Shown here: positions 1-41,209 of the stretch, in pieces
Position numbering within the stretch: position 1 is the stretch's first letter
Layout: every line of letters begins with the position of its first letter
Virus record (IMG/VR): IMGVR_UViG_3300023278_002909
Location: 1 to 41,209 of that record
Source of the DNA: a virus
DNA length: 41,209 bases
Reading direction: 5' to 3' (one strand)
Program-made: the position numbers and the translations under genes
Notes under the pieces: model-generated
Seen by the model: the letters and a program-made list of their open reading frames with translations, nothing else
Database searches by the model: none
Told to the model about the DNA's origin: nothing

Positions 1-2
1 AA

Positions 3-1286
3 GACTGGAAAAACTATTATTATATTGCGGACATTGATTCTTTTGTGTTTTTTCCGCGCAATCAAAAAAAACCTCTAAGATTAAATCCCGAAGAGTGTGA
101 TATCCATGCCTATGTAAAAATGAAACGCGCGGCTTTTGACGCATGTTTCATGCATATTACAACTAAAGCCGCCTCACAATTCCTCTCGGCGTTGGCTATG
201 GCCTCTCATAAGTGCTTAACAAGTGTGTACTCCCCGTATAAAAAAACCGCGCTTGTAAACAAATCCATTCGATATTTTAATACCTGGCAAGCGCCTCCGC
301 CATTAGAAATAAACGACAAGGTAAAAAAAACTAATATCGATTTTTGGCATCGCCATATTGCTTATATATTTAACGATAATGAGGCATACATATTGCTATT
401 TACCGATTTTATGACCGCACTTATGCAAAAAAAACGACGGCGTATTGATTACGCATTAGTTATCTATTCTCAATTTGAGGGCGTTGGTAAAACCGCACCC
501 CTAACATCTTTACTTAACAAAAGGTTTGGACATACTAATGTTAAGGCTGTAAGCAATAAAGTTATTAAATCGAACTATAACGAGATGATGGCTGAATCTC
601 AGGTTGTTATCTATGAGGACGCGAGTGCGGATAGCCGCTATGAAGTTGTTGAAAACATTAAACCTTGGATTACTAATAAGTTCATCTCTCGTACCGGGAA
701 ATATGACAAGGATAAGCAAATAGTGAATTTCACAACCTTTATAATTTTAACAAACAATTTAGATGCATTAGCGCTGCCAGGCGAAAATATTTCTCGTCGA
801 TATCTAGTTTTAAAATCAAAAGCTGATCCGAGGGATAGTGAATATTTCACAACATTAATGGCAAAACTCTCGAAGCACGGAACAGCTGTTATCAATTATT
901 ATTTAACGAGGGAAATAGATTTTAACAAAATAGCTAAACGTCCGCTTTTTACGAATGCCGCACAAGAGATGCGGAAGGCGTCACTGCCTATTAACGCAAA
1001 GGGACTGTTGGATATTATTCAAGAATATGACATTCCTTATATTGACCAATTTGCGGAGCCGCGAAGTCTGTACAATAAATTTTTTAATTCTGAAACAGGT
1101 TTTACTCGTTATCGAACCGATGGTCGGTTTCATAAAGCTTTTGGGCATTTAGGGTACTTTTGTACCAGACGAATTAAAATAGGTTTGCGCACTTCCGACA
1201 GGGTCTCTATTAGGGTCAAAAATGAGGATGCTCAGATCACCGTGGATATGGTTAAAGAGCAGATGGCCGCTATTAAATCTTTATAA
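3..1286 (+). CDS. Primase-helicase, C-terminal SF3-type helicase half (partial at left edge)
   Basis: The frame is open from position 3, so the window begins inside this gene; a GTG at 45 is not a convincing start because coding continues upstream of it. Phage D5/DUF5906-type helicase domain: Walker A EGVGKT (about nt 480-495), Walker B VVIYEDASA (about nt 608-634), sensor FIILTNN and SRR arginines (about nt 740-800). The Walker A Lys-Thr should bind ATP, so the domain is expected to unwind DNA at the phage fork. An N-terminal linker with a NTWQ motif is typical of primase-helicase fusions. The matching primase half is at the right end of the window (from 40292). The two frames are not continuous if the ends are simply joined. 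Confidence 0.85.
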   Translation, partial: DWKNYYYIADIDSFVFFPRNQKKPLRLNPEECDIHAYVKMKRAAFDACFMHITTKAASQFLSALAMASHKCLTSVYSPYKKTALVNKSIRYFNTWQAPPPLEINDKVKKTNIDFWHRHIAYIFNDNEAYILLFTDFMTALMQKKRRRIDYALVIYSQFEGVGKTAPLTSLLNKRFGHTNVKAVSNKVIKSNYNEMMAESQVVIYEDASADSRYEVVENIKPWITNKFISRTGKYDKDKQIVNFTTFIILTNNLDALALPGENISRRYLVLKSKADPRDSEYFTTLMAKLSKHGTAVINYYLTREIDFNKIAKRPLFTNAAQEMRKASLPINAKGLLDIIQEYDIPYIDQFAEPRSLYNKFFNSETGFTRYRTDGRFHKAFGHLGYFCTRRIKIGLRTSDRVSIRVKNEDAQITVDMVKEQMAAIKSL

Positions 1287-1289
1287 CAC

Positions 1290-1318
1290 TTGCATAAATG
1301 CAAACAACGAGTTACCAT
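1290..1318 (+). promoter_or_regulatory. Palindromic operator overlapping a predicted promoter
   Basis: TTGCATAAATGCAA at 1290-1303 has perfect 6-bp arms and matches a palindrome repeated near the origin and terS. Its left arm TTGCAT lies 17 bp before TACCAT (1313-1318), a 4/6 match to a -10 box. A transcript would begin near 1325, just before the ribosome site of the gene at 1354. A bound regulator would cover the -35 box. Promoter activity is inferred; the palindrome is seen directly. Confidence 0.55.
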
Positions 1319-1353
1319 AGTATTTATTTTTAATAACATGAGGAGATCTTTTT

Positions 1354-1827
1354 ATGCTTAAATTAAAACACTTGGGTATCGACTATGGCGCTTCATTAGA
1401 TGGGACGCAAGTTGATATGCAAGTTATGTTAGATGAGTTGCTTATTGACAAGGCTGCTGAGTTTGTTAGCGAACTTACCACTGCTCTAGTTGCCATTGAA
1501 TCCAAGTTATTGGACGTGCCAGAGTTAGTCAGTCAACCTGCGGAAATTGGCGCGCCTAAAAAAAGACGTCGCAAGAAAAAAGCGGTTGAAGAAACCGTAT
1601 CCTTGGACGTGCTTCAAAAAGTGGTTGATAATTATATCGATAAAGGTAAAACCGGGCATTTAAAAAGAAAAAAAGCCTTTTTTGAACTTATTACCGGTAT
1701 AGATGATGAAGTTTGTGCGCTAGAGGATTTAGAACCTAAGCATTACGCTACTGTTATCAACAAATTAAAAAATATTTTAGACGGTGGTCGAGCAGAAATC
1801 GTTGATGAAGATGACGACGAAGTATAG
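1354..1827 (+). CDS. Unknown replication-operon protein with basic central tract
   Basis: 157 residues; start ATG preceded by ATGAGGAGATC, a good ribosome site. I do not recognise the family. The N-terminal 60 residues look helical and acidic. A very basic stretch (KKRRRKKK, about residues 69-76) resembles a nucleic-acid-contacting or flexible linker. The C-terminus is strongly acidic (DEDDDEV). It is the first gene after the operator/promoter at 1290 and overlaps the DUF2800-like gene, so it probably belongs to DNA replication or recombination. A DNA-binding accessory role is only inferred. Confidence 0.75.
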   Translation: MLKLKHLGIDYGASLDGTQVDMQVMLDELLIDKAAEFVSELTTALVAIESKLLDVPELVSQPAEIGAPKKRRRKKKAVEETVSLDVLQKVVDNYIDKGKTGHLKRKKAFFELITGIDDEVCALEDLEPKHYATVINKLKNILDGGRAEIVDEDDDEV

Positions 1828-2551
1828 AACTGTTTACCCTCCGTCCGCTGCGGGCATTTGGTCTAAATGCCCGTATTCATGCAAGCTTGCACACTATTTA
1901 GAGGTTGATAGAACGCTTTCATTTGGCCCGGCTGAACGGGGTCGCTTGGTTCATCAAGCATTTGCAGAGGTTGCAAGGGGGTTAAGCATAGCTCGATATG
2001 AAGAAGATATTCAAAAGGAAGTGCAAGAGCTGTTAACACTTTTTAACGAAGAGGTGGTTATTAATTATTTAGGACGGGAGCGCATGATTGAAGGAGACAA
2101 ACTCACTACTTTTATTCACCCCAAGGGGGGTGACACTATCCGCATACGTGGGCAGATCGATATTCTATTTACACCCTTTCGTAAAAACTCTACAAAATGC
2201 GTGCATGGCAATTTTGCTGTATTCGATATAAAAACTGGTCGCGTTCCTGTTTATCCCCACGACAATCCTCAATTGTTAATATACGCTGATATGGTGTTGC
2301 GGCGCTGGCCTCATATCATGGAAAGCATCAAATCAATTGACTTGGGGATACTTCAACAACCGTATAACAAAGTTAAAAAAACAACAATAACCCTTGATTT
2401 TTTACTGCATAAATTAGAAACGCTATATACGCGATTAGTTAATGCGAATTATGACGCGCCTCGAAGCGGCCCCCATTGTCATTATTGTAAAGTGAAAGAT
2501 TGGTGCAGCATTACCCAAACTAATTTGCGCAATTTAATGCAGGTGTTTTAA
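1811..2551 (+). CDS. DUF2800-type PD-(D/E)XK nuclease-like protein, N-terminal part
   Basis: About 246 residues. Features of the Cas4/AddB-like DUF2800 family: PPSAAGIWSKC near the N-terminus, GRLVHQAF helix, GQIDILF, then FDIKTGR (D-x-K core) and NPQLLIYAD. A cysteine cluster CHYCKVKDWC near the end plus the N-terminal Cys pair could hold an Fe-S or zinc centre, as in Cas4-like nucleases. ATG at 1811 was chosen because homology begins there; ATG 1805 and GTG 1784 are in frame. It overlaps the upstream gene by 17 bp, suggesting translational coupling. The usual C-terminal domain of the family is missing here and appears as the next ORF. Confidence 0.8.
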   Translation: MTTKYRTVYPPSAAGIWSKCPYSCKLAHYLEVDRTLSFGPAERGRLVHQAFAEVARGLSIARYEEDIQKEVQELLTLFNEEVVINYLGRERMIEGDKLTTFIHPKGGDTIRIRGQIDILFTPFRKNSTKCVHGNFAVFDIKTGRVPVYPHDNPQLLIYADMVLRRWPHIMESIKSIDLGILQQPYNKVKKTTITLDFLLHKLETLYTRLVNANYDAPRSGPHCHYCKVKDWCSITQTNLRNLMQVF

Positions 2552-2552
2552 C

Positions 2553-2966
2553 ATGTTATACAATAAAGAGTTTACTATTCAAGAAAAATTAGAAATACTG
2601 AAACAAAAAAAAGCTATTGAAAAACTGTTAAAAGATTGGGAAGAGGAGATTATCAGCGCAATGGTTGCCTTCGGTGATCGATACCCCGGCGTAGAAATAG
2701 TCCCTATAAATAAAAAACGATTTTGGACACAAGAAGCTACAATTAAGTTGAAAAAGTATCTTTCTGATGGTTTAATATATAAAAACGAGAGACGCCCTAT
2801 TAACAGTCAAGAAACAATAAAAAAACATTTAAAAAATAAACTCAGAACAAAGACGCACAACAAGTTAACAAACAAAGAGCTTAATAAACAAATAGACAAT
2901 ATTATAAGAGATTGCACAGTAAAACCAAAAGCAAGACCTAATGAAGTCAATTTAAAATTTTATTAA
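2553..2966 (+). CDS. Detached C-terminal domain of DUF2800 protein
   Basis: 137 residues starting one base after the previous stop, in another frame. The segment with helix EKLLKDWEEEIISAM, PGVEIVPINKKRFWT and the closing IIRDCTVKPKARP corresponds to the C-terminal part of full-length DUF2800 proteins (linker helix, PGYKLVxGRxxRxW-like motif, KPxGKP-like end), recalled from the family. The two ORFs together give about the usual length of one protein. Either the gene is split into two interacting polypeptides or there is a frameshift. The last 50 residues are Lys/Asn-rich. Confidence 0.65.
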   Translation: MLYNKEFTIQEKLEILKQKKAIEKLLKDWEEEIISAMVAFGDRYPGVEIVPINKKRFWTQEATIKLKKYLSDGLIYKNERRPINSQETIKKHLKNKLRTKTHNKLTNKELNKQIDNIIRDCTVKPKARPNEVNLKFY

Positions 2967-2979
2967 CAGGAGAACACAG

Positions 2980-3873
2980 ATGACGACCTTCCAGTACCTT
3001 GATGAATTTGACCCCGATCGACCAAAGCAAGATTTAAGAGTCGTTCTACGCAATGTGACGATTGTGTATCCAACTCTTTTTGCTCCAAGAGCTATCAGTA
3101 GTGGAGTTCCTAAATTCAGCGTACAAGTACTAATCCCAAAGAAATGCAAAAAAACTACAAAAGATATTACTCAATATTTCTCCCTAGTAAAAACCAATTC
3201 GGTTAATACGCAAGCCTCGCAAGCCGCTACCTATTTTAGAGACGGCGATATGCAACAAAACCGAGATCATGAACTGTTAAAAGAAGGCGATCCAGGATTT
3301 AAACCATATTTAAAAAATAACCGCTATTTCAACATTAGCGCTAAAATGGAGGACGCCCCAGAATTACGAGATATGGAAGGTCGTGCATTATCCCTCGAGA
3401 AGGATAAAGACCCATTTTATACTGGGTGCCTATGTGATGTCTATTTTTACAGTTATGTCGTTGGGGGCACCTTTCCTGATGACTCCGGTAAAGAAAACAA
3501 GGTAATCGCTCCCACAATTTCTAAGCGTTTAATGGCTGTTCAATTAGTGGCAAAAGGTGAACCTATTATTACTCGAACTCGTCCGAAGCTCACCAATGAT
3601 GTATTCATCAATTACGCAAAAGAGCATATTGCTAGTGACAATGCTGTTTCAGACGACCAGCATAATGTCACGAAGGCTGAACTTAAAAAAGCGCTGCTTG
3701 ATTTTGCAGGCGATAAAAACGATCCAGATTATCCTAATATGGTGATTGCACGACAAGAAATTTTAAAAAGCTATGGCGCTATAACGGGTAAGCTTAAAGA
3801 TTTAGACTCTGCATATTACTATGACGTGCTTACAGAATTGACAGATTACGATTCTGAGGATGATGAAATATAA
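2980..3873 (+). CDS. DUF2815-family single-stranded DNA-binding protein
   Basis: 297 residues; ribosome site ACAGGAGAAC before ATG. DUF2815 features: N-terminal beta strands (LRNVTIVYPTLF), KFSVQVLIPK, YFRDGD, RYFNISAKMEDAPEL, and YTGCLCDVYFYSYVVGG (the GC-x-V-x-F/Y-Y strand). Members are OB-fold-like phage ssDNA-binding proteins encoded beside DUF2800 and a family A polymerase, exactly as here. The C-terminus ends in acidic YDSEDDEI, like the acidic tip with which SSB proteins contact partners. It probably coats ssDNA at the phage fork. Confidence 0.85.
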   Translation: MTTFQYLDEFDPDRPKQDLRVVLRNVTIVYPTLFAPRAISSGVPKFSVQVLIPKKCKKTTKDITQYFSLVKTNSVNTQASQAATYFRDGDMQQNRDHELLKEGDPGFKPYLKNNRYFNISAKMEDAPELRDMEGRALSLEKDKDPFYTGCLCDVYFYSYVVGGTFPDDSGKENKVIAPTISKRLMAVQLVAKGEPIITRTRPKLTNDVFINYAKEHIASDNAVSDDQHNVTKAELKKALLDFAGDKNDPDYPNMVIARQEILKSYGAITGKLKDLDSAYYYDVLTELTDYDSEDDEI

Positions 3874-3895
3874 GAGTCGTAAATAGGGGGCGTTT

Positions 3896-6001
3896 ATGAA
3901 AAACGATTACGTGTATGTTGATGTTGAAACGCAAAGTCGCGTACCTATTAAAAAGGGGCTAAAACAGTATTTCAATTGCCCCGATTTTAAAATACTAACA
4001 GCTGCTATAGAGGACACCAAAACTAATCGGGAATACTCTATGTGGCACGAAGACGTGGGCAGTTCAGTAGCTTTTTACACTTTAATCAGACAGCTTGCCC
4101 GCAAAGGTCGCATATTTGTAGCACACAACGCGACCTTTGAATATGGCGCTTTTTTAAAAGTTTTAGGGCGAGAGACTCCTCGTAAATGGCGTTGTACAAT
4201 GGCTTTAGCCATGGCTTGCGGTCTTCCCCCTTCTTTGGAACTTTGCGCTGCTGCGATGCTAATCCCCCTTGAAAAAATGCATGAGGGTAAACGTTTAATC
4301 AATGACTATAGTATTCCCAATGCGCAGGGTGAGTTTAATAAATGCCCCCCTAATGATGTAAAGTTATTTATGCGATACTGTGGGTTAGACAAAAGTATTT
4401 GTAAAGCGATAAACGAGTGCCTTCCCGATTTTAATGACAATGTGTGGTTTCAGTATCTAACAATACTTATGAATAATCGTGGAATCCCGCTAGACACCGT
4501 TTTGTTAAACCGATTAATTCCGGCTATACAAACTTTAAAAGATGACAAAATGTATCAAGGGATAAACACAAAAAGCGCTCAACAGCTTAAGCGTTTTTGC
4601 ACTGATCGCGGTGTTAATATGCCTAATTACCAAAAAGAAACGATCATTGAAGCGTTACAAGATGCCCATTTGCCGCATGATGTGCGTGACATATTAGAGA
4701 AGCGTCAATTAACCAATTTTACATCAGTGCAAAAATACACAACGGCGCAAAAAGAAATGTTTAATGGTCGCCTCTACGGTCAATTTAAATACTATGGCGC
4801 TCAAACAGGACGGGATACTGGTTTGACATTTCAAGCGCAGAATCTACCGCACTCAACCCAATTAGGCATTACCATGTTACCACTAGTCCCGCACTCCCAC
4901 ATGTTGTCTAAACTAAATCTCAAGCCCTCACAAATTGCTAAAGAGGGTTTGAGATCTATTATTGCTACGTCTGCGGGCTTCATATGTGTTGATTTAGCAG
5001 GTATCGAGCTTCGAGTACTGCATTGGTTGGCGGGTTGCCAAGATTCGATTAAAGCTTTTAAAACTAAAAAAGATTTATACAAAGAATTAGCAAGCGATAT
5101 ATATGATACACCAGTAGCACAAATAGCTAAAGAGCAACGAAACGTGGGAAAAACCGCTGTTTTGAGTTTAGGTTATGGCGCGGGTTCTGTAAAATTTGCG
5201 AGCATGTTAATGGCTGAAAATGTTACCAGCCCTAGAACACCCTACAATATAGACGAAGACATTTTCAAACGCCTTTTAAGCAAAAATTCTAGTATAAATG
5301 ACATTTTACGAAAGTGCTTAACTGAAAAACAAAAAACGAAATACCTCGCCAATTTGAAATTTGCGGTTGAAATTGTTCAGATTTATCGAAGAAAATACTC
5401 AAATATCACTAAACTGTGGTATGATTTGGACGATCTTTTTAAGGATGTCCTGTCGAATCCGGCGCTTTTCGACTGTAAATCTGAAAAGTTCACTCTTAAA
5501 TTATCGCATATTGATTTACAGGTAATAGTTTGGCGACGCTTATCTTTTATTTCTATTGTTCTACCCTCAAAACGTCGCTTACATTTTTTTATGCCGAGGC
5601 TAGTTGAAGATGCAGACGGTCGTGTTCAAATTCAGTACTTAAAATACAGACCATCTGGTCAGCTCAAAAAATCTGAATTGGCAGAACGCTTTAAAAAGGT
5701 TAAAAGTGTTTGTGTGTTTAATGGTATCGTGTATAAAAAAATCGATATTTGGGGCGGCATGATTGCACAAAACATCACACAAGCGATTGCGCGAGACGTG
5801 TTTTTCACGGGGCATTTAGCAGCGCACAAAGCCGGCTATCACGCAATTGTGCGTGTTCATGATGAGTTATTGGTTGAGCGCACATCACCTTCGCAATCCA
5901 AAGAAGAGTTAATACAATTAATGACGCAATCAATAGACTGGGCACCAGGATTGCCGTTAGCTGCTGAAGGGTGGGAAGGTTGTTATTATAGAAAAGAGTA
6001 A
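3896..6001 (+). CDS. Family A DNA polymerase with 3'-5' exonuclease domain
   Basis: 701 residues; TAGGGGGCGTTT precedes ATG. Exonuclease motifs: exo I VDVET (Asp9, Glu11) and exo II HNATFEYG (about residue 77). Polymerase motifs: A, VDLAGIELRVLHWLAG (about 365-380); B, EQRNVGKTAVLSLGYG (about 412-427); C, VRVHDELLVE (about 650-659). The motif A and C aspartates bind the catalytic metals. Catalytic residues look intact, so this should be the replicative polymerase. It lies downstream of the DUF2815 ssDNA-binding gene and is followed by the SNF2 helicase gene. Confidence 0.95.
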   Translation: MKNDYVYVDVETQSRVPIKKGLKQYFNCPDFKILTAAIEDTKTNREYSMWHEDVGSSVAFYTLIRQLARKGRIFVAHNATFEYGAFLKVLGRETPRKWRCTMALAMACGLPPSLELCAAAMLIPLEKMHEGKRLINDYSIPNAQGEFNKCPPNDVKLFMRYCGLDKSICKAINECLPDFNDNVWFQYLTILMNNRGIPLDTVLLNRLIPAIQTLKDDKMYQGINTKSAQQLKRFCTDRGVNMPNYQKETIIEALQDAHLPHDVRDILEKRQLTNFTSVQKYTTAQKEMFNGRLYGQFKYYGAQTGRDTGLTFQAQNLPHSTQLGITMLPLVPHSHMLSKLNLKPSQIAKEGLRSIIATSAGFICVDLAGIELRVLHWLAGCQDSIKAFKTKKDLYKELASDIYDTPVAQIAKEQRNVGKTAVLSLGYGAGSVKFASMLMAENVTSPRTPYNIDEDIFKRLLSKNSSINDILRKCLTEKQKTKYLANLKFAVEIVQIYRRKYSNITKLWYDLDDLFKDVLSNPALFDCKSEKFTLKLSHIDLQVIVWRRLSFISIVLPSKRRLHFFMPRLVEDADGRVQIQYLKYRPSGQLKKSELAERFKKVKSVCVFNGIVYKKIDIWGGMIAQNITQAIARDVFFTGHLAAHKAGYHAIVRVHDELLVERTSPSQSKEELIQLMTQSIDWAPGLPLAAEGWEGCYYRKE

Positions 6002-6016
6002 TAAAATTTAACGCCA

Positions 6017-7510
6017 ATGATCGAGCCAGAAAAAATGACTAATAAAAATTTAACAAATACGCAAAAGTTTTTTATAAAACGCATGCTAGATAATAAATCA
6101 TACGGCGTGTATATGCGACCCGGCATGGGTAAAACTAGAACCGTATTAGAAACCCTATGCACGCTTAAACAACAGCATAATTTTTTTACAACTCTTGTTT
6201 TATGTCCCCCTATTACTATGCATAATGTGTGGAAAGAAGAAATAAAAAAATGGGGCTACTCTTTTTCTACCGCTTTTATTGAAGGGTCGGAAAAATATGA
6301 AACGGTTGCGGGTTATGATATATATTTTGCGTCAATCGATCTTTTCACATATGACAAAAAGAATAAAATTAGAAATGAAAAAGTTAAGAGTCTGCTTGCT
6401 CGCATACGACCTGAAATAATAGTTATTGACGAGAGTTCTAAATTTAAAAACCTAACGTCGTTACGCACTATGAATTTAATTCATTTTCTATACCGTTTAG
6501 AAATCGTGGCCAATCGTATGCGTGCAGCAGCTAAAAGATATAAGCGTTTATACCTTTTGTCAGGAACCCCACAACCTAAAAACATTAATAACATGTTTAC
6601 GCAAGCCCTTTTATTGGATGGCGGAGCTTTGCTAGGAACTAATATAGACACTTTCGAGGCATATTTTACGCGCCGATCGATGAAAGATGGTGTCGTCAAG
6701 GCATCTAAAGATATTTGGCATTGTTTAAAGCCGATTTGCGCTACTGCTGAAAACCCCCATTTAGCTAATAACATAAAGTACAATACTCTTTATGTTGATC
6801 TAGGTGCGCACGTATTAGAATTATATCGCACACTTTCAAAAACGTCGCTTAATAGCTATGTATGGTTTTTCGTGCAAACTATTACAAAAGATGGGGTTGG
6901 GGGACTGCACCTCATTAAACGGCGAATAACGGAAAAAGGTTTGCCGCAATTGCTTACTTCTATTGCAAGTGGCGCTCTGTATTGTAAACCCCATGATTCA
7001 GAACAAGACCTGCGCGGATTTTTTACTGTATCGGATGAGAAGGTTAAAGTACTAGAAAACCTTATTGCATCCTTGCAAAATGCGCCAGTTATGGTAGCAT
7101 GTAACTATAATCATGAAATAGCAAGGATACGCACAATGCTAACTGACAATAAAATACCGCACGCCTGCTTAACCGGTGAAACTTTACCCCAAGATCGACG
7201 GGCGGTTATTGAAAAATGGAATGCGAAAGGGGTGCCTGTTTTGCTGTGCAACCCGGCTTCTATGGGTCACGGTCTTAATCTGCAACAAGGTGGCTCAACT
7301 ATTATATGGTTTTCGGCCCCTCGTTTGGGTGATTACGAATTATACGAGCAATTCAATGCCCGGCTTAATCGGGCGGGGCAATCAGAGCAAGTAATCGTTC
7401 ATCATTTGGTGTGTAAAAATACATTTGATGAAATAGCTTTTAAGTGTCTTCAAAAGAAGAAAGGCGCCGCTAAGGCTTTTATGGACTTTTTAAAAATAGA
7501 GGAGGATTAA
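6017..7510 (+). CDS. SNF2/SF2-family DNA helicase
   Basis: 497 residues from ATG 6017; ATG 6035 is an alternative and neither has a strong ribosome site. SF2 motifs in order: [11 protein letters not shown] (about residue 34-43), [10 protein letters not shown] (DExx, about 135), [11 protein letters not shown] (about 180), and the C-terminal RecA lobe with [14 protein letters not shown] (motif V) and [11 protein letters not shown] (motif VI). This resembles phage SNF2 helicases found beside family A polymerases. An ATP-driven DNA translocase in replication or recombination is expected. Its stop lies 2 bp before csrA, so the two are probably co-transcribed. Confidence 0.9.
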
Positions 7511-7512
7511 TA

Positions 7513-7689
7513 ATGTTAATATTAACGCGACGAATATCAGAATCGATAATTATTAATGATAATATAAATGTGCGTGTTTTAGGGGTTAAAGGCAATCAAG
7601 TTAGGTTAGGAATTGAGGCCCCTCCTGACATTCCAGTCCATCGGGAGGAGATTCAGGAAAGGATTTTGCGTGAAAAATGCATACTATAA
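7513..7689 (+). CDS. csrA: CsrA-family RNA-binding translational regulator
   Basis: 58 residues. N-terminus [16 protein letters not shown], middle [18 protein letters not shown] and [10 protein letters not shown] match bacterial CsrA (about 61 residues) almost throughout. The RNA-contacting residues known for E. coli CsrA, Leu4, Arg6 and Arg44, are all present. CsrA dimers bind GGA in hairpin loops, usually over ribosome sites, and change translation and mRNA stability. The AGAGGAGGATTAATA leader contains GGA next to the start, so autoregulation is possible. Start 2 bp after the helicase stop. Only the short C-terminal tail differs from cellular CsrA. A phage copy could redirect host metabolism or time phage genes. 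Confidence 0.93.
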
Positions 7690-7760
7690 TAACATAGTAG
7701 CATAAACAAAAACTTATAAATGCATACTATAATAACATAGTAGCATAAACAAAAACTTAT
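7675..7760 (+). repeat. Two tandem 43-bp direct repeats after csrA
   Basis: Units 7675-7717 and 7718-7760 are identical by eye. Each holds a small inverted repeat, TACTAT-AATAAC-ATAGTA, and a TATAAT hexamer (7685-7690 and 7728-7733) without a clear -35. The first unit includes the last codons and stop of csrA. The array ends at the ribosome site of the barrel gene. It may be a recent duplication or a two-copy binding site in the leader of that gene. Confidence 0.9.
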
Positions 7761-7774
7761 AAAGGAGATTAACT

Positions 7775-8299
7775 GTGAAAACTCGTTACGCTTTTTTGGC
7801 TTTACTTTTGCCCATGGTCAGCTATGGTTCTGTTAAATACTCTAATTTTGATTTAGAGTATTCATTAAATACCGCTCCTGGTCGCGATGGCACCCATATT
7901 TATGATCGTAAGTTGCTTCACTCGATATATACGGGGATTAATGTAACTGATAATTTTTATGCGGATGTTAAAGTATTACGCGACGCTGATCGTAAATTTG
8001 AAGTGACGCCAGGAGTGGGCTTTATTGACCACGCAAAATATTTAAGCCCGTATGCGGATCTTAAATTTAATATTCAAAACAAAAAAATGCACTATGACCT
8101 CGGTACTTATATCAAAGTGTCGCACTATGGCAGTTTGTTTATAGAGAGCGATGATTTTTTAAATAAAACACTTACAGCTTTTGCGGTTGGTGTTTCTGTT
8201 CCTGTATACAAAGGGTTGTACACAAAGGTAACTTACACAATTAATACAAAGCAATTTGATAATGACTATTCAGTGAGTGTAGGTTATAAATTTTTATAG
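7775..8299 (+). CDS. Predicted outer-membrane beta-barrel protein
   Basis: 174 residues, GTG start after AAAGGAGATTAACT. An N-terminal signal peptide (MKTRYAFLALLLPMVSYG, cleavage likely after SYG) is followed by alternating short beta strands rich in Tyr/Phe, with turns of Asp/Asn. The C-terminus YSVSVGYKFL resembles the aromatic terminal strand recognised by the BAM machinery. The length fits a small 8-strand barrel. A phage-made barrel could alter the infected cell's surface, for example to block superinfection; this is inference. It directly follows csrA and the 43-bp repeats. A fragment of its coding DNA recurs at 9541 and 9860. Confidence 0.75.
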   Translation: MKTRYAFLALLLPMVSYGSVKYSNFDLEYSLNTAPGRDGTHIYDRKLLHSIYTGINVTDNFYADVKVLRDADRKFEVTPGVGFIDHAKYLSPYADLKFNIQNKKMHYDLGTYIKVSHYGSLFIESDDFLNKTLTAFAVGVSVPVYKGLYTKVTYTINTKQFDNDYSVSVGYKFL

Positions 8300-8310
8300 T
8301 GGTTTTTCTG

Positions 8311-8332
8311 ATGCGGAACGCGTGTTCCGCAT
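8311..8332 (+). terminator. Strong intergenic hairpin after barrel gene
   Basis: ATGCGGAAC-GCGT-GTTCCGCAT forms a perfect 9-bp stem with a 4-base loop. It is not followed by a clear T-run (TAGCTTTA), so it may act as an attenuator or mRNA-stabilising hairpin rather than a full intrinsic terminator. Confidence 0.45.
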
Positions 8333-8355
8333 TAGCTTTAATAAGGAGTAATTTT

Positions 8356-8757
8356 ATGGAACGTATACTCGCAAAAAATTCTAGCTCACCCCTATCTTTT
8401 AAACAATGCTTTGACATGTTGTGTACAGTTGAACAGGCAGCTAAAGCGGCGGAATCAACTGCATCAGTAGAGTATCGCATATTCTATTTAATGTATTCAG
8501 TCAACATCCTTTCGATAGTGTGTGACGGACTAAAAACACTTGAGTCGTTAAATTTAGGCATGTCACTGAACGAGTTAAAAAAGGCGCAACAAAGTCTAAA
8601 AACGCTACTTAAAGAAGTGCCGCCCCGTCAGTTACATGAGGCTTTTTGGGATTTTACGCATTTGACTAGAACCTGCACTCTTTGTGAAACGCATAAAAAG
8701 CTTAATACATGCGTGATTGACTGTGTAACTAGATATTTTAGCCGAATGGATGATTAA
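8356..8757 (+). CDS. Unknown helical cytoplasmic protein
   Basis: 133 residues. ATG 8356 is preceded by ATAAGGAGTAATTTT; the longer upstream frame has no ribosome site. No family recognised. It is predicted mostly helical, with Cys pairs CTLC and CVIDC in the last third that could bind metal or form disulfides. There is no signal peptide or membrane segment. It lies in the accessory block between the barrel gene and small membrane proteins. Confidence 0.7.
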   Translation: MERILAKNSSSPLSFKQCFDMLCTVEQAAKAAESTASVEYRIFYLMYSVNILSIVCDGLKTLESLNLGMSLNELKKAQQSLKTLLKEVPPRQLHEAFWDFTHLTRTCTLCETHKKLNTCVIDCVTRYFSRMDD

Positions 8758-8758
8758 C

Positions 8759-9001
8759 ATGAAAAAATTAATACTTTTAGTTTTATTGATCCCTATCTTA
8801 GCTTACGGAAATAAGAATGATGACGAATTAATAGCTATGGGGGTTAACCATTCAGGTTATTCAAGTTATCACCACCAAATTCTTTACACTAAATGTCTAA
8901 ACATTTACGGTGCGGGGGTTTGTAATGAATCCGTTAGCTTTACAATATCTGATCAACAATTTAAAGACTTAGTACATAATAGGTGGGCTCGCACCCCCTA
9001 A
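8759..9001 (+). CDS. Small secreted or periplasmic protein
   Basis: 80 residues from ATG 8759 (MKKLILLVLLIPILAYG signal peptide; an in-frame ATG at 8750 is possible and overlaps the previous stop). The mature part has two cysteines (TKCLNIYGAGVC) that could form a disulfide in the periplasm. Family not recognised. Like the barrel protein, it may be an envelope-directed accessory product. Confidence 0.65.
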   Translation: MKKLILLVLLIPILAYGNKNDDELIAMGVNHSGYSSYHHQILYTKCLNIYGAGVCNESVSFTISDQQFKDLVHNRWARTP

Positions 9002-9044
9002 TTAAAGAAACGCCATTTCGTCAATTACATAATGGAGGTTAGCC

Positions 9045-9200
9045 ATGAAAAAAGATTTAATGCGTATTGCTATTGGGTGGAGTGTTTTTGCGTTAATTTT
9101 AGCTAGTGCTTTTTACGCAGGTCATAAAATAGTCAAGCAACGGAAACCCGTATATAAAACATATTATCATCAAAACATAAAAAATTCGAAGGGGGTGTAA
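9045..9200 (+). CDS. 51-residue single-pass membrane protein
   Basis: ATG 9045 follows ATGGAGGTTAGCC. Short basic N-terminus (MKKDLMR), one hydrophobic helix (about residues 7-25, AIGWSVFALILASAFY), then a basic, Tyr-rich tail. Topology suggests an inner-membrane anchor with the tail in cytoplasm or periplasm. The stop is one base before the next start, so the genes are coupled. No known family recognised. Confidence 0.6.
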   Translation: MKKDLMRIAIGWSVFALILASAFYAGHKIVKQRKPVYKTYYHQNIKNSKGV

Positions 9201-9201
9201 C

Positions 9202-9441
9202 ATGGAAGAGGAGCGGGATCTTACATTATGGCAAAAGTTTTACTGGCTCGTTACATACTTGTTAACTTTTCTAGCGGCGATAGGATTATTTGGGGCATTT
9301 TGCATGTGCTTACCAATTTTTACGATGCCAAAAAACGACATACAAAGACATGAGCGTCCGGTTTATTATAGTCATGAACACAACCGTGACGACGGCGCCG
9401 TTGACTCCGTTAACCCCTTTTTACTGTGGACATTCTTTTGA
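9202..9441 (+). CDS. 79-residue membrane protein
   Basis: Ribosome site GAAGGGGGTG. A hydrophobic segment at about residues 11-39 (FYWLVTYLLTFLAAIGLFG and following) can form one long or two short membrane helices. The rest is polar and acidic-basic mixed (HERPVYYSHEHNRDDG). It is flanked by other small membrane or zinc-ribbon genes. Function unknown. Confidence 0.6.
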   Translation: MEEERDLTLWQKFYWLVTYLLTFLAAIGLFGAFCMCLPIFTMPKNDIQRHERPVYYSHEHNRDDGAVDSVNPFLLWTFF

Positions 9442-9527
9442 TGATTACGCTTTTTAACCCCCCTTGTCCGCAATGCGGGGATATTCCAGTGGAGATATGT
9501 AACAATTGTGAAACCGCATATTACTAA
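9441..9527 (+). CDS. 28-residue zinc-knuckle micro-ORF
   Basis: ATG overlaps the preceding TGA (TGATG). The peptide has CPQCG and, after ten residues, CNNC: two CxxC pairs as in a minimal zinc ribbon. The second half lies in a 125-bp sequence duplicated at 9805. It may be a real tiny protein or the remnant of a longer zinc-ribbon gene like the one at 9606. Confidence 0.4.
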   Translation: MITLFNPPCPQCGDIPVEICNNCETAYY

Positions 9528-9610
9528 AATAAATGTTACGGTATTACGCTACGTTGATCGTAAATTTGTGAGTACTATAAAAACGCTAACTTGTGGAGAT
9601 ATAACATGAG
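9486..9610 (+). repeat. 125-bp direct repeat, copy A
   Basis: Matches 9805-9929 with about six substitutions and no gaps by eye. It carries the end of one zinc-ribbon ORF, a 28-nt stretch (9541-9568) matching 26 positions of the barrel gene at 7973-8000, and the ribosome site and start of the following ORF. Both copies therefore deliver a translation start to a different downstream gene. Confidence 0.9.
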
Positions 9611-9821
9611 CGACTCAGCAAAAAATTCACGTAACCCCTATTGCCCGCTTTGTGGGGGATCAATTAAACCTATACGCACAGATGAAACACTAGCGCATAT
9701 AGCGGATGAACTTACCGATGTAGGACTAAGGCCGAAAGGAGTCGAAACTCCAGTGGAGATATGGACTTGCCGATGTGGGGCTAAGGCCGAAAGGAGTCGA
9801 AACTCCAGTGGGGATATGTAA
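9606..9821 (+). CDS. Zinc-ribbon protein remodelled by a tandem duplication
   Basis: 71 residues; ATG 9606 follows TGTGGAGATATAAC. Zinc-ribbon half sites YCPLCGG (residues 12-18) and WTCRCGA (about 53-59) could bind one Zn. The intervening helix (ETLAHIADELTDVG) is unusual. The second CxC site lies in the second copy of a 55-bp tandem duplication read in a shifted frame, so the tail after it (KAERSRNSSGDM) is a frame-shifted reading of the first copy. Function unknown. Confidence 0.6.
   Translation: MSDSAKNSRNPYCPLCGGSIKPIRTDETLAHIADELTDVGLRPKGVETPVEIWTCRCGAKAERSRNSSGDM
9711..9820 (+). repeat. 55-bp tandem duplication inside a zinc-ribbon ORF
   Basis: 9711-9765 and 9766-9820 are nearly identical. 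Since 55 is not a multiple of three, the two copies are read in different frames within one open reading frame. Confidence 0.85.
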
Positions 9822-9929
9822 CAATTGTGAAACCGTATATTACTAAAATAAATGTTACGGTATTGCGCTACGTTGATCGTAAATTTGTGAGCCCTATAAA
9901 AACACTAACTTGTGGAGATATAACATGAG
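9805..9929 (+). repeat. 125-bp direct repeat, copy B
   Basis: Second copy of 9486-9610, offset 319 bp. It ends with the ribosome site and start of the ORF at 9925 and includes the 28-nt barrel-gene-like stretch at 9860-9887. Confidence 0.9.
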
Positions 9930-10413
9930 AAATAATGTGAAGTTTATGCCAGGGGGAACCGTAATAACCCCATGGGAAGTAAGCCTACCACCAAAAAAAA
10001 ATGAACAGGGACAAATTGTTGATATGGGTGAAACTATGTCTGCTGAGGTATATTTTAAGCGTAATCCTGACATGATTGAGCACATGATATGGCCTGAAAG
10101 AGACCCCCCACCAGTCTCGCAATCTAAATCTAATCGTAAAGTGGCTAAAAGCTTTCTTTTTTTTCCAGGATCTGCATTGACCTTGGGGACATTAAGCGGA
10201 TTTGGTGGCTATTATATTTCAGCAGAGTTAATCGGTTTGACATCACAAATCTTGATAGGGCTTTCCACTTCTGCTGGCCCTATTTTAGGATTAGTTGTAT
10301 TTTGTATATGTATGGTTGCGTACATGCAATCAAATAGAAAAGGTAGTGAAAGTATAGATATTTATGAGAAGATGCCTTCACCACCAGAACCCGCAGTATC
10401 ATTAACCCTATAA
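9925..10413 (+). CDS. Membrane protein with soluble N-terminal half
   Basis: 162 residues; ATG 9925 with ribosome site TGGAGATATAAC supplied by repeat copy B. Residues 1-75 are polar, with a proline-rich stretch. Two hydrophobic helices follow (about 77-105 and 113-133), then a polar tail. Family not recognised. A membrane-associated accessory role is all that can be said. Confidence 0.6.
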   Translation: MRNNVKFMPGGTVITPWEVSLPPKKNEQGQIVDMGETMSAEVYFKRNPDMIEHMIWPERDPPPVSQSKSNRKVAKSFLFFPGSALTLGTLSGFGGYYISAELIGLTSQILIGLSTSAGPILGLVVFCICMVAYMQSNRKGSESIDIYEKMPSPPEPAVSLTL

Positions 10414-10422
10414 AGCCCAGGA

Positions 10423-10444
10423 TTTTGTTTTGTACAAAACAAAA
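10423..10444. promoter_or_regulatory. 22-bp perfect palindrome before nuclease gene
   Basis: Core TTGTTTTGTACAAAACAA (10425-10442), extended by TT/AA on each side, lies 11 bp before the ATG of the nuclease-like gene. The same 18-bp core occurs at 36847-36864 beside the origin. Two copies far apart in intergenic DNA suggest binding of a dimeric regulator. The partner protein is unknown. Confidence 0.6.
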
Positions 10445-10455
10445 AGCGAACCCGC

Positions 10456-10848
10456 ATGGCAAAAAGATCAAAAAATAAACAGCAAACTAAGTCCATTGCT
10501 GAGGTGTCTTTGGCCATATTATTAACAGTGTTCGACCTCCCCTTCGAAAGGGAGTTTATGTTTAATAAAGGCGCCTCAAAACACCGTGCAGACTTCGCTA
10601 TCTTGGACAAGCGCGTTTTATTGGAAGTGGAGGGGGGCACATACGGTATCGGCAAAGCGTGCCGCGTATGCCGCCGACGCGCGTCTGGACGACATACAAG
10701 TGGGGCGGGCTTCGAAAAGGATTGTACCAAATACAATCTAGCGGCTCTGGCGGGCTGGCAAGTCTTTCGGATTCCGTCTCAGTGGTTAGCGCCGAAAAAT
10801 GTCAAAGAGAATGTCACGCCCCTTTTACGCCGTATTGCTAGTCTCTAA
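10456..10848 (+). CDS. PD-(D/E)XK-like nuclease
   Basis: 130 residues. Core HRADFAILDKRVLLEVEGG has the acidic pair expected at a PD-(D/E)XK site (Asp46, Glu57 and/or Glu59). It is followed by GRHTSGAGFEKDCTKYN and the strand WQVFRIPSQW, as in small phage VRR-NUC/DUF559-type nucleases or resolvases. It could cut branched DNA before packaging. The final ExK lysine is not in the textbook position (ExE here), as in several phage members. Last gene of the rightward arm; its 3' end overlaps the holin gene of the opposite strand by 11 bp. Confidence 0.7.
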   Translation: MAKRSKNKQQTKSIAEVSLAILLTVFDLPFEREFMFNKGASKHRADFAILDKRVLLEVEGGTYGIGKACRVCRRRASGRHTSGAGFEKDCTKYNLAALAGWQVFRIPSQWLAPKNVKENVTPLLRRIASL

Positions 10849-11236
10849 GTGCGTCTTTAACAGCTTTAATCATTGACCCAAAGAATTGTGGCAACTTTTT
10901 AAACCCAAAGGTTGCCACGCACATGAGTTGTAGTGTAGTTGCTTGCCACGGCAGTAATGTCGCCCAGGCGACTTGGATCTGTTCACTGAGGGGGGCTGAG
11001 ATAAAAGCGGACAGCAATGGTGACGCAAACAAGATAAAGGCCGCCCATCTTAAATACCGATCACTTGCCTTGTCGCTAAGTTGTGCTATTTCATATGCCG
11101 TTTTTGGAGCGCTGCCGTTTGATAATGCGTTAGCTTTTGCGTCAGCCTCTGCATTAGCAATTTTCTTTTTGTTTGTTAAGAAAACGCTTATTAAATCATG
11201 CGCTAGTTTAAAAATCTTGATTATTTCAGATATCAC
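10838..11236 (-). CDS. Putative holin (3TM type)
   Basis: 132 residues. An N-terminal amphipathic helix (ISEIIKIFKLAHDLISVFL) is followed by a charged Ala-rich segment, then two or three hydrophobic helices (about 62-80, 88-110) and a basic tail. The layout resembles 3TM holins from gene-transfer agents and phages. ATGA overlap with the endolysin gene upstream supports a lysis cassette. It would form pores in the inner membrane to release the endolysin. No tight motif supports it, so other membrane roles remain possible. Confidence 0.6.
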   Translation of the reverse strand: MISEIIKIFKLAHDLISVFLTNKKKIANAEADAKANALSNGSAPKTAYEIAQLSDKASDRYLRWAAFILFASPLLSAFISAPLSEQIQVAWATLLPWQATTLQLMCVATFGFKKLPQFFGSMIKAVKDALRD

Positions 11237-11637
11237 AACAGCCCTTTACAGCAACCCGCTATAAAAGCGACAGTGAATGGTTGAAAACCATTTTCATGGT
11301 GAATGATAGCGCGAACTAACTCAGCCGTTACCCAATTGAGCTGTTCATCTTTAAAAACATCTAATTCTTGGCACACAGCATCAACATAACTATCAGTATC
11401 ATTATTATCAGAAGGGGGTGCGTATCTATGGATTATTTTATTCACTGTACGGATATTATGCACATTAGTATAGGTGACAAGGGTTACATAAAGAGCGCGA
11501 ATGCCATACACAACAGAGGTAAATTGGCAAAAATCTTTATCAGTTTGTGCGGTTGATAAACCTTTCCAATCTGAGCCGTGTCTAAGATTTCCTGGATTGT
11601 TATTTCGCAATCCGCGTGTTTCTTTTATGAAATCCAT
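11233..11637 (-). CDS. Putative endolysin (peptidoglycan hydrolase)
   Basis: 134 residues from the ATG at 11637, preceded by TGGAGTGGCAAAA; an upstream in-frame start at 11709 lacks a ribosome site. The N-terminal GLRNNNPGNLR is the hallmark of phage P5-like or transglycosylase-like cell-wall hydrolases. It is followed by FCQFTSVVYGIRALYVTL and YAPPSDNNDTDSYV, both typical. The Asn-Pro-Gly-Asn region lies near the catalytic cleft in this family. There is no signal peptide, so export would depend on the adjacent holin. Confidence 0.8.
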   Translation of the reverse strand: MDFIKETRGLRNNNPGNLRHGSDWKGLSTAQTDKDFCQFTSVVYGIRALYVTLVTYTNVHNIRTVNKIIHRYAPPSDNNDTDSYVDAVCQELDVFKDEQLNWVTAELVRAIIHHENGFQPFTVAFIAGCCKGLL

Positions 11638-12083
11638 TTTTGCCACTCCACATAAGTGATCATGGGCACCATTAGCGAACAAAAAATTGTCCAAAATAGC
11701 GTAAACCAAAACCCGGTTGGCTGGTAAGTTGGTGCTATATTAAGGTCAATGAGAAAAGCAATTCCTGAAAAAAATATTAAAACTATAGTGAAAGCTTTAG
11801 CCAATATGTTTTTTAACCCTTTTAGATAATAGAATAGATAACCAAAACTACAGCTTTCCAGTAAAAGGTAAAAAGCGCTTAAATTAAAGTAAGTTGGCAA
11901 ATTGCCGATTAGCACATTAGCAATCATAAAGGCACAAAAAACCCAACCCAGGATCAACGTCCCCGCCAGAAAGGACATGAACCACTTAAATTCTCTTACT
12001 GCCACAATACTAATACTCCCCAATATGATAGAAAAAACTATTTCGTTAACGCTCTCTAATTTATTCTTTATGTGACCTAACAT
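11625..12083 (-). CDS. Four-helix membrane protein, lysis-cassette candidate
   Basis: 152 residues, at least four hydrophobic helices (about 14-30, 33-57, 66-86, 92-112, 123-143). It overlaps the endolysin start by 13 bp and follows the fibre genes. Family not recognised. It may be a second holin or antiholin, or an unrelated inner-membrane protein such as a superinfection-immunity factor. Confidence 0.65.
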   Translation of the reverse strand: MLGHIKNKLESVNEIVFSIILGSISIVAVREFKWFMSFLAGTLILGWVFCAFMIANVLIGNLPTYFNLSAFYLLLESCSFGYLFYYLKGLKNILAKAFTIVLIFFSGIAFLIDLNIAPTYQPTGFWFTLFWTIFCSLMVPMITYVEWQKWIS

Positions 12084-12989
12084 TTATCCCGCACTTAGTG
12101 TTATCACACCCGAGTTACTCCAAAGTTCTCCGGCTAATAAGGGATCGGAAGTTGGTAAGTTGTCAAATATCACCCTTCCAGTAGTGTGAAGGGGCGCTTC
12201 AGGGGCTTTATTGCCAAAGCCAGTTCCGGTACGGCCGAAAAAACAGTTTCCCATTTGGGCTGGAACATCAGATTCATGAATAAATACTCTCCCCACCCCC
12301 CACCTGTCTGAACCCCCTAGACTTCCAGAAACTCGTACTCGTATTTGAGTATCTGAAGATTCATTTATGTAAGAGGATATATCACAAGAAAATTTTACCC
12401 ATTTGGCATTTGAGGCTGGCCCCTCTTCATTGGATCTATGAGCATATACCTCATTCCATTCTGTTCCGTCAAACACATCAATATGCACTTCTTCCATAGT
12501 TCCATCATCAAGAGATTGAGCTAGTATCCAACCCTTTACAAAAATTCGAGTTCTAGTAAACGTTTCATCGTCAAGAACATCATCCCCCTCTTCTAAAAGA
12601 TGGTAACGGGTTAAATCTAATAAAGGTGATGTTAAAATCCATTCATTTCCACCAGCATTACTCCTCCGGTGTGAATTTCCACCATCAGGGGGACTGGCAA
12701 GAAAATTATTAATTAATGCACTTACACTTTCTGTCCAAGTTCCCATACTACCATTAAGAGTATTATTGCCGCCAGGCCATGTTTCGTCAAATAGTATCCT
12801 CTCACCAATAAGACCGTTATTAATGGTCAAATTATTATTTGTAGTGATTGGGGAATTTGCAGTTATGTCTCCATTAGTTTTAACATCAGTAGAACCATCA
12901 CCTCTGACTATTTCCCCCGATGTTAAAGTTGCAGAAGAGTTGACATTTCCAGCGCCGCCATTATTTATTGGAAAACTGCTAAAAGGCAT
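12084..12989 (-). CDS. Tail fibre/receptor-binding protein with jelly-roll-like domain
   Basis: 301 residues. The N-terminal 65 residues are Gly/Asn/Thr-rich with repeats (NGDITANSPITTNNN), typical of trimeric fibre shafts. Residues about 70-245 resemble a secreted galactose-binding or MAM-like beta-sandwich: ILTSPLLDL, FVKGWILA, VHIDVFDGTEWNEVY, KWVKFSCDISSYI, TQIRVRVSGS. The end (PEAPLHTTGRVIFDNLPT) resembles shaft or tip beta-prism segments of other fibres. It likely touches a surface sugar. It is the last structural gene before lysis, the usual place for adhesins. Confidence 0.65.
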   Translation of the reverse strand: MPFSSFPINNGGAGNVNSSATLTSGEIVRGDGSTDVKTNGDITANSPITTNNNLTINNGLIGERILFDETWPGGNNTLNGSMGTWTESVSALINNFLASPPDGGNSHRRSNAGGNEWILTSPLLDLTRYHLLEEGDDVLDDETFTRTRIFVKGWILAQSLDDGTMEEVHIDVFDGTEWNEVYAHRSNEEGPASNAKWVKFSCDISSYINESSDTQIRVRVSGSLGGSDRWGVGRVFIHESDVPAQMGNCFFGRTGTGFGNKAPEAPLHTTGRVIFDNLPTSDPLLAGELWSNSGVITLSAG

Positions 12990-13003
12990 TAGTCTCTCAA
13001 GTG

Positions 13004-13276
13004 TTAAATCGCATTGTCAATGAATAGAGTGCCGTTTTTAGTGGTATCACTTACACGAGCATAAAGAGTTTCGCCGGCTTGTTTGAAATATAATCTCTCT
13101 ATCCCCGCTTGAAGTTTTGGCCCAAGTTCATCACTTCCCGGAACGCTTAAAGATTCAAAGAGGTATAAGGAGTCAGTCGCACCATTTTTTAATAGATACG
13201 TTGAATCAACCACTAACGCAGCCAAAGCCGTTATGTCTTGCCAAGCAGATGTTAACGCTATTTTTTGAGTTGTCAT
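13004..13276 (-). CDS. Small virion/fibre accessory protein
   Basis: 90 residues. Begins TTQKIALTSAWQDIT, has repeated hydrophobic strands (LYLFESL, RLYFKQAGETLYARV) and ends FIDNAI. The pattern resembles small beta-rich phage decoration or fibre-base proteins. Overlaps the upstream gene by 4 bp. No firm family assignment. Confidence 0.6.
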   Translation of the reverse strand: MTTQKIALTSAWQDITALAALVVDSTYLLKNGATDSLYLFESLSVPGSDELGPKLQAGIERLYFKQAGETLYARVSDTTKNGTLFIDNAI

Positions 13277-13632
13277 CGTGACTCCTCTTTTTCTGCTAAT
13301 GACCCAAACATACTAGGTAAATACACAAACAAATTAGGTATGGAATCATCCATCCCCTCCAATTTTGCGTACAAACGCATTTCAGGATTTGATGGTGTGT
13401 AAGAGCGGTAAACATTATTATCAGCAGGTAACGTGAAAATAATATTAGCGTCCGGTGGAGGCGTATTAACAGATTCTGTAAAAACAATGCTGGAAACAGC
13501 GCCCACGTCTCTAAGTATCAATTGCGGCTTTATGGATATTCCACAAGACTTATAAATGTCCGCCCACGTATCAACAGAAAGATAAATACCGATGGGGATT
13601 ACATTAGGAGGTTTCATGTTCAATATTGTCAC
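13273..13632 (-). CDS. Virion-associated beta-rich protein
   Basis: 119 residues; no signal peptide or membrane segments. Beta-rich with pattern IPIGIYLSVDTWADI and MRLYAKLEG. ATGA overlaps on both sides tie it to the fibre operon. It is probably a fibre-linked structural or tail tip protein. Family not recognised. Confidence 0.55.
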   Translation of the reverse strand: MTILNMKPPNVIPIGIYLSVDTWADIYKSCGISIKPQLILRDVGAVSSIVFTESVNTPPPDANIIFTLPADNNVYRSYTPSNPEMRLYAKLEGMDDSIPNLFVYLPSMFGSLAEKEESR

Positions 13633-14459
13633 CTTGAGTTATATACAGTAATCCAGAAATCGTGGCGCTCACCAAACCAACCCGAGGGGGAATTAGAGTC
13701 TGTTAGTGTTTCTACTTGAATTTGGCTAGTTGTCTGATTTCTCGGAAACGCTATCACTGGATTAGGATTTATTGGTCGCTGTATCGTAACATGCGTACCG
13801 TAGATATTATCAGCAAAAGGTGTCACTAAATCTAAATTAATAACTCCCGCCGCAATTTCAGTAAGTCCAGAAAACCCAAACTGGTAACGAAAGGCCGGAG
13901 TAACAGCGGTTGTGAATAACACACTTGCAAATGCTATCGGGATCATTTTTTGCAAATCCAGACCAGTTATCGTGCCCACTAAACCCGCACCCGGATCAGC
14001 AGCAAGTGTTGCTGACGTGGGGCGCGCTTGTAAGGCGGCATAAACAGTTTGCCCGATAAAACCTACATTACGAGAACCTTCTGTTCCAGCACTTTGATCT
14101 GCCAATTCTTGAGCTGTGAGGAGCGAGTTCCACACTACTGGGTTAGCACCGCCGCTAGGATCTTGAGCCGTTGTCGCTACTTTAGCTATGTAAATAACGC
14201 CATCAGTTCCTACAACTGGTGCATATTGATCATATGCAACTGCTGTATCCCATTGAAGCGCAGCACCCATCTTGTTAACGTCAAAAGCTAGTGCATATAA
14301 TGCATTAAACAAATAATTAAAAGTAGTTCTAAGGGGGAGATCAATAGTTTCATAACTGGATGGCCACCCACCTGTAAAGGGGTATGCGACGGGTTTCGTA
14401 TTGTCGCCGGTCTTAGAAAATATTTCTTCTATATTTCCTTCAGGTGTTCTGCTAGCCAA
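13629..14459 (-). CDS. Tail fibre protein
   Basis: 276 residues. N-terminus (FSKTGDNTKPVAYPFTGGWP, then LPLRTTFNYLFNALY) matches the baseplate-attachment head of fibres in simple myoviruses. Residues 55-90 (AVAYDQYAPVVGTDGVIYIA) resemble a carbohydrate-binding-module-like strand set with WN. The C-terminal domain (PAFRYQFGFSGL, GTHVTIQRPINP) is beta-rich and ends WITVYNSR. It probably links the baseplate to the receptor-binding parts downstream. Confidence 0.75.
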   Translation of the reverse strand: MASRTPEGNIEEIFSKTGDNTKPVAYPFTGGWPSSYETIDLPLRTTFNYLFNALYALAFDVNKMGAALQWDTAVAYDQYAPVVGTDGVIYIAKVATTAQDPSGGANPVVWNSLLTAQELADQSAGTEGSRNVGFIGQTVYAALQARPTSATLAADPGAGLVGTITGLDLQKMIPIAFASVLFTTAVTPAFRYQFGFSGLTEIAAGVINLDLVTPFADNIYGTHVTIQRPINPNPVIAFPRNQTTSQIQVETLTDSNSPSGWFGERHDFWITVYNSR

Positions 14460-14471
14460 GATAAACCCCTA

Positions 14472-15113
14472 TTAAAACGCATTCACGAATGGCGCAGAGT
14501 TAAACGGTGCCGCTAATAGTGAACCAGAAAACCCAAAAGAAGTTCCCGTTATTATTTCACCACTCAGAAAAACTGCTGCTGGTTTAGTCACTATATCATT
14601 ATCGATAACGGCTTGTACAATGGCACTGTTTTTTGAGCTAACTAGTTTAACCTCTTCGCCCATCAAATACGTGTCCTGTATTAAAACAGCCTCAAAAAAA
14701 TTAAGCAAATCTGTATAAATGTTAAAAGGTGTGCAATCTGTGACTAGTTGACCGGCTTTAGCTTTGATAAATTCTCTAAAATCCTCATCATCCAGAGGTT
14801 GCGTAGAGTCGGAATCAGGATTAAAAAAGGGTGTTGTATTAAAAGTTGCCGCTGTGGCCGCACCATCAAATCCAAAGCCAGTACCATACACCCCCACCAC
14901 TGATGGCCTATTAAATATGCCATATCGATACCCGACGTAGTCTAACCACACGCCAAAGGCGGAATCAACACTAGAAACTTCATTAAACCGCTTAAGAGGC
15001 GAGAGTAAATTACTATCCATTATTTTACCAATTTCTTGCAGTAAAACCTGGATATTGGTCTGCTGATATTCAACCGCCAACCACTTAAAATTATTTTCAA
15101 GAGATAATGTCAT
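14472..15113 (-). CDS. DUF2612 baseplate protein
   Basis: 213 residues. Segments WLDYVGYRYGIFNRP, DDEDFREFIKAKAGQL and CTPFNIYTDLLNFF are the DUF2612 signature, a baseplate wedge component beside protein J in simple-tailed myoviruses. The end repeats the pattern FGFSGSLLAAPFNSAPF, also seen at FGFDGAAT..FNTTPFF (about residue 81-97), an internal duplication. ATGA overlap with gpJ. Confidence 0.8.
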   Translation of the reverse strand: MTLSLENNFKWLAVEYQQTNIQVLLQEIGKIMDSNLLSPLKRFNEVSSVDSAFGVWLDYVGYRYGIFNRPSVVGVYGTGFGFDGAATAATFNTTPFFNPDSDSTQPLDDEDFREFIKAKAGQLVTDCTPFNIYTDLLNFFEAVLIQDTYLMGEEVKLVSSKNSAIVQAVIDNDIVTKPAAVFLSGEIITGTSFGFSGSLLAAPFNSAPFVNAF

Positions 15114-16306
15114 ACGATGCTTATGGAAATGTCTGTGGATGTCGTAACAAGTTGTTGATTTAAATCAGGAATAATAATGGTTTGTGGCGTCCCCGAACCC
15201 TGTATTTCTTGTATGAGCGTAACAACGTCAAAACCTTGCACAGAGTTAATCGGGGTAAATAGCCGGCTTTGATACAAAATGTCTCCGATACTAATAGGTT
15301 CTATTTCAGAGGAAAAGCTTCCATCGAAATAGTTTAGGATAGCGTTTCTTATGGCTGTTGGTATTTCTGGTATGTCATCGTAAACTGATATTGTTAAAAT
15401 TATACTGACTACAATAAGTTCTAACGGGTAATAATAAATTACAGGCGTCTCTAGCCCATCAACACTATCTACCACTACCGCGGTTTGTAAGCTTGTGTTC
15501 GCGCCTTCCGTGCCTGCACCCACAGTCTTAGAATCGTATATACTTTGGCCAATATCTTGTGCCACGCCCCCATTCACGACTGCGGCAATAGAATGTGGCA
15601 GCAACGTAACGTTTTGAATAGTTTTATTTTCGGAGGTGTCGTTTTCAAACACCTTAGCGGCTATCACATCCGAGAGGTCGTTAAGTCGGGCCTGTATTGC
15701 TGCTACTGTAGCCAAAGCGTTTTTGTTTAAAGTGTTGAAATAACGCCTCCGATAGGTGTTGTCGTCCTGAGCATCGACGCCTAGAATACCTGCCGTCAGG
15801 TTATTGATCGTTTCCCACCCCGCAATTATTGTTACTATTTCAGTAAGAGAGTTCTCGTTTGCGGGAATTGGCCCCGCTTCAACGCTTTTAAAAACCGCGG
15901 CAGCGCTCCCTGCTCCATCGAGGGTGGCATCATTAAGATTTTCAAACACGTCCCCGTTAACCGTTTTGGCTTGAGCGCCTTCTGGAATAATCGTGCTTGG
16001 AACGCCGGTTATGATCACATTAACAAGTGTGCTTGTGGCCGAGAGGCGCTCTATGTTAAAAGCCGCTCCATATCCATCAAGCTGACTACCCGCCGCATTA
16101 AATATGTTCAGTGTTTGAAAGTCTTGCACAATCACGTCATCAGTTTGGCTTAGTAAAAGAGATAATATGCCTATTATTTGCCCTTGAGGGGTTTGCGGAT
16201 CAAGATCTATGCTGCTCCCAAAAGCGACTTGAAAAGCATTTTCCAGTTCTTCCTTATACTCTAGTAGTGAAATTCCGGTAATACCTGTGTCTGTAATTGT
16301 TGGCAT
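15110..16306 (-). CDS. Baseplate J-like wedge protein
   Basis: 398 residues. Classic baseplate J traits: N-terminal LEYKEELENAFQVAFG and LDPQTPQGQIIGILSLLLSQ; central NALATVAAIQARLNDL and GIAAVVNGG-like HSIAAVVNGGVAQDIGQSIY; end IGDILYQSRLF. gpJ forms the wedge that contacts the sheath and triggers contraction. Length is typical. Between gp25-like and DUF2612 genes as expected. Confidence 0.9.
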   Translation of the reverse strand: MPTITDTGITGISLLEYKEELENAFQVAFGSSIDLDPQTPQGQIIGILSLLLSQTDDVIVQDFQTLNIFNAAGSQLDGYGAAFNIERLSATSTLVNVIITGVPSTIIPEGAQAKTVNGDVFENLNDATLDGAGSAAAVFKSVEAGPIPANENSLTEIVTIIAGWETINNLTAGILGVDAQDDNTYRRRYFNTLNKNALATVAAIQARLNDLSDVIAAKVFENDTSENKTIQNVTLLPHSIAAVVNGGVAQDIGQSIYDSKTVGAGTEGANTSLQTAVVVDSVDGLETPVIYYYPLELIVVSIILTISVYDDIPEIPTAIRNAILNYFDGSFSSEIEPISIGDILYQSRLFTPINSVQGFDVVTLIQEIQGSGTPQTIIIPDLNQQLVTTSTDISISIV

Positions 16307-16307
16307 G

Positions 16308-16676
16308 CTATGGACTCACTTCAATAGTAGAATTTATATCCGCGGATCCGTAAATAGTATCAATGGTTGCCGCATAAGCAAACTCGCGGGTTTGCTTATT
16401 GTAATCTATTTTTACGTCTGTGATTAAAGTAACAGCAGACTCCTTTGATATTTCGTTATTCAAGGTGTTAACAATCAAACCGGCATCCACAGGCCCCGAA
16501 AAGATTTCTTGGAAATATGGCACGCCCAGCGACGTGTTCAGGAACCACTCCGCTTGAAAAAATTGTAAACGTTGAAGAATTTTATTAACTAACTCATCCA
16601 AGTCATTGAAAATAGTGAAGCTGTTTACCGTATTTAGCACAATACCTGTACCATTTTCAAACGCAATTGAACTCAT
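16308..16676 (-). CDS. GpW/gp25-like baseplate wedge protein
   Basis: 122 residues. Shows WFLNTSLGVPYFQEIFSG, the gp25/lysozyme-like wedge signature (W-x-L-x-x-x-x-G-x-P-Y), with EISKESAVTLITDV after it. Members start sheath polymerisation at the baseplate. It abuts the spike gene and gpJ. Confidence 0.87.
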   Translation of the reverse strand: MSSIAFENGTGIVLNTVNSFTIFNDLDELVNKILQRLQFFQAEWFLNTSLGVPYFQEIFSGPVDAGLIVNTLNNEISKESAVTLITDVKIDYNKQTREFAYAATIDTIYGSADINSTIEVSP

Positions 16677-17329
16677 TATTGAGGCCCTCCTGTGTCACTG
16701 CCACCTGATGTAACGCCACCATGAACATGCGTTTCGATTGGCAAACCGTTTACAGTTAAGCTCGTGTTGGCAAATACATTAGCAGACGTGATAGTTCCCG
16801 TGCAATTGACATTTCCATCAATATTAATAGTCGTCGCTTTTAAGTTGATCACACCGGGTTCCAAAGTTAGGAAAGTGGTGCCATCTGTTGTTTGAATGCT
16901 AATACCTGATACTGACGCAGGCTCTGACACTAAATTTCCGAATCCGGGGATAGCGACGGCATCCGCCAAACTAAAAAAGCTTCGTGCATCTGGAACGGAC
17001 TCCGTATAAAGATTTTTAAATTGTGAAAGCCCGCGCTGACTAAATATTAATAAAATAGGATCCCCCTCTGTCAGTGCAATATGAATAATATAAGAAGATG
17101 AGCTAGGAAAAATCACAGGCACGTTAAATTGAATCGGGGGTGTTATAGACTCTCCATCAGTTTGTATAGTGGATAGCGCTATCTGTACAGACGCTCGTCT
17201 TGTTTCTGGATCATAGGATTTTATTATGGCTGGCAAACATGTGTTTATATTTTTCAACTCAGATTTAACACAAAAACGAAGCCAATCTGTGAAATTATCA
17301 AGTTCTTTTTCAGGATCTATGTTTGACAT
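16676..17329 (-). CDS. Gp138/gpV-like baseplate spike
   Basis: 217 residues. The N-terminal OB domain has PAIIKSYDPETRRASVQI, PVIFPSSSSYIIHIALTEGDPILLIFSQRG, as in Gp138-like membrane-puncturing spikes. A short beta-helix (FLTLEPGVINLKATTINIDG) follows. The tip has THVHGG, a His-x-His that in relatives binds iron at the needle point. It ends in Gly/Ser-rich SGGSDTGGPQ. It would pierce the outer membrane on contraction. Confidence 0.87.
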   Translation of the reverse strand: MSNIDPEKELDNFTDWLRFCVKSELKNINTCLPAIIKSYDPETRRASVQIALSTIQTDGESITPPIQFNVPVIFPSSSSYIIHIALTEGDPILLIFSQRGLSQFKNLYTESVPDARSFFSLADAVAIPGFGNLVSEPASVSGISIQTTDGTTFLTLEPGVINLKATTINIDGNVNCTGTITSANVFANTSLTVNGLPIETHVHGGVTSGGSDTGGPQ

Positions 17330-17331
17330 TT

Positions 17332-18219
17332 TTAACTCGCTTTTTTAAACACAGAATAGGGCACACATTGCAACAAGCATTCAAATTTGCCGTCCCAATT
17401 ATCGCCTTGATATGTCACTTGAATTATTTTATACAAACCTTTTGTATTAGTAGATTTTTTTACATTATTAAAAATCGGGAATGATGAGTTCTGAATTACG
17501 TCACTTTCGATTTCAACAATACGCCCAACCTGTAAGCGGGGATTTAATAAAGCAACCGCGTTTACTCCTCGATCGGTTTGTAGCGCTGTCTTTATCAACC
17601 CCGTATTAGAATTTAAAACATCGACTGCTGTTTCACTTTCAAGAGACGCCTCACCAACCTTTGATAAACGTATTTGACTATTGTTTTCATGCCACTGAAT
17701 GCTTAATGGGTTTAATAAAGTATTTAAAACATCTTGAGTAGGGCCGTTAAAAACAAAAGCAGGTTCTAAAAGATTCGATGGTATTTTATTTAACTCAGCA
17801 TCGTTGAAAGGTAACCCGAATGTTTTGATAGCCTCTCCTACAATCGTTCGTAAAGACGTAGGTTCTTTGTAACCTTTAGAAAAAATAGCAGTGTTAGTTG
17901 AAAAAACACGACCCGCTAAAAACAATACTGTTATTCTATTAGCGCCGTCATCAATTTGGGTTGTTCTCAAAATATCGCCATCATGAATAAGGCCAACAGA
18001 ATCTCGGTAGCCTGCAAATATTTTTATACGTTGATTAGCAGCTCTTAATTTCTCTTTAGTGGCATCCGACAAGTTGAAAATTTGCACTGTTCCAATAGCG
18101 CTTTTTGCACTTATTAATTTTTTTACGCTGATTGCGATTTTAAAATCATTAGGTATTTTCACCACGTCCGCGGTTGTGCTTACTTCAATATTTATATTAC
18201 GCAGATATAGTTGAGTCAT
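17332..18219 (-). CDS. Baseplate hub protein (gp27/gpP-like)
   Basis: About 295 residues from ATG 18219 (MTQLYLRN). The pattern FKIAISVKKLISAKSAIGTVQIFNLS and IKIFAGYRD is the hub beta-barrel fold of simple contractile tails; the C-terminal TYQGDNWDGKFECLLQC is characteristic. It should form the trimeric hub holding the spike. It overlaps the plug gene by 23 bp. A GTG at 18228 is an alternative start. Confidence 0.78.
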   Translation of the reverse strand: MTQLYLRNINIEVSTTADVVKIPNDFKIAISVKKLISAKSAIGTVQIFNLSDATKEKLRAANQRIKIFAGYRDSVGLIHDGDILRTTQIDDGANRITVLFLAGRVFSTNTAIFSKGYKEPTSLRTIVGEAIKTFGLPFNDAELNKIPSNLLEPAFVFNGPTQDVLNTLLNPLSIQWHENNSQIRLSKVGEASLESETAVDVLNSNTGLIKTALQTDRGVNAVALLNPRLQVGRIVEIESDVIQNSSFPIFNNVKKSTNTKGLYKIIQVTYQGDNWDGKFECLLQCVPYSVFKKAS

Positions 18220-18574
18220 CAACAACACCCCCGTTTACTAAATCAGAAACTGTAAAATAGACTAAATCATGTGTTTGCCCCCACGGTTCTCTATCCGTCA
18301 GATCTTGAATATTTGAAGTAATGGGGATTGGATAAATAGCACCTACAAAAGAATTAACCCTTCCCTTCGACACTTCTTGAAAAGTCTGCAAACGTTGACC
18401 GTTGGAGAGAACCTCGGTAGTGTCTGTGAACAACAGTAAATCTAAAAACCAACCCGATCGACTCAATTCTACTAAATCCTCTAAATAATACAAACGCAAC
18501 TCCACTTTTTGAGTATCTAGGACGGTGCTGAAAACTTGTCGTGCATCATTAGTAGCAGGTATTATTTGTGCCAT
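18197..18574 (-). CDS. Baseplate plug-like protein
   Basis: 125 residues from ATG 18574 with ribosome site GAGGGGTGAC. Beta-rich (QKVELRLYYLEDL, WFLDLLLFTDTTEVL). Similar to the small gp18-like baseplate plug of cyanophage Pam3-type tails (DUF6983), which lies between Dit-like and hub genes; the order here is the same. Confidence 0.7.
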   Translation of the reverse strand: MAQIIPATNDARQVFSTVLDTQKVELRLYYLEDLVELSRSGWFLDLLLFTDTTEVLSNGQRLQTFQEVSKGRVNSFVGAIYPIPITSNIQDLTDREPWGQTHDLVYFTVSDLVNGGVVDDSTISA

Positions 18575-18575
18575 G

Positions 18576-19205
18576 TCACCCCTCAATAAAATCCACTAAA
18601 GAAGCCAACCAACTATTTTGCTGAGAATCTGTTGGTTGATCAGATTGCTTTTCGCCACCATTAACAACACCACTTCGATTAGCAGCATCACCTGTCACTT
18701 GATCTTTTGGCAATAGATTAGTGACTGTTTCCGCTATCAAAACTTGACGTAGCTGCATCGAAAATTGCATCCCACGTCCGCCTATCCGCGCATTCTTTCG
18801 GGGCGATACACGAGTGATTAGCATGTCATTATACGTCTTAAGAAGCGTCACGATAGTCACTAATTCCCGTCGTTGCAATTGTAACAGAATGCGTTCCCAA
18901 CCCTCCCTGTCTCGAAAGGGGGTTGCTAACGTAGTGAAGGTATTAATTAAGACATCCGATATAATCCCTGTTATGTTTAATTCAATAGGTTTTATGAAAG
19001 CGTGATCTGTAAGTGTTGCGCCCGTTTCAATAGGGTAGTCAGATACCCCCACACTAGCAACGTGTTGCTCTTCGGGAATTGCGTCAATAACGCCTAACAA
19101 AGTGGTTATTTGCGACCCTAGTTTTGAAAACACGAGGAAATTAACATTGCTAATCGCAGCGTTAAGCGGCGATTGAATGTAGTCTGAGATATGATATGCT
19201 GGCAT
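18576..19205 (-). CDS. Dit-like/tail-baseplate connector protein
   Basis: 209 residues. N-terminal pattern ATLTDHAFIKPIELNITGIISD and FRDREGWERILLQLQRRELVTIVT matches the Dit-like N-terminal domain found in simple myoviruses; ISPRKN-type segment and MQFSMQLRQVLIAE follow. The Gln/Ser-rich tail is probably flexible. It joins the tube or tape measure to the hub. Confidence 0.75.
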   Translation of the reverse strand: MPAYHISDYIQSPLNAAISNVNFLVFSKLGSQITTLLGVIDAIPEEQHVASVGVSDYPIETGATLTDHAFIKPIELNITGIISDVLINTFTTLATPFRDREGWERILLQLQRRELVTIVTLLKTYNDMLITRVSPRKNARIGGRGMQFSMQLRQVLIAETVTNLLPKDQVTGDAANRSGVVNGGEKQSDQPTDSQQNSWLASLVDFIEG

Positions 19206-19207
19206 CC

Positions 19208-20563
19208 CTACCTCGCTATGCTAGAGTCAAAATCATGGATGCTGGATTTAAGTTGGTTTTGTATTTCTCCCACTACAGTTTGAGCAATGTCTTGAGGATT
19301 CCCGGAAGGCGCAGATATATTAATGTCGCCCACATTCACGGTCACGGCATTTGTCGGACTTATTGTAGCGGGCGCTATAGAATTTGCTAAAATGTTGTTT
19401 GGCAGACTCGTAAAAGAGGCGTTTATTTTTAAAAAATCTGGTAATGACGCTCCGAGGGTTAGCACTTTTTTTTCTGCTGCTTTTGCTTTGGTGAAAACGG
19501 TAGAAAAAAAATCTTTGACACTCGAAAATATGTCTAAGATACTAGACCAGACATGTTGAATTGTTTCCGAATGCTTTATAAAATCTATAATAACACTTCG
19601 ACCCCCTCTAAAACCCGCCCATAAGTCTTGAACCGCTAATACGGTAACACCAATAGCAGCAGCCAAAACAGTGAAAGGATTAATAAGAGATAATGCCAAT
19701 ACTGTGCGAAGTTTTGAGAGCGACTTAAGCGCGACTATTAAACGAAATATGGATGCTATTAAAGCGCCACTTATTTTAGCGCTTAAAATTGCACCGAGGG
19801 CTACTACAATCCCCCGGATCAACCGGCCGTGTTTTTCAAGAGCCTTAATAACCGATTCTACAATATGCAAGGTTTTAGTAAAAAAGGGCAGTACTGATAC
19901 GGCAAGTTCTGTTCCTACCGAAAAGAAAACCTGTTTTAGGTCGGTTAATTGGTCTTCAAATTTAGCGGCCAGTACCGTGGCGTGTTTGGTGGCTAACCCC
20001 AATTTGCGACTTTTCAGAACCAATTGATCAAATTCTCTAGGTGCTAATTGCAACAGCTTTATGGTGGTGGGATTAATACCTAAATTTTGAGCTAAGTCGA
20101 ATTGTTCAATGCGCGTTAATCGATTAAATACACTATTTAATTCTCTTAAAATGTTGAATGTTGACATAAGGCGACCATTTTGATCCCGAATGGTAACGCC
20201 ATAACGGCCTAGTATTTCATTATATTGCCCTTGGCCTCTGGCCGCTTGGCCGATAACTCGATTCAACCCTTCAATACTGCTTCGCAACGACTGCACCGAC
20301 ACGCCGGAACGCTCTGCGACAAACTCAAGTTCTTGTAATTGTTTTACTGATAGGCCCACTTCATCGGCAAATTTACCTAACTCATCTAAATTTTGAGCTA
20401 ACTCGCCAAAAAGTCGGCCGCCACCAAAAACAGCAAATATGCTAGCCCCAATCTTCAATATCCGAGAGTGGAGTGTGTTAAGGCTTCGCGTGACTTTACT
20501 AATACCGCCTCTGTCTGCTTCAAATCTGAATTTGGTGATAAACGAATCTAAAACCGTAGCCAC
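19208..20563 (-). CDS. Short tape measure protein
   Basis: 451 residues. Starts VLDSFITKFRFEADRGGI, followed by GRLFGELAQNLDELGKFADEVGLSVKQLQEL, typical of phage tape measures. A central hydrophobic part with three helices (about 240-320, GIVVALGAILSAKISGALIA and ALSLINPFTVLAAAIGVTV) probably inserts in the host membrane. C-terminal VTVNVGDINISAPSGNPQDIA is the usual beta tail. Tape length sets tail length, so the tail should be short. Confidence 0.88.
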   Translation of the reverse strand: MATVLDSFITKFRFEADRGGISKVTRSLNTLHSRILKIGASIFAVFGGGRLFGELAQNLDELGKFADEVGLSVKQLQELEFVAERSGVSVQSLRSSIEGLNRVIGQAARGQGQYNEILGRYGVTIRDQNGRLMSTFNILRELNSVFNRLTRIEQFDLAQNLGINPTTIKLLQLAPREFDQLVLKSRKLGLATKHATVLAAKFEDQLTDLKQVFFSVGTELAVSVLPFFTKTLHIVESVIKALEKHGRLIRGIVVALGAILSAKISGALIASIFRLIVALKSLSKLRTVLALSLINPFTVLAAAIGVTVLAVQDLWAGFRGGRSVIIDFIKHSETIQHVWSSILDIFSSVKDFFSTVFTKAKAAEKKVLTLGASLPDFLKINASFTSLPNNILANSIAPATISPTNAVTVNVGDINISAPSGNPQDIAQTVVGEIQNQLKSSIHDFDSSIAR

Positions 20564-20567
20564 TTTT

Positions 20568-21169
20568 CTACTTCCTCTTGTTTAATGCGGTGTAGTATTT
20601 TTGAGCTGATCTATCATTGTAACATTTAACCGCTAACATCTCATTCATGCAGAAGAAGTCGTCTAAATGCAACCTGTTAATGTCATCATAAGTGCATAGT
20701 CCCGCCAACACAGGCGCGGCTAAAAAAGGGCTTATGGTTTTTGTGCTTTTGGTGGGGTAAGGGGCGCGATTGCTCGGTAGGTGTCCATAAGCTGATTCAA
20801 AGATGAAAAAAAATTCACCACCAGACACCGCAAAAGAAGATCATACATATGTGCCATATCCGAAAAGGCCATGTCCCAACAACTCTCAGTGAGTGGCATG
20901 TATCCAGATTGGCCGTTTTTAAAATCAACACAATCAAATAGTTTTACCATTACATGATGCACAGTATCCGCAGAAAGGCTTAAAACGGATTTTATAACCC
21001 CTAAAGAATCTAACGTCGATAAATCAGAATCAAGGGTGTTATTGAAATGCTGCCCTATATGTTGGCGCATGTATTCAAAAACCTTTAATGCTTTACTAGC
21101 AGGTAATTTTTTTATCTTAAAAGATGTCGATCCTAGAATCACCGATTCTTTTTTTAAATCATCTATCAT
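20568..21169 (-). CDS. Tail assembly chaperone fusion made by -1 frameshift (gpGT-like)
   Basis: Frame 0 runs from 21169 to a stop at 20732. An open frame in -1 continues to 20568. Slippage on T TTT TTT (20813-20807) gives about 200 residues: 121 from frame 0 then 79 from -1, joined as LVVNFF-FIFESAYGHL. The added C-terminus (PFLAAPVLAGLCTYDDINRL..FCMNEMLAVK) resembles the T-domain of chaperones beside DUF3277 tubes. In relatives the short form coats the tape measure and the fusion recruits tube subunits. The position between tube and tape measure genes is right. Confidence 0.82.
20732..21169 (-). CDS. Tail assembly chaperone, short form (gpG-like)
   Basis: 145 residues. MIDDLKKESVILGSTSFKIKKLPASKALKVFEYMRQHIG at the start is the G-type chaperone pattern, with LPxxxALxxF. 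It is predicted helical throughout. Most ribosomes should make this form. Its end (TYRAIAPLTPPKAQKP) lies beyond the slip site and is absent from the fusion. Confidence 0.82.
   Translation of the reverse strand: MIDDLKKESVILGSTSFKIKKLPASKALKVFEYMRQHIGQHFNNTLDSDLSTLDSLGVIKSVLSLSADTVHHVMVKLFDCVDFKNGQSGYMPLTESCWDMAFSDMAHMYDLLLRCLVVNFFSSLNQLMDTYRAIAPLTPPKAQKP
20807..20813 (-). other. Slippery heptamer T TTT TTT for -1 frameshifting
   Basis: On the minus strand the frame-0 codons are AAT TTT TTT TCA, so the heptamer T TTT TTT is a perfect -1 slip site. It lies within an eight-T run (20806-20813), inside the overlap between the two chaperone frames. Confidence 0.8.
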
Positions 21170-21177
21170 AATTTACC

Positions 21178-21612
21178 TTAAATAAAGTTGGCATTAACAA
21201 AATTTCCCGCCACGGTTTCAAAAGCTATCTGATACTCCATGTTAGCGATCGCGCCCTTACCCATCGTCGGATACGCAGGGCCAGATATGAAAACACCATT
21301 ATCTAACGTTAGAGAAGTGTTATTAACATGCTGAACATAAGTGCCACTAAAAATTACAGACACATTTTTCTTGTATTGCTCGAAAAGAGTGCTTAAAAAA
21401 ATCGTGCTTGCAGCATTTGGTTTTAGTTTTAACGTTATGGTCGCGCCTTTGGTTCCTGTTTTAGTCGAAGTCATTTTCCCATCCGCACCATAAGTGACCG
21501 TGCCAACTTCCTGCGGTTCGATGGTGAATGCGTCCTCATCATCTGACCAACCCGAGATAACCGTGCTGTTAAGCGTTAAGGTGCCATTCGCTAAACTGAA
21601 ATCTGTAGCCAT
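21178..21612 (-). CDS. DUF3277 tail tube protein
   Basis: 144 residues. Features NGTLTLNSTVISGWSDDEDA, IEPQEVGTVTYGADGKM, ATITLKLKPNAAST and the end NANFI are characteristic of DUF3277 tubes. It stacks in hexameric rings inside the sheath. It sits between sheath and chaperone genes as in related phages. Confidence 0.88.
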   Translation of the reverse strand: MATDFSLANGTLTLNSTVISGWSDDEDAFTIEPQEVGTVTYGADGKMTSTKTGTKGATITLKLKPNAASTIFLSTLFEQYKKNVSVIFSGTYVQHVNNTSLTLDNGVFISGPAYPTMGKGAIANMEYQIAFETVAGNFVNANFI

Positions 21613-21618
21613 AATTAT

Positions 21619-21687
21619 TTACTCTATGAATTTAGTGTCATCATATCTTTTAAAAGCTTTAGGCTCCTCGTTAGGGTAGTCTGCCAT
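21619..21687 (-). CDS. 22-residue micro-ORF between sheath and tube genes
   Basis: ATG 21687 preceded by AAAAGGTGAATATTGT, a fair ribosome site; coding for MADYPNEEPKAFKRYDDTKF then IE. It fills most of the 89-bp gap and is rich in charged residues. No homology known. Either a tiny translated peptide or an unused frame. Confidence 0.35.
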   Translation of the reverse strand: MADYPNEEPKAFKRYDDTKFIE

Positions 21688-21701
21688 ACAATATTCACCT
21701 T

Positions 21702-23219
21702 TTATGGTGTGAATCGAAGAGCAATCTCAATAAAATCAATCTTACCTGATCCTGTGGCCCACACGTAAAAAACCCCGCTTTTACCATCAATTCTTTCTTG
21801 TTCTGTTAGTTGAGAAATGGGTTGAGGAAATATTAGAAATCCCGCAGGCAACGTGCCATCAAAATTAGTGGCTCCCGTCACTTGAATAATTTGAGCTTGC
21901 GTAGCGGAGGTAACTTGACCCGGTGCTAAAAAGCCGTTAATGATGGCCTGGTTACAAACAGAAGTGATCACCTGTTTAATAGTGGCTTGTCCCTGTGGCG
22001 TTTGAGATAACGTGGGATCTGATATTAAAAGGTCTAAACAAGTCACTTGTAATGCGTTCTCAAACCAGTCTAGGCCGTATCGTGTCATAAAACGAATGCT
22101 ATTAGCGAATGTATAGCTTTTAAGATAGATATTGCTAACAGTTTGACTAACCGTTCCGCCACCAACAGGCACGTACCGATTAACTCGCTTACTGTCGAAT
22201 ACATTACTTTGTGTAGTCGTTAAATCGCTGGTATCAATTAAAGGTCGTTGCCGATAAGTCATATTAATTATCGTGTCAACGCCATCAAAATTAACACTTG
22301 AGGCGCGACCTGCTGTTGACACCGAAAGGTAGTCGGTGAACAACCCCGCTGTCGCTGGCTGGGCCGGAGTCCAATCCCCAACCGTGCGTTGTGATTGTTG
22401 CTGAAAAAGATCATAGAAAATCGAAGAGGTGTCCGTAGATTCTTTAACTAGCTCATCCGAACTCTCAGCTATGAACATGTAGGGTCGATCAAAAGTCCAT
22501 GTTGATAAATCAATGACCGTTTGTGTGTCTTTCTCCGGGGCACCTAAAGTGATGAAGTAAAACGTGTCATTTAGGCTTTCAAACACCCCCATTGCAGTTT
22601 CAATACTCTCAGCATCAACTCCTTGATTGAGCTGTGTTGCCGTATCCGAATCCAATGCAAACAATTGTGACACATCTGTACCAGATCCAGTAGGGCTAGC
22701 ATAAGTTAAAGTAGCTGCTATGCCAACGGCATCTGTTGTTATAATGAAATTAGATGTTAATGCATCAAATACGACGCTAACTGCGATAGCTGCTGCATCA
22801 ATTGCAGCTTCCAGAATGGTAGCCACATCGGTGTAACTTAATGCCGTGCTAAAATCCATACCAGAGATATCAATAGCATTCAATCGCAAGCTTCCTGATA
22901 CCACGGCTTGAATAGCAGCTAATGAAGGAAGTGTGCCACCTATTAATTCTGCTGCTGAGTCTGCTGAGAACCATCGTCCAATTAATAAATTTTTTGGGAA
23001 TGGTGATTGTGCAAAGTAAATATTAGCGGCTTTATAGGGTTCTGAAGTAGTGGCAAAGTCCAAAGCAACGTCCGCTATATCAGCATAAACTTTTAAACGA
23101 TCACTAGACCCCAGTGTAGTGTCAGTCGTCACAAATAAAGTGCGCCCGAAATCTCTACGTGCTATACCGCCCGTATCGATTTGTTCATCAATTTTAACTA
23201 TGGAACTGATATCAGCCAT
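21702..23219 (-). CDS. DUF3383 tail sheath protein
   Basis: 505 residues from ATG 23219 after GAGGTGATTG. Typical motifs: GRTLFVTTDTTL, VALDFATTSEPYKAANIYFAQSPFP, TWTFDRPYMFIAE, DYLSVSTAGRASSVNFDGVDTI. The C-terminal domain with KSGVFYVWATGSGKIDFIEI is usual. Its contraction drives the tube into the cell. Confidence 0.9.
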   Translation of the reverse strand: MADISSIVKIDEQIDTGGIARRDFGRTLFVTTDTTLGSSDRLKVYADIADVALDFATTSEPYKAANIYFAQSPFPKNLLIGRWFSADSAAELIGGTLPSLAAIQAVVSGSLRLNAIDISGMDFSTALSYTDVATILEAAIDAAAIAVSVVFDALTSNFIITTDAVGIAATLTYASPTGSGTDVSQLFALDSDTATQLNQGVDAESIETAMGVFESLNDTFYFITLGAPEKDTQTVIDLSTWTFDRPYMFIAESSDELVKESTDTSSIFYDLFQQQSQRTVGDWTPAQPATAGLFTDYLSVSTAGRASSVNFDGVDTIINMTYRQRPLIDTSDLTTTQSNVFDSKRVNRYVPVGGGTVSQTVSNIYLKSYTFANSIRFMTRYGLDWFENALQVTCLDLLISDPTLSQTPQGQATIKQVITSVCNQAIINGFLAPGQVTSATQAQIIQVTGATNFDGTLPAGFLIFPQPISQLTEQERIDGKSGVFYVWATGSGKIDFIEIALRFTP

Positions 23220-23763
23220 CAATCACCTCTATTGTTTCATTAGAAACACTGTCTTGCCCATCAAAACTTACATCGATATCAATTTGTCGTATTTTATTGA
23301 CTTCTTGTGTTAGCTTTTCTTGCACTAAGATGTCTAGCGAAAGTATAGCACGCTCCTCATAATTTTGACTAATTACGACGGCAGCCTCCGAGAGGAGTCG
23401 CACCGCAGACACAATAAAGAGTCCGGTTTGTTGAAATATCTGCGATTCAGGACTCTCTACGCCTAGCATAAGAGTTTTGGCTAAATCTGTCGCGCCATCA
23501 CGATAAAATTGCACGCTGAATGTGTACAATCGTCGTCCAGATAATTTAGCATTAAGCAACTCTTCAAAACCGTCTATTTCTTCAAAAGTTGTATCAGCTA
23601 GCCCATCAGCGGTGTCCGTCACATAAACAAGGCTGCAATAGTTTCCTAAGGGTACCGGGGCATTCTGTTTACCGCGCAGGATGGCTGTATCATCCAAACC
23701 GGTCAATAAGTTAATAAAAACCACTAAATTGGTCAACAACTCATTTCGCGTTGGCTCAACCAT
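23212..23763 (-). CDS. Neck/tail terminator protein (gp12-like)
   Basis: 183 residues from ATG 23763; an upstream ATG at 23775 is in frame. VEPTRNELLTNLVVFINLLTGL at the start, CSLVYVTDTADGLADTTFEE, and the strand set LSGRRLYTFSVQFYRDGATDLAKTLMLGVES correspond to the gp12-like neck or tail-terminator family. It caps the tail and binds the sheath. Overlaps sheath start by 8 bp. Confidence 0.75.
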   Translation of the reverse strand: MVEPTRNELLTNLVVFINLLTGLDDTAILRGKQNAPVPLGNYCSLVYVTDTADGLADTTFEEIDGFEELLNAKLSGRRLYTFSVQFYRDGATDLAKTLMLGVESPESQIFQQTGLFIVSAVRLLSEAAVVISQNYEERAILSLDILVQEKLTQEVNKIRQIDIDVSFDGQDSVSNETIEVIDG

Positions 23764-24151
23764 TTTGATTCTCAATCCGCATAGCGGTTACTTCAATGTG
23801 CTGATTTAGCGTGTAATTATTGACCGTATACACCTCGTAATCAAGACCGTTAATGACTAATATATCACCAGAACTGTTGGGGTCGCCCTGCCGCAACGGC
23901 CGGATAAAATCCCGATCGGCTGACTTTATCCACACTTTAACAGCCTCTCGAATACGTTCACCACCCTCTAAATTTTCGCGGGTATCGTCGTTAACAGGTT
24001 GATAATGTGCTTGTAATGGAATAAGAACCTCTGTGCCTGCAATGTAGCGCCCATCTACATAAGACCCGGTATTAAACTTTTTAAGCAACACAGAAGCTCT
24101 GAATCGCTGAGAGGTGATTAATCGAGAGGTTTTAAGCCCTATGGTACTCAT
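23756..24151 (-). CDS. Head-tail joining (head closure/stopper) protein
   Basis: 131 residues, beta-rich. Pattern QRFRASVLLKKFNTGSYVDGRYIAG and GGERIREAVKVWIKS, ILVINGLDYEVYTVNNYTL is typical of stopper proteins that close the portal channel. It sits between HK97 gp10-like and terminator genes, with a 4-bp overlap on one side. Confidence 0.7.
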   Translation of the reverse strand: MSTIGLKTSRLITSQRFRASVLLKKFNTGSYVDGRYIAGTEVLIPLQAHYQPVNDDTRENLEGGERIREAVKVWIKSADRDFIRPLRQGDPNSSGDILVINGLDYEVYTVNNYTLNQHIEVTAMRIENQNG

Positions 24152-24627
24152 TCAATAATCTTAAATGTTGTGCTGATTCTCATCAACCCCGTATCTATGA
24201 GAGGATTGGTTCGAGGCGCTTTGGCTGCTAAAGTGCTAGGCGCATTAACCGGTTCACGTAAATCCACTATTTCTTTTTTGATAGCGGATTCATGTAAAAG
24301 CCCTAATCGTTTAACATCCTTTTGTGTCAATATATAGGCATCTTGTTGATTTAATAGCCCTCGTATCATGCTAGTCAATTTAGGTGACACCTTTTTATCA
24401 GCTAAACGAAAGAAGGGTCTTTCTGGAATGTGAGTCTTTCCAGATTTGCTCTTTGTGCCAAACTCATTGGCTATGGCGACTGCCGGGACTGATGTTCCAT
24501 CCGGGTACGTGGATGATCCATAAAACCCGACGTCATAACCTTTTATTTTTTGCGCGGCCTTCGCAAAACGTTCTAAACGAGCCGTAATTTTATTATTGCC
24601 TGAAACTTTAACATTAACACTTTTCAT
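24148..24627 (-). CDS. HK97 gp10-like/virion morphogenesis protein
   Basis: 159 residues. GYDVGFYGSSTYPDGTSVPAVAIANEFGT and IPERPFFRLAD (the NEFGT-x-IPxRPF motif), with LIDTGLMRISTTFKI at the end, are gp10-like neck family hallmarks. It joins head and tail in assembly. A tRNA-like gene lies upstream of it on the same strand. Confidence 0.87.
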   Translation of the reverse strand: MKSVNVKVSGNNKITARLERFAKAAQKIKGYDVGFYGSSTYPDGTSVPAVAIANEFGTKSKSGKTHIPERPFFRLADKKVSPKLTSMIRGLLNQQDAYILTQKDVKRLGLLHESAIKKEIVDLREPVNAPSTLAAKAPRTNPLIDTGLMRISTTFKIIE

Positions 24628-24644
24628 ACGCCCTCAGTTAGCCG

Positions 24645-24715
24645 CTAATTAGGTGAGATTCGAACTCACATTCCCCAGCATAAAAGCAGCGGTTCTACCA
24701 TTGAATTACTAATTG
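24645..24715 (-). tRNA. tRNA-like gene with mismatched anticodon arm
   Basis: 71 nt with canonical lengths: acceptor arms CAATTAG/CTAATTA (outermost pair C:A mismatched), D arm ATTC-AATGGTA-GAAC, T arm GTGAG-TTCGAAT-CTCAC (perfect). The anticodon stem pairs poorly (GCTGC with CTGGG). By position the anticodon would be UUA (reads the UAA stop); one base shifted, CUUUUAU gives UUU (Lys). CCA is not encoded. It lies in a 110-bp gap between virion genes. It may be a decaying tRNA, an odd functional one or a mimic. Confidence 0.6.
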
Positions 24716-24737
24716 GCAGCTAAACATATCGGGACTC

Positions 24738-25130
24738 TCAACAAACAGCAACGCGGGCTTTTACAGCGAACTTTGGGCAAGCCGCTCTAAAAGACAAAAA
24801 TCGTCGACCATAAACAGTAGATGTATAAAATGTAGCTAATCCAGTTTCCGCCATTGGTTTGAGCGTAACTTGTACCTCACCCACCTTTTCTGACGTATTC
24901 TCACCGTCACCACCATCCTGACCGACATCGGTATTGCCACCGGCCAAGACATTATCTATTACCAATAAATGCGCGGTTAAATACAAAACCGCATTTGTGG
25001 CCGCTGCGCAACCCGTTTCATTAAAAATAGTTATTGCTTGATTATAGTACAATTCAATAGCGTCGTCTGACAGCGGGCTGAATTGCGGAAACAAAACTCT
25101 AAACTGCGGCAAAAAAGTGTCAAACGCCAT
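24738..25130 (-). CDS. DUF4054 head-tail connector protein
   Basis: 130 residues from ATG 25130 (GTG 25139 is also in frame). FRVLFPQFSPLSDDAIELYYNQAITIF and ATNAVLYLTAHLLVID, then VGEVQVTLKP..GLATFYTSTVYGRRFLSFRA match DUF4054, an adaptor beneath the portal. It follows the MCP genes as in relatives. Confidence 0.82.
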   Translation of the reverse strand: MAFDTFLPQFRVLFPQFSPLSDDAIELYYNQAITIFNETGCAAATNAVLYLTAHLLVIDNVLAGGNTDVGQDGGDGENTSEKVGEVQVTLKPMAETGLATFYTSTVYGRRFLSFRAACPKFAVKARVAVC

Positions 25131-25148
25131 TAGATGCACTCCATCATA

Positions 25149-25364
25149 CTAAGACTGCGTTTTTTTGTTCTGTGTTTTCTTTTTGCTGTTAGATACCGCA
25201 TCGAAATGTTTTGCGTAAAAAGCGCCACATTTTGAGGCTTTAAAAGTCTCCCACGCTATAGCAGATATGCTTACTGGTGTGTCATATATGCAACGTTTGC
25301 CGCCAATCAAAATACACTGCTGTTTTTTGTATTTGTTTGTAACTGTTACCTGTTCATCTGACAT
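25149..25364 (-). CDS. Small basic virion-region protein
   Basis: 71 residues. Strand-rich start (VTVTNKYKKQQCILIGGKRC), then a Lys-rich tail (NSKKKTQNKKTQS). Between capsid and DUF4054 genes; related phages often have a small protein of unknown role here, perhaps in head completion. No family assigned. Confidence 0.55.
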   Translation of the reverse strand: MSDEQVTVTNKYKKQQCILIGGKRCIYDTPVSISAIAWETFKASKCGAFYAKHFDAVSNSKKKTQNKKTQS

Positions 25365-25379
25365 AATTAACTTACCTTT

Positions 25380-26480
25380 TTACACGTTATCAATATACAG
25401 CATAGCAGTCGGTCGCTTAACATTTAAACCTGATATTTTATACTCAAAAGGAACAGTTATTCCGTACTTTTCTGTTACAGTACGTACCGCTCTTGGTGAG
25501 ATAGACATGCCCATTTCCCACACTCTATTTTCATCGGGGTAGCCGTACAAAACTCGGCGAGTCGCGCTCCCGCCTGCTGTTTCCAGTTCTTGCACATATT
25601 TAAACTGGATTGCTCGATTAGTGTATTTAGTCCACGCGTTATTAGTTTGAGCTAACTCAAAAATAGTCCGATCGCTATTAGTAGCACGGTACTTTTGGAG
25701 ATCATCAACTAAGCTAATAGGGATGTAAATAGCAAGATCGGTATTAATGACACGGCCAAAAATTTCAAAAGTATTTTCAATAATAGTCGTAATTGGTGCG
25801 GTTATCTCTTGTAATAAATCGTCGCCAGATAGGCTAGACCATGGCGTAGGCGCAACTGTAATAGGCACTTGGCTTAAATTGATTAAGCCCTCGAACCAAT
25901 CCTCAGTCGTAGTTCCTACGCCTACTTTTTCAATATGATCCATACAACCTTCAGTAGCTGCTCGAATTGTTTCAGTTTCTAAATTAATACCGCCAAAAAT
26001 AGCGTTTCGCAAATCTTCATCTGACCATTGCGCCAAAATTCCACCACGCCTAATATCATAGTTAACGGTGCTTGCACTCATCGTGGCAGTAGGCGCTGAT
26101 GTTCCCAGATTATCAATAAATTCACCTTGGCCAAACTTATTAACTACTCGGTAAAAATAACTTTTAGCCCCTTCAGGAATATTAGTGAGCATAGGAAAAA
26201 AATTGGGCAATCGAAAGGACGAATACAAAATCTCGTCAATTTCAGGTTGCATGGCTGATAAGTTAGAGCTAAACCAAGTGACACCTTCTGCAAAATCGGT
26301 TAATGCGTCTTGCATAGATGCGCGTTTCGGAAGATTTTTCGCCCCCTTATTTGGCTCAAAGTTATTGAAATTTAAGTTACGCTTACGAAGGTGGGCTATT
26401 AGCCCGGGTTTTCCGTACTTAGCTTCTATGTCCGCTAAATGAGAATATTCTGAATAATGCTTACCGAAGATATTAGGCAT
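25380..26480 (-). CDS. Major capsid protein (DUF2184)
   Basis: 366 residues. Characteristic blocks: SAMQPEIDEILYSSFRLPNFFPM, TNIPEGAKSYFYRVVNKFGQGEF, GGILAQWSDEDLRNAIFGGINL, LAIYIPISLVDDL, WEMGMSISPRAVRTVTEKYGITVPFEY. HK97-fold capsid. The scaffold/protease-like and cement genes are upstream, as expected. Confidence 0.9.
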   Translation of the reverse strand: MPNIFGKHYSEYSHLADIEAKYGKPGLIAHLRKRNLNFNNFEPNKGAKNLPKRASMQDALTDFAEGVTWFSSNLSAMQPEIDEILYSSFRLPNFFPMLTNIPEGAKSYFYRVVNKFGQGEFIDNLGTSAPTATMSASTVNYDIRRGGILAQWSDEDLRNAIFGGINLETETIRAATEGCMDHIEKVGVGTTTEDWFEGLINLSQVPITVAPTPWSSLSGDDLLQEITAPITTIIENTFEIFGRVINTDLAIYIPISLVDDLQKYRATNSDRTIFELAQTNNAWTKYTNRAIQFKYVQELETAGGSATRRVLYGYPDENRVWEMGMSISPRAVRTVTEKYGITVPFEYKISGLNVKRPTAMLYIDNV

Positions 26481-26482
26481 CG

Positions 26483-26983
26483 TTATGCTACTCCTACTCT
26501 ATCTATTCTAACTGGAAAAATCTCGCCGTCTTCTGCACTTGTCACAGCTATCATGCGCAATTTTTGACCGGGCAACGAAGCGTTAGGTCTCACTAACGAC
26601 CCGTCAGTGGACGGCGATAGTGACGAATTTGCATTAATCGACCCGCTCGCTTTCAAAAATACCGTTGCAAACACAAATACTGGTACATCTGGAGTACTAA
26701 TATCATAAACAATTCCCACATTTTGTGTGTTTTGATCAGACGGGTTGTACCCTACGATATGAGTAACTAGAGCTGCTGTTGCATCGTTGGTCGGCCTAAT
26801 TAGTGTTCCTGGATTACTAGGCTCATCAAAATATACGGCAAACCCTGGTAATAGCTGCCCTCCGGCGATTCCTAGAATAGTCAAATACGAGCCGTTATCT
26901 AATCGGGCTAACTGACCAAATTGACCTCTTTCTTGATAACGTCGGAACGTGCTTTGAATAGGTGTATTAGGAAATGCTGCCAT
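26483..26983 (-). CDS. Capsid cement (decoration) protein
   Basis: 166 residues. Beta-rich with LLPGFAVYFDEPSNPGTLIRP and VYDISTPDVPVFVFATVFLKASGSINANSSL, resembling structural cement proteins (gp24-like) that stabilise expanded capsids. Start overlaps the upstream stop by one base. Confidence 0.78.
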   Translation of the reverse strand: MAAFPNTPIQSTFRRYQERGQFGQLARLDNGSYLTILGIAGGQLLPGFAVYFDEPSNPGTLIRPTNDATAALVTHIVGYNPSDQNTQNVGIVYDISTPDVPVFVFATVFLKASGSINANSSLSPSTDGSLVRPNASLPGQKLRMIAVTSAEDGEIFPVRIDRVGVA

Positions 26984-28182
26984 TATTTAACTCCTTTTCT
27001 AAGAGTTTTAATCAGTGAAACGATGTTACCCGGCGTAGGCGCACCCAGTTCATCAGAGTTTACGTCCGTTAAATTGGCCAATCTATCAGTATTAGTTTGC
27101 CTCGATTTTGCTAATCGATCAGCGGCACCGAGCATGTAATCGACAGACACTTTTTCCGCGTCTTCATCTAACGAATCTTTAAGTATGGCTTGTAGAATCT
27201 CTTTATCTTTTTTACCTGCGGTTTCCAATTTTGGACTCAATACGGCTGCTAGCTTCTCTACGTGAACACGTTTGGCAACACGAGCATCAACAATCGGTTG
27301 TAATTTATCCATCGCTTTTCTTTTGCTGTCTATCATAGCTGCATCACTGTTATCAACCGGAGTTACATTGACGGGTGCGTCTTCAAGTACAACGCCAGCA
27401 TCCTCACCATTACCATTATCACTATCCATCGATCCAGCTAACATGCCAGCAAAACGTTCAGCTAGTTTATTTTGAAAATCTTCACTTCCCAACATTTCCT
27501 CTATCTTCGGCATTATCTTTTCTGAAATGGAAGATATCAAAGCTGTCATGTCAATATCGGTAATAGCGCCCGAAGTTTTTTTAGGCTCATCTTTTTTCGT
27601 TGCATTAGCAGGCATAGGCCCCCCTTGTTCATCAAGCACATGAGTTCCTTCTGCATTTCTGGGTACGGATGTTAATGCAATATGATTAAGAAGCATCGGC
27701 CCGCGAGCTGCAAAATCATAATCGCATCCCTGAAACGATCCTTTTTCTGATTCTAATTGAAGTGTGTATCCAGCTGATAACCCTTTTACACCACTTTTTA
27801 ACAACATGATAGCCCGTGGATCCGTCCATAGCAAATTAATACCCAAAGCGGTATTACCTGAATCCACAAATTCATTTTCTCCACTTGTGCCTACACTGTC
27901 TTTGCGGAAGGAACCCACATCAACAGGATCCGGAGGATGAGAAATGGTTAACGGTTTTAGACGTACACTTGCTAAAGTTTGGGGGTGAAATACCGTATCT
28001 TGACCGCGAAAGACGCCGTAGCGCTTGTTCGGGTCAAAATTATCGGGTATTTGCGTAATAGCGCCCGCAATTTCATGTCCGAAGTAGTGGAGTACGCCCA
28101 CGGTTGCAATAGTTGCTTGCGTTTCACGGTACCCTTCGGGTGTGTCTCTTTGCGTTGAAAGCGTAATTGCGTCTCTTAACAT
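26983..28182 (-). CDS. DUF2213 head maturation/scaffold protein
   Basis: 399 residues. N-terminal DUF2213 region (RDTPEGYRETQATIATVG, HPQTLASVRLKPLTISHPP, GVKGLSAGYTLQLE, LLNHIALTSVPRNAEGTHVL) resembles a phage prohead protease-like fold. The C-terminal two-thirds is acidic and helical (MIDSKRKAMDKLQPIVDARV etc.), fitting an internal scaffold. It may cleave and scaffold at once. GAGG precedes the ATG; a candidate promoter lies immediately upstream. Confidence 0.85.
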   Translation of the reverse strand: MLRDAITLSTQRDTPEGYRETQATIATVGVLHYFGHEIAGAITQIPDNFDPNKRYGVFRGQDTVFHPQTLASVRLKPLTISHPPDPVDVGSFRKDSVGTSGENEFVDSGNTALGINLLWTDPRAIMLLKSGVKGLSAGYTLQLESEKGSFQGCDYDFAARGPMLLNHIALTSVPRNAEGTHVLDEQGGPMPANATKKDEPKKTSGAITDIDMTALISSISEKIMPKIEEMLGSEDFQNKLAERFAGMLAGSMDSDNGNGEDAGVVLEDAPVNVTPVDNSDAAMIDSKRKAMDKLQPIVDARVAKRVHVEKLAAVLSPKLETAGKKDKEILQAILKDSLDEDAEKVSVDYMLGAADRLAKSRQTNTDRLANLTDVNSDELGAPTPGNIVSLIKTLRKGVK

Positions 28183-28589
28183 GCCTCAAAATAGAACAAA
28201 ATAGTCGCTATGTCAATTATGCGCCCCTCTCCCATTATGCACTAGCTAGTGGGGTAGCCAGCAACCTAGCCACTTAATGCACTGATAAATTTAATTATTT
28301 AGGCGCGCCTAGGTAGTCATTGTTAATTAATGTTTTAGGCATTGTTAAATAATGTCTTTGGCATCGGGTATGGCATTAGCGGCCAAAAAATTAGTAACGC
28401 ACTGTTTTAAATGTCAAAATAGATTCTTTGGCATTCAGCCTACGTGTGCCATTGTTAAATGTGATAGTGCTAAAGTTGAAATAACCTGAATATGTGATAG
28501 TATTTCAGCCTCATTATGGCGGATTCCTCCCCGAGGAGGTCAATGTTGAAATTGGAACAGCGTTAGTATTTGCGGAATCCCAATGAAAG
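28183..28589. other. 407-bp non-coding, palindrome-rich gap
   Basis: A long gap within the packed late operon. It holds CACTAGCTAGTG (28240-28251), a hairpin near 28246-28276, TAGGCGCGCCTA (28300-28311), and three copies of a CATTGTTAAWT motif (28316, 28338, 28448). CCTCC-CCGA-GGAGG near 28526-28540 ends in a ribosome-site-like GGAGG followed by a 7-codon frame. A weak plus-strand ORF (28352-28489) is discussed under findings. No clear gene on the minus strand. Confidence 0.6.
28188..28216 (-). promoter_or_regulatory. Candidate promoter for capsid operon
   Basis: On the minus strand TTGACA (28216-28211) is 17 bp from TATTTT (28193-28188). The start would fall at or beside the ATG of the DUF2213 gene (28182), giving an almost leaderless mRNA. 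TTGACA is a perfect -35 match; the -10 is weaker. Confidence 0.4.
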
Positions 28590-28778
28590 CTAACTATGAG
28601 CGTTCCAAGTCCGCCGCCCTGTGGCGTCATTCCCCAGCACCCTAATTAGATCATCAGATTTAGCACACCTGACCTCAATTCTTACTAACCCATCTATGCT
28701 AAACACGCTAGTGTATGTAACGCGCGCACATTTTAGATCACACGTTAGGCAACGATACCTGATTTCACCAGCTTTCAT
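28590..28778 (-). CDS. Com-like small zinc-knuckle protein
   Basis: 62 residues; ribosome site GGGTGGAGAGTTA. The N-terminus GEIRYRCLTCDLKC and later LVRIEVRCAK resemble Com of phage Mu (EIRC..C....IEIKCPRC), a Zn-containing translational activator of mom. Cys10, 13, 17 and 38 are present, but the last Cys of the usual C-P-R-C is Ser41-like, so the metal site may use Cys17 instead. It follows the F-like head gene and precedes the long gap. RNA binding is inferred. Confidence 0.6.
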   Translation of the reverse strand: MKAGEIRYRCLTCDLKCARVTYTSVFSIDGLVRIEVRCAKSDDLIRVLGNDATGRRTWNAHS

Positions 28779-28790
28779 TAACTCTCCACC

Positions 28791-29528
28791 CTATGCAGCC
28801 ATTTCCAATATGACGGGTTCTGCGGTACACCGGCAACGAATGGGTTGACCAGGATAGCCAACAACCGGCGGATTATCCCATCGAAAGGTTTGCCCATTTA
28901 ATAGTTGATGTTCTGGACGCACGGATTCATCTTCTGATGAACGCCACACAAAATGGGTTACACCCGCTTGTGTTTGTCGTATATTTTGAAGCGCTCCGAT
29001 GGTTTTGTTAGTCTGATCAGTAGCAATAAGTTGCGCGCGTGAATGCGCAACAGAGAATCGTTGCGTTAACATGTCCAAAATTGCTGGCTGATCAAAACCC
29101 TTTTCGAATAGTATTTTTTGATACGCTTCGTCAACTTGCGCATTGAGTTCTGTAGGGATTGACCTAATAAGCGCTATGTTTTCTGTGACTACGGGTTCTA
29201 GTAAAGATTTAGTAGCGTCGTTGTTTAACAAAGGCAGCACATCAATGTTAAATAATTGATCAAATTGAGTTTTTATTTTTTTTTCATGCCATTGATCTAA
29301 TTGCTCGGTATGCGTGTTTGCTAATACGTCACTAGACTGCTCGACGTGTTCTTGATATTGGGGATCGGTGAACGTATCGGCTATAGTTTTTTGCCAAAAT
29401 TCATTTAAAGCAGGTACTGCGCTAAGCTTCGCAATTAATGACTCCTGCAACGGGCTTAAGATACTGTCTTTGATAGCTTGATTATAAACACGCTCCTGTG
29501 TTTTTGTAGGTCGTATAGGCGTGGCCAT
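28791..29528 (-). CDS. Minor head protein (Mu F-like)
   Basis: 245 residues. Shows ATDQTNKTIGALQNIRQTQAG, THFVWRSSEDESVRPEHQLLNG and YPGQPIRCRCTAEPVI, the F-like head morphogenesis signature. Helical N-terminal region. One protein of this kind per head vertex helps portal assembly. Between portal and Com-like genes. Confidence 0.87.
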   Translation of the reverse strand: MATPIRPTKTQERVYNQAIKDSILSPLQESLIAKLSAVPALNEFWQKTIADTFTDPQYQEHVEQSSDVLANTHTEQLDQWHEKKIKTQFDQLFNIDVLPLLNNDATKSLLEPVVTENIALIRSIPTELNAQVDEAYQKILFEKGFDQPAILDMLTQRFSVAHSRAQLIATDQTNKTIGALQNIRQTQAGVTHFVWRSSEDESVRPEHQLLNGQTFRWDNPPVVGYPGQPIRCRCTAEPVILEMAA

Positions 29529-29531
29529 GCG

Positions 29532-31115
29532 TTAAAGCGCTTGCTGCGCTGAATTTAACGATTCTGCACCGGTATTAGCGGTATCTGCATCTGAATTGGT
29601 GATATCTGCATTCAAATCTGACTTATCAGACTCAACTTTAGCGTTTTGTGCTGCTAATTTATTTTGTGTGGCCGCTTTGAATTGCTCAGAAAAATTAAAC
29701 TCGCGAGGTTCCAATTGCCCCACCAGCTCATCATCCGACATTATTTCGCGACCCTCATCAGGCGTTAAAACGTCATTTTGAACCCCCAATGTCACGCCCT
29801 GCATTTTAGTGAGAAAAACCGTTGCTTTGTCTGTTTCCGAAAGGGTTACTAGTGACGGAAATGTGTAGGACGCGACGGGGGGTAATCCAGCAGATCGGGT
29901 GAAGATTGGGTCTAAAAAATCGTAAGCTGCTCGCAACAAAAGTTCTTGCTTAGCCAAAACATTAGCAGCATTAATGCTCAAATCGGCTTCACCGGTTGCA
30001 TTCATCCCCGCTGGTGATCGGCTTAAAAAGATGGTTTCTGGAATGCCCGCGGCAGCAGCAAGACGGGATTTGAAACGATCCAGAATTTGCGGTAACCCCG
30101 TGAAATCAACTGCCGTTCGAGAGAAATCGCTATCGGCGTCCATAATGATCATTTGATAGATAGATTTCAAACGATTGATCGCACAAGCGATCTCCCCCGC
30201 ACTATTCGTGTCGGGTGCATTCCCTAAGGCTTCTTGATACCCCTCTGATTTCAAAATACCTATGCTTGCTTCTTCGATTAATTGACTCACTCCGTTGGCA
30301 CTTTGCGTATCTTGAAATATGGATTGAATAACGGGAATCAATTCGCTCACGCCGTAGTCTCGATTATAAACTTGCCAACTATCAGAAGTGAGAGGGTCTT
30401 GACCATCTAAGCGCAAAATACGACTCTCATGGATTCTAAAAGTTCCACCATAGGCAGGCGAGATATTGTAAACCTCTGCTTGGCCATAATTAAGAGACAG
30501 GATGGACTCTGACCGTTGTTCCACGTAAGTTGAAAATCGATCAAACACCATCAAGTTTAGTAAATCATGTTCTCTGATTTCGTTTACAATTAGCGGTTCC
30601 CATAGGGGTGCCTCACGACTAATCACGACTAAAAAACCACTTCCATATAACCGTCCAGCTTTCATGGCCGCAGCTAGTTTTTGATTTAATTTGAATTTAG
30701 CGAGATATTTTTTATATTTTTCAATCTGCGCATCGTTCCAATCTTCAAACACTCGCGGCTTAAGAAACATTTGATCGATGGGGAAATCAATAAAACGAGA
30801 GGCCGCCCAACTCTCTGTTTTGACCGTCTCTAACTCAGCACGGTTGTCAATAAGCGTAGGGACAAAAAACGATTGGCGGGATTTATCATTAGGGCCACCC
30901 ATGCCGGAAGCCAAATTATGCATGCCTCCAAAGTTTGCGCCGTAACCATCAGGCGTGTAATAGGGGGCATGAGAGTCCTTAATTATTCTTTTATTCTGAG
31001 AATCCCTAATTGCTTTTTTATTCAGGGACTTATGGCCATTTTTACCGTCCGCCGGCGGCGCACTTTTTTGCTTGGAAAATGTGAATAAATCTCTAAATTT
31101 TGACGCTAATGGCAT
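29532..31115 (-). CDS. Portal protein (DUF1073)
   Basis: 527 residues; GAGAGGAAACC precedes ATG. FFVPTLIDNRAELETVKTES and ASRFIDFPIDQMFLKPR, SGFLVVISREAPLWEPL, and AAAGIPETIFLSRSPAGMN are DUF1073 hallmarks. The C-terminus is Asn/Ala/Asp-rich and flexible (SDLNADITNSDADTANTG). It forms the dodecameric DNA channel. Confidence 0.9.
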   Translation of the reverse strand: MPLASKFRDLFTFSKQKSAPPADGKNGHKSLNKKAIRDSQNKRIIKDSHAPYYTPDGYGANFGGMHNLASGMGGPNDKSRQSFFVPTLIDNRAELETVKTESWAASRFIDFPIDQMFLKPRVFEDWNDAQIEKYKKYLAKFKLNQKLAAAMKAGRLYGSGFLVVISREAPLWEPLIVNEIREHDLLNLMVFDRFSTYVEQRSESILSLNYGQAEVYNISPAYGGTFRIHESRILRLDGQDPLTSDSWQVYNRDYGVSELIPVIQSIFQDTQSANGVSQLIEEASIGILKSEGYQEALGNAPDTNSAGEIACAINRLKSIYQMIIMDADSDFSRTAVDFTGLPQILDRFKSRLAAAAGIPETIFLSRSPAGMNATGEADLSINAANVLAKQELLLRAAYDFLDPIFTRSAGLPPVASYTFPSLVTLSETDKATVFLTKMQGVTLGVQNDVLTPDEGREIMSDDELVGQLEPREFNFSEQFKAATQNKLAAQNAKVESDKSDLNADITNSDADTANTGAESLNSAQQAL

Positions 31116-31127
31116 TTGGTTTCCTCT

Positions 31128-32477
31128 CTAGTCTCCTAATCTTAAACCAAAAGCAATGTCACGTGCAAAAGACATCATTACCGCATCCGCACAATTAGGT
31201 GACGGTTTATTACGCGGGGCTTTAATCACACGTATTTTATCTGAGTTGTCACATTCATACTCGATTTGCGCTAACTCATGAAGGACTTTTTTACGCACAT
31301 CAGTCTGAAAGAATAAGCAACGTTTTAAATTAACAGGCGTTCCATTTAAAGCCCGTATCGTGTTAAGCATTCGTAACTTAAGATTCCAATAACCTTGTGC
31401 GTTAGCGCGGTAGAAAAATTGAGCATTTGTCTTGCGGGCAGCATATGTTTTTTCCCCTTTCACAACTGCGCCTCCAAAAAGGAATGGGTCGGGAATGAAG
31501 GGGAGCTTCTCTGCGCCTGCTTTACGCGCCTCTTCTCGAAACTCCACTTTCATGGCCGCGCCAACACCCGTCACGTCATAATGGATTCGTGCCAGATTAT
31601 ACAAGCTAGTGATTGGCCATATCTTTTGCGCTATTTTTGTGCAGTCCTTAGCTCGTATTTCTTGCACATCAAGAACGAGGCTTTCTTGCCGTATAGCATA
31701 TGCGGGCTTATCAGCACCGCCATCGGCGATATCTAAACCCATATACGAATACGACTTCGACGGGCGGTAAGAGAGCTTTACATGCACTCCTACGCACTGT
31801 TTCAACTCCCGAAAGGGTAGCAGTACTCGGGACGCATCCGCTTGCCTATATGCCCCGAGCCAAACGTGCGCATAATCGTCTGGCATCATCTCTTCACAAA
31901 TAGCACGATCTAATTCCAGTACGACGGGGAAAAAAGGATTGTCATTGTAATTAACATGCACACACAAAGCATGCTCTTTGTAATTGTCGAAAAGCGTCTC
32001 AATCGGGTCGGTAGAATGTCTCGGGTTCCAAGTAGCCCATATTTCACTGCCTTCAGCGCGAATAGTTGGCACTAATTTAGTCAAACTTTCTTCTGTTATC
32101 TTCTCTGCTTGCTCGATCCAAACTTTCGTAACACCCTCCATTGACATGATATTATCAGCCGTCGTGTCCTTAAGACCCTTGAAAATAAACCGACTGCCAG
32201 AGGACGGGCAAAGTATTTGGTATTTTTGCACAATAAAAAGTTTCTCCACCCCCAAGCGTTCAATAGCCTTACTTATGGAACCGTGACTGCTGTCGTCTAA
32301 AGACTTTTGCACTTCGCGGCAACATAATATGAACTCAGATGATTGGATAGCAGCAATGACAAGCATGATAGCAACAGTGGAAGATTTTCCCGATCCGCGA
32401 CCCCCTTTAAAACCCTTCAAACGTTTTGGAGCAAAAAATGGATACGCATAAGCTGGGATATTGACATCAATTTGCAT
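31128..32477 (-). CDS. terL: Terminase large subunit
   Basis: 449 residues. Walker A GGRGSGKSS (25-33), Walker B KVWIEQAEK (118-126), with TWNP coupling motif. The nuclease domain shows LDIADGGADKPAYA (first Asp), YDVTGVGAA (second), and NCADAVMMSF near the end (third Asp). PBSX-type terminase. It packages DNA with TerS, and overlaps the Cys-rich gene by 11 bp. Confidence 0.93.
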   Translation of the reverse strand: MQIDVNIPAYAYPFFAPKRLKGFKGGRGSGKSSTVAIMLVIAAIQSSEFILCCREVQKSLDDSSHGSISKAIERLGVEKLFIVQKYQILCPSSGSRFIFKGLKDTTADNIMSMEGVTKVWIEQAEKITEESLTKLVPTIRAEGSEIWATWNPRHSTDPIETLFDNYKEHALCVHVNYNDNPFFPVVLELDRAICEEMMPDDYAHVWLGAYRQADASRVLLPFRELKQCVGVHVKLSYRPSKSYSYMGLDIADGGADKPAYAIRQESLVLDVQEIRAKDCTKIAQKIWPITSLYNLARIHYDVTGVGAAMKVEFREEARKAGAEKLPFIPDPFLFGGAVVKGEKTYAARKTNAQFFYRANAQGYWNLKLRMLNTIRALNGTPVNLKRCLFFQTDVRKKVLHELAQIEYECDNSDKIRVIKAPRNKPSPNCADAVMMSFARDIAFGLRLGD

Positions 32478-32748
32478 AGTAAAGGTTTAACCAAAACCTT
32501 AAAGGTGAGCGATTACTTCTTTCAGACATCCTCAGCGCTTCCCAAGAAAGACCTTCATCTTTACAAAACGTCTTAAAAATACATCCGATGCATGGGTATG
32601 TCGGGTAACCTTCTTTGCATAAAGACTTAGTACCGCAGCGATCGCACGCTAGATACACCATGCAATCGCAAGTGTAATCAACCGCGCTAGCACATTTTTT
32701 ACATGCGTATTCCTCGAGTATAGTAGTGCATTTACAGGGTATGGCCAT
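32467..32748 (-). CDS. Cys-rich putative zinc-binding protein
   Basis: 93 residues with 12 cysteines in the first 62 (C5, C7, C16, C19, C27, C29, C35, C38, C44, C53, C56, C62), in pairs that suggest two to three zinc sites. The last 30 residues are Ser/Arg/Leu-rich. Its end overlaps terL's start. Unknown role; DNA or RNA binding or packaging help is possible. Confidence 0.65.
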   Translation of the reverse strand: MAIPCKCTTILEEYACKKCASAVDYTCDCMVYLACDRCGTKSLCKEGYPTYPCIGCIFKTFCKDEGLSWEALRMSERSNRSPLRFWLNLYYAN

Positions 32749-32753
32749 TTCAC

Positions 32754-32999
32754 CTATCCTTTTTCATTTTCAAAAAAATTGATAACTGAAACAGCTAGCA
32801 GACAAGATGACGCTACAGCTATAACTAACGAGTTCAAAAAAGACGGGATGCGCCACGACAATAAAATAAATGAGGGGGTAATAATCATTTGTAGGTGGTA
32901 TAGAGTCTGCATAAAAGAGGGTTTTTCAGTCCGTATAGATAGCCACACCCCATATATAGCGAATATTGTGAGTAAAACGGTTAAAGTTTCTAGGATCAT
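32754..32999 (-). CDS. Three-helix membrane protein
   Basis: 81 residues from ATG 32999 (overlapping TAAAATG after the previous gene); a longer start at 33026 is weaker. Three hydrophobic helices (about 4-21, 36-50, 56-76). It could be a holin or another membrane effector far from the endolysin. No known family. Confidence 0.6.
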   Translation of the reverse strand: MILETLTVLLTIFAIYGVWLSIRTEKPSFMQTLYHLQMIITPSFILLSWRIPSFLNSLVIAVASSCLLAVSVINFFENEKG

Positions 33000-33000
33000 T

Positions 33001-33366
33001 TTATCCAGTTGCCTTATTAAGATCATCCTTAATTACCCTATTAAGCTCATCCTTAATCTGTTTCAAATAATCAACGTCAAGATTCTCACCACGACTAACA
33101 AAGAACTTTTCCATAAGCGGATTATTCATATCTGCTCCGCGACAAGTTATGTATAAAGAAAGAGGCGCTCTAACCCAAGATTCGAGGATTTCTTCAAAAA
33201 GAGGGTGCCAATACCGCATACTAATCTCCAATCCCGGAGGAAGTCCTGCTGCCACCCACACAAGATTAATAAAATAGCCATTTTCAGGAAAACGCTGCTG
33301 TAAATAATCTTCGAAAAAATCAGCGCATCTTATCGCTAAAGCGAAGCCTTCATAATAGTCTGTCAT
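33001..33366 (-). CDS. Unknown protein
   Basis: 121 residues from ATG 33366 (MTDYYEGF), preceded by GGGAGATGGCG; ATG 33372 also in frame. Helical, aromatic-rich N-terminus (FALAIRCADFFEDYLQQRF), Pro-Gly loop (GLPPGLEI), lysine-rich C-terminus. ATGA overlap with the upstream gene. Not recognised. Confidence 0.65.
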   Translation of the reverse strand: MTDYYEGFALAIRCADFFEDYLQQRFPENGYFINLVWVAAGLPPGLEISMRYWHPLFEEILESWVRAPLSLYITCRGADMNNPLMEKFFVSRGENLDVDYLKQIKDELNRVIKDDLNKATG

Positions 33367-33791
33367 CGCCATCTCCCATCTACGACGCCCCCATCCGCTA
33401 ATCGTTTAAAGTGTTTTAATACCGATAAAGGTGTCGCAGGCATTCCTTCTAACTCACAAATATCCAACTGCGTCTTACGCAACCATTGTGCTAAATCAGT
33501 TAAAAACGTAAGAGTTGAATCACGATTATATTTAATACGCTTTCTAATGTAAGCTTTTAAAGTTGTTTTTCCTAGCATAAGATCTCTGGTATTATACAAC
33601 ACACTGTCATACATATGATTTATTATTTTTCTATCATACTCCGGCAAGCTCTCTCGCCAAGTTTCATCTCGATCAAAAAAAGTACTAAATAGATACTGAT
33701 AATACGAAAGGTTGCGATTGTTAAACACGCTAAATACCGACACTTTCAAAATGTCAATTCGCTTTTTTAAATTAGTAATTTCTAAATTCAT
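33363..33791 (-). CDS. Unknown helical protein
   Basis: 142 residues from ATG 33791, preceded by TTAGGAGGTCTTAAT; the frame extends in coding-like sequence to 33875, so an N-terminal extension of 28 residues is possible. Predicted all-helical with many basic residues (KLKR, KAYIRKRIKYNRD). No family. It begins next to another micro-ORF. Confidence 0.6.
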   Translation of the reverse strand: MNLEITNLKKRIDILKVSVFSVFNNRNLSYYQYLFSTFFDRDETWRESLPEYDRKIINHMYDSVLYNTRDLMLGKTTLKAYIRKRIKYNRDSTLTFLTDLAQWLRKTQLDICELEGMPATPLSVLKHFKRLADGGVVDGRWR

Positions 33792-33861
33792 ATTAAGACC
33801 TCCTAATTCGTTCGGAATTGAGCTACCTATTAATTCGACTGCTATTCTAAGCAGCTCACCT

Positions 33862-33966
33862 TCATCGCCCCACATTCAAGACCCATTTCATAAAGCGTGT
33901 TAGTCTCCTTTTAGGTTTTAACTCGATTTTGTCTGCTTTCCGCTTTTCCTCATCCCACTTCTCCAT
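33862..33966 (-). CDS. 34-residue micro-ORF, possible UAA readthrough extension of the next upstream gene
   Basis: ATG 33966 follows TTCAGGAAGAA. The peptide is charged and helical (MEKWDEEKRKADKIELKPKR). Its frame is the same as the gene ending at 34024: after that TAA come 19 sense codons (SKSEFTADEQEVWSCIQEE) with no start codon, then this ORF, total 53 codons to a TGA. Either an independent micro-gene or a C-terminal extension reached by suppression. Confidence 0.45.
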   Translation of the reverse strand: MEKWDEEKRKADKIELKPKRRLTRFMKWVLNVGR

Positions 33967-34023
33967 TTCTTCCTGAATACACGACCAGACTTCCTGTTCA
34001 TCCGCAGTAAACTCGGATTTTGA

Positions 34024-34410
34024 TTATCCCTCCAGCTCGAGCGGTTCTCCAAAATACGGTAAATAGAGTGACTGCCTCATAACATACAATTCGGACGAAG
34101 AATACCCTAACTCGCGCACAGCTAAATTTTTAAAGCGTAAACGGCGTGCGTCCGAAACACTAGCAAACGCACGACACCCGCTCGCAACTTTTTCCATATA
34201 ACCAGGTGCCGATTGACGAATAGTGGCTAATAGCTTTAAATAGGCTAAATAATGAGTACTATAGCCCGTGTCGCTTTCCGGCGCGGGCGGCTCAACGCAC
34301 TCTCTCAACCTATAAAGCACATAATCGACACCCCCATGCTGTATAATACAATAAGCTGGGGCAGCCATAGCATGAATTGCGGCGTGTAATTTTTTAGTTA
34401 AATTGTCCAT
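34024..34410 (-). CDS. Unknown protein
   Basis: 128 residues; ATG preceded by AAAAGGAGGGTTTGATTTT. Mixed helical. Segments IIQHGGVDYVLYRLRECV, YSTHYLAYLKLLATI and RRLRFKNLAVRELGY. No family known. It is the first gene after operator 34455-34468. The stop is TAA with an open continuation. Confidence 0.65.
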   Translation of the reverse strand: MDNLTKKLHAAIHAMAAPAYCIIQHGGVDYVLYRLRECVEPPAPESDTGYSTHYLAYLKLLATIRQSAPGYMEKVASGCRAFASVSDARRLRFKNLAVRELGYSSSELYVMRQSLYLPYFGEPLELEG

Positions 34411-34449
34411 AAAATCAAACCCTCCTTTTATGAGTTATCAAACGGGTAC

Positions 34450-34560
34450 CTAATTTGCACACATGCAACTATTTTTTATTTTTAGTTTTTTGATCTTCTG
34501 GAGAAATAAGCTTGACTACCACCTCTGTTTTTTTATTGCCGCTAGTATCCTCATCAAATT
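34450..34560 (-). repeat. 111-bp repeat, copy 1 (terS-like 3' end with operator)
   Basis: Matches 34716-34826 at 109 of 111 positions, offset 266 bp. It contains the palindrome TTGCACACATGCAA (34455-34468) and the C-terminal codons shared by terS and the small gene at 34469. Confidence 0.95.
34455..34468 (-). promoter_or_regulatory. Palindromic operator before 34410 gene
   Basis: TTGCACACATGCAA, one of nine TTGCAYNNATGCAA-like palindromes. Read on the minus strand it precedes the gene starting at 34410. Unlike copy 2, no -10 box is found at 17 bp spacing, so its promoter may be lost after duplication. Confidence 0.5.
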
Positions 34561-34678
34561 GCATTTCTTTTGCCACACGACAAAGCTCTCTCCACTCTTC
34601 CTCTTGTGTCACATCTATGTTCTTATGCACATATTGTCGTATATGTTTGAGCCAAAATTCAAGGTTTCTATTAAACAT
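34469..34678 (-). CDS. Truncated terS paralogue
   Basis: 69 residues; AAAAGGAGATTGAT precedes ATG. The last 29 residues (FDEDTSGNKKTEVVVKLISP and following) are nearly the same as TerS. The middle (EEEWRELCRVAKEMQ) parallels DEEWADLYRAAKEMQ of TerS, then jumps straight to the C-terminus. It thus lacks the residues between, and the N-terminus differs. Could still oligomerise with TerS and modulate packaging. Or a decaying copy. Confidence 0.7.
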   Translation of the reverse strand: MFNRNLEFWLKHIRQYVHKNIDVTQEEEWRELCRVAKEMQFDEDTSGNKKTEVVVKLISPEDQKTKNKK

Positions 34679-34705
34679 ATCAATCTCCTTTTATTAACCG
34701 CCCAT

Positions 34706-34734
34706 ATTAAACCATCTAATTTGCACAGATGCAA
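34706..34734 (-). promoter_or_regulatory. Operator-promoter for terS paralogue
   Basis: On the minus strand TTGCAT (34734-34729, left arm of the palindrome TTGCATCTGTGCAA) is 17 bp before TTTAAT (34711-34706). The predicted start is near 34699, 20 nt before the ATG at 34678. The palindrome covers the -35 box. Confidence 0.5.
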
Positions 34735-34826
34735 CTATTTTTTACTTTTAGTTTTTTGATCTTCTGGAGAAATAAGCTTGACTACCACCTCTGTTTTTTT
34801 ATTGCCGCTAGTATCCTCATCAAATT
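34716..34826 (-). repeat. 111-bp repeat, copy 2 (in terS)
   Basis: The parent copy at the terS 3' end, with palindrome TTGCACAGATGCAA at 34721-34734. Recombination between the copies would delete the paralogue. Confidence 0.95.
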
Positions 34827-35175
34827 TATATTTATGCGGTGCCAACACATTCACACGCCACTTTGCGTATTCTGTCCACTGCTTAATAGCCCCAATAGCC
34901 GTGCTTGGTAGCTCTGAATCAAAAGCAAGCGAAACTAATTTCTTATTAACTACATCCGTATCAGTTGCAATGTTTTCTGCTTGCATTTCTTTTGCCGCGC
35001 GATAAAGATCCGCCCATTCTTCATCTTGTGCAACCCATTTTAAAATAGTAGACAAACGCGGCATTTCTTTTTCTTTTGAAATAGCACGCAATGATTTGCC
35101 TTCAACTATCTTGTTAAGAACCGCATTACGAACTCGTTTAGGATACTTTTTATTATCACCTACTTTTTTTGGCAT
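34735..35175 (-). CDS. terS: Terminase small subunit
   Basis: 146 residues. N-terminal HTH (VLNKIVEGKSLRAISKEKE, RLSTILKWVAQDEEW) followed by helix DLYRAAKEMQAENIA is the small terminase pattern. The middle includes AIKQWTEYAKWRVNVLAPHKY, characteristic of the family. Lys-rich C-terminus. It binds the packaging site and loads TerL. Overlaps the methyltransferase end by 16 bp. Confidence 0.87.
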   Translation of the reverse strand: MPKKVGDNKKYPKRVRNAVLNKIVEGKSLRAISKEKEMPRLSTILKWVAQDEEWADLYRAAKEMQAENIATDTDVVNKKLVSLAFDSELPSTAIGAIKQWTEYAKWRVNVLAPHKYKFDEDTSGNKKTEVVVKLISPEDQKTKSKK

Positions 35176-36422
35176 TTTATCTGTTCCATTTTTTTATTAA
35201 AACTTAAATAAGAGCCCTTGCGAAATATTTTAAAACCTTTTGGCGCACTAAACTGCAAATAGCGATCAATTATCGTATCGCAGTACTCGGGATCTATTTC
35301 AACACAACGCGCTTTCCTCCCGGTGCTTTCACACGCAATTAACGTTGAACCAGAACCCGCAAAAATGTCTAAAACGCAATCACCTTTTTGCGAACTATTT
35401 TTTATTAAGTTAATAAGAAGCGGTACAGGTTTCATGGTTGGGTGTAACTCGCAACTTTGCTCTCTGTCAAAATGCATCGCATTAACTTTTTGATCGCCGC
35501 TTCCATAAAATCTATGAGATTTTTTCCACCCATATAGGATCATCTCCATACGCGATTGATAGTCAAGGCGCGAAAAAGTTTGATTATTCTTAACCCAGCT
35601 GAGCCAATGCTTTGGCGTGAATCCGCTTTCTATCCCGAACACGCGAAAGAGATCTTGCATGGCTGCCGCATCTGCGTGACTAAAAATGTAAAATGAGGCT
35701 GTCTCAGTCAAGCATTTTATAGCTACTTGTACTGCACTCTGTAAAAAGCTGTTTCGTTGCTCTTGTGACATCTTATCATTTTCAATCTCTTTGTGCCTTT
35801 TCGCGCCCTTTTTACCAGGAATATCGTTACTTAATTTATGCACATGCATATAGTCGCAATTATAAGGGGGGTCTGTGATTAATAATTCACAGACCCACGT
35901 ATTCACTTCATCAGGTAAATATCCAACATCCCCGCAGATTAGAACATGATCACCCAAAAAAACGATATCTTCTCTTTGCACAATGGGCGGCATGTCATTT
36001 ACTTCTTCAAAGTTTTCCTCTCTATCTTCATCAAGATAGCTATCGACATTGAGTCCGAAATCGGATAGATCAAAATCGCTTTGTGACAAATCTTCTAACT
36101 CATGAGACAATACTGCATCATCCCAATGCGCCATATCAGATATCTTATTGTCTGCAATGATAAACGCTTTTTTGGCGGTTTCAGATAAAGTTTCAACCTG
36201 AAGGGTGGGTATTTTAACTAAATTAAGCAGTTTCGCAGCTTCTAATCGCGCGTGCCCGGCAATGACCGTAGCATTAACATCTACCAAAACGGGCACTAAA
36301 AACCCGAAGGACGTGATACTATTAGTGAGCGCTTTTAGCTGTTTCTTAGAATGTATGCGTGCATTATGTTCATAAACGTTCAATTCATCAGGTGCGCGGT
36401 ATTCAATTTGTAAATCAGCCAT
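35160..36422 (-). CDS. ParB-domain DNA N6-adenine/N4-cytosine methyltransferase
   Basis: 420 residues; GAGGAGGCTTAA precedes ATG. Residues 1-115: ParB/sulfiredoxin-like nuclease fold (EYRAPDELNVYEHNARIHSK, GFLVPVLVDVNATVIAGHAR). Methyltransferase from about 165: TDPPYNCDYM (motif IV), then PVPLLINLIKNSSQKGDCVLD, DIFAGSGSTLIACE (SAM-binding motif I), ARCVEIDPEYC. Motif IV before I is the beta-class order. It may protect phage DNA against restriction; the ParB domain may help find sites. Next to the Tad1-like gene. Confidence 0.9.
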   Translation of the reverse strand: MADLQIEYRAPDELNVYEHNARIHSKKQLKALTNSITSFGFLVPVLVDVNATVIAGHARLEAAKLLNLVKIPTLQVETLSETAKKAFIIADNKISDMAHWDDAVLSHELEDLSQSDFDLSDFGLNVDSYLDEDREENFEEVNDMPPIVQREDIVFLGDHVLICGDVGYLPDEVNTWVCELLITDPPYNCDYMHVHKLSNDIPGKKGAKRHKEIENDKMSQEQRNSFLQSAVQVAIKCLTETASFYIFSHADAAAMQDLFRVFGIESGFTPKHWLSWVKNNQTFSRLDYQSRMEMILYGWKKSHRFYGSGDQKVNAMHFDREQSCELHPTMKPVPLLINLIKNSSQKGDCVLDIFAGSGSTLIACESTGRKARCVEIDPEYCDTIIDRYLQFSAPKGFKIFRKGSYLSFNKKMEQIKCQKK

Positions 36423-36743
36423 TTAAGCCTCCTCTTTTCCTTCTACGCCACGTTCAACACGATCAGCAGTGCGCTTGTCTAGCCACATAAGCGCCTCTTC
36501 TAATTTAGTTATTGCTATTGCGTTTTCCCTGCAGGGGAACGCCTGCGCTTGGAACGATTTTAAGCGTATAAGGCATACCATCAACAAGTCCTCAATCTGC
36601 GCACCATTATGCCCACACTCAAGGACGGTGCCTGTTTGTACTGGAATTTCAAACATTTGGTCTCCATAAGACAGTAAGTAAAGCAAACTAGGCTCCTCAT
36701 CTGGAAACCTTCTTAAATAAGTACTCATTTTACATTTAGACAT
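36423..36743 (-). CDS. Tad1-like cyclic-nucleotide sponge (anti-Thoeris/CBASS)
   Basis: 106 residues from ATG 36743 (AGAGGTTTTT before it; frame extends to 36821 without a ribosome site). The core VQTGTVLECGHNGAQIEDLL, then RLKSFQAQAFPCRENAIAI and TKLEEALMWLDKRTADRVER with GVEG is the Tad1/Acb2 hairpin-domain pattern. Phe64, Asn74 and Arg91 have the same spacing as the ligand-binding Phe82, Asn92, Arg109 I recall for Tad1. Tad1 traps gcADPR and related signals. First gene of the leftward arm. Confidence 0.8.
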   Translation of the reverse strand: MSKCKMSTYLRRFPDEEPSLLYLLSYGDQMFEIPVQTGTVLECGHNGAQIEDLLMVCLIRLKSFQAQAFPCRENAIAITKLEEALMWLDKRTADRVERGVEGKEEA

Positions 36744-36846
36744 AAAAACCTCTTTTTTCTCTATAATACGCATAAAAAGATTAAAAAGCCATCCGAAAGA
36801 GGTCAAAGCTAACAAGAACACGCACTTTTCCGTAAAGATCAGGATA

Positions 36847-36864
36847 TTGTTTTGTACAAAACAA
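36847..36864. promoter_or_regulatory. 18-bp perfect palindrome beside origin
   Basis: TTGTTTTGTACAAAACAA, also at 10425-10442 before the nuclease gene. Here it lies between the first leftward gene and the origin repeats, 5 bp from a candidate rightward promoter. Confidence 0.6.
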
Positions 36865-36869
36865 AATGC

Positions 36870-36898
36870 TTGACGCTTCTTGTAGCATGTATTAATAT
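36870..36898 (+). promoter_or_regulatory. Candidate promoter reading into the origin
   Basis: TTGACG (36870-36875), 17-bp spacer, TAATAT (36893-36898). It starts just beside the palindrome and would transcribe across the iterons. The -10 matches four of six bases. Could prime or activate replication. Confidence 0.35.
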
Positions 36899-36947
36899 TT
36901 GAGGTTGGCTAGCAATTAGCGTATTTAGCCCCTTTGTACATAATTTT

Positions 36948-37506
36948 ACTTGGCACGCGGTTTGCTTTATAGATCATGAGCTTACAGTAAAAGGGGGTCG
37001 AAAATGGCAAAGTCACTTGGCACGCGGTTTGCTTTATAAATCATAAGCTTACAGAATCACTCTTGATAAGTTTTTGATAAGTAAAGAAAAATCACTTGGC
37101 ACGCGGTTTGCTTTAAAAATCAACCAGTTAAAAATTGGTACCAAGTGACGCCAATTCACTTGGCACGCGTTTCCTATTATAAATCAAAAAGTTGCAACTC
37201 GTACCAAGCAAAACCCCCGTTTTCAAAACTCTCTATATACACCTCTATTACATATATTGTATTGCATAGATGCATATTATATTGTATGCAACACCTACCG
37301 TTTTTATATATAACTCTTTATATATTTGCTTGGTATACTTGGTATATAGAGAGTAAAGTAATGATTTATAAAGCAAACCGCGTGCCTATGTCGTCAAGTC
37401 ACTTGGCACAACATTTTCGGTTATCTCGTTGATTTATAAAGCAGACCGCGTGCCAAGCATCATAAACAACTTGGCACGCGGTTTGCTTTATAAATCATGA
37501 ACTTAT
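36948..37506. repeat. Iteron array and A+T-rich core: probable replication origin
   Basis: A repeat with core TTGGCACGCGGTTTGCTTTA plus TAAATCAT occurs directly at 36950, 37017, 37096, 37471 (and degenerate at 37160), inverted at 37369 and 37437, with a half copy at 37403. Between direct and inverted groups is an A+T-rich stretch (37220-37360) with a TTGCATAGATGCAT palindrome at 37262. Such direct plus inverted repeats around an easily melted core are typical iteron origins. No Rep initiator was recognised, so the binding protein is unknown. Confidence 0.7.
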
Positions 37507-37536
37507 GATTTGTTCAAATTCAAAGCGGGATATTTC

Positions 37537-37652
37537 TTGCATCTATGCACATTGCACGGATGCAAAATGCAAGAAAACAAACTGCTCCGCTTGCATAAAA
37601 GCAAACTTTTTTAACCAGAAAACTTGCATTCATGCAAAATTAATGGTGTAAT
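37537..37652 (+). promoter_or_regulatory. Cluster of four operators with early rightward promoter
   Basis: Palindromes at 37537-37550 (TTGCATCTATGCAC), 37552-37565 (TTGCACGGATGCAA), 37591-37604 (TTGCATAAAAGCAA) and 37624-37637 (TTGCATTCATGCAA). The last supplies a -35-like TTGCAT, 17 bp before TGTAAT (37647-37652), a 5/6 match to -10. The start near 37659 lies before the gene at 37687. A multi-site operator resembles a lambda-like control region. Confidence 0.6.
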
Positions 37653-37686
37653 AGCGGTATATCACACACTACACGGAGATAAAATA

Positions 37687-38136
37687 ATGCCAGAAATGAC
37701 CTCATATCATGAAAACGTACAAAAAATAAACCAAAAGCGAGAGCGTGTTAAAAAAGAGTTAGATAATCGGATGCAACTATTAATGAATGCCTGGCATTCG
37801 GCGGGGTCTAGGGATCGGGCGGATTTAAGCAGGCAGGAGTCGAATTTATTGCGAGCTTATAAAAAACTAATCTCAATTACTAGACCTAGGGCTACCGTTA
37901 TTGATACTGGTGTTAATGAAGCGCGCTTTTCTAACTTTAATCTTGCGGTTACTGAGTTTGATCAAGCTTATAATTCGCTTATTCTAGGCGGGGAGGGGGA
38001 CTCGAGCGCCCATACTCGGTACACACTTGAAAAAAGTTTTTATTTATCACGTTTAGCATTGGAGCGTTTGTTTAATGAAGAACTAGACGTGCGATTGTTG
38101 CAATTCAGGAATATGAAGAACTTCAACGGTGCATGA
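37687..38136 (+). CDS. Unknown early protein, coiled-coil-like
   Basis: 149 residues; ATG follows ACACGGAGATAAAATA. Basic N-terminal helix (QKINQKRERVKKELDNRMQL), later helices with aligned heptads (SFYLSRLALERLFNEEL). No family recognised. First gene of the rightward arm after the operator cluster, so likely immediate-early. Confidence 0.65.
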   Translation: MPEMTSYHENVQKINQKRERVKKELDNRMQLLMNAWHSAGSRDRADLSRQESNLLRAYKKLISITRPRATVIDTGVNEARFSNFNLAVTEFDQAYNSLILGGEGDSSAHTRYTLEKSFYLSRLALERLFNEELDVRLLQFRNMKNFNGA

Positions 38137-38176
38137 TGCGCAACACTAACCAGTCAGACCAAAAAGGCTTAAAAAA

Positions 38177-38548
38177 ATGAATCGGAGCATTAACAACATT
38201 AAAGACGTAAAGTATTTAATTGATAAAATAGCTAAAGCGGTTAACCAATTGCAAAGCTTGATAAAAATCGCATTTAAACAGCAAAATTGTGATGGGTTAG
38301 ACCTTAATCGATTAATTGAGGAGGAATTACAACTAAAAATAGACGTAAGCAACTGTTATAGTATTTTAGTAAAATTTGCTTACGGAGACGGAGCGGCACC
38401 CCATATAATCCAGTTTAATCATATATTGGAGGTTTTTATAGCGGAATTAAGGAGTTCTTCCGGTCTAGCTCCTGGCTGTACATTGATGTTAGACATATTT
38501 CTTAAAGAGGTCTACGACATAGCCATAGCAAAATTGGAGCCATTATGA
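38177..38548 (+). CDS. Unknown early helical protein
   Basis: 123 residues; AAAAAGGCTTAAAAAA precedes ATG. All-helical pattern (INNIKDVKYLIDKIAKAVNQ and LRSSSGLAPGCTLMLDIFLK). No motif recognised. ATGA overlap with the next gene, so it is coupled. Confidence 0.65.
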   Translation: MNRSINNIKDVKYLIDKIAKAVNQLQSLIKIAFKQQNCDGLDLNRLIEEELQLKIDVSNCYSILVKFAYGDGAAPHIIQFNHILEVFIAELRSSSGLAPGCTLMLDIFLKEVYDIAIAKLEPL

Positions 38549-38970
38549 AAAAACTTAAAAAATCCATATCTGTTTTACAACGTTTCTGTGCCGATGATGA
38601 ATTAGTGACCACATTAGGCGCGTATTATAAATTGCACATTCCGCTAAAAGGGGTTATTGATGGGTCAGATTTCTATCGGCGCGCGCACTTAGATTTTAGC
38701 ACCGCACAATTGACGCTATTACGAGAGTCTTTAGGTGTAGATTGTTATGAATGTCACGCTTGCTTCGCCCGTGAATCGTTGCTAAGCATCATAGCGCCCC
38801 CTGATCCTGCATTAGTGCATGCTCAGGGTTTCCAATTCGTAGAAACATTGAATGACGCAGCCACAGCCTACGCATATTTAACGACGCCTCCAGATTTTAA
38901 CCGACGCAAAGAGTTTTTTATGCTTATTGATGCTTTGTTAAGCGGGAAACTGTCTAAATTTATGAATTGA
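38545..38970 (+). CDS. Unknown early protein
   Basis: 141 residues. CysXXCysHX2Cys-like cluster CYECHACF at about residues 72-79 may bind metal. Helical elsewhere (LRESLG, FNRRKEFFMLIDALL). No family. Overlap of 4 bp with the upstream gene. Confidence 0.65.
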   Translation: MKKLKKSISVLQRFCADDELVTTLGAYYKLHIPLKGVIDGSDFYRRAHLDFSTAQLTLLRESLGVDCYECHACFARESLLSIIAPPDPALVHAQGFQFVETLNDAATAYAYLTTPPDFNRRKEFFMLIDALLSGKLSKFMN

Positions 38971-38986
38971 TACAAGGAAATTTTAT

Positions 38987-39577
38987 ATGAATCACATTAT
39001 ATTCGATTATATTGCACACAATGACACTAAACGTTTGAATGACTTGTTGCAAACCACCACTGAGAGGGGTTTATTGAACATATTTAATGCAGATGGCGCA
39101 ACACCCTTACAAACAGCCATCAAATATGAGTATAAATGCACCGTCCAGTTCCTGCTTAAAAAGGGCGCCGATGTCAATTTCATGGACTGTATCGGCGCTA
39201 ATGCGTTGCATTATGCAGCTCGATGTCAGTTTATCAACGTCATTGAAGAGCTGTTACAAGCGGGTGCCGCGATAACATGTGACCAGCGAAAGAGTAGTCC
39301 ACTACATTATGCAGCGTATCGTAATCACCACCATATCTTAGGGCAGATTTTGTACTCGGAGCGCCATGCATCCTTCCCGCATCTGGATGGTCAAAATTTA
39401 TCTTTAAACACTCCTTTGCATCTGGCGGTTAGAGGTGGTCACTATGAATGCGCCAAAGTTTTAATAAATACAGGAGCTAAATATAATCTGTATAATATCT
39501 GCGGCTTAACTGCTATTGATATTGCAAAATCTTTGAGCGATAAGAGGCTGCTGAAATTGTTTGACGAGGGTGCTTGA
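38987..39577 (+). CDS. Ankyrin-repeat protein
   Basis: 196 residues; CAAGGAAATTTTAT before ATG. About five ankyrin units of roughly 33 residues: DGATPLQTAIKYEYKCTVQF, GANALHYAARCQFINVIEEL, KSSPLHYAAYRNHHHILGQI, NTPLHLAVRGGHYECAKVLI, GLTAIDIAKSLSDKRLL. Ankyrins mediate protein-protein contacts. No signal peptide. The promoter for the next gene lies in its last codons. It may target a host protein; in animal-associated hosts phage ankyrins have been linked to eukaryotic interaction. Confidence 0.88.
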   Translation: MNHIIFDYIAHNDTKRLNDLLQTTTERGLLNIFNADGATPLQTAIKYEYKCTVQFLLKKGADVNFMDCIGANALHYAARCQFINVIEELLQAGAAITCDQRKSSPLHYAAYRNHHHILGQILYSERHASFPHLDGQNLSLNTPLHLAVRGGHYECAKVLINTGAKYNLYNICGLTAIDIAKSLSDKRLLKLFDEGA

Positions 39578-39605
39578 GCAGATTATAATACCTGCATGAA
39601 TGCAA
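39561..39605 (+). promoter_or_regulatory. Strong promoter with operator at the start site of the HTH gene
   Basis: TTGACG (39561-39566), exactly 17 bp, TATAAT (39584-39589): near-consensus. The expected +1 is at 39596, the A of the ATG of the HTH gene, so the mRNA would be leaderless. Palindrome CTGCATGAATGCAA (39592-39605) lies over +1 and would block the promoter. Confidence 0.7.
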
Positions 39606-39796
39606 AATATATACACCCCCGAAAGATGTTGGAGCATTTAAAAAAAAATAACTGGAGCATGGATAGTGTAGCAAAATATTTAAACGTTAATGTGACAACT
39701 GTTTATCGACAATTTTATCCTAATGCCCCAGAAATGCTGGCTAAAACATATATGAGGTTAAGACAACTGTATTTTAAACATTTAACCAAGGAGTGA
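39596..39796 (+). CDS. Small helix-turn-helix protein, candidate repressor of the palindrome regulon
   Basis: 66 residues. MLEHLKKNNWSMDSVAKYLN followed by VNVTTVYRQF is a helix-turn-helix (recognition helix VTTVYRQF). No ribosome site before 39596, consistent with leaderless translation; ATG 39626 is a second in-frame start. The overlap of promoter, operator and ATG suggests it may repress itself. Dimer binding to TTGCAYNNATGCAA sites is inferred. It lies between the two ankyrin genes. Confidence 0.65.
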   Translation: MNAKYIHPRKMLEHLKKNNWSMDSVAKYLNVNVTTVYRQFYPNAPEMLAKTYMRLRQLYFKHLTKE

Positions 39797-39804
39797 CGTT
39801 TATT

Positions 39805-40290
39805 ATGCGAGCCATAAACATTATAAAAACATTTCAATCAGGTAAATTTTCGTCAATTAGAGCGCTCCTAAAATTGGGGTATGACATTAATCGACCGATA
39901 TCGCGTATCGGGTACCCGTTGTTACACGTTGCACAATTTAAAAGAAACAAAGTACTGAATCTACTACTTCATTTTCGTTGTAATATCTTTGTTACCAATG
40001 AGCGTCACCAAAATATTTTGCATGTTGCATCGATCAATGAAAACACTAAAGGCGCTATTTTATTTCTACGCAATGTGCATAAAACGGACGCATTAAAACT
40101 TCTATCAGCAAAAGACGATCAAGGTCGGACGCCACTTCATTATAGCGTTAAAAATTGTGACTATGCGCTGTCTAAATATTTCATTAAAAACGGAGCATCT
40201 TTGCATACTCTTGACAGTCATGGGCAGTCCCCTAGATTTTATGCGCGGATGAACATGTGCGAACCAGTATTAAGACTATTACAAGATTAA
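39805..40290 (+). CDS. Second ankyrin-repeat protein
   Basis: 161 residues from ATG 39805 (CAAGGAGTGACGTTTATT before it; GTG 39793 in frame). Ankyrin-like units: FSSIRALLKLGYDIN, GYPLLHVAQFKRNKVLNLLL, HQNILHVASINENTKGAILF, GRTPLHYSVKNCDYALSKYF, GQSPRFYARMNMCEPVLRLL. Somewhat degenerate. The Prim-Pol starts 2 bp after it. Confidence 0.85.
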   Translation: MRAINIIKTFQSGKFSSIRALLKLGYDINRPISRIGYPLLHVAQFKRNKVLNLLLHFRCNIFVTNERHQNILHVASINENTKGAILFLRNVHKTDALKLLSAKDDQGRTPLHYSVKNCDYALSKYFIKNGASLHTLDSHGQSPRFYARMNMCEPVLRLLQD

Positions 40291-40291
40291 A

Positions 40292-41209
40292 ATGCCTTTT
40301 AATCACTATTTTAAATTGCGCAATTCCGGTTTTCAGCCGGTAGGTTGGAATAATACCTCAATCCCTCACTCGGAAGCCGCCCTCTCTTCCTCTCTTCGAG
40401 CTCACAATGCTCATCAACCATTGGGAATTATGCTTACGTCGACTGAATTAGTAATCGATGTTGATCCACGCAATGGCGGTTGCAGCAGCTTGAAACAGAT
40501 AAGATCGATTACCGGCATGAAAGTCGCTTTACTAACTGCTCCAACTATTATCACAGGGCGCCAAGGTCAACATTACTATTTTACGAAACCTGGAAATCTT
40601 GATATAAAAAAGCGGTTAAAAAAGTTTCCAGGCATCGATTTTTTATCGAAAAACAGTTATGTGGTTGCGCCGTTATCTGATCTTCCCTATATCTATTACG
40701 CGCCCAAAAAAGACGTAGATTATACAAATAAAAAATTAGGGCATTATCGCTACGCTTCGTTATCGTCATCCATAGAATCTGCTGAAGATGCTCCAATGGC
40801 GTTGCTAGAACTGATTTCAACAGACTCTATGAAAAAGAGTAGTGCTGATAATAAAAATAGTGCGTATTACACCTGTGATGAATTGAAAACGTTGCTAAGC
40901 AAATTGCCAGTTAACGACTTTCGGGAGTATGCTAAGTGGCGCGATCTTTTATTTGCAGTAAAAGCCGCCGCGGGTGAGACAGCCTTTACCGTGTTTTTAG
41001 AATGGTGTTTACAAGATGAAAAGTATACAGCGGACGCTGATAAAATATATTTAATATGGCAAAATGCAAAAACGAAGGGTGGGATAACTCACAAGTCATT
41101 AAATTTCCTATGTCGATCTTATGGGTTTAACCCGATGAGCTTGCGGCCATTGAACGTCTTACAAACTGCTGAAAAAGATGACAAAGGGGAGCCACAAGCC
41201 GACACAAGG
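40292..41209 (+). CDS. Primase-polymerase (Prim-Pol) half of the primase-helicase (partial at right edge)
   Basis: 306 codons with no stop before the window edge. AEP-type catalytic motifs: DVD (Asp56, Asp58 in LVIDVDPRNGG), G-x-H (RQGQHYYF, His94) and GIDFLSKNSYVVAP (Asp116). The C-terminal stretch WQNAKTKGGITHKSLNFLC matches primase C-terminal domains. Starts 2 bp after the ankyrin stop without a ribosome site, so coupling is likely. It should lay primers for the phage fork and joins the SF3 helicase at the left edge. Confidence 0.9.
   Translation, partial: MPFNHYFKLRNSGFQPVGWNNTSIPHSEAALSSSLRAHNAHQPLGIMLTSTELVIDVDPRNGGCSSLKQIRSITGMKVALLTAPTIITGRQGQHYYFTKPGNLDIKKRLKKFPGIDFLSKNSYVVAPLSDLPYIYYAPKKDVDYTNKKLGHYRYASLSSSIESAEDAPMALLELISTDSMKKSSADNKNSAYYTCDELKTLLSKLPVNDFREYAKWRDLLFAVKAAAGETAFTVFLEWCLQDEKYTADADKIYLIWQNAKTKGGITHKSLNFLCRSYGFNPMSLRPLNVLQTAEKDDKGEPQADTR

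Follow-up and report, generated by a model that had tools for sequence, protein, structure and literature searches.

The window analysed here, a stretch of virus DNA of 41,209 nucleotides, carries a gene whose product is, judging from its sequence and its predicted fold, a genuine Tad1 homologue and an ordinary member of this known family. The open reading frame (window coordinates 36743 to 36423) starts with ATG, encodes 106 amino acids and is a real gene.

36423..36743, minus strand: tad1 homologue, with a short beta part at about residues 10-35 and a helical hairpin formed by residues 50-65 and 72-97

We consider it probable that the gene encodes a sponge of the Tad1 family, i.e., an oligomer holding the signals of Thoeris, and possibly those of CBASS, so that the effectors stay off. 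The small beta part and the two-helix hairpin would assemble into the oligomer; the solved Tad1 proteins are hexamers. For Thoeris, the signals bound by such an oligomer would, by analogy with the family, be cyclic ADP-ribose molecules; for CBASS, cyclic dinucleotides and trinucleotides may be bound as well. The alarm signals would be held rather than cut, and the host effectors would consequently not be switched on. The gene leaves the general knowledge of phage counter-defence unchanged.

Membership of the Tad1 family

A preliminary description, made from the letters alone, had proposed a Tad1-like protein with a hairpin-domain motif, and sequence, profile and predicted fold all bear this identity out. 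The hairpin motif is real: Pfam PF24729 (Acb2_Tad1_hairpin) matches residues 50-88 of the window protein at 30.6 bits, where the cut-off is 27 bits. Significant similarity, well above what chance would give, is found to both solved and annotated Tad1 proteins. In a sequence search of the PDB, the window protein matches 8kbb (E=2.6e-19; labelled CmTad1 in the Foldseek table), 7uav (1.6e-13; the Tad1 of a C. botulinum prophage, CbTad1) and 8y6v (8e-07), and all significant matches are Tad1 chains or the Tad1 relative gp184. The description had also named a profile search as a test of similarity to Tad1 or Acb2, and such similarity is clearly present: in addition to the Pfam match, the window protein matches phrog_2428 at 1.4e-26, which it has in common with a protein of phage SBSphiJ7 annotated as Tad1, and profile searches reach 7.8e-21 and 4.5e-39. 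PADLOC and NCBIfam gave no match to the window protein, which is neutral and counts neither for nor against the assignment.

By tblastn, 102 records of annotated phages match the window protein; in the best of them, 54-60% of residues are identical across the final 70-80 positions. At least 352 relatives were found by pattern in IMG/VR, and at least 94 in genomes of bacteria and archaea. The similarity runs past the hairpin into a Q-x-G..NG segment and a C-terminal R-x-V-E-G tail.

Membership of the Acb2 family was rejected, as the shared hairpin model PF24729 is the only match. No Acb2 chain is found among the PDB sequence or fold matches of the window protein, so it is assigned to the Tad1 type and not to Acb2. 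In addition, the window protein differs from Acb2 in having a beta part before the hairpin.

Predicted fold

Two AlphaFold2 models were made, the first from an alignment of 44 relatives and the second from 58 closer relatives. Model 1 has a confident hairpin and a disordered N-terminus, and the top 20 Foldseek matches obtained with it are all Tad1. The closer alignment partly resolved this N-terminus: model 2 (pLDDT 78, pTM 0.68) contains strands at residues 20-24 and 30-35 followed by helices at 50-65 and 72-97, although the confidence is only moderate at the front, about 44-55 for residues 1-20. The predicted arrangement is thus that of Tad1, an N-terminal antiparallel beta sheet and then two long helices; the sheet is shorter than in the solved Tad1 proteins and of moderate confidence.

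The comparison of a predicted structure with Tad1, proposed earlier as a check, retrieved Tad1 before anything else. Using model 2 against the PDB, all 20 Tad1 chains occupy ranks 1-20 (E from 3e-7 to 3e-5, TM up to 0.71). No other fold is found at a significant E in this search; the next match after Tad1 has E=1.7.

Signature residues

The F-x9-N-x16-R spacing noted in the preliminary description is present in the hairpin as F64, N74 and R91.

36480..36551, minus strand: conserved signature core (Q-x3-FPCRENAIAITKLEEALMWL) containing N74, codons 65-88

N74 and R91 do not vary in an alignment of 57 relatives, while F64 is Phe in 45 of them and Leu in 10; R95, R98 and G102 are near invariant too. 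The picture is similar in a larger alignment of 197 sequences, in which the Asn is found in 196 and the Arg in all 197, and the Phe position is Phe in 119 and Leu in 62. The positions of F64, N74 and R91 presumably line the ligand pocket.

An atypical N-terminus

In their beta part, most relatives, as well as the solved and annotated Tad1 proteins, have the motif G-[GN]-A-x-H-x-[YF]. This loop is common but not universal, and it is absent from the window protein, whose short, loop-less N-terminal part was not mentioned in the preliminary description.

36672..36692, minus strand: PSLLYLL at the site of the family's G-G-A-x-H-x-Y loop, codons 18-24, with only the Tyr (Y22) kept

The His of the loop is found in 53 of the 57 close relatives and in 156 of 197 sequences in the rougher, wider alignment, and not in the window protein; judged by these alignments, the window protein is in a minority without being the only exception. 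Since a sizeable minority of the family is without the loop, we count it as a subfamily feature and keep the Tad1 assignment with this exception. The N-terminal third of the protein has little conservation in common with the family: in a leave-one-out comparison with an N-terminal profile the window protein scores 2.4 bits, the lowest of 58 sequences. A frameshift as the origin of the odd N-terminus was considered and rejected, as the other two upstream frames contain no family motif.

The same difference appears in comparisons with individual proteins. CbTad1 (Clostridium botulinum prophage; PDB 7uav, 7uaw, 8smd, 8kbe, 8kbf) has, like the window protein, the hairpin with F-x9-N-x16-R, the NG segment and an R-x-V-x-G tail, and the predicted fold reaches a TM of up to 0.71. 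However, the chains of 7uav and 8kbg have 124-125 residues compared with 106 in the window protein, and GGAYHEY stands where the window protein has PSLLYLL. CmTad1 (PDB 8kbb, 8kbc, 8kbd) and the SBSphiJ7 Tad1, the latter from the same PHROG 2428, are about 54-59% identical to the window protein over the C-terminal 73-80 residues. They are longer (132 and 142 residues) and keep an NAPHHF motif that the window protein is without, and their N-termini cannot be aligned to that of the window protein by pairwise search.

With PSLLYLL in place of the GGAxHxY loop, the ligand range of known Tad1 proteins cannot simply be assumed for the window protein. It is conceivable, though on balance we think it unlikely, that the protein is a sponge of the Tad1 fold with a shifted ligand range. 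One of the two known binding sites would have gone, or changed shape, together with the loop, and only some Tad1 ligands, or another signal, would be held. The replaced motifs of CbTad1 and CmTad1 and the low N-terminal profile score are consistent with such a shift. So is the architecture described in a review, where four conserved loops line the pocket for gcADPR and cyclic dinucleotides and cyclic trinucleotides bind apart from it, at trimer interfaces (PMC12043709). However, about one fifth of the wider family, in the rough alignment, is also without the His, so its absence may be tolerated. The natural lack of the G-G-A-x-H-x-Y loop offers a natural experiment on which loop determines whether cyclic ADP-ribose or cyclic oligonucleotides are bound.

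Gene, operon and timing

The gene and its same-strand neighbours are arranged as follows; the ribosome-binding site and the -10 box are read from the sequence.

36763..36768, minus strand: candidate -10 box TATTAT, weak, near upstream of tad1
36749..36753, minus strand: AGAGG, the ribosome-binding site of tad1, 5 bases ahead of its ATG
35160..36422, minus strand: DNA methyltransferase with a ParB-like N-terminus and an N6/N4 methyltransferase domain, its ATG directly after the tad1 TAA
34735..35175, minus strand: small terminase (Sf6-like), overlapping the methyltransferase end by 16 bases

No convincing promoter of tad1 was found by reading the sequence or in the promoter scan: the TATTAT box has no good -35 box in the sequence and is absent from the listing of the scan. 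A 132-residue version of the protein starting at an upstream GTG was rejected because the ribosome site would then fall within the gene and the added residues are unlike the family.

As the preliminary description had stated, a methyltransferase adjoins tad1, and it is a genuine one. The two genes are probably co-translated, as stop and start touch and the methyltransferase ribosome site AGGAGG (36428-36433) lies inside the last codons of tad1. The overlap with the small terminase gene probably places the latter in the same operon, and the three genes look like a single operon. No restriction enzyme was identified beside the methyltransferase, and an anti-restriction role for it is only a possibility.

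Downstream on the same strand follow the large terminase and then the portal, a Mu-F-like protein, a DUF2213 protein, the major capsid protein, a DUF3383 protein and baseplate J. The gene thus stands at the head of the leftward arm, as had been noted earlier, and is the first gene of a packaging and structural arm. The accompanying idea that it is made early does not follow, as the arm that it heads carries packaging and virion genes. Genes of such arms are usually late. From this position, the sponge would probably be produced with the capsid or just before it. Major capsid proteins are recognised by the sensors of some Thoeris systems and trigger these systems (PMC12578639); for blocking them, a sponge from the capsid operon, produced shortly before the capsid itself, would come at a suitable moment.

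It can be speculated that several of these features belong together: in a phage that has no near relative among those known, Tad1 may have been reduced to a minimal form by the loss of a conserved loop, which is possibly part of the ligand pocket; it may bind fewer or other immune signals, and it may be produced alongside the capsid proteins or even enter the particle. As a whole this combination seems improbable. Packaging in itself, whereby a Tad1 produced late, along with the head proteins, would travel in the particle, be injected and act before phage gene expression, we regard as very unlikely. The place of tad1 as first gene of the terminase-portal-capsid operon would fit it, and there are parallels: phage phiKZ is stated in a review to inject its Tad1 (PMC13282480), and PDB entry 8y6v contains gp184. 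However, unlike this relative of 230 residues, the 106-residue protein has no extension usable as a packaging signal, and its annotated relatives have varied neighbours, e.g., replication or recombination genes. Finally, a helical-hairpin protein with another role, e.g., in DNA packaging or regulation, and only the hairpin in common with Tad1, would agree with the confinement of the Pfam match to the hairpin, the place beside the terminase genes and the annotation of some relatives as 'putative structural protein', but these annotations carry no shown evidence, and both the sequence similarity beyond the hairpin and the Foldseek result make it highly improbable.

Two further observations concern this arm. 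A tRNA-Ile gene with anticodon TAT lies within the virion gene cluster (24644-24715, minus strand). Around the point where the small terminase gene ends lie a 111-bp direct repeat (98% identical) and a 50-bp repeat (82%), within 34450-34826, which produce an open reading frame of 69 amino acids at 34469-34678 that duplicates the C-terminus of the small terminase; the repeats are a recent partial duplication.

Relatives of the phage

The phage has, as far as its sequence can be compared, no close known relative. Its large terminase is at most 35% identical to those of known phages (Acinetobacter and Hafnia phages), the portal at most 31% and the DNA polymerase 28%. No relatives of the large terminase were found in IMG/VR, and the capsid protein has one distant relative there (38%). 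The phage adds a divergent lineage to the carriers of Tad1.

Repeat array and rightward arm

The intergenic region upstream of tad1 may hold more interest than the sponge itself. Six copies of a 28-bp repeat (TTGGCACGCGGTTTGCTTTATAAATCAT), none with more than 3 mismatches, lie there; four of them point rightward and two leftward, and there is in addition a partial fifth rightward copy. Within the window the repeat is confined to this intergenic region (36943-37512), and a 20-base exact search did not find it in IMG/VR. A perfect sigma-54 (-24/-12) core, YTGGCACG-N4-TTGCW, is present in four rightward copies, and the cores of the leftward copies are near-perfect. Going by these motifs, the array could be a tandem cluster of sigma-54 promoters, or it could consist of origin iterons that match by chance. 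Between the leftward copies and tad1 lies a terminator-like hairpin (37166-37138, minus strand).

Behind the array, the rightward arm contains two ankyrin-repeat-like genes on the plus strand, 38987-39577, confirmed by Pfam, and 39793-40290, judged by eye. Such genes are unusual for a phage and may hint at a host living inside eukaryotic cells.

Follow-up and report, generated by a model that had tools for sequence, protein, structure and literature searches.

The window analysed here is the whole of a viral record from IMG/VR (IMGVR_UViG_3300023278_002909), 41,209 nucleotides in length. The genes of this phage are arranged on two sides of a divergent junction (36822-37686). An Acb2/Tad1-like gene, a ParB-methyltransferase gene, TerS, TerL and the structural genes are situated on the left of the junction, while the early genes and the replication genes are situated on the right. 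A primase-helicase of the Prim-Pol/PriCT_2/DUF5906 type is also encoded, divided between the contig ends and starting at 40292. Since this gene extends off both ends, the record probably represents an almost complete genome in permuted form. The phage possesses a CsrA gene (7513-7689, plus strand). Among plasmid records, its product is closest to a homologue from a Legionella adelaidensis plasmid (71% identity), followed closely by homologues from Xanthomonas and Rhodanobacter. On the basis of these homologues a gammaproteobacterial host is likely, and no more is claimed. The early region contains two ankyrin-repeat proteins (38987-39577 and 39793-40290, both plus strand), and a tRNA-Ile with anticodon TAT is located within the structural operon (24644-24715, minus strand). 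The phage collection contained no close DNA relative, and the closest relative found, G391, has a TerL which is 50% identical.

The junction possesses six intact copies of a 28-bp unit, CTTGGCACGCGGTTTGCTTTATAAATCA, along with one decayed copy. Four intact copies are directed rightward and two leftward, and together the units flank an A+T-rich core where the early and late operons diverge. The initial annotation had placed long repeats to either side of an A+T-rich core, and this arrangement was confirmed, with the core at about 37220-37360. The features of the junction and its two bordering genes are as follows.

36423-36821, minus strand: first leftward ORF, with an Acb2/Tad1 hairpin domain (PF24729, profile match above the gathering score)
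36847-36864, no strand: TTGTTTTGTACAAAACAA, a perfect palindrome lying about 100 bp ahead of copy 1, candidate operator or enhancer (palindrome)
36949-36976, plus strand: copy 1, sigma-54 type -24/-12 element (pattern match and matrix score)
37016-37043, plus strand: copy 2, sigma-54 type element (pattern match and matrix score)
37095-37122, plus strand: copy 3, sigma-54 type element (pattern match and matrix score)
37139-37145, minus strand: CTTGGYA half-site without a -12 box (sequence scan)
37159-37186, plus strand: decayed copy, in which the -24 half and TATAAATCA are retained and the GC of the -12 box is gone
37202-37208, minus strand: CTTGGYA half-site, -12 box at the correct spacing absent (sequence scan)
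37220-37360, no strand: A+T-rich core, 68-78% A+T, edged by the inverted repeat ACTCTCTATATAC / GTATATAGAGAGT
37262-37275, no strand: TTGCATNNATGCAA-type palindrome (palindrome search)
37329-37344, plus strand: at the margin of the A+T-rich core, a pair of CTTGGTA half-sites 9 bp apart
37362-37389, minus strand: copy 4, sigma-54 type element with a weaker -24 box (pattern match and matrix score)
37402-37408, plus strand: CTTGGCA half-site without a -12 box (sequence scan)
37430-37457, minus strand: copy 5, sigma-54 type element (pattern match and matrix score)
37470-37497, plus strand: copy 6, sigma-54 type element (pattern match and matrix score)
37537-37637, no strand: four TTGCATNNATGCAA-type palindromes (37537, 37552, 37591 and 37624), operator or enhancer candidates
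37687-38136, plus strand: first rightward early ORF, of no known family

In the whole record, only these six copies were found with up to three mismatches to the consensus, and the backward control pattern gave none. The longest exact direct repeat of the region is 30 bp, against a maximum of 13 bp over 100 shuffles. Conservation between the copies drops sharply to background beyond both ends of the unit, and positions -28 to -1 form the conserved block when the C of the conserved GC is numbered -12. The repeats had been described earlier as a G+C-rich core with a flanking sequence; the repeats themselves were found, while the separate flank was not, as the TTTATAAATCA half belongs to the 28-bp unit. 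The distances from copy to copy (67, 79, 64 and 311 bp) are irregular and show no regular helix-related spacing of the iteron kind. A search of IMG/VR with the 27-bp repeat returned no other copy.

The 28-bp unit contains TTGGCACG-CGGT-TTGCT, which is the -24/-12 element of a sigma-54 promoter according to the Barrios et al. consensus applied in PMC3844500 and PMC4591121. Four copies match YTGGCACGN4TTGCW without mismatch and two with one mismatch, and the GG and GC are 12 bp apart in all six (TGGCAC-N5-TTGCW). A first-order Markov simulation gave an expectation of 0.03 sites at one mismatch or fewer per 41 kb. All genome positions were scored with a matrix derived from 24 sites bound by sigma-54 in Salmonella ChIP (PMC3844500). 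The six copies occupied ranks 1 to 6: four scored 21.3 and the others 20.0 and 15.6, ahead of 15.3 for the next position. The median score of the Salmonella sites is 19.7, and five of the six copies lie above it. Judged by how many bases are specified, the chance that a random 28-bp repeat contains the sigma-54 consensus is about one in a million. The label of iteron given to the unit by the initial annotation overlooks this consensus promoter element.

The copies resemble the bacterial sigma-54 promoters of the Salmonella set (PMC3844500) in the -24/-12 consensus, in the 12-bp spacing and in scores within the Salmonella range. They differ in being clustered, six in 550 bp and in both orientations. 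They differ also in that the window gave no enhancer site for any known activator: palindromes are present, but none is of the NtrC type or any other known type, and the palindrome search found no Fur site in the window either. Several features argue against the sigma-54 reading, among them this lack of a known enhancer site and the absence of such elements from the nearest relatives. The N4 spacer (CGGT) and the positions from -11 to -1 are conserved more than sigma-54 requires, and three of the four rightward sites are directed into the leftward sites.

The junction is also rich in other elements. It contains 11 CTTGGYA elements in 866 bp, where 0.09 would be expected, and five of them have no -12 box. 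These five extra half-sites are not explained by sigma-54 and suggest another DNA-binding protein. The TTGCATNNATGCAA palindrome is present five times in the junction and again at 1290, 34455, 34721 and 39592, several of these near gene starts, and it is likely the operator of a phage or host regulator. A small Fis-type HTH protein encoded at 39596-39796 (weak match) is a candidate binder of this palindrome. On the minus strand, inverted CTTGG half-sites form a terminator-like hairpin at 37138-37166, which would end the leftward transcripts of both leftward sigma-54 sites. The Acb2/Tad1 gene, of the anti-CBASS/Thoeris type, directly adjoins the array.

Arrays of sigma-54 sites were also found in other uncultured phages. 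IMG/VR was searched with a tandem pattern of two sigma-54 sites 40-70 bp apart; at least 120 stretches matched, while the reversed pattern used as control matched none. Among 392 distinct sites, the positions left free by the pattern were occupied by T or C before TGGCACG in 83%, by A or G after TGGCACG in 74% and by A or T after TTGC in 84%, and these preferences resemble bacterial sigma-54 logos. In 95 non-redundant loci, the spacing of tandem neighbours peaks at 25-28 bp, and head-to-head pairs mostly have gaps of 2 or 5 bp. A comparison set of viral loci, related to the window by their capsid protein and otherwise unselected, had 2.8 sites per Mb and no cluster. A separate 16-mer count (39 matches) was discounted, as about half of it came from one recurring sequence with the context TTCNGG...CTTGGCACGCGGTTTGCGTTC in many loci, probably coding.

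No other protein family is nearly as widely shared by these loci as TerL, which is present in 55 of the 120 array loci listed, and the TerL of the window belongs to this family. In 40 of the 41 loci with a recognisable TerL nearby, TerL is transcribed away from the array, so the arrays lie upstream of the terminase. Individual sites are mostly directed away from TerL (125 of 173), with a majority away in 30 loci and toward in 10. The cluster of the window occupies the same position relative to the TerL operon, with four sites directed away from the terminase and two toward it. Having several consensus sites upstream of a TerL operon, it belongs with the phage arrays (loci L053-L172), which are likewise mostly away-facing; many of those are denser (25-28 bp), have free N4 spacers and in some cases NtrC or Fur sites, whereas the window copies share all 28 bp. 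The cluster is best described as a group of sigma-54 promoter elements in the control region of a phage, belonging to a recurrent class of phage arrays. Some arrays face, as their first genes, ArdC-like antirestriction genes (downstream in L131; 16806-17657 in L174), identified only by visual inspection. A motif-binding phage protein shared by the loci was considered and rejected, as the families after TerL reach only about 20 of the 120 array loci listed. Packaging repeats (pac or cos) bound by TerS were ruled out, as unrelated phages share the sigma-54 logo itself.

A pair pattern with a gap of 10-40 was absent from 369 bacterial genomes; as this sample is small, only about 1 Gb, and the gap differs from that of the IMG/VR pattern, confinement of the arrays to phages is not claimed. 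A 21-bp pattern had a single match in GTDB genomes, in a Lysobacteraceae MAG, which was read as a single convergent site. Obolenskvirus LZ35, PhiPLPE and MSW-3 have no such array. The nearest relatives of the window possess no sigma-54 sites, so the array was either gained in its lineage or lost in the others.

Palindromes near the arrays were searched after masking the sigma-54 sites. Two spaced palindromes were frequent in the array regions, TGCACCA-N3-TGGTGCA, which we take to be the NtrC enhancer, and ATGAGAAT-N-ATTCTCAT, presumably the Fur box. At one mismatch or fewer, the two motifs are about 19 times denser near the arrays than in the rest of the same loci, with NtrC present in only 4 of 93 loci and Fur in only 8 of 93. 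Perfect or near-perfect NtrC or Fur palindromes lie in or beside the arrays of, for example, L089, L105, L160 and L166, and of L068, L072, L093, L128 and L154. NtrC sites adjoining sigma-54 sites would be expected of functional promoters, while L128, with several Fur-like sites in the one locus, would also be compatible with a sponge. Another palindrome, AGTGAGNNCTCACT, is shared by five array regions.

Taken together, the repeats probably form a group of sites, with the form of promoters, to which the host RNA polymerase with sigma-54 (RpoN) binds. At the four rightward and two leftward sites of the early/late control region, this holoenzyme would give closed complexes, which a host enhancer-binding ATPase would then open, perhaps from a nearby palindrome. 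The rightward sites would serve the early operon, and the start of copy 6 is predicted near 37498, about 190 bp ahead of the first early ORF. For the remaining arrays, a rough gene call gives a median distance from site to gene of 378, with quartiles of 188-860. The leftward sites would serve the operon which starts with the Acb2-like gene and continues with the methyltransferase and the terminase. Phage expression would in this manner track a stress or nutrient signal of the host. As genome replication multiplies the sites, RpoN may also be drawn off the host promoters.

An iteron-type origin, as proposed in the initial annotation, finds partial support and is somewhat unlikely. According to this reading, an initiator, most likely the Prim-Pol/PriCT_2/DUF5906 primase-helicase, binds the CTTGGYAC-type repeats and melts the A+T-rich core, and the sigma-54 match would be due to chance or to a second use. 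The anatomy supports it, as an A+T-rich core, possibly a melting region, has adjoining repeats in both orientations, and 5 of the 11 CTTGGYA elements have no -12 box. The relative G391 has a comparable core, whose motif CTCTATATTACACC resembles CTCTATATACACC of the window, and its repeat AGCGTAC, present in both orientations and intergenic in six of nine copies in 27 kb, lies beside a Prim-Pol/PriCT_2/DUF5906 gene. This repeat differs from that of the window and sits in the equivalent junction. The initial annotation found no recognised initiator, which is too strong given the primase-helicase of this phage, and primase-helicases of this kind initiate replication in some plasmids and satellites (P4 alpha, pRN1 ORF904). 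The resemblance to P4 alpha, from general knowledge, and to the pRN1 replication protein (PMC4234260) consists of an A+T-rich stretch, repeats and an element-encoded Prim-Pol/helicase, whereas the phage has 28-bp units, irregular spacing and a gene which is not adjacent. The consensus sigma-54 element, with the low estimated chance of such a match, argues against the origin, as do the irregular spacing, the absence of DnaA boxes from the window and the position of the primase gene, 2.6 kb from the repeats. The GC-skew check suggested earlier did place the minimum at the junction, but gene orientation changes at the same place. The origin and sigma-54 readings are compatible, and both can hold at once.

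It is rather doubtful that the sites act purely as a decoy, only binding RpoN or its holoenzyme and depleting RpoN at high phage copy number. Host functions that depend on RpoN, for example the phage-shock response, pili, flagella or nitrogen assimilation, would be shut off by such depletion. In other phages, sites spaced at 25-28 bp or placed head to head across gaps of 2-5 bp are too close to be used as promoters simultaneously, and no A+T enrichment follows the -12 box (0.47, compared with 0.50 for the loci). Most whole records checked have essentially one array per genome, and some arrays also have several Fur-like sites, which points in the same direction. The window sites, however, are mostly 64-79 bp apart, and their positions from -11 to -1 are conserved and A+T-rich, as in promoters that melt. 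The orientation bias away from the terminase and the NtrC sites beside arrays also suit promoters better. Operators, with the repeats and palindromes bound by a phage repressor or another regulator of divergent early and late transcription, are quite improbable: the location between divergent operons, the recurrence of TTGCATNNATGCAA palindromes, several near gene starts, and three TGTGCAN5TGCACA palindromes at the equivalent place in G391 are in their favor, but this reading suits the palindromes more than the 28-bp units, as the units are non-palindromic and of a known promoter class.

Phages are usually thought to rely on sigma-70 promoters, on their own sigma factors or on their own RNA polymerases. 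In the literature searched, with subscription journals and preprints outside its scope, no earlier report of phage sigma-54 arrays or decoys was found. As a broader and tentative proposal, which we hold to be doubtful as a whole, the sigma-54 arrays which many phages carry beside the terminase, some with NtrC or Fur sites, may be DNA sponges for RpoN and other global regulators, also tying phage expression to the nutrient state of the host. If true, the recurrent RpoN clusters would represent a new contact of infection with the nutrient, stress and envelope signalling of the host. They would predict the hosts and conditions favoring such phages, and the arrays yield a directly testable idea of DNA decoys.
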